A DNA stretch of 64,000 bases from Mesohalobacter salilacus (GTDB lineage Bacteria > Bacteroidota > Bacteroidia > Flavobacteriales > Flavobacteriaceae). The notes under the pieces are model-generated. The model made no database searches. It was not told the origin of the DNA and saw only the letters and a list, made by a program, of their open reading frames with translations. Of this stretch, positions 1 through 64,000 are shown piece by piece (position 1 is the stretch's first letter; every line of letters starts with the position of its first letter). Position numbers and translations under genes: made by a program. The DNA is taken from the NCBI GenBank assembly GCA_003931895.1, contig RRZV01000083.1, forward strand, positions 1-64,000, in the 5' to 3' direction.

Positions 1-142
1 TTGTTTATTGCAAATCTAATAAGTGAATTTTTATTAAATTAGGCATGCACAAACATAAGAGGGGATTATAGGGGTGTTATAATGGTAATATATTATTTAA
101 TAAATGTTAATTAATTGAAATACAGTGACATATAAATCGAGT

Positions 143-517
143 TCATGTTTTTAGTTTTTTTTCTACCAAATAGACAAGTAAAACTGCATTTAAAATGATT
201 ACTACCAATGTTAACATTAATGCTATTTCTATAGTAGGGGTATAGATTAAACCCAATAAGCTAATGAAGATCAAAGCCAACCCCAACTTCATCATAACTT
301 TAGCTGAATAGGTTTGTGCAAAATCCCAAATTTTTTGATTTTTCATTGAGGTTTTGCTGCGATAGCCATAAAGCCAGTTAATTTCTTTTGGTGGGTTTTT
401 AAGCAAAATTAAACCCGCAACAACAAAAATAATTCCAGTAGAAATTAAGCCTAAAAAAATAGGATTGTAGAAAAAAGGATATGTGTTGCTTGAAAAAATC
501 AAATAACCCATATCCAT
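143..517 (-). CDS. SdpI/YhfL family membrane protein
   Basis: This is a 124-residue membrane protein with three predicted membrane segments (about residues 15-38, 76-93 and 96-116). Between the first two lies a stretch containing NWLYGYRSKTSMKN and a following W, which matches the N-x-x-x-GYRT-x-x-S pattern of the SdpI C-terminal-like family. The best known member, Bacillus SdpI, gives immunity to the SdpC toxin, but most short homologues have no known role, so a toxin-immunity job is not implied here. It lies 14 bp downstream of clpC on the same strand and is probably co-transcribed with it. A second Met at residue 3 could also be the start. Confidence 0.72.
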   Translation of the reverse strand: MDMGYLIFSSNTYPFFYNPIFLGLISTGIIFVVAGLILLKNPPKEINWLYGYRSKTSMKNQKIWDFAQTYSAKVMMKLGLALIFISLLGLIYTPTIEIALMLTLVVIILNAVLLVYLVEKKLKT

Positions 518-531
518 TTTAGATTCAAATT

Positions 532-3072
532 TTAGTTAGCAGTTTGATGCTGAATATCAATAACCAACTCCTTATTGTCTTGATCGAAATCCATTTTGAT
601 ATGATCGCCTTCAGAAATATCAGAATTGACAATTTTTTCGGCTAAGGCATCTTCAATATACTTTTGAATAGCTCTATTTAATGGTCTTGCGCCGTATTGT
701 TTATCAAAGCCTTTTTCTGCAATGTACTTCTTGGCTTCGTCAGTTAAATTGAACTCGTAGCCCATTTCATTGATACGCTTAAAGAGTTTGTCAAGCTCAA
801 TATCAATAATTTTAAAGATATCTTCTTGCTCAAGCGCATTGAATATAACAACATCATCAATTCTGTTGAGGAATTCTGGTGCGAAGGCTTTTTTTAGTGC
901 ACCTTCTATAACTTTTCTGGTATTGGCATTTTCTTGATCTTTTCTGGCTTGGGTACCAAAGCCAACACCTTGGCCAAAGTCTTTGAGTTTTCTCGCTCCA
1001 ATATTAGAAGTCATAATGATAATGGTATTTCTAAAATCAATTTTTCGACCTAAACTATCGGTGAGATAACCATCATCTAAAACCTGCAATAACATATTAA
1101 ACACATCAGGATGTGCTTTTTCAACTTCGTCTAATAGCACAACGGCATAAGGCTTACGTCTTACCTTTTCGGTAAGCTGACCACCTTCTTCGTATCCAAT
1201 ATAACCAGGAGGCGCACCGATAAGTCGCGAGACGGCAAATTTTTCCATATACTCACTCATATCGAGACGAATAAGCGAATCGTCGTTGTCAAATAATTCT
1301 CTAGCCAGAACTTTAGCCAGTTGCGTTTTACCTACACCAGTTTGACCTAAAAAGATAAATGAACCAATGGGTTTATTTGGGTCTTTAAGTCCAGCTCTGT
1401 TTCGCTGAATAGCTTTAGAGACTTTAGCTACAGCCTCATCTTGACCAATCACTTTGCTTTTGATAGATTTCGGGAGCTGCGCCAATTTATTACTTTCCGT
1501 TTTAGCAATTCGATTAACAGGAATTCCTGTAATCATAGAAATAACATCTGCTATATGGTCTTCAGTAACCGTTTCTCGATTTTCTTTAGAGTGCTTGTCC
1601 CATTCTTCTTGAGCTAATTCTAATTCTTGCTCAACAGCTTTTTCATCATCTCTTAGTTTTGCAGCCTCTTCATATTTCTGCTTTTTGACTACAGAATTTT
1701 TGTGTTTTCTGATATCTTCAAGCTTCTGCTCAAGATTGAGAACTTTTTGCGGCACTTTAATATTCGTGATATGAATTCTTGAGCCGGCTTCATCAAGTGC
1801 ATCAATAGCTTTGTCAGGCAGAAATCGCTCTGTCATGTAACGAGATGTCAAAGTGACACAAGCCTCTATAGCTTCATTAGTATAGTTTACACTGTGATGA
1901 TCTTCGTATTTACCTTTTATATTATTTAAAATTTCAATAGTCTCTTCTTTATTAGTAGGTTCGACTATTATTTTTTGAAAACGTCTTTCAAGAGCACCGT
2001 CTTTTTCAATATTTTGACGGTACTCATCAAGAGTTGTAGCGCCTATACATTGAATTTCGCCTCTTGCTAAAGCAGGCTTAAACATATTACTGGCATCTAA
2101 ACTTCCAGTAGCACCGCCAGCACCAACTATGGTGTGTATTTCGTCTATAAATAAAATAATATCATCGTTTTTTTCAAGCTCATTCATAACCGCTTTCATA
2201 CGTTCTTCAAACTGACCTCGGTATTTAGTTCCCGCTACTAAACTGGCCAAATCAAGCGTAACTAATCGTTTATCATATAAAATACGAGAGACTTTACGTT
2301 GAATAATTCTCAATGCTAAACCTTCAGCAATGGCACTTTTACCGACACCAGGTTCACCGATGAGTAAAGGGTTGTTTTTCTTTCTACGGCTTAAAATTTG
2401 TGAAACACGCTCAATTTCTTTTTGTCGTCCTACAACAGGGTCAAGTTTACCTTCCTCAGCCATAGCGGTTAAATCACGCCCAAAATTATCTAATACTGGT
2501 GTTTTAGACTTTTTAGAAGACGAACTTTTTGAGGTCTTGCTACCTTCAAAGGGGTTTTTTCGGTTATCATCATCAGAATCATCTGAAATTGAACTTGCTT
2601 GCGGCGATTCTATAAAATCGTCTTCTATACCTTTTAAGCTTTTAAACTTTTCTTTGACGACATCATAATCTATTTTTAATTTATTAAGCAACTTCGTTGT
2701 AGGGTCGTTATCATTTCTCAAAATACACAATAATAAATGAGCTGTATTAATCGATGAGCTCTGAAACAATTTAGCTTCTAAAAAAGTAGTTTTTAAAGCG
2801 CGTTCGGCTTGTCTTGTGAGGTGCAAATTCTTTTTTTCATTAGAAATATGAACAGGATTTGGCTCTGTAGGGTTTAATATTTCTACTTTACGTCTTAAGT
2901 GATTTAAGTCAATTGATAGAGTATTTAAAATATCAATAGCCATACCATCGCCTTCTCTTAAAAGTCCTAAAAGCAAGTGTTCTGTCCCTATGAAGCTGTG
3001 GCCAAGCCTAAGCGCTTCTTCTTTGCTAAAAGCAATTACATCTTTTACCTTTGGTGAAAAATTATCATCCAT
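532..3072 (-). CDS. clpC: ClpC-type ATP-dependent Clp protease ATPase subunit
   Basis: The 846-residue protein is a Hsp100 unfoldase that feeds substrates to ClpP in the cytoplasm. In order it has a Clp_N double repeat (about 1-145), a Ser/Asp-rich linker (151-195), AAA-1 with Walker A GEPGVGKS (239-246) and Walker B ending FIDE (308-311), a UVR-like coiled middle region (466-485), and AAA-2 with Walker A GQTGVGKT (576-583) and Walker B VVLLDE (644-649). The short middle region with a UVR motif separates ClpC from ClpB. Length is typical. It is divergent from gyrA across a 226 bp AT-rich gap; I could not place a clear -7 box there. No heat-shock operator was recognised. Confidence 0.96.
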   Translation of the reverse strand: MDDNFSPKVKDVIAFSKEEALRLGHSFIGTEHLLLGLLREGDGMAIDILNTLSIDLNHLRRKVEILNPTEPNPVHISNEKKNLHLTRQAERALKTTFLEAKLFQSSSINTAHLLLCILRNDNDPTTKLLNKLKIDYDVVKEKFKSLKGIEDDFIESPQASSISDDSDDDNRKNPFEGSKTSKSSSSKKSKTPVLDNFGRDLTAMAEEGKLDPVVGRQKEIERVSQILSRRKKNNPLLIGEPGVGKSAIAEGLALRIIQRKVSRILYDKRLVTLDLASLVAGTKYRGQFEERMKAVMNELEKNDDIILFIDEIHTIVGAGGATGSLDASNMFKPALARGEIQCIGATTLDEYRQNIEKDGALERRFQKIIVEPTNKEETIEILNNIKGKYEDHHSVNYTNEAIEACVTLTSRYMTERFLPDKAIDALDEAGSRIHITNIKVPQKVLNLEQKLEDIRKHKNSVVKKQKYEEAAKLRDDEKAVEQELELAQEEWDKHSKENRETVTEDHIADVISMITGIPVNRIAKTESNKLAQLPKSIKSKVIGQDEAVAKVSKAIQRNRAGLKDPNKPIGSFIFLGQTGVGKTQLAKVLARELFDNDDSLIRLDMSEYMEKFAVSRLIGAPPGYIGYEEGGQLTEKVRRKPYAVVLLDEVEKAHPDVFNMLLQVLDDGYLTDSLGRKIDFRNTIIIMTSNIGARKLKDFGQGVGFGTQARKDQENANTRKVIEGALKKAFAPEFLNRIDDVVIFNALEQEDIFKIIDIELDKLFKRINEMGYEFNLTDEAKKYIAEKGFDKQYGARPLNRAIQKYIEDALAEKIVNSDISEGDHIKMDFDQDNKELVIDIQHQTAN

Positions 3073-3298
3073 ATGTTTGTTTTCTTTTCCTTAAATTTTA
3101 TAGCATAAATTGCGCCATACATGATAGCAATAAACAATTTTTTCACTTAAATTGCTCATAAAATAATGCTAAGTTATCAACGAATATATAATAATTCTTT
3201 GTTAATAAAAAATTTGTAAAAGCTTCAAATAAGGAAAATACTTTTTAAAATTTAATTAAATTAGCAGATTGATAATTTAATAAATCAAAATTTAAAAA

Positions 3299-5845
3299 AT
3301 GTCATATAAAGAACAACTTATTCCTATCAATATTGAGGATGAGATGAAAACAGCTTACATAGATTATTCTATGTCGGTTATCGTTTCAAGAGCACTACCA
3401 GATGTAAGAGATGGTTTAAAACCTGTTCACAGACGAGTGCTTTTTGGTATGCACGAACTCGGTATTTCATCTAACAAAGCTTATAAAAAATCAGCTCGTA
3501 TTGTGGGTGAGGTTTTAGGTAAATATCATCCTCACGGCGATACTTCCGTTTACGATACTATGGTCAGGATGGCGCAAGAGTGGAGTATGCGTTATCAACT
3601 TGTTGATGGCCAAGGTAACTTTGGGTCAGTAGATGGCGATAGCCCAGCTGCGATGCGTTATACCGAAGCTAGAATGCAGAAGTTCAGTGAAGAAATGCTC
3701 TCTGATATTGATAAAGATACGGTTGACCATCGACTTAATTTTGATGATACCATAAAAGAACCTACCGTGTTACCGACTCGTATCCCTAACCTTCTTGTTA
3801 ATGGGGCTAGTGGAATTGCAGTTGGTATGGCAACTAATATGGCGCCACATAACCTTAATGAAGTTGTTGACGGCACCATAGCCTATATAGACAACAGAGA
3901 TATTGAGATTGATGAACTTATGCAGCACATCAAAGCTCCAGATTTTCCAACAGGTGGAACAATTTATGGTTATGACGGCGTAAGAGATGCTTACAAAACC
4001 GGTAAAGGTCGTGTAGTTATGCGTGCCAAAACCCGTTTTGAGGAAGTCAACGGCAAAGAATGTATTATTGTTGATGAAATTCCATACCAAGTCAATAAAG
4101 CGGATATGATTAAAAAAACCGCAGATTTGGTTAATGATAAAAAACTAGAAGGTATTTCTTTAATTAGAGATGAATCTGATAGAAATGGAATGCGAATCGT
4201 TTACTTTTTAAAGCGCGATGCTGTTCCTAATGTGGTTTTAAATACTTTATTTAAGCATACCGCTCTACAAACAAGCTTTAGCATTAATAATATTGCCCTA
4301 GTAAAAGGGAGACCACAAATGCTAAATCTTAAAGATTTAATCAGCAATTTTGTGGAACACCGCCACGACGTGGTTGTTCGAAGAACAAAATTTGAACTCA
4401 AAAAAGCTGAAGATCGCGCACATATCCTAGAAGGTCTTATTATTGCTTCAGACCATATCGATGAAGTGATAGCTTTAATTCGTGCATCATCTAACGCAGA
4501 TGAAGCTAGAACAAAACTGATTGAACGCTTTGAATTAAGCGAACTTCAAGCAAAGGCTATCGTAGAAATGCGATTAAGACAACTTACTGGTTTAGAACAA
4601 GACAAACTTAGAGAAGAATATGATGATCTTTTAAAAACTATTGAAGATCTTAAAGAGATTTTGGCTAGTGAAGAGCGTAGAATGAATATCATTAAAGAAG
4701 AGCTTGAAGAAATTAAGAAAAAGTTTGGCGACGAAAGACGCTCAAATATAGATTATGCCGGTGGAGATGTCAGTATGGAGGATATGATTCCTGACGAACA
4801 AGTCGTTATTACCATTTCTCATGCAGGTTACATCAAAAGAACACCACTTACAGAATACAAAACACAGAGTAGAGGTGGTGTAGGACAAAAAGCTTCAACA
4901 ACTCGTGACGAAGATTTCTTAGAATATATTTTTGTTGGAACTAACCATCAATATATGTTGTTTTTTACAAAAAACGGCAAATGCCATTGGATGCGAGTCT
5001 ATGAAATTCCCGAAGGCAGCAAATCTTCAAAAGGTAGAGCGATTCAAAACCTTATGAATATTGAGCCTGATGATAGAATTCAAGCGTTTATTTGTACGCA
5101 AGACTTAAAAGACGAAGACTATGTTAATAGTCACTATGTATTGATGGCGACCAAAAAAGGTCAAGTTAAAAAAACCTCTTTAGAGCAATATTCTAGACCG
5201 CGTACAAATGGTATTAACGCTATTACTATTAAAGATGGTGACGAATTGCTTTCGGCTAGCTTAACCACAGGCGATAGTCAGGTGATGCTAGCTTTAAAAA
5301 GTGGTAAAGCTGTACGCTTTGAGGAAGGAAAAACCCGACCAATGGGCAGAACAGCCTCAGGTGTTAGAGGAATAAGACTTGCTAATGATGCAGATGAAGT
5401 GGTTGGTATGATAATTGTAAATAATCCACAAGAAGAAACAGTTTTAGTCGTGTCTGAAAATGGTTATGGAAAACGAACTTTTATTGACGATCCCGAAACA
5501 GGTGAACAAATTTACAGGTTGACCAATCGTGGAGGAAAAGGCGTTAAAACCATATCAATTACAGAAAAAACTGGACATTTAGTTTCTTTAAAAACGGTAA
5601 CTGACCAAGATGATTTGATGATTATTAAAAAATCAGGCGTCGCCATAAGAATGTCTATGGATGAATTGAGAACCATGGGTAGAGCCACTCAAGGTGTTAA
5701 ACTCATTAATTTAAAAGGCGGAGATGCTATCGCTGCTGTAGCTAAAATTATGGTTGAAGATGATGAAGATGAAAAAGATGTAAAAAATGAAGAAGATATT
5801 GAAAATACAGATAATCAAGAATCAAACAATAACCAAGAAAATTAA
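3299..5845 (+). CDS. gyrA: DNA gyrase subunit A
   Basis: The 848-residue protein is the breakage-reunion subunit of gyrase, acting with GyrB to introduce negative supercoils. The N-terminal topoisomerase domain starts at [16 protein letters not shown]. The catalytic tyrosine is Y121 in [11 protein letters not shown]. The quinolone-resistance region reads [10 protein letters not shown], so the position equivalent to E. coli Ser83 is Thr82. The GyrA-box is QSRGGVGQK (in place of QRRGGKG), followed by the beta-pinwheel C-terminal domain, which points to gyrase rather than ParC. The protein ends in a highly acidic tail of about 35 residues. A TPR protein follows after 29 bp, probably in the same transcript. 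Confidence 0.96.
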
Positions 5846-5874
5846 ATTAGATAAATCAAAAACCAAAACTTAAA

Positions 5875-7143
5875 ATGATGAAAAAAACAATTTTATCACT
5901 CCTTTTTATGTGCTTTGTCATAACTACTTATGCGCAAAAAAGAGAAATACGTAACGCTGAAGATGCTGTTGAAGATAAAGCATTTGATGAAGCGAAATCT
6001 TTATTAAAACAAGTTGAAAACAGCTATACCAATGAAAATGAAAAATGGCAATCCACTTATTTACTAACTAAAGGTAAGGCTTATCTTGCAAACGGTTTAG
6101 GCTCCTCATTTGAAGACTTAAAAACAGCTGCAGAAGCTTTTCAACAAGCCATTGATTTGGGAGAAGATGTAGAGGAGGCTCAACAAGGCTTAGATGAAGT
6201 TAGAGCAGCTTTGGTGAACAATGCCGTTGAAGATCAAAAGAAACAAAAAAATCTTATTGCTGCAGATAAGTTATATAAAGCATACGAATTAGGCAAACAG
6301 GATACGTTATATCTCTACTACGCCGCTTCAAGTGCAGTTAATGGTAAAGATTACGACAGAGCCCTAAAATATTATAAGCAGCTTTTAGACCTTAATTATG
6401 ACGGTTCACAAGTCCTTTATCAAGCTACTAATACAGAAACTGGAGTAGTCGAAACTTTTGGTAATAAGACCCTTAGAGATGCATCAGTAAAATCAGGCTC
6501 TCATAAAGCACCTAAGGATGAAAAAACCCCATCTAAAACAGGTGAAATCGCCAGAAATATATCTTTGATTTACATTGAACAGGATAAGCCTAAAAAAGCA
6601 ATCGAAGCGATGAAACGCGCTAAAGAAGAAAATCCTGAGGATATTGCTTTAATGCAAGCAGAAGCCGATTTGTATTACAACATGGGTGATATTCAGAAAT
6701 ATAATGAAGTCATGTCGACTATTGCAGAAAAAAACCCTAATGATCCTATTGTGTTTTACAATTTAGGTGTGAGCGCTGAAAAATTAGAAGATTTTGACAA
6801 AGCAAGAAAGATGTACCAAAAAGCAATTGATTTAGACCCAGAGATGGCTAATGCCTATAACAACATTGCGAGTATTATCTTAAAAAAAGATAGAGAAATC
6901 ACTGAAGAGATGAATAAGTTAGGGATGTCTCCAGCTGAAACTAAAAAATACGATAAACTCAAAGCCGAAAAAATAGAAATATTAAAAGATGCTATTCCTT
7001 ACTTAAAAAAAACCATTGAATTAGATTCATCTAATATCAATGCCATGAAATACCTAAAAAGTATTTACTATCAAACTCAAGAAAATGATAAAGCTGAAGC
7101 ATTAGATAAGTTGATTAAAGAAGCAGAAAGTAAACAAGAATAG
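5875..7143 (+). CDS. Secreted/periplasmic tetratricopeptide repeat protein
   Basis: The 422-residue protein starts with a signal peptide (MMKKTILSLLFMCFVITTYA, then QKRE). The rest is helical and rich in TPR-like units; the clearest are near residues 135-165, 225-260 and 265-325, the last containing NDPIVFYNLGVSAEKLEDFD and DPEMANAYNNIA. It is probably a periplasmic scaffold for protein-protein contacts. No catalytic motif is seen. It sits 29 bp after gyrA and ends just before a strong bidirectional terminator, so gyrA and this gene probably form one unit. Specific function is not known to me. Either of the two adjacent ATGs (5875 or 5878) may be used. Confidence 0.8.
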   Translation: MMKKTILSLLFMCFVITTYAQKREIRNAEDAVEDKAFDEAKSLLKQVENSYTNENEKWQSTYLLTKGKAYLANGLGSSFEDLKTAAEAFQQAIDLGEDVEEAQQGLDEVRAALVNNAVEDQKKQKNLIAADKLYKAYELGKQDTLYLYYAASSAVNGKDYDRALKYYKQLLDLNYDGSQVLYQATNTETGVVETFGNKTLRDASVKSGSHKAPKDEKTPSKTGEIARNISLIYIEQDKPKKAIEAMKRAKEENPEDIALMQAEADLYYNMGDIQKYNEVMSTIAEKNPNDPIVFYNLGVSAEKLEDFDKARKMYQKAIDLDPEMANAYNNIASIILKKDREITEEMNKLGMSPAETKKYDKLKAEKIEILKDAIPYLKKTIELDSSNINAMKYLKSIYYQTQENDKAEALDKLIKEAESKQE

Positions 7144-7156
7144 ATAACACTTGTTC

Positions 7157-7194
7157 AAAAAAAAGCGGTTGAAATATTTCAACCGCTTTTTTTA
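7157..7194. terminator. Bidirectional rho-independent terminator
   Basis: A-rich flank, then AAAAGCGGTTGAAA / TTTCAACCGCTTTT form a near-perfect palindrome ending in a T run on both strands. It lies between the 3' ends of the convergent TPR gene and the hibernation factor gene and can serve both. Confidence 0.92.
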
Positions 7195-7213
7195 GTTTTA
7201 ATTTTAAACTGAA

Positions 7214-7516
7214 TTAGTGAGTAGTCATTTTTTCTTTCTTTTTTTGGAGTTGACGTTTTAGCTCGTCAACGCTTTTACTGATAGCCGCTTCAAAGTTTTT
7301 TTCATTTGAAGAAGTGAAAATATTTTGCCCTGGTGCGCTAATTTCTATTTCACAAATCATTCCTGTTTCAGGACTTGAAGTGTTTTCTTTCTTTAAATAA
7401 ACTTCAGCCCTAACTATCCAACTATATCTGTCCTTTAATTTATTTAAACGTTTTGAGGTAAATTCTTCAAGACGTTCGCTCGCTGATACGTGTACATAAT
7501 TAAAATTGATATCCAT
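7214..7516 (-). CDS. hpf: Ribosome hibernation promoting factor / RaiA family (short form)
   Basis: The protein is about 100 residues long and begins MDINFNYVHVSASERLEEF. It has the beta-alpha-beta-beta-beta-alpha layout of the S30EA/RaiA family, with conserved AEVYLKK and CEIEISAPGQNIF strands and a basic C-terminal helix (SVDELKRQLQKKKEK). Members bind the 30S subunit and inactivate ribosomes in stationary phase; short forms lack the dimerising C-terminal domain. An open frame extends 16 residues upstream to 7564, but the internal Met at 7516 matches the family N-terminus, so I chose it. The gene is monocistronic, with the terminator at 7157-7194 directly behind it. Confidence 0.88.
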   Translation of the reverse strand: MDINFNYVHVSASERLEEFTSKRLNKLKDRYSWIVRAEVYLKKENTSSPETGMICEIEISAPGQNIFTSSNEKNFEAAISKSVDELKRQLQKKKEKMTTH

Positions 7517-7644
7517 AACTTTTGTATTTAAGTTTGTACTAAGATAATAATAAATCTCAAACAAATTAAATCCTTTTTAATCTTAACTGATTTTTATCAT
7601 AGTTGAAAATTTAAAATGCTTTGGGTAAATAAAAAAATAGATCT

Positions 7645-7778
7645 ACGCTATTAAACCAGTAATGATGATTATTCTAAATCTTAAGCTAAAATGTCTCCAT
7701 GAGCGCAGTCGAATGGTCGCTTTTTCACTTCGCCTGCACTCAGTGTGACATAAATTTTAATTACTGGTTTAATAACGT
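7645..7778. repeat. Nested imperfect palindromic element (MITE/REP-like)
   Basis: The gap 7517-7922 holds no credible gene but does hold a 134 bp element. Its outer arms, 7645-7663 (ACGCTATTAAACCAGTAAT) and 7760-7778, are 19 bp inverted repeats with one mismatch. Inside, GAGCGCAGTCGAATG (7701-7715) pairs imperfectly with CACTTCGCCTGCACTC (7726-7741). The inner part is far more GC-rich than its surroundings. No ORF is present. It could be a small non-autonomous transposable element or a structured intergenic repeat; a terminator is unlikely because no gene ends here. Confidence 0.7.
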
Positions 7779-7874
7779 TTATTCGTAATAAAAATTTATG
7801 TTCAAACAAAAATACTTTGGAAATCAAAATTAAGCGACAAAAGAATTCTATTTTTAAAAATTATACTTGCTTTT

Positions 7875-7906
7875 TTTGTAAAACATTTAAAAAATCACTT
7901 ACTTTA
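7875..7906 (+). promoter_or_regulatory. Candidate promoter of the glgE operon
   Basis: TTTG at 7875-7878 is followed after 20 bp by TTACTTTA (7899-7906), a two-mismatch version of the Bacteroidetes -7 box TAnnTTTG. Spacing fits the family consensus and places the start of transcription about 10 bp before the glgE ATG. Confidence 0.4.
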
Positions 7907-7922
7907 ACATCAAAACAAGAAA

Positions 7923-9866
7923 ATGATTAAACAACAACGCCTTATCATCGAAAATGTAATGCCACAAATTAATTGTGGTTCTTTTTTTACAAAACGTGTT
8001 GTTAACGAAATTGTCAACATTTCAGCAGATATTTTCGGGGATGGACACGATGTTATCCAGGCAGAAGTTGAAGTCAAACACCAAGATAACAAACATAACT
8101 TTTCAGTAAGATTACATCACGATGTAAACGATGTTTTTAAGGGCTATTTCCATGTGGTACATCAAGGCTTTTATACCTACAAACTCAAAGCATGGGTAGA
8201 TCATGCCTTAAATTGGCATCACGGTATTTCAGCAAAAATTGCTGCTGAAACTCACGTCAAAAGCGAATTGCTGGAAGGCGTTCAATATTTAGAAGTATTA
8301 AAAGATAAAATTAGTGATGAAAATGATTTGAATTTCGTCAAGCATTTAATTGACTTATTTCAAGACGAAAACCAATACCAAGAAGCTTGCGACAACGCAA
8401 AGTCAGATAAATTAAAACAACTTTTTATTGATTTTCCAACTAAAACCTTTGCGACAGAAACTCAGGACTATCAAATTTATGTCGATAGAGAAAAAGCGAG
8501 ATTTAGCACCTGGTATGAGTTTTTTCCACGTTCATCATCACCAAAAGAAGATCAACACGGAACTTTTAAAGACTCAGAACAACTATTAGAAAGGGTTGCA
8601 GACATGGGGTTTGATACCTTGTATTTTCCACCAATTCATCCGATTGGCGAAAAAAACAGAAAAGGAAAAAACAACACTACTCAAGCTAATGCCGACGATT
8701 CTGGCGTACCTTGGGCTATTGGTTCTAAACTTGGCGGGCATAAAAGTATTCACCCAGAATTGGGTAGCCTTGACGATTTTAAATCGCTTATCAATAAAGC
8801 AAATACCTTAGGAATAGAAATTGCCATGGACTTGGCTTTTCAAGCGGCGCCAGACCATCCCTATTTAAATGAACATCCCGAATGGTTTAAATTTAGACCT
8901 GACGGCAGTATTCAATATGCTGAGAATCCGCCAAAAAAATATCAAGACATTGTCAATTTTAATTTTGAATGCGAAGCGGTTGATGAATTGTGGAATGAAC
9001 TTCTAAGCATTGGCCTATACTGGGCTGAACAAGGTATAAAAGTGTTTAGGGTTGATAATCCGCACACTAAACCTTATCGCTTTTGGAATTGGTTTATTGA
9101 TAATATTAAGAAAGCATATCCCGATACTTTATTTTTATCAGAAGCCTTTTCAAGACCAAAGGTGATGCAACAATTGGCTAAACAAGGTTTTAGTCAGTCT
9201 TATACTTATTTTACTTGGCGTGTTGATAAGAGCGAATTAATTGAATATGTCAATGAACTGACCAAGTCTGAAATGAAGGAATATTTCAGACCTAACTTTT
9301 GGGTCAATACACCAGATATTAATCCTTATCATCTACAAGGAGCAAACGAAACTATGCACCTGATTCGGTATGTGCTTGCGGCAACTTTATCGAGTAACAC
9401 TGGTGTTTACGGTCCTGTATTTGAATATATGGTTAGTGATGCTGTAGTTGGCAAGGAAGAATATTTAAATTCAGAAAAATATGAAATCAAACATTGGGAC
9501 TGGTCCGTAGAAAATAAAATTACTCATTTAATTTCTAAAATAAATCATATCCGTAAAGCTCAACCAGCTTTACAACAAACCAATTACGTAGAATTTTGTG
9601 GTATTGAAAACGAAAAACTACTCAGTTATGTCAAATGGAATCAAGATAAAAATAATTTTATTCTCATAGTGGTTAATCTCGATGCTTACTACACTCAAAA
9701 AGGAATGTTACGATTGCCTTATGAAGCTTTAGAACTTAACGTAGGTCAACATTTTAAATTAACAGACCTTATCACTGATGATCATTACGATTGGTATGAT
9801 GAATGGAATTATGTAGAACTCAATCCCACCTTACCTTTTCATATCTTTAAATTAGAATTAGCCTGA
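7923..9866 (+). CDS. glgE: Alpha-1,4-glucan:maltose-1-phosphate maltosyltransferase
   Basis: The 647-residue cytoplasmic GH13_3 enzyme transfers maltosyl units from maltose-1-phosphate to the non-reducing end of an alpha-1,4-glucan. An N-terminal beta-sandwich/helical domain (1-190) precedes the catalytic barrel, marked by YFPPIHPIGEKNRKGKNN (234-251), the GlgE-typical AMDLAFQAAPDHPY (301-314), FRVDNPHTKP with nucleophile D378 and FLSEAFSRP with acid/base E407. Length and motifs fit GlgE rather than an alpha-amylase. The stop codon shares one base with the maltokinase start (TGATG), so the two are translationally coupled. It is the first gene of the alpha-glucan operon. Confidence 0.95.
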   Translation: MIKQQRLIIENVMPQINCGSFFTKRVVNEIVNISADIFGDGHDVIQAEVEVKHQDNKHNFSVRLHHDVNDVFKGYFHVVHQGFYTYKLKAWVDHALNWHHGISAKIAAETHVKSELLEGVQYLEVLKDKISDENDLNFVKHLIDLFQDENQYQEACDNAKSDKLKQLFIDFPTKTFATETQDYQIYVDREKARFSTWYEFFPRSSSPKEDQHGTFKDSEQLLERVADMGFDTLYFPPIHPIGEKNRKGKNNTTQANADDSGVPWAIGSKLGGHKSIHPELGSLDDFKSLINKANTLGIEIAMDLAFQAAPDHPYLNEHPEWFKFRPDGSIQYAENPPKKYQDIVNFNFECEAVDELWNELLSIGLYWAEQGIKVFRVDNPHTKPYRFWNWFIDNIKKAYPDTLFLSEAFSRPKVMQQLAKQGFSQSYTYFTWRVDKSELIEYVNELTKSEMKEYFRPNFWVNTPDINPYHLQGANETMHLIRYVLAATLSSNTGVYGPVFEYMVSDAVVGKEEYLNSEKYEIKHWDWSVENKITHLISKINHIRKAQPALQQTNYVEFCGIENEKLLSYVKWNQDKNNFILIVVNLDAYYTQKGMLRLPYEALELNVGQHFKLTDLITDDHYDWYDEWNYVELNPTLPFHIFKLELA

Positions 9867-11494
9867 TGCCTGAAGAAAAAGACCATATTAATGATGTTTT
9901 TAGATACGATTCCAAATGGGATGATTTGTTAGACAACAAAAGGTTCATCAGTGAATTTTGCAGTGATGTTTTAGAAGATTACATCATATCTCAACGTTGG
10001 TATGGTGGTAAAGCCAGTGCCTTAAAATACATTGATATTGAAGATTTTTTTAAAATCGAAAACGAAAACGATTTATTCTACGGTGTTGTTTTAGAAGTTA
10101 ATTTTAAAGAAGCTTTTGTTCAAGAGTACTTTCTACCCATTGGTTTAGTCAAAGAAAAAGATTATGTCGATTATAATATTATTGCCAGAATTGATTTGAA
10201 TGGTGAACGTGGTTATTTGGTAGATGCCACACTTTTAGAATCGTTTAGAGCTCAAATTTTCAATAAAATCGTTGAAGGTGATAAGTATAAATACAATCAA
10301 GTTGAATACCGCCGTGGTCGAAAATGTGAAGACAATGCTTATGAAAGCTCAAAATTCTTAAACGCTGAACAAAGCAATACATCTATAGTTTTTAATGACA
10401 AATACATTTTAAAATTCTTCAGAAGAGTTTACACCGACCAAAATCCTGACTATGAGATAAGCAAATTCTTAACTAATAAAGGTTATTTCACAAATACCCC
10501 AGGTTATTCTGGCAGTATTACTTTAAGATTTAGTAATAAAAATATTATGACCTTAGCCTTGATGCAAGAACTTATACCTAATCAAGGCGATGCTTGGGAG
10601 TATTTTGTCAACAATATTGTAAAGTCATATTCAAAACTATCTGAAAACAAATGCAAAGTCAAAGATTTAAAAATAATAGAAAAATACAAACAAGTCGGTT
10701 TAGATGATATTGATCCTAAACTATTAAAATGGTTTGATAGAGCCATATTTGAAGACATTGAAAAATTAGCCCTAAGAACTGCTGAAATGCATATTTCTCT
10801 TGGTATGGAACGCATCAATGCCAGTTTTACACCAACGCCATACACATACGATTATACCGTTTGGCTCAAAAACCGATTGATGTATATGTTGGACAACCGT
10901 ATCAATCTGTTAGAAAACAACTTACATAAATTGGACGGTATGATGGTGGATATGGCTAAATACCTTTTAGAAAATAAAAAAGAAGTCAAAAAACGCTTTT
11001 TAGATTTTGATGAAAGTCAACTCAAAAGCGAACGTATTCGCGTACACGGCGACTATCACTTAGGTCAAGTCCTGGTTCAAAATCGAGATTTTTATATCAT
11101 CGATTTTGAAGGCGAACCCGAAAGTACCATTCGAGACCGAAAAGTAAAACAACCGCCACTCAAAGACGTTGCTGGCATGTTCAGGTCATTTAATTACGCC
11201 ATTTATGCCACTATTTTCAATAATCTTGACCAGTACAAACATTCTATCGATGATTTATTTCACAGTGCAGAAGTCGTCTATTCATATATGGTTGGCGTAT
11301 TTTTAAATACTTATATTCAAAAAGTTCAAAACAACAATTTAAACATTGGTTACATCAACGAGATTGAATTTTTATTAGAATATTGCTTACTTGAAAAAGC
11401 CATATATGAATTAGGTTATGAACTCAATGCCAGACCACGATGGTCCATAATTCCACTAAAAGGAATTGTAAATATTTTAAAAACAAAACAATAA
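9866..11494 (+). CDS. Maltokinase (Pep2/Mak type)
   Basis: The 542-residue protein carries an N-terminal cap domain (RWYGGKASALKYIDI, 44-58) and an aminoglycoside-phosphotransferase-like kinase fold with catalytic loop HGDYHLGQ (394-401) and Mg-binding IDFEGEP (412-418). These are hallmarks of maltokinase, which uses ATP to make maltose-1-phosphate, the GlgE donor. It is a stand-alone protein, not the TreS-Mak fusion seen in many bacteria. It overlaps glgE and glgB by one base at each end. Alternative: a kinase for another disaccharide, but the GlgE neighbour makes maltose the best guess. No TreS gene is next to it. Confidence 0.88.
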   Translation: MPEEKDHINDVFRYDSKWDDLLDNKRFISEFCSDVLEDYIISQRWYGGKASALKYIDIEDFFKIENENDLFYGVVLEVNFKEAFVQEYFLPIGLVKEKDYVDYNIIARIDLNGERGYLVDATLLESFRAQIFNKIVEGDKYKYNQVEYRRGRKCEDNAYESSKFLNAEQSNTSIVFNDKYILKFFRRVYTDQNPDYEISKFLTNKGYFTNTPGYSGSITLRFSNKNIMTLALMQELIPNQGDAWEYFVNNIVKSYSKLSENKCKVKDLKIIEKYKQVGLDDIDPKLLKWFDRAIFEDIEKLALRTAEMHISLGMERINASFTPTPYTYDYTVWLKNRLMYMLDNRINLLENNLHKLDGMMVDMAKYLLENKKEVKKRFLDFDESQLKSERIRVHGDYHLGQVLVQNRDFYIIDFEGEPESTIRDRKVKQPPLKDVAGMFRSFNYAIYATIFNNLDQYKHSIDDLFHSAEVVYSYMVGVFLNTYIQKVQNNNLNIGYINEIEFLLEYCLLEKAIYELGYELNARPRWSIIPLKGIVNILKTKQ

Positions 11495-13398
11495 TGAATA
11501 AAGTCAAAGTACACAGTTTATTTTCAGATTATGATATTGAACTTTTTAAATCCGGTAAACATTACAGGCTTTATGAAAAGTTAGGCTCTCACTTGATAAC
11601 AGTAGATGGAGTAGAAGGAACTTATTTTGCCGTTTGGGCACCGTCAGCTAAAAAAGTCTCCGTAATAGGCAACTTTAATTATTGGATTGAAGGCGAACAT
11701 CAACTCAATGTCCGATGGGACGAAAGCGGAATTTGGGAAGGCTTTATTCCAGGTGTAAAGCAAGGTGATATTTACAAATACAAAATCGTTTCTCACAACA
11801 ATGACATCAAAACTGAAAAAGCAGATCCGTTTGCTAAACGATGTGAACATCCGCCTAAAACCGCTTCTGTGGTTTGGAAGTTAAACAAAAAATGGAAAGA
11901 TGGCCAGTGGATGAAGAAGCGTAAATCAAAAAACGCTTTAAAATCAGCTTATTCAGTCTATGAAGTGCATCTCGGTTCGTGGAAAAAAATTGTTGAAGAA
12001 GACCGTAGTTTGAGTTATTTAGAATTAGCCGACGATTTGGTTAACCACGTTAAATCACTCAACTTTACTCACGTCGAGTTTATGCCCATTATGGAATATC
12101 CTTACGACCCGAGTTGGGGATATCAAATAACTGGCTATTTTGCACCAACTTCTCGGTTTGGTTATCCGGAAGAGTTTATGACTTTGGTAGAAAAATTTCA
12201 TCAAAATGATATTGGTGTTATTTTAGATTGGGTACCATCTCATTTTCCTGAAGATGCACACGGTCTCGGTTTTTTTGACGGGACGCATTTGTACGAACAT
12301 CCTGATAGGAGTAAAGGCTATCATCCAGATTGGAAATCCCTGATTTTTAACTATGGCAGAAATGAAGTCAAAGCTTTTTTAATTAGCAATGCTTTGTTTT
12401 GGTTAGATAAATATCATGTAGATGGTTTAAGAGTTGATGCTGTGGCTTCTATGCTGTATCTCGATTATTCGAGAGAAGAAGGCGAGTGGGAACCAAATAT
12501 TTACGGCGGAAATGAATATCTCGAAGCGGTTTCTTTTATAAAAGAATTTAATGAAGAAGTCTATAAAAATTATCCAGATGTTCAGACTATAGCCGAAGAA
12601 TCTACAAGCTATCCGCAAGTTTCGCGACCAACTTTTCTCGGCGGTCTTGGCTTTGGTATGAAATGGATGATGGGTTGGATGAACGATACTTTAGAATATT
12701 TTTCTAAAGAACCGATTTATAGAAAACACCACCAAAACGAACTCACTTTTAGTATGAATTATGCGTTTACTGAAAATTTTATGCTGCCTTTATCTCATGA
12801 TGAAGTCGTTTATGGCAAGCAGTCTTTAGTTAACAAAATGCCTGGGGATCAGTGGCAAAAATTTGCCAATTTAAGAGTGTTATTTGGCTATATGTTTACT
12901 CATCCTGGTGCCAATTTAATTTTTCAAGGAGCTGAATTTGGTCAATACGACGAATGGAATTTTCAAAATAGCCTGGATTGGCATTTATTAGAAAACAATC
13001 TCAATAAAGGGATTTTAGAACTAATCAAAAATCTCAATTCTTTATATAGGTCAGAATCTGCATTACACGACCAACAATTTATGCCTGAAGGTTTTGAATG
13101 GATTGATTACAATGATGCCGAAAATTCAGTCTTATCTTATATTAGAAAAGACAAAGATGACCATAAAGTCATTGTTGTTTGTAATTTTACACCAGTGCCA
13201 CGTGAAAATTATCGCATTGGTATTGAAGGTGTTAAGTCTTTAAGGCTTTTACTGAACTCTGACGATAAAATTTACGGTGGAACCAACCATTATAAAAACA
13301 ACAAACCTAAAGTTGAACAGGTAGAACATCACGCTAAAAGCACATCTGTCAAACTCGATTTACCACCCTTAGGATTTTTAATTTTTAAAGCCATTTAA
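11494..13398 (+). CDS. glgB: 1,4-alpha-glucan branching enzyme
   Basis: The 634-residue enzyme introduces alpha-1,6 branches into the linear glucan made by GlgE. It has an N-terminal CBM48 module (about 35-125, with YFAVWAPSAKKVSVIGNFN) and a GH13_9 barrel with DWVPSHFPEDAHGL (245-258), nucleophile D315 in DGLRVDAVASM, acid/base E368 in TIAEEST and D436 in LPLSHDEVVYGK. The relative spacing of the catalytic residues equals that of E. coli GlgB. The frame is open from 11440, but that start lies inside the maltokinase gene; ATG 11494 gives the family N-terminus (MNKVKVHSLFSDYDIELF) and a one-base TAATG coupling. Confidence 0.96.
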   Translation: MNKVKVHSLFSDYDIELFKSGKHYRLYEKLGSHLITVDGVEGTYFAVWAPSAKKVSVIGNFNYWIEGEHQLNVRWDESGIWEGFIPGVKQGDIYKYKIVSHNNDIKTEKADPFAKRCEHPPKTASVVWKLNKKWKDGQWMKKRKSKNALKSAYSVYEVHLGSWKKIVEEDRSLSYLELADDLVNHVKSLNFTHVEFMPIMEYPYDPSWGYQITGYFAPTSRFGYPEEFMTLVEKFHQNDIGVILDWVPSHFPEDAHGLGFFDGTHLYEHPDRSKGYHPDWKSLIFNYGRNEVKAFLISNALFWLDKYHVDGLRVDAVASMLYLDYSREEGEWEPNIYGGNEYLEAVSFIKEFNEEVYKNYPDVQTIAEESTSYPQVSRPTFLGGLGFGMKWMMGWMNDTLEYFSKEPIYRKHHQNELTFSMNYAFTENFMLPLSHDEVVYGKQSLVNKMPGDQWQKFANLRVLFGYMFTHPGANLIFQGAEFGQYDEWNFQNSLDWHLLENNLNKGILELIKNLNSLYRSESALHDQQFMPEGFEWIDYNDAENSVLSYIRKDKDDHKVIVVCNFTPVPRENYRIGIEGVKSLRLLLNSDDKIYGGTNHYKNNKPKVEQVEHHAKSTSVKLDLPPLGFLIFKAI

Positions 13399-13411
13399 AG
13401 AAACCAAATCT

Positions 13412-13419
13412 TATATTTG
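13412..13419 (+). promoter_or_regulatory. -7 box ahead of the GH31 gene
   Basis: TATATTTG is an exact match to TAnnTTTG, 29 bp before the GH31 ATG in the 50 bp gap after glgB. It suggests an internal promoter that can uncouple the alpha-glucosidase, membrane proteins and aroE from glgE. No clear -33 TTG was seen. Confidence 0.5.
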
Positions 13420-13448
13420 CCTTGCAAAAAAAATCAATCACTTAAACT

Positions 13449-15860
13449 ATGATTACAAACACCGAGTTGCGTGAATTAGGAAATCAGTTTCCTAATGAAG
13501 TTATTTCTTTTAAACAAAATGTAGATAAATTATATTTCAAAACCAAAAACAATGTTGTTTTAGAACTCAGTGTTTTAAGAGACAGTGTTTTAAGATTTAG
13601 ATATGGTACAAGAGGACAATTAGAAGACGATTTTTCTTATGCCATTTCTGATAAAAATATAAAAGGTTACAACAAGCTTGAAGTCTCTGAAGATGTGGAT
13701 AATTATATTATAACCACTTCAAAATTGGTTTGTAAAATAGAAAAGAAAAGTCTTCAAAAGAAAATATACGATATCAAAGGTCAACTCATTAACGAAGATG
13801 AATTAGGCTTTCACTACGAGGAATTTTACGACAGAGGCGGAAACGTAGTCAAAATGAGTAAATGGACGCAAGAAAAAGAAGCCTTTTATGGTATGGGCGA
13901 CAAGCCAATGCATTCTAACTTAAGAGGTAAACGTGTTCAAAACTGGCCAACAGATGAATATGCATTTGCTAAAGACAAAGACCCGATTTATAAAGCAGTA
14001 CCGTTTTATATTGGTTTACATCATCAACAAGCCTATGGTGTTTTTTTCGATAACTCTTTTAGAACATTTTTTGATTTTTGTCACGAACGCCATAACATCA
14101 CAAGTTTTTGGGCTCAAGGTGGCGAGATGAATTACTATTTCATTTATGGACCAAAAATGGAAAACGTTGTAAGCAACTACACCAATTTAACTGGTCAAGC
14201 TGAATTGCCGCCTTTGTGGGCTTTAGGTTATCACCAATGTAAGTGGAGTTACTATCCTGAAAGTCGATTTAGAGAAGTGGCCAAAAAATTCAGAGAACTA
14301 AAAATTCCTTGCGACGGGATTTATCTCGATATCGATTATATGGAAGGTTTTAGATGTTTTACTTGGAATAAAGAATATTTTCCAGACCCCAAAAAAATGG
14401 TCAAAGAGTTAGCAGATGATGGTTTTAAAACTATCGTAATTATTGATCCAGGTATTAAAATTGACGATGAATACGAAATCTATAAACAAGGTATAGAAAA
14501 AGACTATTTCTGCAAACGCGCTGATGGACCACATATGATTGGTAAAGTTTGGCCAGGCGAATGTTGTTTTCCCGACTTCACAAAACCTGAGGTCAGAGAT
14601 TGGTGGGCCGATTTATATAAGGAGTTAATTGGTGATATTGGTGTCAAAGGGGTTTGGAACGACATGAACGAACCTGCTGTGATGGAAGTGCCTAATAAAA
14701 CTTTTCCTGATGATGTCCGACATGATTACGACGGACATCCTTGTAGCCATAGAAAAGCCCACAACGTTTACGGTACACAAATGGCACGAGCCACATATGA
14801 AGGCGTTAAAAAATACGGTTATCCTAAAAGACCATTTGTCATTACACGCTCAGCTTATAGTGGCGCTCAACGTTATGGCACATCTTGGACAGGAGATAAT
14901 GTCGCCACTTGGGAACACTTGTGGATTGCTAATGTGCAAGTTCAACGCATGAATTTATCAGGAATGGCCTTTACAGGCTCAGATATTGGTGGTTTTGCTG
15001 AACAGCCCAATAGCGAATTGTTTGTCAGATGGATACAACTTGGTGTATTTCATCCGTTTTGCAGAACGCACTCCAGTGGTCATCACGGCGATCAAGAACC
15101 GTGGACGTTTGATGATGAAGTGACTGACATTACCAGAAAATTCATAGAGCTTCGTTATACGCTTTTACCTTATTTATACACAGCGTTTTATCAATATTCT
15201 ACTGAAGGACTTCCTATTGTAAAACCCTTAGTTTACTTTGATCAAAATGATCCGCAAACGCATTTTAGAACGGATGAATTTATCTTTGGAAACAAAATTT
15301 TAGTTTGCCCAATTTTAGAACCAAATTCCAAAGGACGACGAATGTATTTCCCAAGAGGTGAGTGGTACAACTTCTGGGATAATACCTGCTTTAGTGGTGG
15401 TAAAGAGATGTGGGTTGATGCTGATATGGATAGCCTTCCTGTGTATGTTAAAGCTGGTGCTATCATACCGAGGTATCCTGTTCAACAATATGTTGGTGAA
15501 CTTGAAATTACCGAATTAAAGCTTGATGTGTATTTTAAACATGGTGAAGAAATATCACATGTTTATGAAGACGCTCAAGATGGCTACGATTACCAAAAAG
15601 GTCGATACAGCTATAGAAACTTTAAATTGACCGGTAAGAAAGATGATTTTATTATCACTCAGCACAAACTCGGAAAGTACAACACCGAATACGATTATTT
15701 TAAAATTAATTTGATTGGTTTGCCATTTGATATTTTTGAAATTGAAATAGATAACGTCAAAGTAAGTTTAGATGAATTGGAGTTTGATGACACGAAAACC
15801 AATTTCAAAATCACCAAAGATTTTTCTGAAATTCATATTAAATCCAACAATGACCGATAG
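13449..15860 (+). CDS. GH31 alpha-glucosidase
   Basis: The 803-residue protein has the family 31 layout: N-terminal beta-sandwich (1-245), catalytic barrel (250-570) and C-terminal beta domains. The nucleophile is D405 in GVWNDMNEPAVM and the acid/base is D483 in TSWTGDNVATWEH; IYLDIDYMEGF (291-301) supplies the substrate-binding Asp. There is no signal peptide, so it acts in the cytoplasm, where it probably releases glucose from maltose, maltodextrins or isomalto-linkages of the glucan made by the upstream enzymes. The last 11 bp overlap the next gene. A 4-alpha-glucanotransferase activity cannot be excluded from sequence alone. Confidence 0.93.
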   Translation: MITNTELRELGNQFPNEVISFKQNVDKLYFKTKNNVVLELSVLRDSVLRFRYGTRGQLEDDFSYAISDKNIKGYNKLEVSEDVDNYIITTSKLVCKIEKKSLQKKIYDIKGQLINEDELGFHYEEFYDRGGNVVKMSKWTQEKEAFYGMGDKPMHSNLRGKRVQNWPTDEYAFAKDKDPIYKAVPFYIGLHHQQAYGVFFDNSFRTFFDFCHERHNITSFWAQGGEMNYYFIYGPKMENVVSNYTNLTGQAELPPLWALGYHQCKWSYYPESRFREVAKKFRELKIPCDGIYLDIDYMEGFRCFTWNKEYFPDPKKMVKELADDGFKTIVIIDPGIKIDDEYEIYKQGIEKDYFCKRADGPHMIGKVWPGECCFPDFTKPEVRDWWADLYKELIGDIGVKGVWNDMNEPAVMEVPNKTFPDDVRHDYDGHPCSHRKAHNVYGTQMARATYEGVKKYGYPKRPFVITRSAYSGAQRYGTSWTGDNVATWEHLWIANVQVQRMNLSGMAFTGSDIGGFAEQPNSELFVRWIQLGVFHPFCRTHSSGHHGDQEPWTFDDEVTDITRKFIELRYTLLPYLYTAFYQYSTEGLPIVKPLVYFDQNDPQTHFRTDEFIFGNKILVCPILEPNSKGRRMYFPRGEWYNFWDNTCFSGGKEMWVDADMDSLPVYVKAGAIIPRYPVQQYVGELEITELKLDVYFKHGEEISHVYEDAQDGYDYQKGRYSYRNFKLTGKKDDFIITQHKLGKYNTEYDYFKINLIGLPFDIFEIEIDNVKVSLDELEFDDTKTNFKITKDFSEIHIKSNNDR

Positions 15861-16770
15861 AAAGTTTAAAGATTACGTTTTGGTTTCATTTAAAGGAATG
15901 GCCATGGGCGCGGCTGATGTTGTGCCAGGTGTTTCTGGAGGAACAATTGCTTTTATCACAGGGATTTACGAGGAATTAGTCACCACCATTAGTAATGTTG
16001 ATTTTAGCTTGTTAAAAACTTGGAAACAACACGGATTTTTAGCCATGTGGAAACAGCTTAACGGGGCTTTTTTGTTGTCATTAATTATCGGAATTGGGAT
16101 TAGTGTTTTGTCATTGATGAAATTGATGAAATATCTGTTAGAAACCCATCCAGTGATGGTTTGGTCATTTTTCTTTGGATTAGTTTTAGCCAGTGTATGG
16201 TATATTGGTAAGCAAATCCCCAAATGGAAATTAAGCTATATCATAGGCTTAATCTTAGCTTCTGTTGTTGCTTACTTTATTACCACCTTGACGCCAGCTG
16301 GTGAAACACAAAGCTTGTTGTATTTGTTTTTTTGTGGAGCTTTAGCCATTTGTGCTATGATTTTGCCCGGAATCTCAGGGGCTTTTATTTTAGTTTTACT
16401 CGGAGCGTATAAACAAATTTTAGAAGCAGTCAGTAATTTAGATATTAAAACTGTGGCTGTAGTTGGTTTAGGTGCTATTGTAGGTTTGTTGTCATTTTCT
16501 CGACTTTTAAAATGGCTGTTTCAACGCTATGAAAATTTGACTTTAGCCATTTTAACAGGTTTTATTATTGGGTCATTAAATAAGATTTGGCCGTGGAAAA
16601 ACATTATAGACTCAGAAATTATCCGGGGTAAAGAAGTGATTTTAAGTCAAAAATCGGTTTGGCCTAATGCTTTTGAAGGCAACCCACATTTGATTTCTGC
16701 AATATTTTTAGCAATTTTAGGTTTTGCTTTAATTCTTATTTTGGAAAAATGGTCTAATAAGAAAGCTTAA
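15850..16770 (+). CDS. DUF368 / PopT-type polyprenyl-phosphate transporter, copy 1
   Basis: The 306-residue polytopic membrane protein carries the family signature KGMAMGAADVVPGVSGG near its N-terminus and a second related element, ICAMILPGISGAF, about 160 residues later, giving an internal repeat. DUF368 proteins have recently been linked to recycling of undecaprenyl phosphate across the inner membrane. The frame is open further upstream (15772), but ATG 15850 gives the usual start just before the signature; it overlaps the GH31 gene by 11 bp. A paralogue follows after 2 bp. Assignment to C55-P transport rests on family knowledge; the substrate here is inferred. Confidence 0.85.
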   Translation: MTDRKFKDYVLVSFKGMAMGAADVVPGVSGGTIAFITGIYEELVTTISNVDFSLLKTWKQHGFLAMWKQLNGAFLLSLIIGIGISVLSLMKLMKYLLETHPVMVWSFFFGLVLASVWYIGKQIPKWKLSYIIGLILASVVAYFITTLTPAGETQSLLYLFFCGALAICAMILPGISGAFILVLLGAYKQILEAVSNLDIKTVAVVGLGAIVGLLSFSRLLKWLFQRYENLTLAILTGFIIGSLNKIWPWKNIIDSEIIRGKEVILSQKSVWPNAFEGNPHLISAIFLAILGFALILILEKWSNKKA

Positions 16771-16772
16771 GT

Positions 16773-17798
16773 ATGGAAGCTACCCGAACTTTTACAGATA
16801 AAATACTACTGGTTGTAAAAGGAATTGCTATGGGCGCAGCCAATAAAGTTCCTGGCGTTTCTGGAGGTGTTGTGGCTTTTGTGGCTGGGTTTTACGAAGA
16901 GTTTATTTATTCCTTGCAAAAGTTTAATACTAAAGCTTTGCTGTTGATTGTAAATGGAAGATTTAGAAGTTTTCTTCAGTACATCAACTACAAATTTATC
17001 TGTTTGCTGATTTTAGGTATGATCATCAGCTATTTCAGCGTTTCTAAAATTTTAGACTACCTCATACTAAAATTTGAAATTTACGTTTGGGCGACGTTTT
17101 TTGGAATGATTTTAGGTTCAATTTATTACCTGAGTAAAGACTTTAATTTAAAATCTAAATCCCAAATATTATTCATGACCTTAGGAGCTGTCTGTGGTCT
17201 GTTGATTAGCATCCTAGATCCTGCAACACAAAATGACAACCTTTGGTTTGTGCTGTTGTGTGGATTTGTCAGCGTTTCTGGCATGACTTTACCGGGTTTA
17301 TCAGGCTCGTTCTTGCTTATTTTGATGGGCAATTATGTGCTACTTTTAGTCGATTCTGTGAATGCTCTTTACGATACTATTGCTGAAATTGTTCAATGGG
17401 ATTTTAGTTTTACGGACAATACACAACGTCTTCATTTACTCAAAATTCTCGGGGTGTTTACAGCGGGTTCAATTTTAGGCTTAGTAAGTATTTCTCACGT
17501 ATTAGGTTATGTTTTAAAGCGATTTAGAGACATTACTTTTGCCACAATCATTGGATTTATCACAGGAAGTTTGGGCGTAGTTTGGCCGTGGAAAGAAAAA
17601 ATACTTGACAGAAATAATGCTGGTGAAATTTTGTATGATTCAAATAATCAACCTATTATAAAAAATTATAGACGCTTTTGGCCAGACTTTGATACCTCAT
17701 CTACTTATATGGCTATTTTTTTTATATTGATAGGTGTTTCTATTATATTATTTTTAGTTTGGTACGACAAACGCAACAAAACAAAACGCCATGCATAA
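16773..17798 (+). CDS. DUF368 / PopT-type polyprenyl-phosphate transporter, copy 2
   Basis: The 341-residue paralogue has the same paired signatures, KGIAMGAANKVPGVSGG at residues 15-31 and VSGMTLPGLSGSFLL in the second half. It differs from copy 1 in having N in place of the D of GAAD, and a longer C-terminus with a basic tail. It is packed 2 bp after copy 1 and overlaps aroE by 8 bp. The tandem arrangement suggests either a heteromer or duplication with divergence. Function as in copy 1 is inferred from the family. Confidence 0.85.
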   Translation: MEATRTFTDKILLVVKGIAMGAANKVPGVSGGVVAFVAGFYEEFIYSLQKFNTKALLLIVNGRFRSFLQYINYKFICLLILGMIISYFSVSKILDYLILKFEIYVWATFFGMILGSIYYLSKDFNLKSKSQILFMTLGAVCGLLISILDPATQNDNLWFVLLCGFVSVSGMTLPGLSGSFLLILMGNYVLLLVDSVNALYDTIAEIVQWDFSFTDNTQRLHLLKILGVFTAGSILGLVSISHVLGYVLKRFRDITFATIIGFITGSLGVVWPWKEKILDRNNAGEILYDSNNQPIIKNYRRFWPDFDTSSTYMAIFFILIGVSIILFLVWYDKRNKTKRHA

Positions 17799-18519
17799 AT
17801 ACGGTTTAATTGGAAAACATATTGATTACTCTTTTTCAAAAACTTACTTTAATCAAAAGTTTAAAGACTTAAATATCAATGCCGTTTATGAGAATTTTGA
17901 TATCGATAATATTTTAAAAATCAAAACCGTATTAAATCGAGAGAAAAATTTAAAAGGTTTAAATGTGACTATACCTTACAAAGAAAGTGTAATTGAATTT
18001 TTAGATGAATTAGATAAAACCGCTAAAGCTGTTGGTGCAGTTAACACCATTAAAATTGTTAACAATAAATTATATGGCTATAATACTGATGTTTACGGGT
18101 TTATGACGTCGTTGTTTCCTTTGTTGGAGAAACACCACCAAAAAGCCTTAGTATTAGGTACTGGCGGTGCATCTAAAGCTATTTGCCACGCTTTAAAATC
18201 TTTTGATATTGCCTATAAATTAGTATCAAGACAGCCCGAATCAAACCAAATAACCTACGCTGATATCAATGAGAAAACAATAAATTCTCACCATCTTATC
18301 ATTAACTGTACACCACTTGGCACATACCCTAATATAGAAGAGTCGCCAGATATTCCTTATCAATATTTAACTTCAAAGCACTTATTGTACGATTTGGTTT
18401 ACAATCCTAAGGTCAGTACATTTTTAGCCCAAGGCAAAGCGCAAAAGACAAAGATTTGTAACGGCTATGATATGCTGAAATTTCAAGCTGAAAAGGCTTG
18501 GGAAATATGGAATAACTAA
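17791..18519 (+). CDS. aroE: Shikimate dehydrogenase (NADP+)
   Basis: The 242-residue enzyme reduces 3-dehydroshikimate in aromatic amino acid synthesis. The shikimate site is seen in DYSFSKTYF (near residue 11) and in NVTIPYKE, with the catalytic Lys; the nucleotide-binding loop is LGTGGASKA; later NCTPLGTYP and LVYNP complete the family pattern. It is somewhat shorter than E. coli AroE (272), as is common in this phylum. It is the last gene of the operon and ends one base before the stop codon of the convergent symporter gene, with no visible terminator. Confidence 0.94.
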   Translation: MHKYGLIGKHIDYSFSKTYFNQKFKDLNINAVYENFDIDNILKIKTVLNREKNLKGLNVTIPYKESVIEFLDELDKTAKAVGAVNTIKIVNNKLYGYNTDVYGFMTSLFPLLEKHHQKALVLGTGGASKAICHALKSFDIAYKLVSRQPESNQITYADINEKTINSHHLIINCTPLGTYPNIEESPDIPYQYLTSKHLLYDLVYNPKVSTFLAQGKAQKTKICNGYDMLKFQAEKAWEIWNN

Positions 18520-18520
18520 T

Positions 18521-20245
18521 TTAAATTTTCTTCCAAAATTTATAAACTACAATTGAACAAACTACACATACTAATGCTGAAAACAGAGTAGAAGTGAAGT
18601 TGCCAAAAATAGCCTGACCTATACCAAATAACAAAGCATAAACGCCTATTGTAGCTGCTAAAAATGAAATAATTTGATATCTAAAATTGTGAAATTTTGA
18701 GAGATTTTTAAATGCTTTTCGGTCAAAGGACTCTAAGGTTTCTTCTTTGCTTGGTCGTGTGATTAAACTTACGCTTACCCAAGCAACACTTGTAATAATG
18801 ACTCCGTATATGAGTTCTTCGTATTGTTGAATTTCAAACCACAGATAATCATTTTTCTTATTGATAAAAAACACCAAAGCAATTACAAATGAAACCAACA
18901 TTGCAGTAATTTCACTATACGGATTTACACGGTACCAAAACCACCTGACAATGAAGAGTAAACCTGTACCAGCACCAATTTGTAGCAATAAGTCAAAGGC
19001 GTCTTTAGCTTCTTCTAAAACAAAAGCCAATAAAGCCGATAATATCATCATGATTAAAATTGAAAAACGACCAACCAAAACTTGCTGTTTGGAAGTGGCC
19101 TCAGGTTTGATAAACCTCACATAAAAATCATTAACGATATAACTACTTCCCCAATTCAAGTGTGTAGAGATAGTGCTCATAAATGCGGCAATGAGAGAAG
19201 TGATCACAATACCAATTAAACCTGCGGGTAAAAGTTGAAGCATAGCGGCATAAGACAAATCGTTTTTAATAAATTCAGGGCTAAGGTCAGGATAAGCTTG
19301 CTGAAGGTCAACCAAATTTGGATAAATCACAATTGAAGCTAAGCCCATGATTATCCACGGCCAAGGTCTGATAGCGTAGTGCATAATATTAAAAAACAAA
19401 GTGGCTAAAGTGGCATGTTTTTCATTTTTAGCCGCCAGCATCCGTTGAACAATGTAGCCGCCTCCACCAGGTTCAGCACCTGGATACCAAACGCTCCACC
19501 ATTGCACAGCTAATGGAATAACAAGCAATGGTATATAAACTTCAGGTTGATTAAAATCGGGGAACATACTGAGCTTGTCTTGAACCTCTACGTGTTGCAT
19601 TAAATTTTGTATTCCGCCAATCTCAGGTCGATTAACAATGTAAATACTGGCCCAAATACTACCTGTCATCGCAATAATAAATTGAATAAAATCGGTGATG
19701 AGTACACCTTTTAAGCCACCTAACATAGAATAAAAAGCGGTGACACTACAGGCTATAATTAAAGATGTAGTAGCAGAAAATCCAAACAACACGTGACCAA
19801 TCTTAATTGCAGCTAAACAAACCGTTGCCATAATCACGATATTGAAAAAAACACCGAGATATAAAGCTCTAAAACCTCTTAAAAACGAAGCACTTTTGCC
19901 ACTATAGCGCAATTCGTAAAACTCTAAATCGGTTGTAATGCCAGTTCTACGCCAAAGTTTGGCATAAAAGAAAACGGTAAGCATTCCTGTAAGCAAAAAA
20001 CTCCACCAAACCCAGTTGCCACTTACACCATCTTTCCTGACAATTCCAGCGACCAAACCAGGCGTGTCGGCTGCAAAGGTTGTGGCGACCATAGATACAC
20101 CTAAAACCCACCATGGCATATTTCTACCGGATAAAAAGAAGTTAGAAGCACTTTTACCGCTAAACTTTAAGGTATAAATTCCTATTAATAAGCTAATTGC
20201 AAAAAAGCACCCAATAATTAACCAATCGATAAAAGATAAACTCAT
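18521..20245 (-). CDS. Sodium:solute symporter (SSS family)
   Basis: The 574-residue integral membrane protein shows about 13 hydrophobic segments, with an N-terminus of the LeuT-fold SSS type (SASNFFLSGRNMPWWVLG) and the diagnostic GLKGVLITDFIQF in the middle. Members couple sodium entry to uptake of sugars, amino acids, nucleosides or similar solutes; the substrate cannot be read from the sequence. It lies 5 bp behind ridA, in a minus-strand string lptD-ridA-symporter. It converges with aroE with no room for a terminator. Confidence 0.87.
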   Translation of the reverse strand: MSLSFIDWLIIGCFFAISLLIGIYTLKFSGKSASNFFLSGRNMPWWVLGVSMVATTFAADTPGLVAGIVRKDGVSGNWVWWSFLLTGMLTVFFYAKLWRRTGITTDLEFYELRYSGKSASFLRGFRALYLGVFFNIVIMATVCLAAIKIGHVLFGFSATTSLIIACSVTAFYSMLGGLKGVLITDFIQFIIAMTGSIWASIYIVNRPEIGGIQNLMQHVEVQDKLSMFPDFNQPEVYIPLLVIPLAVQWWSVWYPGAEPGGGGYIVQRMLAAKNEKHATLATLFFNIMHYAIRPWPWIIMGLASIVIYPNLVDLQQAYPDLSPEFIKNDLSYAAMLQLLPAGLIGIVITSLIAAFMSTISTHLNWGSSYIVNDFYVRFIKPEATSKQQVLVGRFSILIMMILSALLAFVLEEAKDAFDLLLQIGAGTGLLFIVRWFWYRVNPYSEITAMLVSFVIALVFFINKKNDYLWFEIQQYEELIYGVIITSVAWVSVSLITRPSKEETLESFDRKAFKNLSKFHNFRYQIISFLAATIGVYALLFGIGQAIFGNFTSTLFSALVCVVCSIVVYKFWKKI

Positions 20246-20250
20246 AGGTT

Positions 20251-20634
20251 TTAGTCTTTGCCCGCTATCAAGCTAATTTCTATATTGACATCTTTAGGAA
20301 GCTTAGCTACTTGAACGGTTTCTCTTGCTGGTGCACTGTTAGATTTAAAATATTGACTATAAATTGAATTGACAACATCAAAATCTGACATATCTTTTAA
20401 AAAAATACTGACTTTAATAACGTGTTCAAAATTTAAATTGGCTTTTTCTAAAATGGCTTTTAAATTTTTAAAGACTTGATGCGTTTCTATTTCTATAGAA
20501 TCTTGAATTAAATTACCATCCAAATCCAAAGCAATTTGTCCAGAAGTAAATAATAAATTCCCAAATTGAACAGATTGATTATAAGGTCCAATGGGTTTTG
20601 GAGCGTTATTAGAATTAATGATTTGCTTTGTCAT
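20251..20634 (-). CDS. RidA family deaminase
   Basis: The 127-residue protein is a YjgF/YER057c/UK114 family member that hydrolyses reactive enamine/imine intermediates released by PLP enzymes. It starts with the family pattern NNAPKPIGPYNQSVQFGNLLF, has TSGQIALDLDG, and near the C-terminus holds APARETVQVAKLP, which includes the substrate-binding Arg. The full length is typical. It lies 15 bp after lptD and 5 bp before the symporter gene; co-transcription with lptD is likely. It could be an Rid subfamily other than RidA proper. Confidence 0.92.
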   Translation of the reverse strand: MTKQIINSNNAPKPIGPYNQSVQFGNLLFTSGQIALDLDGNLIQDSIEIETHQVFKNLKAILEKANLNFEHVIKVSIFLKDMSDFDVVNSIYSQYFKSNSAPARETVQVAKLPKDVNIEISLIAGKD

Positions 20635-20649
20635 AGTTTATCAATTATA

Positions 20650-23376
20650 TTAATTTAGAGTACGGTCAGGTTCTCTGTTTTTATCGTATTTGATATCTCT
20701 AAAGATACCTGATTTTATACCAATAAAGAAAAACCAAGAGGTGTTGTCACCAATGGGGCGCCAGTTAAAACTGAACTGCCAGCTTTTTAAGTCTCGATTA
20801 AATCTTAATTGAGTAAAAGTAAATCCTGGATCGACCAAATCAAATCCTGAAGACGCTCCAATTGACCATCTTGGAGACAATTCAATATCTCCAGAAAACA
20901 TAATAGAGTGACTTGAGATTTCGTTTTGTCTTGCTGAATTATTGTAAGTCATAGCATATTGAAGGTTAAGTGACCAGGGAGGCTTATAATTATAAAATTC
21001 GTTATCGTCTGTTTTGGGTTCGTCTTTTTTATCCTTAGGGTTAAGGCGGTTGTTTAAGGGGTCACCACTTCCAAATAAGTCGTCAGGTCGACCACCATTT
21101 AAAAAAGTTTCATCATCTAAATTTTCTTCTTCCTCTTCATCATCATCATCTTCCCCTTTAGTAAAGTCTTTATCAGATAATCTATAACCAAAACTCACGT
21201 TAGCGCGTGTCAGTCTAAACAAACTTCCGCCGTTGTTTATATTTAAAGTATTGATACGTCTATTATTACTATCTAAAGCGTAAACATCTAATGCGCCATT
21301 AATGTTAATGTTGACTTTTTCTTCAAATAAAGGAATATTTCCCCTAACACTAATAGGACTCAGTTTTAATGAATCAGCAGCAAAGTTGTAACTCGTATTA
21401 AAACCAAGATTACTCAAGAGTTTTACCTTTTTATAAGCTTCATCACCAGTTAAAGTGGTATCTTTTTTCCTGACTTTAGCTTCAAAATCGTTGGTTAAAC
21501 CAAAAGACATGCTACTGGAAAAGTTAGGGTTTGGCGACCCAAACAATGTCCCATCAAACCTTGAAACTTCTCTAACTCTATCTGGAGCTGTACCAACACC
21601 TGGAATGTTAATCTGTTCAAAAAACTCATCAAAACCAGGGTTAATAGAGTAGGAGACATTCGGCCGCATGACGTGACGAATGGCTTTAATTTTTTTATTG
21701 TCTCCAAATTTAAACATACCATAAACTGTTGTCCCTACACTTGCAGAGGCATTATATGTTCGGTAAGAATCAAAGCCGTTAATAGTGTCACGCTGTATAG
21801 TTTGTGTTTCTTCATCAAAAAAGGGATCAAAGGTTTTAAATACCCAAGTTTCTTGATAATTTACACTAGTTGATACACTAAAATGATCAAAAACTTTAAA
21901 GTTGGTAGTTACAGGAATGCTATGTTGAAGTCCAGCATTCATATCTTCAAACATTTGAGGTTTAAAGAATAATGAGTCGGTAGTCTGTATGCGGTTTTCT
22001 CCTCTCAAATTATATTGAAGGTTTATATTTTCAATAGCCCCTTTTTTGGCTCTAAATTCAGGTTCGAATGGATAAACACGGTTGATACTAAACTGTAAAG
22101 TTGGTAATGTCATATTAATCTGCTCGGTATTAGTATTTTGGCTGTGTGTTGCAGAAATATTTAAATTCATACCTGGCTCACCTTCAAATGTTTTAGAATA
22201 AGAAATTGATGAGTTAAATGAATTGTTTAAGAAATTACCAGTATTCACTTGATTAATAGATTGTCTAAAAAACTGACTTGAACCTACATTTACTGAAGCT
22301 GAAAACCTAGAACTCGGATTAGCTTTTTGATCTTGATTATGATTCCACCTAAAATTAAAAATTTGTTGTTCAGAAAAATTAGGAAAACCTCGTTCTTCAA
22401 TAAACAATTTTTCAAACCTTAAACTAACTCGACCACCAAACTTGTACCTCAAGGCATAATTTGAATCAAAACGAAGTCCATAACTTCCATTAGAATAAAT
22501 ATCACCAAGTACTTTTAAATCAACATAATCGTTAATGGCAAAATAGTATCCACCATTTTGAAGACCAAACCCACGATTTCTATTATCAGCAAAGGACGGT
22601 ATAATAAAACCAGAGGATTGTTTATCTGCTAAGGGAAAAAAACCATACGGCAAGCCCAAAGGAGTAGGAACATCTGCTATATACATATTGACCAAGCCTG
22701 TAACCACCTTTTTGTCAGGGACAAATTTTATTTTACGAGCTAAAAAATAATATTCAGGATTATCCACATCTTCAGAGGTAGTAAACTTAGCATTACGCAT
22801 ATAGTAAACCGAATCGTTGACCCGTTTTGACGCTTCGGCTATGATGTTAAGTTCACCATCTTTAGTTCTTGAATTATAGATTAGAGCTTTTTTGGTTTTG
22901 TAATTAAAAAATATACTATCTGGCTCGACTACATTACTCCCTTGCTTAAATACTGGTCGCTGCGTATAACCTGTAGAGTCTTTAATTCCAGCAGCAAAGA
23001 CATTGTCGTTATTATTGTTTAAAATTATAATCCCAGCTGTCAGTTCAATATCACCATATACTATTTTAGCTTTGTCATAAAGATACATTTTGTTTTCTAC
23101 CCTTGACATACGTTGATATCCTGCAGCTTCTTTTTTTACAATGTCAGTAAGCGCCGCCTTGTTTACAGTATCTGTTTTGACGCTATCTTTAACCGTAACA
23201 GGCTTTAGCTTAATAATATCATCAGATCCAAAACTTAAAGTGTCTTTTTGAATAACACCCTTCTTTAGAAGGCTATCAGGTGTTGATGGTAAGGGGTTTT
23301 TATCAATCTGGGCATGAATATTGAAGCTTAAGCCAATACAAATGCATAAAAGTATATGTAGTATTCTTGCCTGCAA
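20650..23376 (-). CDS. lptD: LPS-assembly outer-membrane protein LptD
   Basis: The 908-residue protein has a signal peptide ending NIHAQ, a periplasmic OstA/LptA-like domain (about 95-230, containing IVYGDIELTAG) and a large beta-barrel carrying YGFFPLADKQSSGFIIPSF at its entrance. It would insert lipopolysaccharide into the outer leaflet. An acidic low-complexity insertion (GEDDDDEEEEENLDDE and following residues, 21004-21170) interrupts the barrel. The start codon is TTG: a stop lies two codons upstream and no ATG precedes the signal peptide. Bacteroidetes LptD barrels diverge strongly from E. coli, so the call rests on the N-terminal domain, size and barrel character. Confidence 0.87.
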   Translation of the reverse strand: MQARILHILLCICIGLSFNIHAQIDKNPLPSTPDSLLKKGVIQKDTLSFGSDDIIKLKPVTVKDSVKTDTVNKAALTDIVKKEAAGYQRMSRVENKMYLYDKAKIVYGDIELTAGIIILNNNNDNVFAAGIKDSTGYTQRPVFKQGSNVVEPDSIFFNYKTKKALIYNSRTKDGELNIIAEASKRVNDSVYYMRNAKFTTSEDVDNPEYYFLARKIKFVPDKKVVTGLVNMYIADVPTPLGLPYGFFPLADKQSSGFIIPSFADNRNRGFGLQNGGYYFAINDYVDLKVLGDIYSNGSYGLRFDSNYALRYKFGGRVSLRFEKLFIEERGFPNFSEQQIFNFRWNHNQDQKANPSSRFSASVNVGSSQFFRQSINQVNTGNFLNNSFNSSISYSKTFEGEPGMNLNISATHSQNTNTEQINMTLPTLQFSINRVYPFEPEFRAKKGAIENINLQYNLRGENRIQTTDSLFFKPQMFEDMNAGLQHSIPVTTNFKVFDHFSVSTSVNYQETWVFKTFDPFFDEETQTIQRDTINGFDSYRTYNASASVGTTVYGMFKFGDNKKIKAIRHVMRPNVSYSINPGFDEFFEQINIPGVGTAPDRVREVSRFDGTLFGSPNPNFSSSMSFGLTNDFEAKVRKKDTTLTGDEAYKKVKLLSNLGFNTSYNFAADSLKLSPISVRGNIPLFEEKVNININGALDVYALDSNNRRINTLNINNGGSLFRLTRANVSFGYRLSDKDFTKGEDDDDEEEEENLDDETFLNGGRPDDLFGSGDPLNNRLNPKDKKDEPKTDDNEFYNYKPPWSLNLQYAMTYNNSARQNEISSHSIMFSGDIELSPRWSIGASSGFDLVDPGFTFTQLRFNRDLKSWQFSFNWRPIGDNTSWFFFIGIKSGIFRDIKYDKNREPDRTLN

Positions 23377-23388
23377 GATTTATAGTCG

Positions 23389-23396
23389 TATTTTTG
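23389..23396 (+). promoter_or_regulatory. -7 box for the amidase operon
   Basis: TATTTTTG matches TAnnTTTG on the plus strand. It predicts transcription from about 23402 and a leader of about 40 nt before the amidase ATG. Confidence 0.55.
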
Positions 23397-23423
23397 TTTT
23401 TAAGACATAGTTATAAAAACCGT

Positions 23424-23431
23424 CAAAATTA
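23424..23431 (-). promoter_or_regulatory. -7 box for lptD
   Basis: On the minus strand this reads TAATTTTG, an exact TAnnTTTG match, predicting a start near 23418. It overlaps the amidase leader, so the two divergent promoters face each other across about 28 bp. Confidence 0.5.
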
Positions 23432-23442
23432 CATATTATTAA

Positions 23443-24585
23443 ATGAATAGGTTACAAAAATTAAAATTAAAGCTTCAAAGTCTATTAAACAGAAAACTTA
23501 AGCTTTATAGCTTTATTGTTATTTTAAGTGTTTTTAATAGTTTTAATGTACATAGCCAGTCTCAAGGAGACTTTAAAGTTGTTATTGATGCTGGACATGG
23601 TGGTAAAGATACAGGAACTCACGGTTACGGAATTAACGAGAAAGACGTCGTACTAGATGTCGCACTAAAAGTGGGCAAAAAACTAAAAACCCAGAAGGAT
23701 ATAAAGCTGATTTACACCCGTAAAAAAGATGTGTTTATTGGCTTAAACGAAAGGGCAGAAATTGGTAATAAAGCTAAGGCAGATTTGTTTATTTCTATTC
23801 ACTGTAACGGTGTTAGCAGTAGTTCACCCTATGGTAGTGAGACTTTTGTTTTGGGGCTTCACCGAAATCAAGACAATCTGGAAGTCGCTATGAAAGAAAA
23901 TCAAGTCATAGAGTTAGAGGAAAACTACGAAGAAAAATATGGGGGGTTCGATCCTAAATCACCAGAATCGTACATTGGATTTAGCTTAATGCAAGAAGAA
24001 TATCTAGACCAAAGTATTTTGTTTGCAGACTATATTCAAAAAAACTTTACGCAACGGTTAAAACGAAAAAATCGAGGAGTAAAGCAAGCAGGATTTTTAG
24101 TTTTAAGAGAAACCTACATGCCTAGTGTGTTGATAGAATTAGGCTTTTTATCAAATAAAAACGAAAACAATTTTTTAAAATCAGAAAAAGGTCAGTTGCA
24201 TTTGGCCGAACAGATCAGTCAAGCCATAATTAATTATAAAAATGCGCTTCATATTGAGAGCGAAGATGAATTAATAACATCATCTGGAATTCAAAAAAAC
24301 CAAGATACAAATGACGTCTATAAAGCTACTTTTTATGTTCAAATAGCTGCTGCCAAAAGAAAAATTAAAGAGAATCCAGAAAATTTTAGAGGTTTAGAGC
24401 CTATTTACAGAGTTAAAGAAGGTGATTTATACAAATACAGATACGCGCAATCACACTCTCATAAGTATATACAAAACAAGCTGTTAGAAGCAAAAAATAA
24501 AGGCTATAAAGGCGCATTTATCACCGCATATTTAGGGGAGCAGAAAATTAGTATTGAACAAGCCCTTAAAACCCAAATCAAATAA
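23443..24585 (+). CDS. N-acetylmuramoyl-L-alanine amidase (Amidase_3)
   Basis: The 380-residue enzyme cleaves the bond between MurNAc and the stem peptide in peptidoglycan. After an N-terminal signal/anchor (about residues 22-38) comes the Amidase_3 domain with VVIDAGHGGKDTGTHG (zinc His), NERAEIGNKAKADLFISIHCNG (second zinc His), and PSVLIELGFLSNKNEN with the catalytic Glu. The last 100 residues resemble an SPOR-like segment (YKATFYVQIAAAKRKI) that could bind denuded glycan. It heads an operon with the MCE protein and is divergent from lptD, so this is an envelope locus. Confidence 0.93.
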   Translation: MNRLQKLKLKLQSLLNRKLKLYSFIVILSVFNSFNVHSQSQGDFKVVIDAGHGGKDTGTHGYGINEKDVVLDVALKVGKKLKTQKDIKLIYTRKKDVFIGLNERAEIGNKAKADLFISIHCNGVSSSSPYGSETFVLGLHRNQDNLEVAMKENQVIELEENYEEKYGGFDPKSPESYIGFSLMQEEYLDQSILFADYIQKNFTQRLKRKNRGVKQAGFLVLRETYMPSVLIELGFLSNKNENNFLKSEKGQLHLAEQISQAIINYKNALHIESEDELITSSGIQKNQDTNDVYKATFYVQIAAAKRKIKENPENFRGLEPIYRVKEGDLYKYRYAQSHSHKYIQNKLLEAKNKGYKGAFITAYLGEQKISIEQALKTQIK

Positions 24586-24615
24586 TTATTTTTACCCTAA
24601 TTAAATTAATTGCCT

Positions 24616-25563
24616 GTGAAAATTTCTAAAGAATTAAGAGTCGGTCTGATGGCTATTGTAGCTATAGCTTTACTTATATTTGGTTACAATTTTTTAAAAG
24701 GAAAAAACCTACTAGAAGACTCAAGAACGTTTTATGCTGTATATGACCAAGTTGAAGGCTTGAGCCCATCTTCTGGAGTAACTATTAATGGTCTTCAAAT
24801 AGGCTCTGTGACTAACATTAAAATTAGAAAGGATGCTAAATTGGTGGTCACGATGAATATTAAAAATAATTTTCCTTTTTCAAAAACAAGTATTGCCGAA
24901 ATATACGGTGGTGACTTAATTGGCGGTAAATCTATAGCAATAGTCCCTGATTTTAAAAATCAAACACAAGCTATATCCGGCGATACGCTTCAAGGCGAAA
25001 TAGAAGCCGGTTTATTAGAATTAGTAAACAACCAGTTGGCGCCACTTCAAACCAAAGTGGAAAGCGTTGTATCAAGTGTAGATACTTTAGTGCGTTCTGT
25101 TAACTATGTTTTAGACATAGGGACAAGAGAATCTATTAAAAAATCCATTAACGACTTTAATAAAACAGTTAAACACCTAAATTCAACTGCTGAAAATGTA
25201 GATTTTGTCTTGACTGAAAATCTTGAGGGTATTCAAAAAACCATTCGAAATGCTGCCGATACGTCCGAAAAATTAAAGCAATTTTCTGACACCTTATCAA
25301 AAGTAGAACTCGGTAAAATGGTAAACAATATTAATACAACAATTGCTAGCATAAATAATATTACGCAAAAAATTAATGAAGGCGATGGAAGTTTAGGCAA
25401 GCTCATGAACGACGATAAACTTTATGTCAATCTTGAAAAGGCATCAAAACAGCTTGAAGAATTACTTCAAGACATCAAACTCAACCCTAAACGATATATG
25501 CATTTTTCAGTCTTTGGCAAAAAGAACAAAGAATATGTAGAACCTGAAAATCGAGATCAATAA
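24616..25563 (+). CDS. MCE/MlaD family lipid transport protein
   Basis: The protein of about 315 residues has one N-terminal membrane anchor (VGLMAIVAIALLIFGYNFLKG) followed directly by an MCE domain (YDQVEGLSPSSGVTINGLQIGSV) and a long helical C-terminus. MlaD-type proteins form hexameric rings in the inner membrane that move phospholipids between membranes. There is no ATG: GTG at 24616 gives VKISKELRVGL, matching the usual MKI-x-KE start, and TTG at 24610 is the alternative. Its stop overlaps the next start. The partner ATPase and permease are not in this window. Confidence 0.87.
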   Translation: MKISKELRVGLMAIVAIALLIFGYNFLKGKNLLEDSRTFYAVYDQVEGLSPSSGVTINGLQIGSVTNIKIRKDAKLVVTMNIKNNFPFSKTSIAEIYGGDLIGGKSIAIVPDFKNQTQAISGDTLQGEIEAGLLELVNNQLAPLQTKVESVVSSVDTLVRSVNYVLDIGTRESIKKSINDFNKTVKHLNSTAENVDFVLTENLEGIQKTIRNAADTSEKLKQFSDTLSKVELGKMVNNINTTIASINNITQKINEGDGSLGKLMNDDKLYVNLEKASKQLEELLQDIKLNPKRYMHFSVFGKKNKEYVEPENRDQ

Positions 25564-26891
25564 TGATGGCTTATTTACCGCAAATACTTTTTATCATAGC
25601 TTTAGGGTTTTCTATTTGGTTTTTTACTCGTAATGTCAAGAGATTAAGAAGAAACATACTTTTAGGTAAAAATACAGATAAGAGCGACCAAAGGCCTAAA
25701 AGATTGAAGAAAATGCTAAGGGTTGCACTCGGCCAATCTAAAATGGTCACTCGACCTATTGCAGGGTTTTTACACGTTTTGGTGTATGTAGGATTTGTGA
25801 TAATCAATATTGAAGTTTTAGAAATTATTATTGATGGTGTTTTAGGAACGCATCGTATCTTTTCATTTTTAGGCCCAGTTTATGATGTTTTAATTGGAAG
25901 TTTTGAGATTTTAGCTCTTCTTGTTTTAATAAGTGTGATTTTATTTTGGACACGACGTAATATTTCAAAAATTAAACGCTTTTGGTCTAAAGAAATGACC
26001 TCATGGCCTAAGAATGATGCCAATAATATACTGTACTTTGAAGTGGTTTTAATGGTTTTGTTTTTAACCATGAATGCCACAGATTATCAATTGCAATTAA
26101 ATAATGCTGCACATTATAACCAAGCCGGTACTTTTCCTATAAGTCAGTTTTTATTGCCCATGTTTGATGGCCTTTCAAATGCAACACTTATCGTAATCGA
26201 ACGTTCGGCATGGTGGCTACATATTCTCGGTATCTTTTTCTTTCTCAATTATTTATACTACTCTAAACATTTACATATTTTATTGGCGTTTCCAAATGTT
26301 TACTATTCTAGATTGAATCCTCAAGGCCAGTTTAGTCATAACGAAACTGTAGCCAATGAAGTTAAAATGATGATGGACCCCGAAGCTGACCCTTATGCCG
26401 CTCCAGAAGAAGGAGAAGAGGATATGCCAGAAAAATTTGGAGCAAGTGATGCTACGGATTTAAATTGGTTTCAGCTTTTGAGTGCTTACACATGTACTGA
26501 ATGTGGTCGATGTACATCTGAGTGTCCAGCTAATCAAACAGGAAAAAAATTATCGCCACGAAAAATAATGATGGATACCCGAGATCGACTGGAAGAAATA
26601 GGGGAGAACATTAATAAAAACGGCGAATTTAAACCCGATGACAAACAACTTTTAGACGATTATATTAGTCGAGAAGAATTATGGGCTTGTACAACTTGCA
26701 ATGCATGTGTTGAAGCTTGTCCTGTTGGAATTGATCCGCTATCTATCATCATGGATATGAGACAATATTTAGTGATGGAGGAAAGTGCTGCTCCAGTGGA
26801 ATTAAATAACGCTATGACCAATATAGAAAACAATGCCGCTCCTTGGCCGTATAACCAACAAGACCGATTAAATTGGGTTCAAGAAAACTAA
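25563..26891 (+). CDS. Membrane-bound 4Fe-4S dicluster (heterodisulfide reductase-like) protein
   Basis: The 442-residue protein has about five membrane segments in the first 240 residues, followed by a soluble ferredoxin-like domain. Two cluster motifs are visible: C311-x2-C314-x2-C317-x3-C321-P and C376-x2-C379-x2-C382-x3-C386-P. This combination matches the HdrC/GlpC-like iron-sulfur oxidoreductases that pass electrons between the quinone pool and a CCG-domain partner, here the product of 27346-28143. Donor and acceptor are unknown. The ATG overlaps the end of the MCE gene by one base, and the operon layout argues that it is expressed with the envelope genes. Confidence 0.87.
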   Translation: MMAYLPQILFIIALGFSIWFFTRNVKRLRRNILLGKNTDKSDQRPKRLKKMLRVALGQSKMVTRPIAGFLHVLVYVGFVIINIEVLEIIIDGVLGTHRIFSFLGPVYDVLIGSFEILALLVLISVILFWTRRNISKIKRFWSKEMTSWPKNDANNILYFEVVLMVLFLTMNATDYQLQLNNAAHYNQAGTFPISQFLLPMFDGLSNATLIVIERSAWWLHILGIFFFLNYLYYSKHLHILLAFPNVYYSRLNPQGQFSHNETVANEVKMMMDPEADPYAAPEEGEEDMPEKFGASDATDLNWFQLLSAYTCTECGRCTSECPANQTGKKLSPRKIMMDTRDRLEEIGENINKNGEFKPDDKQLLDDYISREELWACTTCNACVEACPVGIDPLSIIMDMRQYLVMEESAAPVELNNAMTNIENNAAPWPYNQQDRLNWVQEN

Positions 26892-26908
26892 CCAAAAATT
26901 ATTTTCTT

Positions 26909-27346
26909 ATGTCTGAAAAAACTAAGAACGACAAATTTTTACAAGAAACTTTAGATGGAGATAAGCATATAAGTCCAATGTTACCCGACCATATCAAAAA
27001 TTATTTAATTGATATTGATGGAACCATAACTGAAGATGTGCCTAATGAAGAACCTGAGCGAATGGCAACCTGTGAGCCTTTTCCCGACGCGCTTAAAACA
27101 TTAAACAAATGGTATGATGGTGGTCATCGCATCTGCTTCTTCACCTCAAGAACAGAAGATCATAGAGAAGTCACTGAACAATGGCTACAAAAACACGGGT
27201 TTAAATATCACAGCTTATTGATGGGTAAACCTCGCGGAGGAAATTACCACTGGATTGACAACCACTTAGTCAAAGCCACGCGTTACAAAGGAAAGTTTAC
27301 AGATTTAGTAATGAAAAATGTCAACATACAAGTCTTTAAAGATTAA
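26909..27346 (+). CDS. HAD-like phosphatase family protein
   Basis: The protein of 145 residues has the HAD motif I, LIDIDGTI (33-40, nucleophile D35 and D37), a motif II-like FFTSRTEDHREV, and a later segment GNYHWIDNHLVKATRYKG that could supply the acidic motif IV, with WIDN. The size and lack of a large cap resemble small sugar-phosphate phosphatases; homologues are sometimes labelled phosphoheptose isomerase without basis that I can see. It is wedged between the two iron-sulfur genes and overlaps the next start by one base. The upstream in-frame ATG at 26873 lies inside the preceding gene; 26909 is the better start. Confidence 0.75.
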   Translation: MSEKTKNDKFLQETLDGDKHISPMLPDHIKNYLIDIDGTITEDVPNEEPERMATCEPFPDALKTLNKWYDGGHRICFFTSRTEDHREVTEQWLQKHGFKYHSLLMGKPRGGNYHWIDNHLVKATRYKGKFTDLVMKNVNIQVFKD

Positions 27347-28143
27347 TGGATATGAGTGAAAATTTAAAAGTACCAACAATGGCAGGCCTTATGGCAGAAG
27401 GCAAACAACCCGAAGTTTTGTTTTGGGTGGGTTGTGCTGGAAGTTTTGATGATAGAGCTAAAAAAATCACAAAAGCTTTTGTAAAAATACTCAACAAAAT
27501 AAATATAGATTTTGCAGTTCTCGGAACTGAAGAGAGCTGTACAGGCGACCCTGCTAAACGTGCTGGTAATGAGTTTTTGTTTCAAATGCAAGCAGCAACA
27601 AATATTGAAGTTTTAAACGGATACGATGTCAAAAAAATAGTGACAACATGCCCGCACTGCTTTAATACCATTAAAAATGAATATCCCGCTTTAGGAGGTA
27701 ATTATGATGTTGTTCATCACACACAATTCTTAAAACAACTTCTCGATGAAGGTAAACTAAAAATTGAAGGTGGTGAATTTAAAGGTAAGCGTATCACTTA
27801 CCACGATCCATGCTATTTAGGGCGAGCTAATGGAGAATACGAAGCGCCACGCGAACTTTTACGCAAACTTGATGTTGAACTCGTTGAAATGAAAAGCTGT
27901 AAAAGCAGAGGCTTGTGTTGTGGTGCAGGTGGAGCACAAATGTTTAAAGATGCTGAGCCTGGTAATAAAGAGGTTAATATTCACCGAACTGAAGAAGCTT
28001 TAGAAACTCAGCCCGAAGCTATTGCTGCAGGTTGTCCATTTTGTAATACCATGATGACCGATGGCGTTAAAAATAAAGACAAACAAGACAGCATAAAAGT
28101 ATACGATGTTGTAGAAATGCTCTCCGACGCAGTCGATTTATAA
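27346..28143 (+). CDS. CCG-domain (Fe-S)-binding protein, heterodisulfide reductase HdrB/GlpC-like
   Basis: The 265-residue protein contains two cysteine-rich CCG modules: TCPHCFNTIKNEYPALGG with YHDPCYLGRANG, and CKSRGLCCGAGG with AAGCPFCNT. In HdrB and relatives such modules hold a noncubane [4Fe-4S] cluster that handles disulfide or radical chemistry. It lacks membrane segments and probably docks on the membrane Fe-S protein encoded two genes upstream. ATG 27346 overlaps the stop of the HAD gene (TAATG); a second Met at residue 3 is possible. It is the last gene in the amidase operon before a 97 bp gap. Confidence 0.88.
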   Translation: MDMSENLKVPTMAGLMAEGKQPEVLFWVGCAGSFDDRAKKITKAFVKILNKINIDFAVLGTEESCTGDPAKRAGNEFLFQMQAATNIEVLNGYDVKKIVTTCPHCFNTIKNEYPALGGNYDVVHHTQFLKQLLDEGKLKIEGGEFKGKRITYHDPCYLGRANGEYEAPRELLRKLDVELVEMKSCKSRGLCCGAGGAQMFKDAEPGNKEVNIHRTEEALETQPEAIAAGCPFCNTMMTDGVKNKDKQDSIKVYDVVEMLSDAVDL

Positions 28144-28240
28144 GGTTTATTAGGTTTAATGGTTTAAAATTGGTTTGTTTTCTTGAACAATTCTCTAATT
28201 AAATTTTTTTTCTTAAATTTATAGTAAATTCATTGTTAGC

Positions 28241-28852
28241 ATGCTCACAAGTGTAATTATTTCTGTAATACTAGGTTTAGCCTTTTTGTCGATAGCTATT
28301 TTTTACAAGAAAAAATCAGCACTTAGGATTATACTTGGCACTATGGGAATAGTGCTACTGTTTTACGGTGGTTTTAGTTATGGCGCATTAAGACCAATAG
28401 CCGATATAGAAACATTTGATGTTGGAAATAAAACTAAAATTGAGTATCCAATAAAAAATGTTCAGGTGATATCTCCGGTTGAAGGAGATACAGTAAATTG
28501 TAGAATACTTAGTATGGGTGTATATCCTAAAGATCATAATAAAGATATTTGGGTGCTATTAAGGCCGTCTGATAAAAAATACTATCCGCAGTCTGATTAC
28601 ACAAACACCTCTTACAAAGAAAATGGCAAATGGCAAGTCGTTACAAGATTTGGCGGTGACAAAGGCGAAACATTTGATTTAGTGGTTTATGAAACTGATT
28701 CATTAGCTTCAGATTTTTTTAGTAATACTATAGCCGATTGGAAAAAAACAGGTGAATACGAAGGCTTGTCAAGTGCAGTTTTACCTCCAGGCGCTAAAGA
28801 AATTGATAGAATTCAAGTGACTTTAAAAAACGATTGTAGAGATATTTTTTAG
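28241..28852 (+). CDS. Hypothetical membrane protein
   Basis: The 203-residue protein begins with two hydrophobic segments (about 1-22 and 29-50) and continues as a beta-rich soluble domain (about 65-190) with VISPVEGDTVNCRILSMGVY and KDIWVLLRPSDKKYYPQSD. I do not recognise a family. The soluble part looks like an extracytoplasmic beta-sandwich. It stands alone between the amidase operon and the next small gene, with gaps of 97 and 81 bp. Confidence 0.65.
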   Translation: MLTSVIISVILGLAFLSIAIFYKKKSALRIILGTMGIVLLFYGGFSYGALRPIADIETFDVGNKTKIEYPIKNVQVISPVEGDTVNCRILSMGVYPKDHNKDIWVLLRPSDKKYYPQSDYTNTSYKENGKWQVVTRFGGDKGETFDLVVYETDSLASDFFSNTIADWKKTGEYEGLSSAVLPPGAKEIDRIQVTLKNDCRDIF

Positions 28853-28901
28853 TTTTTTAATTTTTAAAATATTATTATCATTTTCAACCAAGCATGTTCA
28901 T

Positions 28902-28909
28902 TATATTTG
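28902..28909 (+). promoter_or_regulatory. -7 box for the 28934 gene and GH3 fusion
   Basis: TATATTTG is an exact TAnnTTTG match. It overlaps the upstream in-frame ATG at 28907, which therefore cannot be the translation start, and supports ATG 28934. Confidence 0.6.
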
Positions 28910-28933
28910 CTTCTTATTTATTCAATTAAACTT

Positions 28934-29416
28934 ATGCTAATAGATTTTAATGAACTTTCAAACTCTTCTCGGATTTGGATATATCAATGTAACAGAAGCT
29001 TTAACAATGAAGAAATAGAAAAGATTTCAAAAGATATTGAAACTTTTTTAGAAGCTTGGGTTGCTCATGGACAAGAGCTCAAAACATCTTATCTTATAAA
29101 GTATAAGCGTTTTATCGTGATTAGCGTAGACGAAAGCCAATCTTCTGCTTCGGGTTGTTCCATAGACACTTTGGTAAGATTTATTCAAGGTCTAGAGCAA
29201 GAATACAATGTAGATTTGTTAGATAAAATGAATGTATCATATAAACATGGTCAACATATAGCTTTTAAGCCGCTTTTAGATTTTAAAAAGATGGTTAAGC
29301 AAAGAGCCGTAAATGCTAATACCATTGTGTTTAATAATTTGGTTGAAACCAAACAGGAACTTGAAGACTATTGGGAAGTTCCTTTAAAAGACAGTTGGCA
29401 CGCCAGATTTCTTTAA
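28934..29416 (+). CDS. Conserved hypothetical protein
   Basis: The 160-residue protein starts MLIDFNELSNSSRIWIYQ and has no signal peptide, membrane segment or P-loop. Relatives in flavobacteria are often labelled ABC transporter ATPase, but no Walker A or signature motif exists here, so that label looks wrong. Conserved-looking parts are the stretch around FLEAWVAHGQELKTSY and VDESQSSASGCSIDTLVRF. A cytoplasmic protein of unknown role. The start is fixed by the -7 box, which overlaps the earlier ATG. The GH3 fusion follows after 14 bp and is probably co-transcribed. Confidence 0.8.
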   Translation: MLIDFNELSNSSRIWIYQCNRSFNNEEIEKISKDIETFLEAWVAHGQELKTSYLIKYKRFIVISVDESQSSASGCSIDTLVRFIQGLEQEYNVDLLDKMNVSYKHGQHIAFKPLLDFKKMVKQRAVNANTIVFNNLVETKQELEDYWEVPLKDSWHARFL

Positions 29417-29430
29417 AAACACAGATCTAA

Positions 29431-32331
29431 ATGAAATACTTTTACAGCTTAGCTTTAGTTTTTTTTTGCTTCACGTTATTTTCTCAAACCTATTCATATA
29501 AACCTTTACAAACTCAAGATAGTTTAGTTCAAAAACAATGGGTAGATAGTTTATATAATGCCATGAATCTTGATGAAAAAATTGGTCAACTCTTCATGGT
29601 TGATGTATTTTCTAAAAACCCACGAGTTGATATTGAAAAACTCATTAAAAAATATCATATTGGAGGTATCATTTTTTCTAAAGGTGGACCCTTACAACAA
29701 GCTCACTTAACCAACAAATACCAAGAGCTGAGCGATACTCCTTTAATGATTGCTATGGACGCTGAATGGGGCTTAGCTATGCGCTTAGACTCGACTTATG
29801 CTTTTCCTTGGAATATGACTTTAGGGGCGATAAAAGATAAAAGCACAGTCAAAGAGGTTGCTCTACAAATTGCCAAGCATAACAAACGAATGGGAGTCCA
29901 TATTAATTTTGCGCCTGTTGTAGATATTAATACCAATCCTAAAAATCCAATTATTGGAAACCGTTCTTTTGGAGAAAACAAATATAATGTCACCGAAAAA
30001 GCAAAACTATTTGTTGAGGCTTTTGATGAAGTAGGTATTTTATCCAGTGCAAAACACTTCCCAGGTCACGGTGATACCGATAAAGATTCCCATAAAACAT
30101 TACCGTCTATTCAATTTTCAAAACAACGTTTAGACAGCGTAGAGTTGTTTCCTTTTAAACATTTGGTCAACAGCAATTTAAGTAGTATGATGGTAGCTCA
30201 CTTAAATGTTCCAGCATTAGAACCACAAAGCAATTTACCGACTTCGCTTTCTAAAAATGTAGTCACAGGATTAATCAAGGAGAAATTAGGGTTTGAGGGT
30301 TTAATTTTTACAGATGCCTTAAACATGAAAGGTGTTGCTAATTTTGATGAACCTGGCGAAATTGATTTACAAGCCTTTATAGCGGGCAACGATATTCTTT
30401 TAATTTCTGAAGATGTACCCTTAGCAATTAAAAAAATAAAAAAAGCATATAAAAAAGAACAAATAACAGAAGCGCGTTTAGCCTACTCCGTAAAAAAAAT
30501 ACTCTATGCCAAGTATAAAGCGGGCTTATCAAAGTATCAACCGATTGACACTCAAAACTTAGTCAAAAATTTAAACACAAAAAATAATGACGCCGTTTAC
30601 ATGAAGGCGGTTGCCAACGCCATCACCGTTGTAAAAAACAATGCCGATATTTTGCCCTTTAAAAATTTAGACACAGAGCGCGTTGCTTATCTTAAAATGG
30701 GTGAAGCTCAAAATGAATATTTTCTGGAGGTTTTAAATCGCTACGATCAAGTAGATACTATTGATTCAGATTTACTTTTAAGTGAAAAGATCCAAAAGCT
30801 AAAGACTTATGATAAGTTAATTATAGGGCATCATACCTCAAATGCCTCTCCTTGGAAATCATTTAAATTTACAGAGAAAGAGCTTGTGGCTTTACACGAA
30901 ATTAGCCTAAAAATACCTGTCATATTAGTCAACTTCTCCAGTCCTTATGCCTTAAGCGATATAAAAAGTAGCGTTAATATTAAGTCCGTCGTTCAAGCTT
31001 ATCAAAATTCTGATTTGGCACAATCTGCTGCAGCTCAGATATTATTTGGCGCAAGACCTGCTCAAGGAAAATTACCTGTAAGCATAAGCAAGATTTATCC
31101 TGAAGGTTCTGGTTATCGTTTTAATTCAGTTAAAAGACTCGCTTACGGTTTTGCAGAAAATCAAGGCATGAACCCTAATTTTGAAGCTAAAATTGATTCT
31201 ATTGCTCGCTATGCCATTGATAACAAAATGACGCCTGGTGCTCAAATCCTGATAGCTAAAAATGGCGTTAGCATCTATCAAAAAAACTTTGGCTATCATA
31301 CCTATCAAAACAAAGTTAAAGTCAAAGATAAGGATGTATATGATTTAGCTTCTTTAACTAAAATTTTATCAACTTTACCACTGTTTATGCGTTTAGAAGA
31401 AGACAAAAAAGTTGATATCAACGATAATTTATACGAGCATATCCCAGAATTGTTTAATACCAATAAAGCTGAAATCGATTTTAAGCATATGCTTTCACAT
31501 TATGCGAAACTTCAATCGTGGATACCCTTTTATTTAGAAACTTTGGAGCAACCTGAAACTTATTTTAAAAATAAACCCGATTTAGAGTATTCCACTCAAG
31601 TCGCTGAAAACTTTTATGTAAGAAACGATTATCGCGATAGCATCTATACAAAAATATTTGAAAGTGAATTGCGCACTAAATTAGAATACAAATACAGTGA
31701 TTTACCATTTTATTTACTTCAAAGAATTATAGAAAATTACAATGATGAAAGTTTAAAATCTACAATAGAAGAACAGTTTTATAGTAAAATGGGGATAAAC
31801 AGAATGCGTTATTTACCATTAAAATATTTTAATTTAGAGCATATTATACCAACTGAAAACGATACCATGTGGAGAAACCAACTGCTTAAAGGATATGTTC
31901 ATGATCAAGGTGCAGCACTTTTAGGCGGTATTGGTGGTCATGCCGGATTGTTTGCCAATGCTAATGCTGTAGCTAAATTTATGCAGATGTATATCAATGG
32001 TGGGCGTTATGGTGATGCTCAACTTTTACAGGCTACTACAATTGATAAGTTTAATACCTGTTATTTCTGTGAAGATGATGTCAGAAGAGGCGTTGGTTTT
32101 GATAAGCCTCAACTCGATGAAATTGGACCAACATGCGGTTGCCTTTCAATGACGAGCTTTGGCCATAGTGGATTTACTGGCACCTATGCTTGGGCTGATC
32201 CTGAAGAAAATATTGTTTACGTTTTTCTTTCCAATAGAATTCATCCCGATATGAGTAACAAAAAATTAATTACTGAAAACGTCAGAACTGAAATACAAAA
32301 AATCATTTACGAATACATAAGCAAACTATAA
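29431..32331 (+). CDS. GH3 beta-N-acetylglucosaminidase fused to a serine beta-lactamase-fold domain
   Basis: The 966-residue exported protein (signal peptide to about residue 18) has two enzymatic parts. The GH3 domain carries the NagZ-type signature KHFPGHGDTDKDSH (208-221, His-Asp acid/base loop) and nucleophile D295 in IFTDALNMKG, followed by a GH3 C-terminal domain to about 570. From about 580 on is a class-C beta-lactamase/esterase-like domain with S641-x-x-K644 (SLTK), Y755-S-D and a GHSG element near 905. It probably trims peptidoglycan or chitin-derived GlcNAc in the periplasm; the second domain may be a peptidase, esterase or non-catalytic. All catalytic positions look intact. Confidence 0.9.
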   Translation: MKYFYSLALVFFCFTLFSQTYSYKPLQTQDSLVQKQWVDSLYNAMNLDEKIGQLFMVDVFSKNPRVDIEKLIKKYHIGGIIFSKGGPLQQAHLTNKYQELSDTPLMIAMDAEWGLAMRLDSTYAFPWNMTLGAIKDKSTVKEVALQIAKHNKRMGVHINFAPVVDINTNPKNPIIGNRSFGENKYNVTEKAKLFVEAFDEVGILSSAKHFPGHGDTDKDSHKTLPSIQFSKQRLDSVELFPFKHLVNSNLSSMMVAHLNVPALEPQSNLPTSLSKNVVTGLIKEKLGFEGLIFTDALNMKGVANFDEPGEIDLQAFIAGNDILLISEDVPLAIKKIKKAYKKEQITEARLAYSVKKILYAKYKAGLSKYQPIDTQNLVKNLNTKNNDAVYMKAVANAITVVKNNADILPFKNLDTERVAYLKMGEAQNEYFLEVLNRYDQVDTIDSDLLLSEKIQKLKTYDKLIIGHHTSNASPWKSFKFTEKELVALHEISLKIPVILVNFSSPYALSDIKSSVNIKSVVQAYQNSDLAQSAAAQILFGARPAQGKLPVSISKIYPEGSGYRFNSVKRLAYGFAENQGMNPNFEAKIDSIARYAIDNKMTPGAQILIAKNGVSIYQKNFGYHTYQNKVKVKDKDVYDLASLTKILSTLPLFMRLEEDKKVDINDNLYEHIPELFNTNKAEIDFKHMLSHYAKLQSWIPFYLETLEQPETYFKNKPDLEYSTQVAENFYVRNDYRDSIYTKIFESELRTKLEYKYSDLPFYLLQRIIENYNDESLKSTIEEQFYSKMGINRMRYLPLKYFNLEHIIPTENDTMWRNQLLKGYVHDQGAALLGGIGGHAGLFANANAVAKFMQMYINGGRYGDAQLLQATTIDKFNTCYFCEDDVRRGVGFDKPQLDEIGPTCGCLSMTSFGHSGFTGTYAWADPEENIVYVFLSNRIHPDMSNKKLITENVRTEIQKIIYEYISKL

Positions 32332-32393
32332 TTTTGGAATTTCTTAAGACTGAAACCTTAGAATTAGAATTATCTTAGTGCAAAATTTTATAA

Positions 32394-33521
32394 ATGAAAA
32401 TAGCAATCGTTTGCTACCCAACTTTCGGTGGAAGTGGAGTAGTGGCAACTGAATTAGGCATAGGCTTGTCTAACAGAGGACATGAAGTCCATTTTATCAC
32501 CTACAAACAGCCTGTTAGACTAGAGTATTTATCTGCTAATATTCACTTTCATGAAGTTTCAGTACCTGAATATCCCTTATTTCATTATCAACCCTATGAA
32601 TTGGCTTTGTCAACAAAATTGGTTGATACCATAAAAAAATATAATATAGATATTTTACACGTGCATTACGCTATTCCTCATGCATATGCTGGTTATATGG
32701 CCAAACAAATGCTGAAAGAAGATGGTTATGAAATCCCTATGATGACAACGCTTCATGGTACCGACATAACTTTAGTTGGTAGCCATAATTTTTATAAAGG
32801 CGCAGTCAATTTTAGTATTAATAAAAGTGATTGTGTGACTTCTGTTTCAAAGAGTTTAAAAGACGATACTTTACGGATATTTGATATTAAAAATGATATT
32901 CACGTTGTTCCAAACTTTATAGATATAGACAATCTTAATGATGATGTTGAAGATTGTCAAAGACACACTATGGCCGATGAAGATGAGATGATTATTACAC
33001 ATGTCAGTAACCTGAGACCTGTAAAGCGCATAGATGATGTCGTAAAAATATTTGCTAAAGTATTAGAACACCAAAAAGCTAAGCTCATCATTATAGGTGA
33101 CGGTCCGGAGCGTGATAAAGCCGTAAATATTGCCATTGATTTAGGCGTTAGAGATCGTGTGATTTTTATGGGGAAAAGTAATGATATTGAAAAAATACTA
33201 TGTTTTTCCGACTTATTTTTGTTGCCTTCAGAAAAAGAAAGCTTTGGTCTCGCTGCCCTTGAAGCTATGGCTCATGGCGTTCCTGTAATTTCAACTAATA
33301 CAGGAGGTTTACCAGAAGTTAATATTCAGGGTCAATCAGGCTATTTAAGCGATGTAGGTAATATAGAGGAAATGGCTGAAAATGCTTTGAAAATTTTACA
33401 AAATCGTGAAACCCATCAAAGTTTTAAAGATGCTGCTAAGTCACGAGCCAACGAATTTGATATTAAAAATATTATCAAATCTTATGAAGCACTTTATGAA
33501 TCAATGCTTGTCAAAGCTTAG
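32394..33521 (+). CDS. bshA: N-acetyl-alpha-D-glucosaminyl L-malate synthase BshA
   Basis: The 375-residue GT4 glycosyltransferase catalyses the first step of bacillithiol synthesis, transferring GlcNAc from UDP-GlcNAc to L-malate. The N-terminus MKIAIVCYPTFGGSGVVATELG and the stretch TLHGTDITLVGSH are typical of BshA rather than other GT4 enzymes; the C-terminal half has the donor site with SEKESFGLAALEAMAHG and PVISTNTGGLPE. A weak -7 box (TATCTTAG, 32371-32378) precedes it. The last four bases overlap the stop of the convergent mscS gene. Confidence 0.94.
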   Translation: MKIAIVCYPTFGGSGVVATELGIGLSNRGHEVHFITYKQPVRLEYLSANIHFHEVSVPEYPLFHYQPYELALSTKLVDTIKKYNIDILHVHYAIPHAYAGYMAKQMLKEDGYEIPMMTTLHGTDITLVGSHNFYKGAVNFSINKSDCVTSVSKSLKDDTLRIFDIKNDIHVVPNFIDIDNLNDDVEDCQRHTMADEDEMIITHVSNLRPVKRIDDVVKIFAKVLEHQKAKLIIIGDGPERDKAVNIAIDLGVRDRVIFMGKSNDIEKILCFSDLFLLPSEKESFGLAALEAMAHGVPVISTNTGGLPEVNIQGQSGYLSDVGNIEEMAENALKILQNRETHQSFKDAAKSRANEFDIKNIIKSYEALYESMLVKA

Positions 33522-34444
33522 TTAGTATTGTGGTTTTTAATTTCTAAAGTTTCAGAACGGAATTTATTTTTACCGAAATCTAATGTTCGTATTGGGAATG
33601 GGATATTGATGTTATTTTCGTTATAAGCTTTCTTAATGGCTAAAATAGCTTTATGCTTAGCTATAAATTCATCTTTTGCATTGCGTTCTTTTATCCAAAA
33701 TCTGACTTGATAATTTATAGAACTATTTCCGAATTCTGTGTAAAAAAATTCTACTTTTTCTCCAGGGAGTTGAGGTAAAGCGTTTAGAATAGCTTTGACA
33801 GTAATTTTCTCAACTAACTCTAAATCACTTTCGTAACCTACACCACATTCAACAATAGCAATGCTCCTGTCGTCTGCACTTAAATTTTTAAAAGGATTTT
33901 CAACAATCTTTGAGTTAGGAATTGACACCAAATTTTGATCTGCAGTTTTTAATGTTAAACTTCTCAGGTTAATATCTGTTACAAAACCTTCAAACCCATT
34001 AGTCTCTACCCAGTCACCAATCTGTATTTTTGGAATAAAACTAAGAATAACGCCTGAAAACGTATTATTTAAAGTGCCTTGAAGAGCTAAACCTACAGCT
34101 AAACCAGCTACACCGGCAGCTCCTAAAACCGCTGTTAATACCGAACTTAAATTTAATATACCTAAGGCTATAAAAAAACCAACAAGTATTATTATAGCTT
34201 TGTAAATTCTAATGGTTATAACCCTTACCGAATGTTGCGCAGAAGTACGAAGTATTATACGGTTAAGAAGTTTAGCAGTTAAATTTGCTAAAACTATAAA
34301 GAAAACAAATACAACCACAGCCAATAAAAAATTGGGTAAGCTCAATATTGCAGAGTCTACCCAATCATTAATTTTATCGCTTAATTTATTCCAAGTGTTT
34401 TCAGTTTCGTTTAATATATCAGATGTATCTTGAAAATAAATCAT
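33518..34444 (-). CDS. Small-conductance mechanosensitive channel MscS family
   Basis: The 308-residue protein has three membrane segments in its first 130 residues, with the pore helix TM3 rich in Gly/Ala (LGAAGVAGLAVGLALQGTLNN) as in E. coli MscS. A cytoplasmic beta domain follows (IQIGDWVETNGFEGFVTDINLRS), then the vestibule domain. It opens under membrane tension to release osmolytes on hypo-osmotic shock. It overlaps the end of bshA by four bases on the opposite strand. A second, longer MscS homologue is encoded at 54896-56158. Confidence 0.93.
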   Translation of the reverse strand: MIYFQDTSDILNETENTWNKLSDKINDWVDSAILSLPNFLLAVVVFVFFIVLANLTAKLLNRIILRTSAQHSVRVITIRIYKAIIILVGFFIALGILNLSSVLTAVLGAAGVAGLAVGLALQGTLNNTFSGVILSFIPKIQIGDWVETNGFEGFVTDINLRSLTLKTADQNLVSIPNSKIVENPFKNLSADDRSIAIVECGVGYESDLELVEKITVKAILNALPQLPGEKVEFFYTEFGNSSINYQVRFWIKERNAKDEFIAKHKAILAIKKAYNENNINIPFPIRTLDFGKNKFRSETLEIKNHNTN

Positions 34445-34462
34445 GAGAATTTTAATTGCAAA

Positions 34463-34936
34463 TTAACGCAATTTTTTGGTCCATACGTCAAGCATCCAAC
34501 TTGTTTTTTCAAGTTCTCTAATATAAGCACCTATTAAATCAATAGTACCTTCATCACCAGCTTCATCTGCAACGCTAACTACTTTACGCATTTGAGAAAT
34601 AATAGTACCGTGATCTTCAAGTAAAGTATCTACCATTTTAGCATCGTCTAAATCAGCCTTAGATTCTTTTATGTTAGTTATCTTGAGATAATCAGATAAG
34701 TTGCTTTTAGGCGAGTGTCTCAATGTTAAGATGCGCTCTGCAATTTCGTCAACTTTTAGTTTTGCATCATCATACATTTCTTCAAATTTTTCATGCAAAT
34801 CGAAGAAATTAGTACCAATCACATTCCAGTGGAAATTTCTTAACTTTTGATAATATAAATGATAATCAGCTAATAAAATGTTGAGTTGGTCAACAGTGTT
34901 TGAAGTTTTGTCTTTGTCTAAATTTAAATAACTCAT
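34463..34936 (-). CDS. dps: Dps/ferritin-like DNA protection protein
   Basis: The 157-residue protein is a four-helix ferritin-like Dps. The ferroxidase ligands are visible in YYQKLRNFHWNVIGTNFFDLHEKFEEMYDDAKLKVDEIAERI (His, Asp and Glu of the inter-subunit site). Dps dodecamers oxidise Fe(II) with peroxide and protect DNA. It lies 18 bp upstream of mscS and may be co-transcribed. A -7 box TATATTTG is found 33 bp upstream of the ATG. No OxyR-type site was recognised. Confidence 0.93.
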   Translation of the reverse strand: MSYLNLDKDKTSNTVDQLNILLADYHLYYQKLRNFHWNVIGTNFFDLHEKFEEMYDDAKLKVDEIAERILTLRHSPKSNLSDYLKITNIKESKADLDDAKMVDTLLEDHGTIISQMRKVVSVADEAGDEGTIDLIGAYIRELEKTSWMLDVWTKKLR

Positions 34937-34968
34937 AGTTTTTATTTATTGATTTTTATTTTATAATA

Positions 34969-34976
34969 CAAATATA
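34969..34976 (-). promoter_or_regulatory. -7 box for dps
   Basis: The minus strand reads TATATTTG, an exact TAnnTTTG match, predicting a leader of about 27 nt before the dps ATG. Confidence 0.55.
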
Positions 34977-35035
34977 CAATAGTTAAATGTTTATAAGCTC
35001 TAATTGCCTTAGACTTAGCATAAGTTTAACGTCTT

Positions 35036-35329
35036 TTATCGATTGAGTTTTTGTTGTAATTGGTTTGAAATTTGTCCGCCTGAAACCCCGTAGCCATCTA
35101 CTAAAACGCCTTTTTTTCCGTCAGAAGTCGTGATAGCATATAAAATTGAGTTATCAGCAGGATTAGACATACCTTCAAACCTATGACATTCATCAACGTT
35201 AAACTCGTCAGGTCTATAAAATGTTCTATCTTGATTTTCAGATATTCTATCAGACTCCATATTAAAGTCAAGCGTGTAACCTTTGTTTTTGAGTTCATTA
35301 ATTTTTTGAGAAAGCGTAGTATTATTCAT
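35036..35329 (-). CDS. Conserved small protein of unknown function
   Basis: The 97-residue protein begins MNNTTLSQKINELKNKGYTLDFN and looks soluble, with an N-terminal helix and a mixed beta C-terminus (ILYAITTSDGKKGVLVDGYG). Homologues in this group are often called phosphoribosylpyrophosphate synthetase, but it is far too short and has no PRPP-binding loop, so that name is not supported. It overlaps by 8 bp the small membrane protein gene upstream and is probably translated from the same mRNA. Confidence 0.75.
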   Translation of the reverse strand: MNNTTLSQKINELKNKGYTLDFNMESDRISENQDRTFYRPDEFNVDECHRFEGMSNPADNSILYAITTSDGKKGVLVDGYGVSGGQISNQLQQKLNR

Positions 35330-35462
35330 GACTGTTAGATTTTTTATTAAATAAATTAAAGCTTAAAGGTAAAGCGAGAAAAAGAAAAAAATAGTATCCT
35401 GTAATAAGCCCTATGATAGCAATAATAAGACCTAATACATTTAAAATATTAATCCATTTCAT
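35322..35462 (-). CDS. 46-residue single-span membrane protein
   Basis: A short frame runs from ATG at 35462 to TAA at 35322. It encodes MKWINILNVLGLIIAIIGLI and then TGYYFFLFLALPLSFNLFNK followed by a short polar tail. One or two membrane segments fill most of it. Its last 8 bp overlap the start of the 97-residue gene, an arrangement typical of translational coupling. Codon use is like that of its neighbours. No function can be given, and it may be missed by automatic annotation because of its length. Confidence 0.55.
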   Translation of the reverse strand: MKWINILNVLGLIIAIIGLITGYYFFLFLALPLSFNLFNKKSNSHE

Positions 35463-35532
35463 AATTCTAAATATACAAAGTCGACTTTATAGTAATAATG
35501 AATTTGATAAGTTTTAACAAAAAAGAATTTAC

Positions 35533-36021
35533 CTAATACCAAATCAGTCCACGTCGATTTGATAAACTAGGTGAGTAGAGGAATGGATTACGTCTTGGTG
35601 TACCTGTTAATTTGTCAGCACGTTGGTAAACAGAATTTTTAACCCTAAATGAACCAGAATAAATCGGTTGATCATTGTAATCCATAAAAATTGAAGATTT
35701 TGAGTTGTCAATTTCTACTTCAAAATTTGAAAATTGAGCCATTTGGCGTTCAACAGCATCATTAAAGTTTTGATAGGAAAGTTGATTAGTTTTAGAAGCA
35801 GAAGCTTTTATAAAATCAAATGTGTTTTCTGCATTTGGCGAAGCAAATACATTGACATTTTTAACTAACAAATCAAACTCGTTTATAGTAAAATCTTGAT
35901 AAAGTGGAGATTGTATTTTGGGTGACAACTCATTAGCATCCAATGGAGGTAAGCTAAACTCTTGTGCAAAAGAAAGTTTAACTAGCATTAAGATGAACAG
36001 ATATGTCAGAAAATATTTCAT
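35533..36021 (-). CDS. Exported hypothetical protein
   Basis: The 162-residue protein has a clear signal peptide (MKYFLTYLFILMLVKLSFAQ) and a polar, Asn/Ser-rich mature part without recognised domains. No lipobox is seen, so it is probably periplasmic or secreted. The C-terminus is rich in Arg, Pro and Tyr (TPRRNPFLYSPSLSNRRGLIWY, split as TPRRNPFLYS and PSLSNRRGLIWY). It follows the tryptophan dioxygenase gene after 20 bp on the same strand, which may only reflect shared transcription. Confidence 0.7.
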   Translation of the reverse strand: MKYFLTYLFILMLVKLSFAQEFSLPPLDANELSPKIQSPLYQDFTINEFDLLVKNVNVFASPNAENTFDFIKASASKTNQLSYQNFNDAVERQMAQFSNFEVEIDNSKSSIFMDYNDQPIYSGSFRVKNSVYQRADKLTGTPRRNPFLYSPSLSNRRGLIWY

Positions 36022-36041
36022 TTAAAATAGTAAATCAAATT

Positions 36042-36950
36042 TTATACCACTTCATTAAATTCTAAAAAAGAGTCATCTTTCCATAGTTCAGGAAAAAACT
36101 GTCGCCCTTGATGTTTAGGGTGAAGGTACTTTTTCCATTCTGAACCTCCGGTGGCTTGCTTATTTTCACCTTTTTTGTCCAAATAATGTTGAGCAGTTTT
36201 TAAATGAACTAAAGGCCATTTTACATTATAAGCGTGGTCAAAAGTTTTCATTAATTTAATGAGTTGTTCTGAAGGATTATCAATATTGTTAAAACGTTCA
36301 GCAAGAGTTTGACCTTGCATTTCGGTAGCAAGTTCTTTTAGCTGATCAAGATATTTGTCTTCAAACAAACTTAAAGTCAATGTTTTAGAGCCATCTTCTG
36401 GATTATAACCTGCTGAACGCCAATATATATGTTCAAATATATCATCAATACTTGGCGAATCGGGTAGTAAGCTTTGCTTGTTTTGGTGTACAAGATTAAT
36501 TAATGGTGTACAATAAATTTCCAAAAATCTAAATTGCGCGCTTTGAAATCCACTTGCAGGAGTTAATGTCATTCTAAATTCATTATAATCGTCATAGCTC
36601 ATGCCATCTTTCATGACATCAAAAGAGGTAATGAGCATATCAGTGTAACGAATAAGTCGTTTGAGTTTGTCTTTAAAAATAGGCTCGTTCAAGTCGTCTT
36701 CAAAAACAATTTGCTTTATTTCGTGGGTCATCAATTTTAAAACCAATTCAGTGACCTGGTGATAAATGATAAAAACCGTTTCGTCTTTATAATTAGTTCG
36801 AGGTTTTTGGAGTGAAAGTAAAGTGTCAACTTCAACATAATCCCAATAAGTAATAGGTTTTGCGTGGAGTAAACCCTTAAGATAATTTGTAGGATTTTCA
36901 CCTAAGTCGGTATATTTTTGTTTCAGTGCTTTAATAATGTCATCAGACAT
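36042..36950 (-). CDS. Tryptophan 2,3-dioxygenase family protein
   Basis: The protein of 302 residues is a heme dioxygenase that would open the indole ring of tryptophan to N-formylkynurenine, the first step of the kynurenine pathway. It has the family pattern FIIYHQVTELVLKL (distal His), FRMTLTPASGFQSAQFR with the substrate-binding Arg, and near the C-terminus ATGGSEWKKYL. The frame extends to ATG 36968, but a -7 box lies at 36966-36973, so translation must begin further in; MSDDIIKALKQKY at 36950 fits the family. Other kynurenine-pathway genes are not adjacent. Confidence 0.9.
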   Translation of the reverse strand: MSDDIIKALKQKYTDLGENPTNYLKGLLHAKPITYWDYVEVDTLLSLQKPRTNYKDETVFIIYHQVTELVLKLMTHEIKQIVFEDDLNEPIFKDKLKRLIRYTDMLITSFDVMKDGMSYDDYNEFRMTLTPASGFQSAQFRFLEIYCTPLINLVHQNKQSLLPDSPSIDDIFEHIYWRSAGYNPEDGSKTLTLSLFEDKYLDQLKELATEMQGQTLAERFNNIDNPSEQLIKLMKTFDHAYNVKWPLVHLKTAQHYLDKKGENKQATGGSEWKKYLHPKHQGRQFFPELWKDDSFLEFNEVV

Positions 36951-36965
36951 AAACATAGTTTTGAA

Positions 36966-36973
36966 CAAAAATA
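36966..36973 (-). promoter_or_regulatory. -7 box for tryptophan dioxygenase
   Basis: The minus strand reads TATTTTTG, an exact TAnnTTTG match. It overlaps the longest possible ATG (36968) and so argues for translation from 36956 or 36950 with a very short leader. Confidence 0.5.
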
Positions 36974-37091
36974 CTAAATAAAATCATGATTTCTTTAATA
37001 GTATAAGGAAGCTTAGGTAATCTTAAGTTATATCAAATTCAAAGATCTATTTTACATAATATATATTATAATTTCAGTTTTAGACAAAAAA

Positions 37092-37157
37092 AATCATCGT
37101 AGATAAATATTACCAAATACCCCAAATAGATAATACATTTATTATTCTACGATGATT
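37092..37157. repeat. 12 bp inverted repeat in the gap between two minus-strand genes
   Basis: AATCATCGTAGA (37092-37103) and TCTACGATGATT (37146-37157) are perfect inverted repeats separated by 42 bp. A second short stem, TCTAACTT / AAGTTAGA (37226-37233 and 37244-37251), lies just behind the amine oxidase stop codon. The gap 36951-37256 has no other content I can support. Neither stem has a T run on the minus strand, so terminator function is uncertain. Confidence 0.45.
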
Positions 37158-37256
37158 CTTTACAAATATATATGAATTAAATAAATAAAAAAGAAAAAAT
37201 AAAATTTTTTATTAATTTTTCTTTTTCTAACTTGTTCGTCTTTAAGTTAGATGACC

Positions 37257-38501
37257 TTAACCAACATCTAAAGTAATACCATTAATTTGCTCTAAAACAG
37301 CTTTCGCAGCAGATTCGCCATTTAACATTGCAGCGTTTAAAGATCCATTTGACAATACATCACCAGCTAAAAATATTTGATCTTTTAATTTGGTTTCTGT
37401 ATGTGGTATATGGTAATTAATATGTTTTAAATCTGGTAATGCTTTTGGAATTTTATAGTGCTTGAGCAACTTATGTGATCTAATATTACATATATCAAGT
37501 AATTCTTTCTGTACTTTTTCTGATAGTTCCTTATCACTCAAGTTGTGATCTTTAACAACGCTTACAGATAGAACTTGCTTTTGTGCTGAAGCCAAACTTG
37601 AATAATGGAAATTATTTACTAAAGTATTTTCTTCTGCAATTAGGCCAATCATAGGCAAATTAATGACTCTATTTTTCACCTCAAAATACAGATTATCGAC
37701 ACTTTTCCAATTTTGAGATTGGTTTTTTAAATTTGAGATTAAATTTGAAGGTTCTGTGGCTATAATAATAAAATCTGCCTTTATTTGAGAGTGATCTTTT
37801 AAGGTTATCACTCCATCTTTAACATCAGTAACCTTAGTATTAAAATGAAACCTTGTATGTTTAAGTTGGTTAGCTAGCTGATTAGGTATAGCTTGAATCC
37901 CTTTTTCAGGAATACCAGCTTTAGTTTCAGCAAATAATTTGAAAGTAAATTCAAACATACGACTTGAGGTCTCTAAATTTTCTTCTAGAAAAACACCAGC
38001 ATAAAAGGGTTTGAAAAAATTATCAATGATTTTATCAGAAAACCCAAATGATTTAAGGTACTCATAAGTGGTCTGATTTTTAGAACTAAATATTTCTTCT
38101 AGTGACTTATATTTTAACGAACGATATAGTTTTATAATTTTTAGTTTATCTGAAAAATGAGCCAATTTTGAAAATAATGTTGAAAACAATAAATCAAAAT
38201 CTTTTGCGGGGTTGCCCAATTTACCCTGTTCTCCATTTTTAAAAATAAATGCACCAGGGGCAAATGATTTGAGTTGTAGAAGCCTAATATCTAAATATTT
38301 TTGTGCTGCTGGATAATTCGGTAATAAAATTTGGAAACCTTTGTCAAATATATATCCATCAATATAATCAGTCTGTACTCGCCCGCCTACTCTATCATTT
38401 TGATCATAGATAATTGGTTTATAACCTGCTTTTTCTAGATTTATAGCTGCAACAAGGCCACTAACACCTGCTCCAATAATTACAATTTTTTTGTTATTCA
38501 T
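37257..38501 (-). CDS. FAD-dependent amine oxidase / protoporphyrinogen-oxidase-like oxidoreductase
   Basis: The 414-residue flavoprotein starts with a Rossmann dinucleotide-binding motif, VIIGAGVSGLVAAINLEKAG (6-25), then a second FAD-contact element DRVGGRVQTDYIDGYIFDKG. The C-terminal FAD motif is seen in QIFLAGDVLSNGSLNAAMLN. This is the NAD(P)-binding_8/amino_oxidase family, which includes monoamine oxidases, carotene desaturases and HemG-like enzymes; the substrate is not readable. No signal peptide. It is divergent from the ArsC-like gene across 92 bp. Confidence 0.82.
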   Translation of the reverse strand: MNNKKIVIIGAGVSGLVAAINLEKAGYKPIIYDQNDRVGGRVQTDYIDGYIFDKGFQILLPNYPAAQKYLDIRLLQLKSFAPGAFIFKNGEQGKLGNPAKDFDLLFSTLFSKLAHFSDKLKIIKLYRSLKYKSLEEIFSSKNQTTYEYLKSFGFSDKIIDNFFKPFYAGVFLEENLETSSRMFEFTFKLFAETKAGIPEKGIQAIPNQLANQLKHTRFHFNTKVTDVKDGVITLKDHSQIKADFIIIATEPSNLISNLKNQSQNWKSVDNLYFEVKNRVINLPMIGLIAEENTLVNNFHYSSLASAQKQVLSVSVVKDHNLSDKELSEKVQKELLDICNIRSHKLLKHYKIPKALPDLKHINYHIPHTETKLKDQIFLAGDVLSNGSLNAAMLNGESAAKAVLEQINGITLDVG

Positions 38502-38593
38502 ACTTTAACTTTCTCTATATTTATAAATATTTACTAAAAATAAGCCAAGTCTTTGAAACTTCAAATGAAAACACGTTAATTCATAGCAAAAAA

Positions 38594-38992
38594 ATGATGA
38601 TATCTAAAGACAATAACCAAATCAACCTGTATTACCATCCAGATTATTCTCTCTCTAAAAAGTGCTTAGCCATTGCACATGCTAATAAGGCTGTTATTTT
38701 TCCTATAGACATAAGTAAAGCTGGCATAAGCCAAACGGATTGGTCTGAAATGGCAAAAATGCTCAACCAAAGTGTGGTTGACTTAATCAATTTAAATCAT
38801 CCGTCTATTACCTCTAAGTTTGGCAAATCTCCAAATATTGATGAGTTCGACGCCTTAAAAATTATAGAAAATCACCCTGAAGTCGTCGATAAACCCATTG
38901 CTATTAGAGGTAATAAAATTGTTCGTGCTTCACACGCCAATGATATACTTCAACTACAATCCGCCGACACAGGTGAAATTAAAATTCCTTAG
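38594..38992 (+). CDS. ArsC/Spx-like thioredoxin-fold protein lacking the active-site cysteine
   Basis: The 132-residue protein resembles the ArsC/Spx family: an N-terminal strand (NQINLYYHPDYSLSKKCLAI), a middle helical part with SVVDLINLNHPSI, and the family C-terminal element NHPEVVDKPIAIRGNKIV. The usual CX5R reductase motif is absent; where Cys would be expected there is YHPDYSLSKK, and the only Cys (about residue 27) sits later. It is thus unlikely to be an arsenate reductase and may be a regulatory or structural relative. It is followed after 74 bp by upp. Confidence 0.68.
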   Translation: MMISKDNNQINLYYHPDYSLSKKCLAIAHANKAVIFPIDISKAGISQTDWSEMAKMLNQSVVDLINLNHPSITSKFGKSPNIDEFDALKIIENHPEVVDKPIAIRGNKIVRASHANDILQLQSADTGEIKIP

Positions 38993-39029
38993 TAATTTTA
39001 TTTAAAGCTTTATTTTAAAAATGATTTTT

Positions 39030-39037
39030 TTACTTTG
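39030..39037 (+). promoter_or_regulatory. Candidate -7 box for upp
   Basis: TTACTTTG differs from TAnnTTTG at one position and lies 29 bp before the upp ATG in an otherwise featureless AT-rich gap. Confidence 0.4.
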
Positions 39038-39066
39038 CTAACATAATTGTTATTAAAGTTAAAATA

Positions 39067-39717
39067 ATGAAAGTCCACCATATTTCACAAAAGAATTCCG
39101 TATTAAATCAATTTTTAATTGAAATAAGAGATGCTAATATCCAACAAGACAGACTGAGGTTTAGGCACAACTTAGAACGTATAGGTGAAATACTCGCTTA
39201 CGAAATGAGTAAAAGCCTTGACTTTGAGTCTCAAACCGCCTCGACACCCCTTGGGCGACATCAAAAACCACTCATTAAAAATGAGTTAGTCATATGTTCA
39301 ATTTTACGTGCTGGATTACCTATGCATAACGGCGTTTCTCGACTATTTGACCATGTAGATAACGCGTTTATTTCTGCCTTTCGTACAAGGAATTTTGATG
39401 GTGATTTTGAAATTCACTTAGAATATTGTGCGACTCCTGATTTAACTTCAAAAGACTTGATATTGGTTGACCCCATGTTAGCAACTGGACATTCTATAGT
39501 AGAAGTCTATAAATCTTTAACTGAAAAGTTTAATATCTCATCTATCAATATATTATCAGCTATTGCAGCTCAACCCGGTATTGATTTTCTTCAAACTCAA
39601 CTCAATCAAAATTCTCAACTTTGGGTCGCAGATATTGATGAAACATTAAATGATAAAGGATATATAGTCCCAGGTTTGGGTGACGCTGGTGATTTAGCAT
39701 TTGGGTCGAAGCTTTAG
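39067..39717 (+). CDS. upp: Uracil phosphoribosyltransferase
   Basis: The 216-residue enzyme makes UMP from uracil and PRPP in pyrimidine salvage. It has the N-terminal FRHNLERIGEILAYEMSKSL, the substrate element ICSILRAGLPMHNG, the PRPP loop LILVDPMLATGHS, and the uracil-binding C-terminus GYIVPGLGDAGDLAFG. All are typical of type I UPRT. The second half of the N-terminal region is slightly shorter than in E. coli but complete. It converges with tamB with 5 bp between stop codons. Confidence 0.95.
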   Translation: MKVHHISQKNSVLNQFLIEIRDANIQQDRLRFRHNLERIGEILAYEMSKSLDFESQTASTPLGRHQKPLIKNELVICSILRAGLPMHNGVSRLFDHVDNAFISAFRTRNFDGDFEIHLEYCATPDLTSKDLILVDPMLATGHSIVEVYKSLTEKFNISSINILSAIAAQPGIDFLQTQLNQNSQLWVADIDETLNDKGYIVPGLGDAGDLAFGSKL

Positions 39718-39722
39718 TGGGT

Positions 39723-42700
39723 TTATTGTTCGCCTGGAAATTTAATATAATCTGGAACTAATGACTTGGTTTTTAGACTGTCCTGCTGAGTTTTGTTAGA
39801 TTTTTTTTGTTGATTTTGTCTTTTGTCTTCTTGGTTAAGTATTTTACGGATAAGCTCTCCAAAAGTTTCAAAATCAACAGTATATGAAATGCCTGCACCT
39901 TGTGTGTACCCTAATTCTTCTCCTATAAATTGAATATTACTTTCTCGGTTAAATACCTGAGCTCTTAATGAACCTGTTTCGTTGAGTAAAAAGTTGATTT
40001 CTATGTCTCCAAATACAAAAGATTGGGTTTGACCTCCAACGGGGACGCCAAAACGACCATTAATAAATATTTTATCACTCAACTGAGTTTGCAGTGTCAT
40101 CCCTACTCTATCGGAACCTACAGCATTTTGAGATGGTGTGCGTTCAGCTTGAACATAATCTAAGCCAATATTAAATTTCCCTTCTTCATCTTTTAAAATT
40201 TGGTCTAAGATACTTGTAGCACGTTCTGCTATGAGGTTTGAGCCAATGGCATTTAAGCCAACGCCTTCATCGTTGTAAAAAGTGCCTTGAACCACCAAAG
40301 AAAGGGCTTGACGTTCTGTATTTTCTCGACCTTGGATTCTGTAATCAAGTTCAGATTCAACAACAGAACTCAAATTAGGATATTCTAAATCAAAACCAAT
40401 ATCAGGTTGCATTAACTCTCCATTCAGTGAAATGATAACATCAATAGGTATTTCTCTATTAATGGTAGGGTTTTCAAGTAATACAGCAGGATTAGCATTG
40501 GTTGTGTATTTGGCTTTTATATCCATATTGGCATCAACCGGATTACCGTCCCAAGACAAATATCCGCCTGGAATAACTTCAAACTTTTTTTCAATTAAAC
40601 CTTGATATTTGTATATGTATTCGCCAGAAAGTGCCACAAAATCTCCGTACATATCAAATTTACCATTGGTGTTAATTACTATAAGTAAGTTTCCTTGACC
40701 TCTTCCTCTTAATGTGCTTCCACTTTCTTGGTCGACAACAACTTCTACTAAAGCATCTCTAGTAATTTCTAAGTCAAATGATAAACTTAAGCCTGAAACT
40801 TCTTCAAAGGAGTAACTATTTCCTTTGGCTTTATTAGCTTTATCTTCGGGGGTAAGAAAATAAATAAATGAGTTATCTCCAATAGTTTCTGTGTCAGATA
40901 AAGGAATGTTAAACACAGTATTCGGATTGCTTTTCGCGTCGACATTTATGGTCAGCGCATCTGTTGGACCAACAATAGTCGCGCTACCATCAATAAATGC
41001 TGTACCATAATACAAGCTCTCTTCTTTGTAAGGCGTGTCTAATGTTAGAATATTATCTGAACTTAGATTAAGATTTAAATTCCAAGTTTTGAAATTTTCG
41101 TGTGATATATCTCCATTTAAACGACCTTTGGTTTGGTATTTAGTATCTGTAAGTTGAATATTATCAAAAATAAATTTTTTGTCCTGAAGTAAGATTTTAG
41201 AATTGTTTTCAAAATCAAAATCTATGTTGAGATAAGGAAATCTTAAACCGGCTTTGTTGAGAAATAATTCCCCTGAAAAATCTGGATTTTGAAGTTCACC
41301 TATGAGTTTAGCTTCGCCATTTACCTTTCCTCTAATTCTACTTATGACTTCACCACCTAAGGGACTTAGAGCTTTTATGTCAAGCTCATTAAGGTCTATG
41401 TTCAAGTCAATAAATTGCGATTGATTTTTACTGCTAATTTTACCATCTGCAGATAAAAAGTTTTGTTGTCCTTTAGATAAATAAGCTTTTAGGTCAAAGT
41501 CTGATAAGTCTTTATTACCATCGGCAGAGAGTTTTAAATCACCGTAATTAAAATCGTTGACTGCAAAATCCCTGACCATAATATTGAGATTGGGCGAATA
41601 TTGACCTTTATTTTGGTAAAACTTCATTTTACCGTTAACAAGTCCATTCAACTTTAAGCTATCAATATAGGGTGTAATGTTATTTAACTCTACAGTTTGG
41701 AGTTTAAGATTAATATCTTTATAAGTTGAATCTCTCATAACGCCATCTAATTTAATAATCTGATTTTTATACGATAGCATAATTGAGTCAAACATAAAGT
41801 TCTGTAATCCAGGCTCTAACACAACACGATTATTTTTATAATCACTGTCTTTATTAATTTGCCAAGGCTTGTTTTTAAAAAGTATTTCAGATTTCTGAAA
41901 GCCAAAAACAGTGTTGTTCTCTTTATCATAAGTTTGATAAAGGCTTAGATTAAATTTATCATCTTTGGCTTTTCCTCCTGAAAATTCTGTTCTAAAAAAC
42001 AAAGTGTCGTTGAGCTTAACATTAATCAAGTTTAAATCTGATATTGGGTATGTTGAGTTCTCAATATTAGCAACTTGTATATAAGTATCGAAAAATGGAT
42101 TTTGTTTATCAATTTGAATTTCTACATCTTTTAAAATATTCTTTTTGTACCTAATTTGAGGTGCAATAAAGCGCAACTTCATTTCGTCTTCATTTGAAGA
42201 TATGTTTCCATTTATAAATGTTTGTGGAGCTATGCTTATTTCAGGAAAAATTGCTTCCACGACTTTGTTGTTAATTTTAAACTCAAAGTTGATGTTTTTA
42301 TTCGCATATTGATTTTTTATGACATCCTTGAAATAAAGATTTCTAAAGGAAATATCTATAAATTCTGGAAGTTTTGAGGGATTAAAATTGCCGTAAATTC
42401 TACCATCAATCACATCAGGTGAGTTTATAGAAATATTGTGAAGTCCGTTGTTAATTTCAGATTTTAATTCAAAGTCTTTAAAATCGTAGGTATCAAAAGA
42501 TGTTTTATAATTAAAATCATTAAACTTGATTAGACCTACAGCATCATCAATGCTATTGGCTTTTACATCAATTTTAAAACTGCCTTTAAAAATTGAAATG
42601 CTGTCTTTTTTAACAAAATTCAACTTGTTGAGATCAGCGTATTTAATATTAGATTGAAAGTTGTAAGCTTTTCTTTTGTTTGAAGCATTAACAACTCCTT

Positions 42701-44138
42701 CAAAATCAAATAAAAAATTAGGATCTTGACTGTTGAGTTTACCATTAAAAATAGGATATTTTAAATTACCATCTATACTTATATTATTGTAAACGTAGTT
42801 GTTAAACTCGAAAGCTTTAATTTGTCCTTCAATTTCAGTATCTAAAGCTTGTTCTGTAAAACCTTTACCATCAACGTAAATATTAAAACTGGCCGTTCCT
42901 AAACTATTAGATCGTGTCAACTTAGCTAAGTTAACTTTTTTAAGGTCTAAAAAGCCATTGTATTGTACTTCATCGGCTAAATTTAAATCTATAAAATTGA
43001 GTTTCACTAAACCTTCGCCAACCGTGGAATTTAAATTGAGTTCAGCTTCTAAATTTTGACCATTTAATTGGGTTTGACCCTTAAGGGTGAAATTACCCAT
43101 ATATTGTATAAATTCAGGTAAATTATCGCCTAAAACTTCTGGTAGTAAACGCTTTAAATCAAAATAATTTGTCGTGATATCAATATTTTGTGTTTTTAAC
43201 TTAAATTGATCAGGGTTAGTCACTTGATTAAAAACGATGTCGCCAAAAATTTGACTTCTCTGCATTCCGTTGATCTCAATATTTTGAAAAGAGAAGTTAT
43301 TTAATGTACCTTTGAGTTGACCTGATAAAACCAAATTTTCATTTAACCCAAACCCCTTGTAAAAATGATTTAAATCCGTTGTTGAGAGTTTTGATTGATC
43401 AAAATCTGCAGAAATTTGAACTTTATTTTCAAAATCAGCCCAGTCGCCTGGTTGATATTCAAATTTTAAGTCTGTATCAACTTCAGATTCAGGCGTTACA
43501 AGTTTTAACTGGTCTAAACGCATTTCTGAAGCGTTCATAAAGAATTTGGATTGCAATCTGTCTATGGTCAATCCGTAACCTGTCGTTCCCGAAAGTGAAT
43601 TGATATTTAAACTCACCTTATCATCTACAATATTGATATTATTTACATCAAAATTTAAATTATCAATGCTAAAAGCTTCCGGGTTATCTAAGTTGTAATC
43701 TATAACACTAAATTCACTATCAACCAAGAACACATCGTCAATATGTAGCTTAAAAGTTGAAGTCGAATCTTTAGGTTTATCCGTTTCAAACTTCTGTAGA
43801 AAAATACCAAGATTATCAGACTTTTCATTTTTATATCGAATCAACTTCATCTTTAAGCCCTCAATTTCAGTACTGCTTAAATCTAAATTGCCTTTATTAA
43901 GTAGGCCTGAAATATTGAAAATAGAAGTCGACAATTTATTAATGTCAAAAATCGTATCATTTTTATGGTCTAAAACTTCAATTTCACTTATTTCAATATC
44001 AGCATTAATGCCTATTCTCAAGCGTTCAATATTGATTTGGGTATCGTAAGTTTCATTAATATTATCAGTCAGTTTTTGTGCGGTATAAGTCTGAACGCCT
44101 GGAATTAAAAAAATCAAAACAATCAACAGAAATAGCAA
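39723..44138 (-). CDS. tamB: TamB-like translocation and assembly module protein
   Basis: The protein of at least 1471 residues starts with a hydrophobic anchor, continues as a very long beta-rich domain with AsmA-like repeats, and ends in the DUF490/TamB C-terminal domain, seen in GDFVALSGEYIYKYQGLIEK and PDIGFDLEYPNLSSVVESEL. TamB-like proteins span the periplasm and help outer-membrane assembly or lipid transport. The start is uncertain: TTG at 44138 is the only standard start codon, but the open frame runs up to 44204 and encodes a basic segment (KDKDIIKRIFHIAKRIVIAI) expected before the anchor. A Gln/Lys-rich tail closes the protein. Confidence 0.88.
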   Translation of the reverse strand: MLFLLIVLIFLIPGVQTYTAQKLTDNINETYDTQINIERLRIGINADIEISEIEVLDHKNDTIFDINKLSTSIFNISGLLNKGNLDLSSTEIEGLKMKLIRYKNEKSDNLGIFLQKFETDKPKDSTSTFKLHIDDVFLVDSEFSVIDYNLDNPEAFSIDNLNFDVNNINIVDDKVSLNINSLSGTTGYGLTIDRLQSKFFMNASEMRLDQLKLVTPESEVDTDLKFEYQPGDWADFENKVQISADFDQSKLSTTDLNHFYKGFGLNENLVLSGQLKGTLNNFSFQNIEINGMQRSQIFGDIVFNQVTNPDQFKLKTQNIDITTNYFDLKRLLPEVLGDNLPEFIQYMGNFTLKGQTQLNGQNLEAELNLNSTVGEGLVKLNFIDLNLADEVQYNGFLDLKKVNLAKLTRSNSLGTASFNIYVDGKGFTEQALDTEIEGQIKAFEFNNYVYNNISIDGNLKYPIFNGKLNSQDPNFLFDFEGVVNASNKRKAYNFQSNIKYADLNKLNFVKKDSISIFKGSFKIDVKANSIDDAVGLIKFNDFNYKTSFDTYDFKDFELKSEINNGLHNISINSPDVIDGRIYGNFNPSKLPEFIDISFRNLYFKDVIKNQYANKNINFEFKINNKVVEAIFPEISIAPQTFINGNISSNEDEMKLRFIAPQIRYKKNILKDVEIQIDKQNPFFDTYIQVANIENSTYPISDLNLINVKLNDTLFFRTEFSGGKAKDDKFNLSLYQTYDKENNTVFGFQKSEILFKNKPWQINKDSDYKNNRVVLEPGLQNFMFDSIMLSYKNQIIKLDGVMRDSTYKDINLKLQTVELNNITPYIDSLKLNGLVNGKMKFYQNKGQYSPNLNIMVRDFAVNDFNYGDLKLSADGNKDLSDFDLKAYLSKGQQNFLSADGKISSKNQSQFIDLNIDLNELDIKALSPLGGEVISRIRGKVNGEAKLIGELQNPDFSGELFLNKAGLRFPYLNIDFDFENNSKILLQDKKFIFDNIQLTDTKYQTKGRLNGDISHENFKTWNLNLNLSSDNILTLDTPYKEESLYYGTAFIDGSATIVGPTDALTINVDAKSNPNTVFNIPLSDTETIGDNSFIYFLTPEDKANKAKGNSYSFEEVSGLSLSFDLEITRDALVEVVVDQESGSTLRGRGQGNLLIVINTNGKFDMYGDFVALSGEYIYKYQGLIEKKFEVIPGGYLSWDGNPVDANMDIKAKYTTNANPAVLLENPTINREIPIDVIISLNGELMQPDIGFDLEYPNLSSVVESELDYRIQGRENTERQALSLVVQGTFYNDEGVGLNAIGSNLIAERATSILDQILKDEEGKFNIGLDYVQAERTPSQNAVGSDRVGMTLQTQLSDKIFINGRFGVPVGGQTQSFVFGDIEINFLLNETGSLRAQVFNRESNIQFIGEELGYTQGAGISYTVDFETFGELIRKILNQEDKRQNQQKKSNKTQQDSLKTKSLVPDYIKFPGEQ

Positions 44139-44209
44139 AACAATAGCTATAACAATTCGTTTGGCAATATGAAAAATGCGTTTTATAATGTCCTTATCCT
44201 TTAGTTAAA

Positions 44210-44217
44210 CAAATATA
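44210..44217 (-). promoter_or_regulatory. -7 box for tamB
   Basis: The minus strand reads TATATTTG, an exact TAnnTTTG match. Transcription would begin near 44203, leaving no ATG upstream of the anchor-coding region. Confidence 0.5.
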
Positions 44218-44252
44218 CATTTAATCTATGATTGATAATAGGTAAAAATCTT

Positions 44253-44260
44253 TAGCTTTG
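44253..44260 (+). promoter_or_regulatory. -7 box for tsaD
   Basis: TAGCTTTG matches TAnnTTTG, with TTG at 44232-44234 at 18 bp as a possible -33 element. It lies 34 bp before the tsaD ATG and starts the plus-strand housekeeping run. Confidence 0.55.
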
Positions 44261-44294
44261 TTAAACATTTCAATAACTATGCCTGTTTACACTT

Positions 44295-45317
44295 ATGACC
44301 AAAAAATCAATTTATATCCTTGCTATAGAATCTTCGTGTGACGATACTTCTGCTGCTGTTTTTGAAAACAATAAAAAACTAAGCAATATTATTGCCACAC
44401 AATCAATTCACGAAGCCTACGGCGGCGTAGTTCCAGAGCTTGCCTCAAGAGCGCATCAAAAAAACATTGTTCCTGTAGTAGACCAAGCCTTAAAGCAGGC
44501 AAAAATCAATAGAAAGGACTTAAATGCCATCGCCTACACTAAAGGTCCGGGACTTATGGGTTCTCTTTTAGTAGGTTCATCTTTTGCTAAATCTATGGCT
44601 TTGGCTTTAGATATTCCACTGATTGAAGTTCATCATATGCAAGCCCATATATTGGCTCATTTTATTGATGATGAAGCACAAGAAATTCCAAAATTTCCGT
44701 TTTTAGCATTAACGATTAGTGGTGGGCATACTCAAATTGTAAAAGTGAGTGATTTTTTTGAAATGGAAATTATAGGCGAAACCCTTGACGATGCTGTTGG
44801 TGAAGCCTTTGATAAATGTGGAAAAATGATGGGGTTGGGTTATCCCGCTGGTCCGATTATAGACAAACTCGCAAAACAAGGAAACCCAGAGCGTTTCACT
44901 TTTTCAAAACCTAAAGTTAAGGGACTTGATTTTAGCTTTAGCGGACTCAAAACGGCTGTTTTATACTTTCTACAAAAACAGAGAAAAATCAATCCTAATT
45001 TTGTTGAAGACAACCAAAAAGATATTTGTGCATCTTTTCAAAAAACAGTTGTTGATATATTAATGGATAAACTAAAACTAGCCGTTAAAGAAACTGGTAT
45101 TTCACGCATAGCAATTGGCGGTGGTGTTTCGGCTAATTCAGGCATTAGAGAAGCTTTAAAACAAGCTGAAAATGACCGTCAATGGAGTTGTTACATTCCC
45201 AAATTTGAATACTGTTTAGACAATGCCGCTATGATTGCAATTGTTGGTTACTATAAATATTTACAAAACAATTTTGCCAATTTCAGTTCAACCTCAAAAG
45301 CCAGATTAAAACTATGA
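44295..45317 (+). CDS. tsaD: tRNA N6-adenosine threonylcarbamoyltransferase TsaD
   Basis: The 340-residue protein transfers the threonylcarbamoyl group to A37 of ANN-decoding tRNAs, acting with TsaB, TsaC and TsaE. The ASKHA-fold motifs are present: ILAIESSCDDTSAAV (8-22), VPELASRAHQKNIVP with the metal His, EVHHMQAHILAHF with two further metal-ligand His, and ISGGHTQIV. GGVSANSGIRE and LDNAAMIA occupy the C-terminal half. Length is typical. It overlaps the PPIase gene by four bases (ATGA) and leads a run of eight plus-strand genes. Confidence 0.96.
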   Translation: MTKKSIYILAIESSCDDTSAAVFENNKKLSNIIATQSIHEAYGGVVPELASRAHQKNIVPVVDQALKQAKINRKDLNAIAYTKGPGLMGSLLVGSSFAKSMALALDIPLIEVHHMQAHILAHFIDDEAQEIPKFPFLALTISGGHTQIVKVSDFFEMEIIGETLDDAVGEAFDKCGKMMGLGYPAGPIIDKLAKQGNPERFTFSKPKVKGLDFSFSGLKTAVLYFLQKQRKINPNFVEDNQKDICASFQKTVVDILMDKLKLAVKETGISRIAIGGGVSANSGIREALKQAENDRQWSCYIPKFEYCLDNAAMIAIVGYYKYLQNNFANFSSTSKARLKL

Positions 45318-45952
45318 GATTAATTTACTTTAGCTTCATTTTATGTATATTTTCTAAATCTTCAAATGCTCAGAGAGGCTTATTTAATCAACCTTATGAG
45401 ACAATTTTAAATGATTTTAACCTGAGTGAATCAGAACTTGAGAGCTATAAAAGCCAAGGAAAAATTATCATCTTTAATGAAGTAAAACACAAAACTAGGT
45501 TAGCTAAAAGTTTTCTAAATTACAGAAAAGGCAAATCAAAAATTTACGATAAAGGATTTTATGAAGTTGAATATAAAGTCATTGCCAAGGAAAAAATTCC
45601 TCATTTCAGAGTGAGGTATATCTACATAGATCAATCAAAATTTGAAACCGAAAAAAATTTAAATGACTACTTACAAAAAGTGAGATCACTTTTAGAAGAA
45701 ACAGCCTTTAAATCGGTTGCTATGCAATATTCAATGGATTATCATAAAAATATGGGGGGCGACTCTGGTTGGTTTAAGCAAGGAAAAACCCTACCTGATT
45801 TTTTTGATAAAGCCACTTCAACCAATAGACTTTCTGAGGAAATTTTTGAATTTGAAATTCCTGAACTTAATGCTTACTATTTTGTCAAAAAAACACACTC
45901 TAAAAAAGACATCAAAGAGGTGGTAGTTTTAGAGACTAAAATCAAAAAATAA
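45314..45952 (+). CDS. Parvulin-type peptidyl-prolyl isomerase, exported
   Basis: The 212-residue protein has a signal peptide (MRLIYFSFILCIFSKSSNAQ) and a C-terminal PpiC rotamase domain: FRVRYIYIDQ, then LLEETAFKSVAMQYSMDYHKNMGGDSGWFKQGK, read as two adjoining pieces, and later IFEFEIPELNAYYFVKKTH. Family members help fold proteins in the periplasm. In parvulins the GGDLGWF loop is typical; here it is GGDSGWF. It starts inside the last codon of tsaD and lies 2 bp ahead of rsmE. Confidence 0.82.
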   Translation: MRLIYFSFILCIFSKSSNAQRGLFNQPYETILNDFNLSESELESYKSQGKIIIFNEVKHKTRLAKSFLNYRKGKSKIYDKGFYEVEYKVIAKEKIPHFRVRYIYIDQSKFETEKNLNDYLQKVRSLLEETAFKSVAMQYSMDYHKNMGGDSGWFKQGKTLPDFFDKATSTNRLSEEIFEFEIPELNAYYFVKKTHSKKDIKEVVVLETKIKK

Positions 45953-45954
45953 AT

Positions 45955-46665
45955 ATGCAGTTATTTTATGACGAGCACATAAATTCTAGTGTTAAAACAC
46001 ATCAAATTGCCATTGATGAAAGTCGGCATATTTTAAGAGTTTTACGTAAACAAATTGGTGATATTATTTATTTAACTAATGGTGTAGGTCAAGGGTTTAA
46101 ATGTAAAATTTGTGCAGTGGCTTCAAAACAATGTGAAGTTAACATCGTAGAAGTTTTTGAAGATGAACCACTACCCTATCATCTTCACATAGCTATTGCG
46201 CCTACAAAATCAAGTGATAGGTTTGAGTTTTTTTTAGAAAAAGCTACAGAGATTGGAGTTTCAGAAATTACCCCTTTATTGTGCAAAAACAGTGAACGCA
46301 AACGACTCAATACCAAGCGCTGTCATAAAATTTTACAAAGCGCTATGAAACAATCTCAGCGTTTACATTTGCCACATCTTAATGAAATGATGACTTTTGA
46401 AAAATTTATTGAACAAGATTTTAACACAAGTCAAAAATTTATTGCTCATTGTGAAAACCAAGAGAAGTCTTACTTTGCACAACATCTAAAAGAGCATAAG
46501 AAAATTTGTATGCTCATTGGCCCTGAAGGTGATTTTGATTTGAATGAAATTGAAATAGCGTTGCAATCTAACTTTAAACCAGTTAGCTTAGGAGAAAAAC
46601 GCTTTAGAACAGAAACTGCAGGCATATTTGTTTGTCAAGCCTTATCATTACATCATCATATTTAA
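45955..46665 (+). CDS. rsmE: 16S rRNA (uracil(1498)-N(3))-methyltransferase
   Basis: The 236-residue SPOUT methyltransferase modifies U1498 of 16S rRNA. The N-terminal PUA-like domain starts MQLFYDEHI and includes DESRHILRVLRKQIGD; the C-terminal knot region has ATEIGVSEITPLLCKNSERK, then IGPEGDFDLNEIE and SLGEKRFRTETAG, which are the SAM-binding loops of RsmE. Length and order of motifs are standard. It is 2 bp after the PPIase gene. Confidence 0.95.
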   Translation: MQLFYDEHINSSVKTHQIAIDESRHILRVLRKQIGDIIYLTNGVGQGFKCKICAVASKQCEVNIVEVFEDEPLPYHLHIAIAPTKSSDRFEFFLEKATEIGVSEITPLLCKNSERKRLNTKRCHKILQSAMKQSQRLHLPHLNEMMTFEKFIEQDFNTSQKFIAHCENQEKSYFAQHLKEHKKICMLIGPEGDFDLNEIEIALQSNFKPVSLGEKRFRTETAGIFVCQALSLHHHI

Positions 46666-46675
46666 TTGTTTAAAA

Positions 46676-47317
46676 ATGAAATATTTAAGTCTAATTATTT
46701 TAATGTTTATTTCTTATAATATTTCAGCTCAAGAAATCGCAGTGATGAAATACAAAGGCGGTGGCGATTGGTATAGCAATCCTACAGCTTTACCTAACCT
46801 TGTTAGATTTTGTAATGCAGAAATCAATACTGCCATCGCTGAGAAAATACCTACTGTTACACCTGATTCGCCTGAACTCTTCAATTATCCTTATGTATAT
46901 TTAACCGGTCACGGCAATGTGTTTTTTAGTGAAAACGACGTCCGAAATTTAAGAAACTATTTATTAAGTGGTGGATTTCTTCACGTTGATGATAATTATG
47001 GTATGGAACCCTATTTTAGAAAAGCCATTAAAACTGTATTTCCCGACAAATCATTAGAAGAAATTCCTGCCGATCATCCCATATTTTCAAACGCATTCAG
47101 TTTTCCAAAAGGCTTGCCCAAAATACACGTTCACGACGGAAAGCCCCCAAAATTATTCGGTTTAAGCCACGAAGGCAGATTGATTCTGATCTTTTCTTAT
47201 GAGAGTGATTTAGGCAATGGATGGGAAGACCCTGAAGTCCATAATGATCCAGAAGAAGTAAGATTAAAAGCTTTAAAAATGGGTGCTAATATTATTAAAT
47301 ACGTTTTTTCAAACTAA
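46676..47317 (+). CDS. DUF4159 domain protein, exported
   Basis: The protein of 213 residues has a signal peptide (MKYLSLIILMFISYNISAQ) and a DUF4159 domain, recognised from GGGDWYSNPTALPNLVRFCN, the VYLTGHGNVFFSE stretch and LSGGFLHVDDNYGMEP. DUF4159 has a class I glutamine-amidotransferase-like fold and is usually found as a stand-alone periplasmic protein or attached to BatA-type proteins; its activity is unknown to me. The frame is open from 46628, but the 46676 ATG gives a complete signal peptide and follows the rsmE stop by 10 bp. Confidence 0.85.
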   Translation: MKYLSLIILMFISYNISAQEIAVMKYKGGGDWYSNPTALPNLVRFCNAEINTAIAEKIPTVTPDSPELFNYPYVYLTGHGNVFFSENDVRNLRNYLLSGGFLHVDDNYGMEPYFRKAIKTVFPDKSLEEIPADHPIFSNAFSFPKGLPKIHVHDGKPPKLFGLSHEGRLILIFSYESDLGNGWEDPEVHNDPEEVRLKALKMGANIIKYVFSN

Positions 47318-47326
47318 GAATTCAGA

Positions 47327-47830
47327 ATGCAACAATTGGCTCATAAAGACATAGTAAATAAAAAAAATACGCTGTCTATTATTTTAGTTTGTGATGTTTT
47401 AAATTCGCCAGCTAATTTAGGAAGTCTTTGCAGAATAGCAGAGGCTTTTGGTGTTGCAAAATTGTATATCAACCAAACCAATAAAGACTTTCTGAAATCT
47501 AATAGATTTAAAAAAACTGCTCGACACACTGATCAATATCTTGATTTAGAGTTTTATACTGATTTTACACAGTTATTTAAAACCCTTAAAGTTGAGAAAT
47601 ACGAGAGCGTTGCCTTAGAATATTGTGATAAAAGTGTAGCTCTACCTCAAATAAAATTTAATGAAAAAACAGCATTAGTTGTTGGTAATGAAAAATCAGG
47701 TGTATCAGAGACTATTTTAAATTTTGTAGAAAAGTCAACTCATATTGATATGTATGGTCGAAGCAGTAGTATAAATGTTGTTCAAGCTACAGCTATTGCG
47801 CTTTACGAATGTGTAAATCAACAGCGATGA
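47327..47830 (+). CDS. SpoU/TrmH family RNA methyltransferase
   Basis: The 167-residue protein is a SpoU-class 2'-O-methyltransferase without an N-terminal substrate-binding extension. Motif 1 is LNSPANLGSLCRIAEAFGV, motif 2 is TALVVGNEKSGVSE and motif 3 is SSSINVVQATAIALYE. These form the SAM-binding trefoil knot. It resembles TrmL/TrmH-like tRNA enzymes, but the target nucleotide cannot be set from sequence. It overlaps the next start by four bases (ATGA). Confidence 0.9.
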   Translation: MQQLAHKDIVNKKNTLSIILVCDVLNSPANLGSLCRIAEAFGVAKLYINQTNKDFLKSNRFKKTARHTDQYLDLEFYTDFTQLFKTLKVEKYESVALEYCDKSVALPQIKFNEKTALVVGNEKSGVSETILNFVEKSTHIDMYGRSSSINVVQATAIALYECVNQQR

Positions 47831-49011
47831 GTTTAGACAAAAATATTTTACATCCAGATGTTATTGAGTTTATAAAACAACACGAGAATCACGATATTCC
47901 AAAGTTGATTTTAAAAGGCAGTCCTTTTAAGTCTATTAGTATTCAACACATTGCACAACAAATTAAAGGTCGACAAGTAGCTAAAACAAAATTTCCACAA
48001 TTATATGATTGTTCAACAATCATCTATCCGCCAAAGCTAAACCTAGAGCAATCTTCTTCAGAAGTTGCTGCAAACTATAAAACTCAATTTGTAAACACTG
48101 ATGATAAAGTTATAGATATTACCGGCGGAATGGGAGTTGACACCTTGGCTTTTGCTCAAAAATCTAATTGTGTAACCTATTGTGAAATACAATCCAAAAC
48201 TTTTGAATATGCTCAGCACAATTTTAAATCTCATAATCCAGAAATAAAATTATACCTAACCGATGGCATAGCATTTCTCAAGCAAAATAAAACTCAATAC
48301 GATTTGATATATGTCGATCCTGCGAGACGAAATCAACATCAAAAAAAGGTGTTTAGACTTGAAGACTCTGCGCCTAATGTTTTGGAATACTTAGATTTAT
48401 TTCAATCAAAGTCTAATCGTGTTTTAATTAAAACTTCACCCCTACTCGACTTAAAGTATTGCTTAAATAAAATAGTTTTTGTAGCTGAAATACATATTGT
48501 TGCAATTAAAAATGAAGTTAAAGAGATTTTGATTTTAATAGATTTTAATTCTGCAAAAAGAGCTCCTGTTTTAAAAGCTGTAAATTTAGAATCTGATCAA
48601 AAAAGTTTTCAAGGTCAGTCAACTTTGTTAGATGAATCACCAAAAATATCTGAACCAAAAACTTATTTATACGAACCTAATGCAGCGATTATGAAGTCTG
48701 GTTTATTTGGTGAACTATCAACTCAATTTAACCTGACAGCTTTGGCTAAAAACACACATTTGTTTACCAGTAATGATTTAGTTGATTTTCCTGGTCGACG
48801 ATTTAAAATTAAATCCATAGTATCGCCTAAAAAGAAAGATTTGAAAAAACATATACCTCATTTAAAAGCTAACGTTAGTAGTAGAAACTACCCCCTAAAA
48901 CCCGAACAAATTAAAGCAAAATACCAGATACAAGATGGCGGTGATTGTTATGCTTTTTTTGTTTCAGATTTTAAAAATCAAAAAATAGTATTAATTTGTC
49001 ATAAAATTTAG
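47827..49011 (+). CDS. Class I SAM-dependent methyltransferase with THUMP-like C-terminal domain
   Basis: The protein of 394 residues has an N-terminal helical segment, a Rossmann methyltransferase core with DITGGMGVDTLAFAQKS (SAM loop, near 98-114) and an acidic loop YCEIQSKTFEYA, the catalytic-type motif YVDPARRNQHQKK, and a C-terminal region with RRFKIKSIVSPKKKDLKKHI, which belongs to a THUMP-like domain. The family is thought to modify RNA, but no target is known. ATG 47827 gives a 4 bp overlap with the SpoU gene; the earlier ATG 47809 is inside that gene. Confidence 0.87.
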   Translation: MSLDKNILHPDVIEFIKQHENHDIPKLILKGSPFKSISIQHIAQQIKGRQVAKTKFPQLYDCSTIIYPPKLNLEQSSSEVAANYKTQFVNTDDKVIDITGGMGVDTLAFAQKSNCVTYCEIQSKTFEYAQHNFKSHNPEIKLYLTDGIAFLKQNKTQYDLIYVDPARRNQHQKKVFRLEDSAPNVLEYLDLFQSKSNRVLIKTSPLLDLKYCLNKIVFVAEIHIVAIKNEVKEILILIDFNSAKRAPVLKAVNLESDQKSFQGQSTLLDESPKISEPKTYLYEPNAAIMKSGLFGELSTQFNLTALAKNTHLFTSNDLVDFPGRRFKIKSIVSPKKKDLKKHIPHLKANVSSRNYPLKPEQIKAKYQIQDGGDCYAFFVSDFKNQKIVLICHKI

Positions 49012-49016
49012 AATTG

Positions 49017-49610
49017 ATGATTAAGACCTATTTGACTTTGTTACTATTCACTTGTTCGCTCTTGTCTTTCGGACAATGTGAGTACAGCGAAATGGCTTAT
49101 GATAATTCTACTAATCAAGCTTATTTAAAGTCCCTTCCAATAACATTAGACATCTACGAAACTCCATTTAATGGCAGAATTGTATTAGCTTCATTTATCA
49201 GAACTGGTAATCAATACTTTATAGAAATAGAAATCACAAAAGATTCTTCATCCCAAAATTTAGAACCCATTTGTTTTGAAAAGGGTTCTCGCCTAAGCTT
49301 CTCTCTTAAAGATGGGTCAATCGTCAGTATACCTCAAATAGAAGAAAAAATATGTGGTATTAAATCTTATGATAAAAAAACTAATTACACTTCTATATCA
49401 AATTATGCCAAATTCATTTTAACACAAGAAGCTTTTGACAGTTTAGTCAAATCTGAAATAATTTTGATAAAAATAAGCTCTACAGATTTTAATAAAACGT
49501 TTGTTTTAAAAGATGAATTAATTCAAACCCGAGCAGATTCAACCATAACAACAAATCCCAGTCGCTTTTTTATTGACAATATTAAATGTATGACTAACCC
49601 CAAATTTTAA
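49017..49610 (+). CDS. Exported hypothetical protein
   Basis: The protein of 197 residues begins with a signal peptide (MIKTYLTLLLFTCSLLSFG) followed by QCEYSEM; the Cys near the cleavage site is not in a good lipobox, so I read it as a type I signal. The mature part is beta-rich and has several Lys/Asp/Ser clusters; a repeat-like feature was not seen. I recognise no family. It sits in the housekeeping string between the THUMP-like methyltransferase and the Nramp-like transporter. A TTG at 49014 precedes the ATG, but the latter is preferred. Confidence 0.7.
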   Translation: MIKTYLTLLLFTCSLLSFGQCEYSEMAYDNSTNQAYLKSLPITLDIYETPFNGRIVLASFIRTGNQYFIEIEITKDSSSQNLEPICFEKGSRLSFSLKDGSIVSIPQIEEKICGIKSYDKKTNYTSISNYAKFILTQEAFDSLVKSEIILIKISSTDFNKTFVLKDELIQTRADSTITTNPSRFFIDNIKCMTNPKF

Positions 49611-50864
49611 TTGGTTTTGAAGCAATCGTATACATCATTAATTAAATCTATCGGTCCAGGTTTTTTGTTGGCTGGTGCAGCCATTGGGGTATCACATTTA
49701 GTTCAAGCTACGCGAGCTGGCGCTGAATATGGTTTTGTGCTACTTGGCGCTTTAATCATTGCTTGTTTAACCAAATATCCATTTATGGAATTTGGACCAC
49801 GCTATACATCTACAACAGGTAAATCTTTAATTGAAGGTTACAAAGGTATTGGTCAATGGGCTTTGCAGCTTTATTTTATTATTAGTATTGGCAGTGCTTT
49901 CATTATTCAAGCTGCTGTTACATTGGTAACGGCTGGATTAGCCGAATATTTATTTCGATTAGGAATAAGTGTTTTTGGTTGGTCGTGTATTATTCTGAGT
50001 CTTTGTATACTTATTCTTTGGATTGGACGGTATAAAACTATTGACCGTTTAATGAAGCTGTTAATTAGCGGTTTAACCATAGCTACATTAATTGCAGTAT
50101 TTTTAGCATTAGATAACGAAAAAAACACAAACCTTTTTAGCTTTACGCATCCCGATTTATGGCAGGTTAGTTCAATTGCCTTTATTATTGCTTTTATGGG
50201 CTGGATGCCAATACCTGTTGATGCTTCTGTTTGGCATTCAATCTGGACCAAAGAAAAAAATAAACAATATCTCAACAATTCTACTAAAAACAGTTTATTA
50301 GACTTTAATATTGGTTATCTATCGGCTTCATTTATTGGTTTATTGTTTTTTTTGCTTGGTGTTTTAGTTTTTTTTGGTAGAGAAATAGAACTCTCAACAA
50401 CTGCTGTTGGGTTTTCAGGTCAGTTGATAGAGATGTACCAATACAGTATTGGCGAATGGAGTAAAACCATTATTGCAATAGCCGCATTTTTTGCGATGTT
50501 TAGCACAACTTTAGCCGTAACCGATGCCTACCCGAGAGTGTTTGATGAGTATATAAAGCTTCAAATTAAAACAGTAAAACATTCTAAAAATCGCTATGTT
50601 CTTCTCCTTATTTTTATTTCAATTTTGAGTTTAGGACTCCTCTACTTTTTTTCTAACAGTTTTACAGTGTTTATAGATTTTGCAACAGGTTTAGCCTTTT
50701 TAACATCACCTATTATTGCCTGGTTAAATTTGAAATTAGTTACCGCTGATGATTTCCCAAAAAACGAAAAACTCAAACCTGTTTATCTATGGTTTAGCAA
50801 AATTTGTCTTTGGTTTTTAATTTGTTTTGGGCTGTTTTACTTAGGCTTTCATCTAATAACTTAA
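49611..50864 (+). CDS. Nramp-related transporter with non-canonical metal-site motifs
   Basis: The 417-residue membrane protein has about 11 membrane segments and an Nramp/APC fold; the N-terminal IGPGFLLAGAAIGVSHLVQ is the TM1 pattern. In classical Nramp manganese transporters TM1 has DPGN and TM6 has MPH. Here these positions read AIGVSH and GWMPIPVDASVWHSIW, so the usual metal ligands are missing, and the substrate cannot be taken to be manganese or iron. It may belong to an Nramp-related clade with a different substrate. The start is TTG (49611 or 49617); there is no ATG. It converges with acs with 5 bp between the stops. Confidence 0.8.
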   Translation: MVLKQSYTSLIKSIGPGFLLAGAAIGVSHLVQATRAGAEYGFVLLGALIIACLTKYPFMEFGPRYTSTTGKSLIEGYKGIGQWALQLYFIISIGSAFIIQAAVTLVTAGLAEYLFRLGISVFGWSCIILSLCILILWIGRYKTIDRLMKLLISGLTIATLIAVFLALDNEKNTNLFSFTHPDLWQVSSIAFIIAFMGWMPIPVDASVWHSIWTKEKNKQYLNNSTKNSLLDFNIGYLSASFIGLLFFLLGVLVFFGREIELSTTAVGFSGQLIEMYQYSIGEWSKTIIAIAAFFAMFSTTLAVTDAYPRVFDEYIKLQIKTVKHSKNRYVLLLIFISILSLGLLYFFSNSFTVFIDFATGLAFLTSPIIAWLNLKLVTADDFPKNEKLKPVYLWFSKICLWFLICFGLFYLGFHLIT

Positions 50865-50869
50865 GTCAG

Positions 50870-52777
50870 TTATAATTTACCTTTAATAATCTGTTCAACC
50901 ACCTCAGGATTAAGCAAAGTGCTAGTATCGCCCAAATTGCTGGTATCATCAGAAGCGATTTTTCTTAAAATACGTCGCATTATTTTCCCACTTCGGGTTT
51001 TAGGCAAACCTTTTGTAAACTGAATTTTATCCAGTTTAGCAATTGGTCCAATTTGTTCAGTGATGATTTGGTTGATTTCTTTTCTGACGTTATCCTGATT
51101 TCTAGTCTCACCGGTTTCTTTCATCGTGATATAACCATAAAGCGCGCTACCTTTGACCTCGTGTGGAAATCCTACAATAGCACTTTCTACAACTGCTGGA
51201 TGTTCATTGATAGCATCTTCAATCGGCGCGGTGCCTAAATTATGTCCTGAAACGATAATGACATCATCTACTCTACCCGTGATTCTGTAATAACCTACTT
51301 CATCTCTAAAAGCGGCATCACCGGAGAAATACATATTTTTAAATGCAGAAAAATACGTGTCTTTGTAACGCTGATGATTGCCCCAAATCGTTCTTGCCAT
51401 ACTTGGCCAGGGAAATTTTATACATAAACGCCCATCAACTTGATTGGCTTTAACAGGTTTTCCGTCTTCATCCATCAACTCGGGTTGAATGCCGATAAAT
51501 GGCAATGTGGCATAGGTAGGTTTTGTGGGCGTTGCAAAAGGGATGGGAGAAATCATAATGCCTCCTGTTTCGGTTTGCCACCACGTATCTACAATAGGAG
51601 ATTTTTTCTTACCAACATTATCATCATACCAATGCCAAGCTTCTTCATTGATGGGTTCGCCAACTGTTCCAAGAACTTTTAAAGAAGACAAATCGTGTTT
51701 TTCAACATGCTCTACGCCTTCTTTAGCTAATGCTCGAATGGCTGTTGGTGCTGTATAAAATTGATTAACTTTATGCTTTTCAACAATATTCCAAAAGCGA
51801 CCAAAATCAGGGTAATTTGGCACGCCTTCAAACATGACTGTAGTGGCTCCATTACATAATGGACCATAAACAATATAGCTATGACCGGTAATCCAACCAA
51901 TATCGGCGGTACACCAATACACATCATTTTCTCTGTATTGAAATATATTTTTAAACGTATAGGCCGTATAAACCATATAACCTGCTGTGGTATGAACCAT
52001 TCCTTTAGGTTGACCTGTTGAGCCCGAAGTGTATAAGATAAATAAAGGATCTTCAGCGTCCATGATTTCAGCTTCACAATGTGTATCAGCTTGGTCTAAA
52101 AGGGGTTGAAGCCAATGGTCACGACCTGATTTCATATCAATATCGGTTTGAATACGTTTGGCGACAAGCACATTTTCTATGCAATTGCAAGATTCGAGAG
52201 CTTCATCTACAATACCTTTTAAATCAATTGTTTTTGAACCGCGATAAGAACCGTCACTTGTGATGAGCATTTTACAGTCAGAATCGTTTATTCTTGTTGC
52301 TAAAGCGTTGGCAGAAAATCCGGCAAAAACTACTGAATGAATAGCGCCAATTCGTGCACAAGCCAATACTGAAATAGCCAATTCAGGAATCATTGGTAGA
52401 TATATGCAAACCCTATCGCCTTTTTGAATGCCTTTTGACTTTAAAACGTTTGCCATTTTGCAAACTTTTTTGTGTAACTCTTTATATGAAATATGTTGAG
52501 CGTCTTCGCTTGGGTCGTTGGGCTCAAATAAAATAGCGGTTTTATCGCCTCGAGTGTTTAAATGTCTGTCAATACAATTTTCTGTGATATTAAGTTTGGC
52601 GCCTTCAAACCATTTGATTTCGGGTTTAGAAAAATCCCAGTCTAAAACTTTATCCCATTTTTTTCGCCACATAAAATGTTCTTCAGCGATTTCTTCCCAG
52701 AAGGTTTCTGGGTTTCTGACTGATTTTCTGTAGACTTGAAAATATTCTTCAAAATTTTTGATGTGATAATTACTCAT
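50870..52777 (-). CDS. acs: Acetyl-CoA synthetase (AMP-forming)
   Basis: The 635-residue enzyme makes acetyl-CoA from acetate, ATP and CoA through acetyl-AMP. It has the adenylation P-loop ILYTSGSTGQPKGMVH (near 247-262), WWQTETGGIMISP (near 400), YFSGDAAFRDEVGYYRITGR, and the C-terminal PKTRSGKIMRRILRKIA with the catalytic and regulatory lysine. The N-terminus MSNYHIKNFEEYFQVYRKS and the length match Acs rather than other acyl-CoA ligases. It is probably monocistronic. No -7 box was recognised upstream. Confidence 0.96.
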   Translation of the reverse strand: MSNYHIKNFEEYFQVYRKSVRNPETFWEEIAEEHFMWRKKWDKVLDWDFSKPEIKWFEGAKLNITENCIDRHLNTRGDKTAILFEPNDPSEDAQHISYKELHKKVCKMANVLKSKGIQKGDRVCIYLPMIPELAISVLACARIGAIHSVVFAGFSANALATRINDSDCKMLITSDGSYRGSKTIDLKGIVDEALESCNCIENVLVAKRIQTDIDMKSGRDHWLQPLLDQADTHCEAEIMDAEDPLFILYTSGSTGQPKGMVHTTAGYMVYTAYTFKNIFQYRENDVYWCTADIGWITGHSYIVYGPLCNGATTVMFEGVPNYPDFGRFWNIVEKHKVNQFYTAPTAIRALAKEGVEHVEKHDLSSLKVLGTVGEPINEEAWHWYDDNVGKKKSPIVDTWWQTETGGIMISPIPFATPTKPTYATLPFIGIQPELMDEDGKPVKANQVDGRLCIKFPWPSMARTIWGNHQRYKDTYFSAFKNMYFSGDAAFRDEVGYYRITGRVDDVIIVSGHNLGTAPIEDAINEHPAVVESAIVGFPHEVKGSALYGYITMKETGETRNQDNVRKEINQIITEQIGPIAKLDKIQFTKGLPKTRSGKIMRRILRKIASDDTSNLGDTSTLLNPEVVEQIIKGKL

Positions 52778-52896
52778 GGTTTGAGGCTTTTTAGCATTAA
52801 GATTGTATTCTGAGTCTTTAAAAATAAAATATTTATTAGATATAACGAATTTAAATCTGCAAGGTTTTGAAAATCATTGATTCTTTTAAATATTAC

Positions 52897-52929
52897 AAAC
52901 CTGCAAGGTTTTTAAAACCTTGCAGGTTT
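52897..52929. repeat. Perfect 16 bp palindrome with a third half copy nearby
   Basis: AAACCTGCAAGGTTTT (52897-52912) and AAAACCTTGCAGGTTT (52914-52929) are perfect inverted repeats around a single central T. A third copy of the arm, TCTGCAAGGTTTT, lies at 52856-52868. It could act as a terminator or be a mobile intergenic repeat; it is the first part of a 200 bp repeat-rich gap between acs and the SDR gene. Confidence 0.75.
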
Positions 52930-52940
52930 AATTGTTTTAC

Positions 52941-53066
52941 TTCCTGCGTGAGGGATTTCAACCACAGGCAGACAAGGCAATGGAAATCCCGCAGTGAGGC
53001 GACACGCCGAAGCGAGGAATTGGAATGAAAAGCCCGACTCCCGCCTTGTGCGGGAGACACGCCCAA
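52941..53066. repeat. GC-rich structured intergenic repeat
   Basis: This 126 bp stretch is much more GC-rich than the rest of the window and contains several stems: GGGATTTC / GAAATCCC (52952-52959 and 52983-52990), GGCG-aca-CGCC, and CTCCCGC / GCGGGAG (53038-53044 and 53050-53056) around a CTTGT loop. Together with the palindrome before it, it accounts for the gap 52778-53084. No coding capacity is seen. Similar GC-rich repeats are, in my recollection, common in flavobacterial intergenic DNA. Confidence 0.6.
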
Positions 53067-53084
53067 ATTATATTAATTTTAAAT

Positions 53085-53795
53085 TTACTTTTTAGGTGGT
53101 TGTGAAGGTCTGACTTCTATTTTGCTTGGTAAAGTCCTGGGATTCAATTTAAACAAATCCACAACGATTTCTCCTAAATCTTCAATTTGTATTTTCCAGG
53201 CGTCGCTGTCATCTGGCTGATTACCATTGAAATAAGTAGAAACTGAACCAGGCATGATGGTCGAGACATTTACACCTTTTTGTCTTAAATCTAGCATTAC
53301 AGCTTGGGTAAAACCGGTGACACCAAATTTACTCGCATTGTAAGCTGAGCCACCTGCAAAGAAGTTTTCGCCTGCTAAACTGGAAATGCTGATAAAGTAA
53401 CCTTTGGTTTTCTTAAGCGCTTCTACAGATGATTTTATGGTGTAAAACACACCACTCAAGTTGGTATCAATCACTTCTTGCCACTGCTCTACTGTGAGGT
53501 CTTCAATGCTGCCAAAATGCCCTAAACCTGCGTTAGCAATGACATAGTCGATTTGTCCAAAGGCATCTTCGGCTTTGTCCACAGCAGATTTTACGGCCTT
53601 GTAATCGCGAACATCGGCTTCTACACCAAGACATTTTACCTTATATTTTTCAGATATGGCATTAGCGGCTTGGTCTGCACTGCTTTGACTTCGACTGGTC
53701 AACACAGAATGAACGCCTTGTTGTGCAAGACTTTCGGCTATGCCGTAACCAATGCCTTTTGAACCACCGGTGATGAATGCTACTTTTCCTTTCAT
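53085..53795 (-). CDS. Short-chain dehydrogenase/reductase
   Basis: The protein of 236 residues is a classical SDR with the NAD(P)-binding motif TGGSKGIGYGIAE, the NAG motif (VIANAGLGHFG) and the catalytic Ser-Tyr-Lys set, with YNASKFGVTGF. A basic residue in the TGGSKGIG loop and SRSQ after the second strand favour NADP. The substrate is not readable. The frame is open to ATG 53807, but MKGKVAFITGG at 53795 gives the usual N-terminus. A -7 box lies 26 bp upstream. The GC-rich repeat is directly behind its stop codon. Confidence 0.88.
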   Translation of the reverse strand: MKGKVAFITGGSKGIGYGIAESLAQQGVHSVLTSRSQSSADQAANAISEKYKVKCLGVEADVRDYKAVKSAVDKAEDAFGQIDYVIANAGLGHFGSIEDLTVEQWQEVIDTNLSGVFYTIKSSVEALKKTKGYFISISSLAGENFFAGGSAYNASKFGVTGFTQAVMLDLRQKGVNVSTIMPGSVSTYFNGNQPDDSDAWKIQIEDLGEIVVDLFKLNPRTLPSKIEVRPSQPPKK

Positions 53796-53820
53796 AATTA
53801 TTATCATTTTTGAGTTAATC

Positions 53821-53828
53821 CAAAAATA
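53821..53828 (-). promoter_or_regulatory. -7 box for the SDR gene
   Basis: The minus strand reads TATTTTTG, an exact TAnnTTTG match, predicting a start near 53815 and a 20 nt leader to ATG 53795. Confidence 0.5.
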
Positions 53829-53997
53829 GTATTTAAGTCTTAAGTCTAAGTTGATTTAAAAAAGGTTTAACCTTCTTCGTTTTGATAGTTGTTTTAACCT
53901 CTAGGTTCGCAAAGAATTCGCTAGTTTTCTTTACTTGATAATTGTTGTAAACCATTAAAAAATTAAGAGCATTAAGCTTATTCTGCAAAAGAAATTG

Positions 53998-54837
53998 TTA
54001 TGGTTTAAGCTCGATTTCATAGATGTGCTGGGCAACACCTTGATCAGATTCTGTTGATATATAGAGTTTATCTTTATAAAACGCTAAGCCTTCTGCTTGA
54101 GGTAATTCTGCTTCATTAAGTTTATAAATAGTTTTGGGGTTGAATGCAGAATCTAAAATGAGTAATCTCATATGCCGACCGTCAAGCATATAAAAATCTT
54201 CATTTCTCGGATTTACGGTTAAAGCTGACGGCATAAATTCAGGGTGATTTTTAAATATTTTGTCATTTAAATTCAATTGATAAATTGGTTTATCAATAAA
54301 TTTCTGATTTGCTAAATCAAATCCAAAAATGGGTTTTGTATTTTTATCTTTTTTCAACTTAAATTTTGGTGCCAATAACAAGCGATTTTGAGCTGAATCG
54401 TAATGTAAGCCTTCAAAATTGTATTTTTCTTTAAGTTTTGGTTGGTATGTTTTTACTGCTTTCTCGCCAAAAACATTATTGATTTCAAACAATTTGCCAT
54501 CGCTTCTTAATACGTAAACCGTCTCATTTACTTTGGTAACCGATTCATAATCGCCACCTGGGCCAAACTTTATTCTCTTTTCAATAGATTTCGTTTTAAG
54601 GTTATAAACAAACAAATAGCCATCTTCATCTTGTACACAAATTAAACGGTGTTTATCCCAATGCACCATACCTGATATTTCATTGAGTTCATTTGGTAAT
54701 ATCCATTCTTTTGTTAATTTGTATTGGTATTTTTCTTGTTCTTTTCCAAGAATAACATCTTTAAAAATTAATAAAGTTGAAATTAATGCAACACATAAAA
54801 ATATTATGATTTTTAAACCCAGTAAATTCTTAAACAT
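53998..54837 (-). CDS. SdiA-regulated-domain (beta-propeller) protein
   Basis: The 279-residue protein has one N-terminal hydrophobic segment (about 8-27, an anchor or signal) and a repeated beta-blade pattern: ELNEISGMVHWDKHRLICVQ, GDYESVTKVNETVYVLRSDG, NFEGLHYDSAQNRLLLAP and QAEGLAFYKDKLYISTES. This matches the SdiA-regulated/phytase-like propeller family, whose biochemical role is unclear. It probably faces the periplasm. It is divergent from the MscS gene across 58 bp. The 190 bp between it and the SDR promoter region holds nothing else I can support. Confidence 0.78.
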   Translation of the reverse strand: MFKNLLGLKIIIFLCVALISTLLIFKDVILGKEQEKYQYKLTKEWILPNELNEISGMVHWDKHRLICVQDEDGYLFVYNLKTKSIEKRIKFGPGGDYESVTKVNETVYVLRSDGKLFEINNVFGEKAVKTYQPKLKEKYNFEGLHYDSAQNRLLLAPKFKLKKDKNTKPIFGFDLANQKFIDKPIYQLNLNDKIFKNHPEFMPSALTVNPRNEDFYMLDGRHMRLLILDSAFNPKTIYKLNEAELPQAEGLAFYKDKLYISTESDQGVAQHIYEIELKP

Positions 54838-54868
54838 GATATATTATTAAATAACAATTTTATTAATT

Positions 54869-54876
54869 TATCTTTG
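54869..54876 (+). promoter_or_regulatory. -7 box for the second mscS-like gene
   Basis: TATCTTTG is an exact TAnnTTTG match 19 bp before ATG 54896, giving a short leader of about 13 nt. Confidence 0.5.
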
Positions 54877-54895
54877 AATTCAAAATGTATTTAAC

Positions 54896-56158
54896 ATGAA
54901 TCCGCAAACCCCTATTCATTATATTTATGATATTATAAAATCTAATTCAGATTTAAGCGATTTTTATGCGTTGGTATTAAATGCTTTAGTTAACAGTATT
55001 GTCTTAATTTTATTTTCGTATCTACTTTTTCGTATACTAAGAGGAATAGGTTTAAAACTCGTTAATCGATTTGCTGAAAAATCTAAAACCGATTTTGATG
55101 ATTATTTGGTTCAAAACAAAACTTTTGTCAACTTATCAAATCTCATTGTATTTTATATTATTTCTGCTTTTACAGATGAATTGTATTTAGATTTTCCAGT
55201 TTTCGAAGGTGTCATAAGTAGCTTTGTTGATGTACTTTTAGTTGTATTTACGATTTTGACCGTAAGAAGTATTTTAAAAACGATAAAAGATTATCTCAAA
55301 ACCCTTGATAATTTAAAAGACAAGCCGATAGAGAGTTATATCCAAGTCTTCATGATTTTGCTTTGGCTTGTAGGTATTATCATCATTTTTTCAATTATTA
55401 CTGGCAAACCTTTAATGAAGTTTTTGATTGGTTTAGGAACGGTTTCTGCAGTTTTGTTATTAGTATTTAAAGACACTATCCTTGGTTTTGTAGCCAGTAT
55501 TCAAGTTGCTGCTAATGACATCGTACGAATTGGTGATTGGATTACCATGGAAAAATACGGTGCTGATGGTGATGTTTATGAAATCAATTTAGCTTCAGTA
55601 AAGGTGAGAAACTTTGATAAGACCATAACCACAATTCCTACTTACTATTTGATATCCGATTCGTTTAAAAACTGGCGCGGTATGAGTGAATCCGGTGGGA
55701 GACGTATAAAGCGTGCTATTATCATTAAGGCTAATAGCATAAAATTTGTAGATGAAGATTTATTTCAAAAGCTTAAAGGTATCCAACTTATTAATGATTA
55801 TATAGAAAAACAACAAGCAGATATTGATAAGTATAACCAATCTAATAACATTGATAAAAGCTTAACTATTAATGGCAGGAACCAAACGAATTTTGGCGTG
55901 TTCAGAAAATATATTGATGAATATTTACACCAACATTCCGCGGTGAGTGATGATATGACTATTATGACAAGGCAATTGGCGCCGACCGCTCAAGGTGTGC
56001 CACTTGAAATTTACTGTTTTAGTGTAGATAAAGTTTGGAAAAACTACGAATATATCATTGCTGATATTTTTGATCACCTGCTGGCATCTATTCCTTATTT
56101 TGAGCTTGAGGCTTATGAATTGCCAAGCGGTAAGGACTTTAATTTAATTAAAACTTAA
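54896..56158 (+). CDS. Mechanosensitive channel of the MscS/YbdG type
   Basis: The 420-residue protein has about five membrane segments before the MscS core, with the pore region GLGTVSAVLLLVFKDTILGF and the beta domain RIGDWITMEKYGADGDVYEI. The cytoplasmic C-terminal part is larger than in MscS (residues 260-420). The membrane topology and length resemble E. coli YbdG/MscM, which responds to osmotic upshift or low tension. It is separate from the shorter MscS at 33518-34444. The next gene, MFS, starts 48 bp on. Confidence 0.9.
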   Translation: MNPQTPIHYIYDIIKSNSDLSDFYALVLNALVNSIVLILFSYLLFRILRGIGLKLVNRFAEKSKTDFDDYLVQNKTFVNLSNLIVFYIISAFTDELYLDFPVFEGVISSFVDVLLVVFTILTVRSILKTIKDYLKTLDNLKDKPIESYIQVFMILLWLVGIIIIFSIITGKPLMKFLIGLGTVSAVLLLVFKDTILGFVASIQVAANDIVRIGDWITMEKYGADGDVYEINLASVKVRNFDKTITTIPTYYLISDSFKNWRGMSESGGRRIKRAIIIKANSIKFVDEDLFQKLKGIQLINDYIEKQQADIDKYNQSNNIDKSLTINGRNQTNFGVFRKYIDEYLHQHSAVSDDMTIMTRQLAPTAQGVPLEIYCFSVDKVWKNYEYIIADIFDHLLASIPYFELEAYELPSGKDFNLIKT

Positions 56159-56179
56159 CGTCTCTACGAGGTTTAAAAC

Positions 56180-56205
56180 CCTATTTTTGCAGCCTGAAAA
56201 ATAGG
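56180..56205 (+). promoter_or_regulatory. -7 box within a 9 bp inverted repeat, ahead of the MFS gene
   Basis: TATTTTTG (56182-56189) matches TAnnTTTG. It is part of a perfect inverted repeat, CCTATTTTT / AAAAATAGG (56180-56188 and 56197-56205), that ends one base before the MFS ATG. The dyad might be an operator covering promoter and start site. Confidence 0.45.
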
Positions 56206-56206
56206 C

Positions 56207-57418
56207 ATGATTCAATTTTTGAAATTTATTAGGTTTAATTTAAAGCCTTTAAGTTACGGTTGGTTATTGACGTTTTTGTCAAGTTTTGGACAGACTTATT
56301 TAATTTCGCTTTACGTTATCCACATCACCAAAGCTTTTGATATTACCGAAGGAACTTTTGGTGCAATATATGCTATTTGTACAGTAGCCTCGTCTATAAT
56401 AATGCTGAGTATTGGTCATACGGTTGATCATATCTCGGTTAAAAAGGTAAGTTTTTTTACCATTTTAGCCCTGGCCTTATGCTGTATATTAATGGGGTTT
56501 TCTTATCACTTAGCTTTTGTGTTTATAGCATTAGTAGGTTTAAGACTAAGTGGCCAAGGCATGTTAAGTCATATCAGTTTTACAATATTGTCTAAATACT
56601 ACGACAAAGACCGTGGTAAAGCCATTAGCTTTTCTACTTTAGGTTTTTCTATTGGAGAAGCTATTTTACCTATTATCATAGTCAGCACCATTGCGTATTT
56701 TGATTGGCGAACAGCGATGATTGGAAGTGGGGTTTTGTTATTGCTTTATTTAGTTCGTTTGAAATTTACAGATTTAAGTTATTTTGATAAACAACTCGAT
56801 ACATTTAAACCGAGTTCCAAAAGCTTATTTAATGACTTTTTTGATATCATAAAAGACAAGCGTTTTTTGATTGTTATGCCAACAAGTTTTGTGTTGAGTT
56901 ACACGGCGACCGCCGTAGTGTTTTTTCAATACGTTTTTGTAGAACAAAAAGGTTGGTCTGTGACCTTGTATGCTTCATTTTTTACAGCTTATGCCATAAC
57001 GCGATTATTATTTTCACTTTTTGGCGGACTTTGGGTTGACCGATTTACGGCTAAAACACTATTTAGGTTTTATTTGATACCTATTGGTTTAGGCTTATTG
57101 GCTTTTGCCTACATAAATTCTATTGCTGGTGCGCTGATTTTTTTGATTTTAATGGGAATTACAGTCGGTATGGCAGGTACGATAAAAACGTCGGTTTTAG
57201 CCGAAGTTTACGGGCTTAAAAAATTAGGAACTATAAGAAGTTTATTTACCATGTTTATGGTACTTAGTACTGCTCTTGGCCCATTAGTCGTTGGTCAAAT
57301 GATTGATATGGGCATGAGCATAAAGATTATTATGATTAGCTTGGCCATATTTGTATTGCTATGTGTTTTAAATGCACAGCGAATCAAAAACATACCAAGA
57401 GTAAAAACAGAAATATAA
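56207..57418 (+). CDS. Major facilitator superfamily transporter
   Basis: The 403-residue protein has 12 predicted membrane segments in two halves, with the loop 2-3 region HTVDHISVKKVSFF in place of the usual G-x-x-x-D-R-x-G-R-R motif and GGLWVDRFTAKTLFR in the equivalent loop of the second half. The substrate is not readable from the sequence; drug efflux or a small-solute role is possible. It probably has its own promoter in the 48 bp before it, and is followed by the VTT protein gene after 70 bp. Confidence 0.88.
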   Translation: MIQFLKFIRFNLKPLSYGWLLTFLSSFGQTYLISLYVIHITKAFDITEGTFGAIYAICTVASSIIMLSIGHTVDHISVKKVSFFTILALALCCILMGFSYHLAFVFIALVGLRLSGQGMLSHISFTILSKYYDKDRGKAISFSTLGFSIGEAILPIIIVSTIAYFDWRTAMIGSGVLLLLYLVRLKFTDLSYFDKQLDTFKPSSKSLFNDFFDIIKDKRFLIVMPTSFVLSYTATAVVFFQYVFVEQKGWSVTLYASFFTAYAITRLLFSLFGGLWVDRFTAKTLFRFYLIPIGLGLLAFAYINSIAGALIFLILMGITVGMAGTIKTSVLAEVYGLKKLGTIRSLFTMFMVLSTALGPLVVGQMIDMGMSIKIIMISLAIFVLLCVLNAQRIKNIPRVKTEI

Positions 57419-57488
57419 TTCAAAAAAGCAATAAAAAATTAAGTTAAAAGTTTATGATTTACCATTTTAAAAGGTTTAATTAATAAAA

Positions 57489-58109
57489 ATGAATAATACT
57501 CCAAAAAAACACCAAAAAAAACCACGTTGGAAATTACTACATCAATATTATAGCTATACGGGGTTTTACAATTTTATAGGTAGAAGCTTAATTAAAGCTA
57601 CGCCACCTGTAATTGTGTTTATAGCAATATTGTTGAGTATACATTTTTTTGTAATGGATGTCAATAGTATTCTATTGTATGTTACAGAAAATTTTCATCC
57701 TGTGGGCGTATTTGGGGTGTTTTTTGCTTCAGAATCTATTTTAGGTTTAATTCCACCTGAGATATTTATTGCGTGGTCAGGTAAAAATGAACTGCCTTGG
57801 TTTTTCTTAAGTATACTTGCTACTTTATCGTATTTAGGTGGTGTATTATCTTATTTTTTCGGCCGTGGCATTGCTAATATTCCTAAAGTATTTGTCTATT
57901 TAGAAGTTAAAATGGCTAAACACATCAAAAACATGAGAAAATGGGGTGGATTACTTATCATAGCTGGAGCACTTCTCCCCTTGCCTTTTGCCATATCAAG
58001 TATAGCAGCAGGTATTATAAAGTTTCCGTTTGGCAGTTTTTTACTGTTTGGTTTGCTTAGGTTTCTACGATTTCTTATTTATGGATTATTAATTTTTGGG
58101 GTCTTGTAA
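57489..58109 (+). CDS. VTT (DedA/SNARE-associated-like) domain membrane protein
   Basis: The 206-residue protein has a basic N-terminus (KKHQKKPRWK) and about four membrane segments. The sequence FFASESILGLIPPEIFIAWSG near residue 80 and FFGRGIANIPKVFVYL, then GALLPLPFAISSIAAGIIKF resemble the re-entrant loop region of DedA/VTT proteins, which act in lipid translocation and membrane homeostasis. The fit is moderate; homologues are sometimes labelled short-chain dehydrogenase, which nothing here supports. Its stop codon directly abuts that of the convergent helicase gene. Confidence 0.75.
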   Translation: MNNTPKKHQKKPRWKLLHQYYSYTGFYNFIGRSLIKATPPVIVFIAILLSIHFFVMDVNSILLYVTENFHPVGVFGVFFASESILGLIPPEIFIAWSGKNELPWFFLSILATLSYLGGVLSYFFGRGIANIPKVFVYLEVKMAKHIKNMRKWGGLLIIAGALLPLPFAISSIAAGIIKFPFGSFLLFGLLRFLRFLIYGLLIFGVL

Positions 58110-59609
58110 TTAATCCATGTATAGCTCATTTATTTTAGAGCGTAACTTTCTGGTATAATCTTCAAACAGCCAATCTCTATAATTTTTAGTATTTCTAATG
58201 ATACATTTTGAGTATTGCTTGATACGGTCTTGAATATCTTCTTTGAGTTCTCTGGCCAAAATACGTGCATCAAATACATCTTCAGAGTTTTCAATACACA
58301 TTTGGGCGTGTTGAGCAACAGATTCTTCAAGCACTAATTTAGATTTTTCACCATTATTTACAGTTTCATCATAGCGCTTTTTAATATCAAAGCTAATATC
58401 TTCAGTGTTACTAAATTTTTCTCTGACTTCATCAGGCATTTCATAAACAAACTGACTTTCAATTTCTTCATCAGAAACAACATTTTCTAAGAAATAATCG
58501 GGATTTTTGAAAATCATTTGCCAATCTACTTTCGCGTCCCAAGGCCCAAAACGGGCAAAGTTATTTCCCAAATCAATAACATTGAACGTATCTTTATTAG
58601 GAAGTTTTCGAGACCCGCGGCCAATCATTTGAAAATATAAGGTCAAAGATTTTGTCGCTCGATTTAGAATAATATTTTCAACAGTAGGTTCGTCAAATCC
58701 AGTTGTTAAAATACTTACCGACGTTAAAATAGCGTCAGGCTTTTGCTTAAACCACTTGAGGATAGCTTTTCGCTCCTTTTTATTGTGTGTATTGTCTAAG
58801 TGCTTGATTTCGTAGCCTGCTTCTTTAAAAGTATGGTAGACGTACCAAGACGTGTTTATACCGTTGTTGAAGATTAAAGTTTTCTTGCCTTTGCATTTTT
58901 CTTCATAAGCCTGTAATAGCTTAGTTTGCATATTCATATTGGTATATAAATCTTCAGAAGATTTTACCGTATAATCGCCATTAATACCAACTTGTAACTG
59001 ACTTAATCCTACGTTGTAAGTATAAGTTTTGGCTTTTGCTAAAAAACCTTGACTAATTAAAGAAGGAATAGACTCGCCTACCAAGAGCTTATTGTAATTC
59101 CTGTACATCGGGAGTTTAATGTTTGAACTCAAAGGCGTTGCTGTAACACCAAGCAAAAATGTTTTTTCAAAAAACTTAAAGAGTTTAGTAAAAGAATTAT
59201 AGTGCGCTTCGTCTATTATAGTTAAACCAATATTTTTTAAAGTTACTTTTTCATCATTGAGTCGATTATTGAGTGTTTCTACCATGGCAACAAAACACAT
59301 ATAGTCATTATCATCGCTAAGTTCTTTAACCTGAGAGTTGATAATTTTGTTGTTAACGCCAAACTCTTTAAGCATTTTTGACGTTTGCTTACACAGCTCT
59401 ATTCTATGTGTAAGTACGATAACTTTTTTACCTGTTTTATTGATATAACGTCTGACGATTTCTGAAAAAACCACTGTTTTACCACCACCTGTAGGCAACT
59501 GATACAATAAATTAAAATCATCGTTCTCATTCTCAATATGATCAAATATTCTTTCAAGATCTTTTTCTTGATAGTTATAAAGAGTTTTATCAGCTGTTTT
59601 TGTCAACAT
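58110..59609 (-). CDS. Superfamily 2 DEAD/DEAH-box helicase
   Basis: The 499-residue ATPase carries motif I LPTGGGKTVVF (38-48), motif II DEAH in LTIIDEAHYNS, motif III GVTATP and motif VI MIGRGSR with SILTTGFDEPTVENI before it. The architecture (no long N- or C-terminal domain) resembles the SSL2/RadD-like group of DNA helicases linked to repair and restriction-like systems, not an RNA helicase of the RhlE type. No nuclease or methylase genes lie next to it, so it is not a restriction system. It is monocistronic. Confidence 0.88.
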   Translation of the reverse strand: MLTKTADKTLYNYQEKDLERIFDHIENENDDFNLLYQLPTGGGKTVVFSEIVRRYINKTGKKVIVLTHRIELCKQTSKMLKEFGVNNKIINSQVKELSDDNDYMCFVAMVETLNNRLNDEKVTLKNIGLTIIDEAHYNSFTKLFKFFEKTFLLGVTATPLSSNIKLPMYRNYNKLLVGESIPSLISQGFLAKAKTYTYNVGLSQLQVGINGDYTVKSSEDLYTNMNMQTKLLQAYEEKCKGKKTLIFNNGINTSWYVYHTFKEAGYEIKHLDNTHNKKERKAILKWFKQKPDAILTSVSILTTGFDEPTVENIILNRATKSLTLYFQMIGRGSRKLPNKDTFNVIDLGNNFARFGPWDAKVDWQMIFKNPDYFLENVVSDEEIESQFVYEMPDEVREKFSNTEDISFDIKKRYDETVNNGEKSKLVLEESVAQHAQMCIENSEDVFDARILARELKEDIQDRIKQYSKCIIRNTKNYRDWLFEDYTRKLRSKINELYMD

Positions 59610-59731
59610 AAAGAGGTATCATTTTGGTTTAAAAGATTTGCAAAAATAAGTAGAAATAAAAGTTAACTAAAATTTAAAAGGTTAAAAAGCATTAAAAATC
59701 GTTTTTAGGACCAATAATCTCATAATTAATT

Positions 59732-59739
59732 TATTTTTG
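59732..59739 (+). promoter_or_regulatory. -7 box for the 117-residue gene
   Basis: TATTTTTG matches TAnnTTTG and lies 19 bp before the TTG start at 59759, leaving room for only a short leader and supporting the TTG as the start. Confidence 0.5.
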
Positions 59740-59758
59740 TGCTTTTAAATTATACGTT

Positions 59759-60112
59759 TTGAAAAACAAAAAAGCACAACAAAAGTTAGATAGCATCATT
59801 AATGAAGTTGAACAAAGCGATTCAGTTTCTGTTTCATTAGTAGACCATCTAAAAGCCTTAAGAACATACGCCGTAGAAGAAAAGCTTCCCGTAGTTGCTA
59901 AAGCGCTTCGTTTAGCCTACGAACATATTGAAGAAAATGAAAGTTTTATTATTCCTATACCTACCGACGAGCCTCTTGAAGGCGAAGAAGATGATGTTCA
60001 ATTAATAACTGGGGTTGAAAGTTTTGTATATTTTATGAATTTGATTAAAAACTCAACCAACAAAGTCAACCTTCAGGAGATTAGAGAATACAATAGGTTA
60101 ATGGACTTATGA
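59759..60112 (+). CDS. Conserved hypothetical protein
   Basis: The 117-residue protein is soluble, acidic and mostly helical, with RTYAVEEKLPVVAKALRLAY and EHIEENESFIIPIPTDEPLE as the most distinctive stretches. I recognise no named family, but the pattern looks like a conserved flavobacterial protein. The start codon is TTG (59759), the most upstream start after the predicted promoter; no ATG exists upstream. A bidirectional terminator follows at once, so it is a single-gene transcript. Confidence 0.75.
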   Translation: MKNKKAQQKLDSIINEVEQSDSVSVSLVDHLKALRTYAVEEKLPVVAKALRLAYEHIEENESFIIPIPTDEPLEGEEDDVQLITGVESFVYFMNLIKNSTNKVNLQEIREYNRLMDL

Positions 60113-60126
60113 CAATTTACTGCATT

Positions 60127-60157
60127 AAAAAAGTCGTGTTTGTAGCACGACTTTTTT
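60127..60157. terminator. Bidirectional rho-independent terminator
   Basis: AAAAAAGTCGTG (60127-60138) and CACGACTTTTTT (60146-60157) form a perfect 12 bp stem around TTTGTAG. Poly-T on both strands lets it serve the plus-strand gene ending at 60112 and the Lrp gene ending at 60181. Confidence 0.93.
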
Positions 60158-60180
60158 ATAAATAGAGAAAACTATTGTTA

Positions 60181-60660
60181 CTACATTTCATCAAATATAG
60201 AATGCATCAATCGTTTTTTATCATTGATACTTTCTTCTAAAGATATCATAGTTTCTGTACGTTGAACACCTTCTATGTCATCAATTTTAAATATAATATC
60301 TTTAGCATGGTCAGTATTTCTGGCTCGCAACTTACAGAATACATTATATTTTCCAGTGGTTATACTTGCGACAGTAACATTTGGTATTTCTCCTATTCTA
60401 TTGATTACAAATTGAGTTTGAGAGGTTTTTTTCAAATAAATTCCAACATAGGCAATAAACATATAGCCCAACTTCTTATAATCTAAACTGAGGCTTGAAC
60501 CTGTAATAATTCCTGCTTCTTCCATTTTTTTAACCCTGACATGTACCGTGCCTGCAGATATCAATAGTTTTTTTGCTATATCTGTAAATGGCGTACGCGT
60601 ATTTTCAATAAGCATGTTAAGAATCTTGTGGTCAGTATCGTCTAACTTAATCTTTGACAT
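60181..60660 (-). CDS. Lrp/AsnC family transcriptional regulator
   Basis: The 159-residue protein has an N-terminal winged HTH (DTDHKILNMLIENTRTPFTD to HVRVKKMEEAGIITG) followed by an AsnC/RAM ligand-binding domain (VASITTGKYNVFCKLRARN and VQRTETMISLEE). Family members bind amino acids and form octamers that wrap DNA. The ligand and targets are not evident from neighbours. A -7 box TATTTTTG is at 60686-60693. Confidence 0.93.
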   Translation of the reverse strand: MSKIKLDDTDHKILNMLIENTRTPFTDIAKKLLISAGTVHVRVKKMEEAGIITGSSLSLDYKKLGYMFIAYVGIYLKKTSQTQFVINRIGEIPNVTVASITTGKYNVFCKLRARNTDHAKDIIFKIDDIEGVQRTETMISLEESINDKKRLMHSIFDEM

Positions 60661-60685
60661 TTTTTATGTTTTAATGAATTAACAG

Positions 60686-60693
60686 CAAAAATA
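60686..60693 (-). promoter_or_regulatory. -7 box for the Lrp-like gene
   Basis: The minus strand reads TATTTTTG, an exact TAnnTTTG match, 25 bp before ATG 60660. The 117 bp between the Lrp gene and the M14 gene end hold nothing else recognised. Confidence 0.5.
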
Positions 60694-60777
60694 ATGCTTT
60701 TTTATCAACAAAACACCAATTTAATCAATAATTTTATAAGTATAAAACTTTACTACAAGGTTTTCGTTAGTAATTTA

Positions 60778-61935
60778 TCAAACATTTAAATCAAATTCTT
60801 GATCTGCTATTCTAAGCTGTTCAATAGTATCTCCAATTTTAATATCACTTTGACTGTTAATAGTCAGTTTATTTTGTTTTGCCTCTATAAAACGATGACT
60901 GTAGAAGTGATTAAGTGGTTTCAAAGCATCAATAACAGGCTTAAATTGTACACTTTCTTCAGCAAGTTGCTCCTTATAAACAATACCTACATCATTAGGA
61001 TATAAATTTTCAGCTCCACTTATGATACAATCGTAGTAAAGCTTTTGATTCATAGGAATATCAAAATATGTTTTGTAGTTATACTTACTTAGCTCACCTC
61101 CTGAAATTACATCTAGCATTTTTAAAAGACTCAAAAACACAAATTGACGTGTTTTATTTCTACGGTAATCATTTTGATAGTGACCTGCTTCAAATAATAC
61201 TGTGGGAACATCTTTACTCTGAATATAATCTCCAAAGCAATTAGGATTATAAGCGTCGTCATAACGGCCAATTTGATTGGGTATAAAGTCCTGAAGCATT
61301 TCATATGCGGCAGAAATGAGCTGCATTCCTACTTTTCGGGTTGGCGTGACTGACCTGTCATCATCTATTGATGGTGATAAAAAAGATAAAGTAGCGGGAT
61401 AATCTGCTTTTCCAGCACTAAACAAAGTACGTTGTCCGTGCATATTAAAACAATAATCAGGTTCAAAATCATTTAAAACCTTAAAGAAGGCTTTAGTTTC
61501 ACTTTGACTTTGTTTTATAGCATCTCTATTGAGATCTTTATTATGTGCATTTAATCTATTGTAAACAGTGGCACCATCAGGGTTTAGCATAGGGATAATT
61601 TTGATGGTGCATTTGACTATTAAGGCTTTGACAAAACTTGTATTTTTATTTAAATTTATGTAGTTTAAGAAGTCTAATAAAGCCTTTGTTGTAGTGGTTT
61701 CATTTCCATGCATTTGAGACCAAATGAGGATTTTGTTAGCGCCTTTTCCAATATTAACCTCATAGATAGACCGCTTTAGTTCAGATTGTCCAATTACACG
61801 GTGTGAATAAAAAGGGAACACGTTATTATCTAAATAATCTTTCAGTTGCTCATAACCTAAATACCGATCATTAAATCCAGAAACTTTAATCGCTGAATAA
61901 TTTTGCATAAGTGTTTTGTATGATGATTTATTCAT
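60778..61935 (-). CDS. M14 family zinc carboxypeptidase-like protein
   Basis: The protein of 385 residues has the M14 zinc site QMHGNETTTT (H76 and E79), the substrate element PMLNPDGATVYNRLNAHNKD and DLNRDA, the third zinc ligand H166 in CFNMHGQR, and the catalytic Glu249 in VLFEAGHYQND. No signal peptide is present, so it should act in the cytoplasm, as do murein peptide amidases such as MpaA; that role is an inference. The frame is open to ATG 61956, but that start lies inside the dyad array; MNKSSYKTLMQ at 61935 is preferred. It is divergent from the XRE regulator. Confidence 0.87.
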   Translation of the reverse strand: MNKSSYKTLMQNYSAIKVSGFNDRYLGYEQLKDYLDNNVFPFYSHRVIGQSELKRSIYEVNIGKGANKILIWSQMHGNETTTTKALLDFLNYINLNKNTSFVKALIVKCTIKIIPMLNPDGATVYNRLNAHNKDLNRDAIKQSQSETKAFFKVLNDFEPDYCFNMHGQRTLFSAGKADYPATLSFLSPSIDDDRSVTPTRKVGMQLISAAYEMLQDFIPNQIGRYDDAYNPNCFGDYIQSKDVPTVLFEAGHYQNDYRRNKTRQFVFLSLLKMLDVISGGELSKYNYKTYFDIPMNQKLYYDCIISGAENLYPNDVGIVYKEQLAEESVQFKPVIDALKPLNHFYSHRFIEAKQNKLTINSQSDIKIGDTIEQLRIADQEFDLNV

Positions 61936-62028
61936 GTTACAAATGTAAACAATCATTAATTTACATCTGTAAACATGGTTAAAATTACATTTGTAAACTA
62001 GGTGTCATGGTCATTTTACATTTGTAAA
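61936..62028. promoter_or_regulatory. Operator array: four TTTACAnnTGTAAA dyads next to the M14 gene
   Basis: Dyads are seen at 61936-61949 (GTTACA-AA-TGTAAA), 61960-61973, 61984-61997 (ATTACA-TT-TGTAAA) and 62015-62028 (perfect). The first three are spaced exactly 24 bp centre to centre, the fourth 31 bp on. The first sits directly upstream of the M14 ATG, and its minus-strand reading contains TACATTTG, a perfect TAnnTTTG box (61940-61947). The likely ligand is the XRE protein encoded at 62223. Confidence 0.8.
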
Positions 62029-62180
62029 TACACTGTGTGTCTTTCAAAAGGAAATATTCCTATAAACTATTTAATTAATATTATTAATCTGTTTATCAAT
62101 GATATAAATTACATAATATAAACCTTTTATTTATATTTTAAAGATCTCTTAACCCATGTTGTTTTGTTTTAAAATAATTA

Positions 62181-62194
62181 TTTACATTTGTAAA
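62181..62194. promoter_or_regulatory. Operator dyad overlapping the XRE promoter
   Basis: A perfect dyad TTTACATTTGTAAA contains TACATTTG (62183-62190), a -7 box for the XRE gene. Protein bound here should block polymerase. Confidence 0.78.
62183..62190 (+). promoter_or_regulatory. -7 box of the XRE gene
   Basis: TACATTTG matches TAnnTTTG; TTG at 62159-62161 lies 21 bp upstream as a possible -33. It predicts a start near 62196. Confidence 0.55.
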
Positions 62195-62216
62195 TATAAA
62201 TTTTCACACTCAATAG

Positions 62217-62230
62217 TTTACAATGGTAAA
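62217..62230. promoter_or_regulatory. Operator dyad overlapping the XRE start codon
   Basis: TTTACA-AT-GGTAAA has one mismatch from the dyad consensus and includes the ATG at 62223-62225, as expected for an autoregulatory site. Confidence 0.65.
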
Positions 62231-62639
62231 CAGTAAAGAATTTTCTGAACGCTTAGAGCAAATTTTTAAATACTACGATTTAAACGCTTCGGCGTTTGCT
62301 GATAAAATTGATGTAGGTCGAGCTTCTATATCTCATCTCTTATCGGGTCGTAATAAACCGAGTTTAGATTTTGTTATGCGTGTGGTCAAAACTTTTCCTG
62401 AAGTTGAATTGTATTGGTTACTTAATGGCAAGGGTCAATTTCCCGAAAAAGAAAAAAAGGAAACAGAAGCTCAGATGAATTCAAAGATGAGTGAATCTGA
62501 GAGTGAGTCTAAAATAATTAAAACTTCAAACCCACTTCACCCGGAAACTAAACCAAATGAAGATTACTCAAATTCTGATATAAAACGCATTGTAATTTTT
62601 TATAAAAACGGGACGTTTAAATCCTACGTTCCAAATTAA
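62223..62639 (+). CDS. XRE-family helix-turn-helix regulator
   Basis: The 138-residue protein has an N-terminal XRE/Cro-type HTH (about 8-65): LNASAFADKIDVGRASISHL with the recognition helix at RASISHLLSGRNKPS, then a flexible Glu/Lys/Ser-rich linker (75-110) and a short C-terminal segment, IKRIVIFYKNGTFKSYVPN. Six dyads TTTACAnnTGTAAA surround its promoter and the divergent M14 gene, so it is probably an autorepressor that also controls the carboxypeptidase. The effector is unknown. ATG 62223 lies within dyad 6. Confidence 0.88.
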   Translation: MVNSKEFSERLEQIFKYYDLNASAFADKIDVGRASISHLLSGRNKPSLDFVMRVVKTFPEVELYWLLNGKGQFPEKEKKETEAQMNSKMSESESESKIIKTSNPLHPETKPNEDYSNSDIKRIVIFYKNGTFKSYVPN

Positions 62640-62643
62640 AAAT

Positions 62644-62651
62644 TAATTTTG
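62644..62651 (+). promoter_or_regulatory. -7 box directly before the lipoprotein gene
   Basis: TAATTTTG matches TAnnTTTG and ends only 4 bp before ATG 62656, so transcription from here would give a nearly leaderless mRNA. Read-through from the XRE gene (17 bp upstream) is the alternative. Confidence 0.4.
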
Positions 62652-62655
62652 CAAT

Positions 62656-63024
62656 ATGAAATATTGTCTTTTAATATTGATTATTGCATTGACTTCATGT
62701 TATTCACCTAATAGAGATTGTTCAAATTTTAAGACTGGGAAGTTTAAATACGAGGCCCTTGTTAATGGGAAGTTAGAAAAAACTATTTTTATTAGAAATG
62801 ACAGCACCCAAATTGAAATATACCGAACTAAAACAGACACTTCTAAAATCAGGTGGATTAATGATTGCGAATTTATCTTAACGCCAGTTAATCCAAAAAG
62901 TATTTTAGATCAGTATCAAATGCATATGAAAATACTAAAAACAACACCAAATAGTTATACATTTGAGTATAATGTTGTTGGTGAAACTCAGAAAGAAATA
63001 GGACGCGCTGAAATTATAAACTAA
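62656..63024 (+). CDS. Small putative lipoprotein
   Basis: The 122-residue protein starts MKYCLLILIIALTSCYSPNR, in which LTSC is a fair lipobox with Cys15 as the lipidated residue. The mature part is beta-rich (KFKYEALVNGKLEKTIFIRN, then NSYTFEYNVVGETQKEIGRA). Relatives in this phylum are often called DNA topoisomerase IV; nothing in the sequence supports this. Function is unknown. It is 17 bp after the XRE gene. Confidence 0.78.
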   Translation: MKYCLLILIIALTSCYSPNRDCSNFKTGKFKYEALVNGKLEKTIFIRNDSTQIEIYRTKTDTSKIRWINDCEFILTPVNPKSILDQYQMHMKILKTTPNSYTFEYNVVGETQKEIGRAEIIN

Positions 63025-63035
63025 TCTGTATCAAG

Positions 63036-63065
63036 TTGCACGTATTAAATTAAATTGTATATTTG
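63036..63065 (+). promoter_or_regulatory. Promoter of rpsO
   Basis: TTG (63036-63038), a 19 bp spacer and TATATTTG (63058-63065) make one of the best matches to the Bacteroidetes promoter in the window, predicting a leader of about 44 nt. Confidence 0.65.
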
Positions 63066-63115
63066 CAACCGATAAAAAATTTATCATACATAATAATCAT
63101 TGAAATAATATTTGC

Positions 63116-63385
63116 ATGTATATTACATCAGAAGACAAAAAAAAATTATTTGCTAAGCACGGTAAAAATGAGAATGATACCGGGTCAACAGAAGGTCAAA
63201 TTGCATTAATGACTAAGAGAATTCAACACATTTCTCAACACTTAAAACAGAACCAAAAAGATTTCAACTCAGAAAGAGCTTTGGTTAAAACTGTTGGTAG
63301 AAGAAGAAATTTGCTTAATTATTTAATGAAAAAAGACATTACACGATACAGAGCAATCGTGAAAGATTTAGGTTTAAGAAAATAA
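63116..63385 (+). CDS. rpsO: 30S ribosomal protein S15
   Basis: The 89-residue protein binds 16S rRNA in the platform of the 30S subunit. It has the full S15 pattern: FAKHGKNENDTGSTEGQIAL, RIQHISQHLKQNQKDF and LVKTVGRRRNLLNYLMKKD. Length is standard. It precedes pnp as in most bacteria, but here a terminator and a new promoter lie between the two genes. Confidence 0.97.
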   Translation: MYITSEDKKKLFAKHGKNENDTGSTEGQIALMTKRIQHISQHLKQNQKDFNSERALVKTVGRRRNLLNYLMKKDITRYRAIVKDLGLRK

Positions 63386-63398
63386 ATCTCCTAACCAG

Positions 63399-63423
63399 AA
63401 AGGGGCTTTTTGCCCCTTTTTTT
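63399..63423 (+). terminator. Rho-independent terminator of rpsO
   Basis: AAAGGGGC / GCCCCTTT around a TTTTT loop, followed by a T run. It lies 14 bp after the rpsO stop codon; its loop also supplies the TTG of the pnp promoter. Confidence 0.9.
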
Positions 63424-63437
63424 ATGTTTTAAATTTG
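63410..63437 (+). promoter_or_regulatory. Promoter of pnp, partly inside the rpsO terminator
   Basis: TTG (63410-63412) lies in the terminator loop; TAAATTTG (63430-63437) is an exact -7 match at 17 bp. Start near 63443 is predicted. Confidence 0.55.
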
Positions 63438-63446
63438 CTTTCCTTT

Positions 63447-63517
63447 ATTTAAGTTTCCTTTGGTCTTTACATTATCAACAACACAACCGGACCGTCACGA
63501 TAGGCGGAAACTTAAAT
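63447..63517 (+). promoter_or_regulatory. Long stem-loop in the pnp 5' leader
   Basis: ATTTAAGTTTCC (63447-63458) and GGAAACTTAAAT (63506-63517) form a perfect 12 bp stem enclosing 47 nt, beginning about 4 nt after the predicted transcript start and ending 11 nt before the pnp ATG. In enterobacteria a pnp leader stem is cut by RNase III as part of PNPase self-control; a similar role is an inference. Confidence 0.65.
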
Positions 63518-63528
63518 TATAAATAATT

Positions 63529-64000
63529 ATGATTCCAAAAACATTTAAAGAGGCAATAGACCTCGGTGATGGTAGAGAAATTACTATCGAAACAGGAAAA
63601 CTCGCCAAACAAGCCCATGGCGCAGTTGAAGTAAGAATGGGAAATGCCGTCTTATTATGTACAGTTGTATCCTCATATACACCTACTAGTATGGACTTTT
63701 TCCCACTCACTTTAGATTACAGAGAAAAATTTGCTGCTGCAGGTCGTTATCCTGGTGGATTTATGAAACGAGAAGCACGACCAAGTAACGAAGAAATTCT
63801 CGTTATGAGATTAGTTGATAGAGTTTTAAGACCTTTGTTTCCAAGCGATTATAAGTTCGAAACTCAAGTAATGATTCAACTTATGTCTCATGATGATGAA
63901 GTGATGCCTGATGCTCTTGCCGGTCTTGCTGCTTCAGCTGCTATTCAACTTTCAGACATTCCGTTTGAATATCCAATATCTGAAGTCAGAGTTGGTCGAG
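63529..64000 (+). CDS. pnp: Polyribonucleotide nucleotidyltransferase (5' part)
   Basis: The frame starts at ATG 63529 and continues past the window end; 157 codons are present. It reads [20 protein letters not shown], then [20 protein letters not shown] and the RNase PH-like signature [40 protein letters not shown] and LFPSDY. This is the N-terminal RNase PH domain of PNPase, a phosphorolytic 3'-5' exoribonuclease of mRNA decay. The N-terminal domain lacks catalysis in other PNPases. The open frame continues to the end without a stop. Confidence 0.97.

Follow-up and report, generated by a model that had tools for sequence, protein, structure and literature searches.

How pnp, the gene for polynucleotide phosphorylase (PNPase), is expressed and controlled in Mesohalobacter salilacus is a question raised by the short interval that separates it from rpsO. 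The window, by which we mean the whole stretch of 64,000 nucleotides analysed, ends within this locus, and all features described here lie on its forward (+) strand. The S15-Flavobacteria leader of rpsO (Rfam RF03161; positions 63058 to 63118; cmscan 67.1 bits, E 8.6e-9) is followed by rpsO itself (63116 to 63385), an open reading frame for the 89-residue ribosomal protein S15 that is syntenic in relatives by tblastn. An intrinsic terminator (63397 to 63421) comes next, and then the pnp leader and the pnp open reading frame, which starts with the ATG at 63529, encodes a PNPase of 726 amino acids and runs beyond the window end at 64000. A terminator was called by script at the matching position in 135 of the 162 rpsO-pnp intergenic regions of relatives, which had been gathered by way of pnp, and is missing where the interval has little length. 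At eight loci (L065, L071, L084, L086, L093, L095, L100 and L168) the leader almost abuts the rpsO stop codon and the terminator is absent; the genomes concerned are compact, mostly uncultured, marine-type Flavobacteriaceae, and in leaders of this type the closing helix can extend to the pnp start codon.

The claim of a preliminary description that the pnp leader is structured holds. With the terminator included, the fold of the 161-nt region has a free energy of -33.3 kcal/mol (z -2.99) and beats 197 of 200 shuffles, the other 3 being as good, while the leader alone, without the terminator, has a fold z of about -2.0. The letters also agree with the 12-bp closing stem that had been pointed out, in which the 5' strand ATTTAAGTTTCC (63447 to 63458) faces its perfect complement GGAAACTTAAAT (63506 to 63517) across a loop of 47 nt, the stem ending 11 nt before the pnp ATG. 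Perfect 12-bp stems with a loop of at most 60 nt number 15 in the entire 64-kb window, and the chance expectation for one in a 105-nt leader is about 0.02-0.03; a single such stem is unusual and by itself not decisive. Comparison with the four nearest relatives brought out compensatory changes: in alignment A3, a small set of five sequences made up of the window and these relatives, four pairs are changed on both sides, which 2 of 500 shuffles reach. In a Psychroflexus-type set (n = 10), three pairs are changed on both sides, a count reached by 8 of 500 shuffles, and leader similarity places the genus of the window with Psychroflexus (L070, L072, L076).

The main feature of the leader, overlooked in the preliminary description, is what the stem encloses. 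Nearly all Flavobacteriaceae rpsO-pnp intergenic regions carry a strand (A)GUUUUUCAUUGGUC, then an A/C-only segment with ACAACACAAC, then a strand GACCAUUGUUUAAC; the element consists, in its loop, of (C)AUUGG followed by the A/C-only segment CAACAACACAAC, the whole closed by a helix. An A/C run of at least 9 nt with ACACAAC is present in 152 of 176 leaders, against an expectation of 0.0023 per 130 nt for the same loci, and the specific order of A and C (ACAACACAAC) is maintained across about 150 leaders; UUUUCAUUGG is invariant in alignments A1 and A2. Hairpins of variable sequence occupy fixed sites on either side of the A/C run, the downstream one being P3, and in the interval that leads from the closing helix to the ATG, and the distance from leader to pnp ATG varies among species. 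The unbroken closing helix has 5-8 bp in most members, and just 4 of 148 leaders have one of at least 12 bp. The 12-bp stem is the local version of this family helix, a lineage form of it, and in the window the A/C loop motif ACAACACAAC (63476 to 63488) sits inside this covarying stem.

The A/C-rich motif, here CAACAACACAACC at 63476 to 63488, is single-stranded in the window fold with an unpaired probability of 0.97. The minimum free energy fold also contains an inner helix between GGUCU (63462 to 63466) and GGACC (63489 to 63493), of which one pair is changed on both sides in A3; GGUC is the form that the P1 helix takes in most relatives (GGUC/GACC). An alternative inner hairpin, P3 (CCGTCACGATAGGCGG, 63492 to 63507), reads CCGUC-ACGAUA-GGCGG in the window and is incompatible with part of the inner helix and with the 12-bp stem's innermost pairs. 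Support for P3 comes from covariation in alignment A5 and from blastn-short, which matches the window loop to other genera; the hairpin is common to the window, Muricauda, Croceivirga and others.

Helices P1 and P3 covary beyond every shuffle. On the structure-blind alignment A1 (28 leaders), P1 is paired in 86.2% of cells compared with 82.2% in shuffles, 0 of 500 shuffles being as high, and slid controls give 64% at most. On A2 (51 leaders) the figure is 94.7%, both sides are altered in 22 cells, and again 0 of 500 shuffles are as high; many of the A2 rows were gathered with a structure-aware model and so lean towards P1; in both cases the cells tally sequences, not events. The changes include U-A to G-C and C-G to U-A, and in Flavobacterium GGUC/GACC is swapped for GGGUUUUAG/CUAAAACCC, a change at the level of the genus. 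For P3 on A5, five of six pairs are changed on both sides (0 of 500 shuffles as high). For P0 (AAAAGCU/AGUUUUU), a hairpin lying upstream, 98.8% of cells are paired but covariation is zero, and it is unproven. RNAalifold predicted no consensus structure on the 28 leaders of A1 because the inserted hairpins misalign, and we therefore turned to tests of named pairs.

A helix encloses the loop in 66 of 103 leaders versus 44 in shuffles, a moderate excess only. In Polaribacter and Tenacibaculum, CCAUUGG and the A/C run are kept and the enclosing helix is weak, absent or different, a pattern which suggests that the sequence itself may be what is recognised. Individual loci of these two genera (L055-L058, L077, L078, L081) retain UUCCAUUG(G) together with a long A/C run, with P1 weak or absent. 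In Aquimarina (L047, L049, L050, L051) the A/C motif is likewise retained, and the closing helix is apparently rebuilt as UUGUCUC/GAGACAA.

The element marks one gene in one family. R1, a covariance model whose training sequences came from other genera and did not include the window copy, matches 129 of 149 Flavobacteriaceae genomes, or 117 of the 125 of good quality, mostly once in each, and among the best 30 R1 loci all 30 lie between rpsO and pnp. Scans at the level of order, class and phylum returned strong R1 matches in Flavobacteriaceae again and nowhere else, no convincing outside copy being found, and the motif is absent, as judged by eye, from the regions upstream of pnp in sister families. 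We rejected a multi-gene regulon: the weak second R1 matches, several of them within coding sequence, on inspection resemble chance. One weak match falls in the window itself, at 17748 to 17801 (+), with 19.0 bits and E 0.22, and is probably chance. A dispersed repeat or mobile element was also rejected, the pnp leader being unique in its own genome.

R1 finds no match on the window leader, and its scores in two near relatives, L010 (20.7 bits) and L012 (16.6 bits), are marginal. The window copy is nevertheless a diverged member of the Flavobacteriaceae pnp leader element, because of its position, its A/C motif, the P3 hairpin that it shares, and the blastn-short matches of its loop to leaders of other genera, among them L113 (95% over 22 nt) and L054 (87.5% over 32 nt). 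Like most other members, it is a single copy between rpsO and pnp.

It had been proposed that pnp has a promoter of its own, with a -33 element in the loop of the rpsO terminator, and that the stem begins the resulting transcript. The letters are indeed present: a TTG (63410 to 63412) falls in the loop of the terminator, and further on, at 63430 to 63437, TAAATTTG could serve as a -7 box, with a gap of 17 nt from TTG to TA. Of the three nearest relatives, L012 keeps both boxes, but L010 and L011 are without the loop TTG, and a near-match to the -7 box survives in only one of the latter pair. According to Guerin et al. (PMC9723704), the main sigma factor of Flavobacterium psychrophilum has TAnnTTTG as its -7 box. 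As a positive control for the search, this box is found ahead of rpsO in 157 of 160 loci versus 8.6 expected, in most cases at 60-64 nt from the ATG, yet ahead of the pnp leader it occurs in 5 of 145 loci versus 6.3 expected and is not enriched; an alternative box, TAnnTTGY, is unconvincing at 8 of 145 versus 4.8. Furthermore, in nine lineages there is virtually no space for a promoter between the rpsO stop codon and the pnp leader. No conserved promoter precedes the leader, the sharing of bases between terminator and promoter is not supported, and the box in the window is probably a chance occurrence as a conserved feature, as is the promoter inside the terminator loop. We regard a separate pnp promoter at this place as very improbable.

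With no enriched box ahead of pnp and nine lineages that lack the room for one, read-through from rpsO is therefore the simplest source of pnp transcripts. The first bases of the rpsO leader, TATATTTG (63058 to 63065), fit the sigma-A -7 box TAnnTTTG, and the promoter of rpsO, which by read-through would also serve pnp, probably lies here. The first eight positions of the RF03161 model match the same box, and the 5' end of that model may represent promoter DNA that is not transcribed.

We propose, with a probability of about one half, that the leader is a cis-regulatory RNA carried on the rpsO-pnp read-through mRNA, that its loop is bound by a protein which controls pnp, and that PNPase is the likeliest ligand, acting by negative feedback. 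According to this model, pnp would mostly be transcribed by polymerase that starts at the strong rpsO promoter and passes the terminator, and the element would thus usually lie inside a processed or dicistronic mRNA. The helix, of 5-8 unbroken base pairs in most species and 12 here, would display single-stranded CAACAACACAAC beside (U)CAUUGG, and binding of a protein to this loop would set the stability or the translation of the pnp mRNA. PNPase, through its KH and S1 domains, would be the most probable such protein; the whole PNPase reading frame of relative L199 has RNase_PH, PNPase, KH (KH_1) and S1 domains. The leader is retained even directly 3' of the rpsO stop codon, which counts for a regulatory RNA on the read-through mRNA. 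Since the conserved part is a short helix with an A/C loop and not a long duplex, a protein-binding leader is preferred, and since the element marks pnp alone, a signal specific to pnp is favoured, with PNPase preferred as the ligand. The more specific proposal that PNPase itself, via KH and S1 and without RNase III, recognises the CAACAACACAAC loop in the leader of its mRNA directly, as a new autoregulatory class, is one that we advance only tentatively; a binding preference of PNPase for CAACACAAC was not found in the literature. If true, it would be a sequence-specific PNPase operator restricted to one bacterial family.

Other routes to the same arrangement have to be weighed against PNPase feedback through the loop. 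In the mode familiar from E. coli, RNase III would cleave the leader stem and PNPase would degrade the freed strand, destabilising the pnp mRNA. The window copy, with its perfect 12-bp stem and a second inner helix, might fit such a scheme, an RNase III gene is present (G000:C74, E 3.1e-47, slightly under the TIGR02191 cut-off) alongside a PNPase with KH and S1, and RNase III represses pnp in E. coli and other bacteria (PMC8708148). What the scheme lacks is a long duplex conserved across the group: the closing helix is short for RNase III in most leaders, the 4 of 148 with at least 12 bp (the window has 12) being too few for the E. coli-style stem to stand as a general rule, and conservation is concentrated in the single-stranded loop. 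We therefore consider cleavage of this kind rather improbable.

Another RNA-binding protein might instead read the loop and tune pnp, in the cold for instance; candidates are a single-RRM Rbp, a cold-shock protein and ribosomal protein S1. In E. coli, pnp has been tied to cold adaptation (PMC8708148). The strand UUUUUCAUUGG resembles U-rich and ATTGG (Y-box) cold-shock protein sites, the invariance of UUUUCAUUGG in A1 and A2 would suit such a reader, and so would the persistence of CCAUUGG in Polaribacter and Tenacibaculum, where an enclosing helix is predicted to be absent or different. A general binder, however, should mark several genes, and R1 finds the motif before pnp only; Bacteroides RbpB, moreover, favours AU-rich sites (PMC11697453). 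A ligand of this kind is unlikely, if less so than a role for the leader as a processing or stability element without feedback, in which the folds would shield or set the 5' end of the pnp mRNA once it is parted from rpsO and the A/C run would be a mere unstructured spacer. The presence of terminator and leader between both genes in most species, the hairpins of variable sequence and length at fixed places, and the variable distance to the ATG are what a passive element would be expected to give, but a spacer has no need of the order of A and C (ACAACACAAC) that is kept in about 150 leaders, and we judge this explanation improbable too.

An Rfam 15 scan of the pnp leader in the window and 12 relatives matched zero families, on which ground a known Rfam family was rejected; in the window RF03161 alone passes, at rpsO. 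A description of the Flavobacteriaceae pnp leader was not found in the literature within our scope, outside which lie Table S7 of PMC9723704 and a 224-motif survey (10.1093/nar/gkx699). A related setting is that of a study reporting 64 structured 5' regions in Flavobacterium psychrophilum, some conserved in the family (Guerin 2021, PMC9723704), which likewise concerns structured 5' regions in a member of the Flavobacteriaceae; its main text names pheA, hisG, ftsY, acsA, alaS and rimP and leaves pnp and rpsO unnamed, Table S7 being outside this comparison. With the S15-Flavobacteria leader (RF03161, PMC7247131) the element shares operon and taxon, but that leader precedes rpsO, not pnp, and differs in sequence and fold. 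Actino-pnp (RF01688; Weinberg 2010, PMC2864571) is similarly a conserved, pnp-linked cis-regulatory RNA of one bacterial group, although it belongs to Actinomycetales only and, while part of the library scanned, is without a match in the window or the 12 relatives.

Leader RNAs of pnp are known, and the Flavobacteriaceae version with its A/C loop, absent from Rfam, adds to them. As a compact element it lends itself to defined mutants in genetically tractable species such as F. johnsoniae, and its covariance model could join RNA databases. For E. coli it is established that pnp is under feedback through its leader (reviews: PMC3997798 and PMC8708148; also PMC6431027), where an RNase III-processed stem mediates autocontrol by PNPase (Portier 1987 and Jarrige 2001, as cited in PMC3997798 and PMC6431027). 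RNase III acts as a repressor of pnp in E. coli, B. burgdorferi, S. coelicolor, S. pyogenes and C. jejuni (PMC8708148). Leader structure is known to govern pnp in several phyla, mostly via RNase III. The Flavobacteriaceae leader, known here from sequence, resembles that of E. coli in lying between rpsO and pnp, after the rpsO terminator, and in being structured near the pnp start. It differs in its short closing helix and in that the conserved part is a single-stranded A/C loop, a combination which suggests a different route to the same control.
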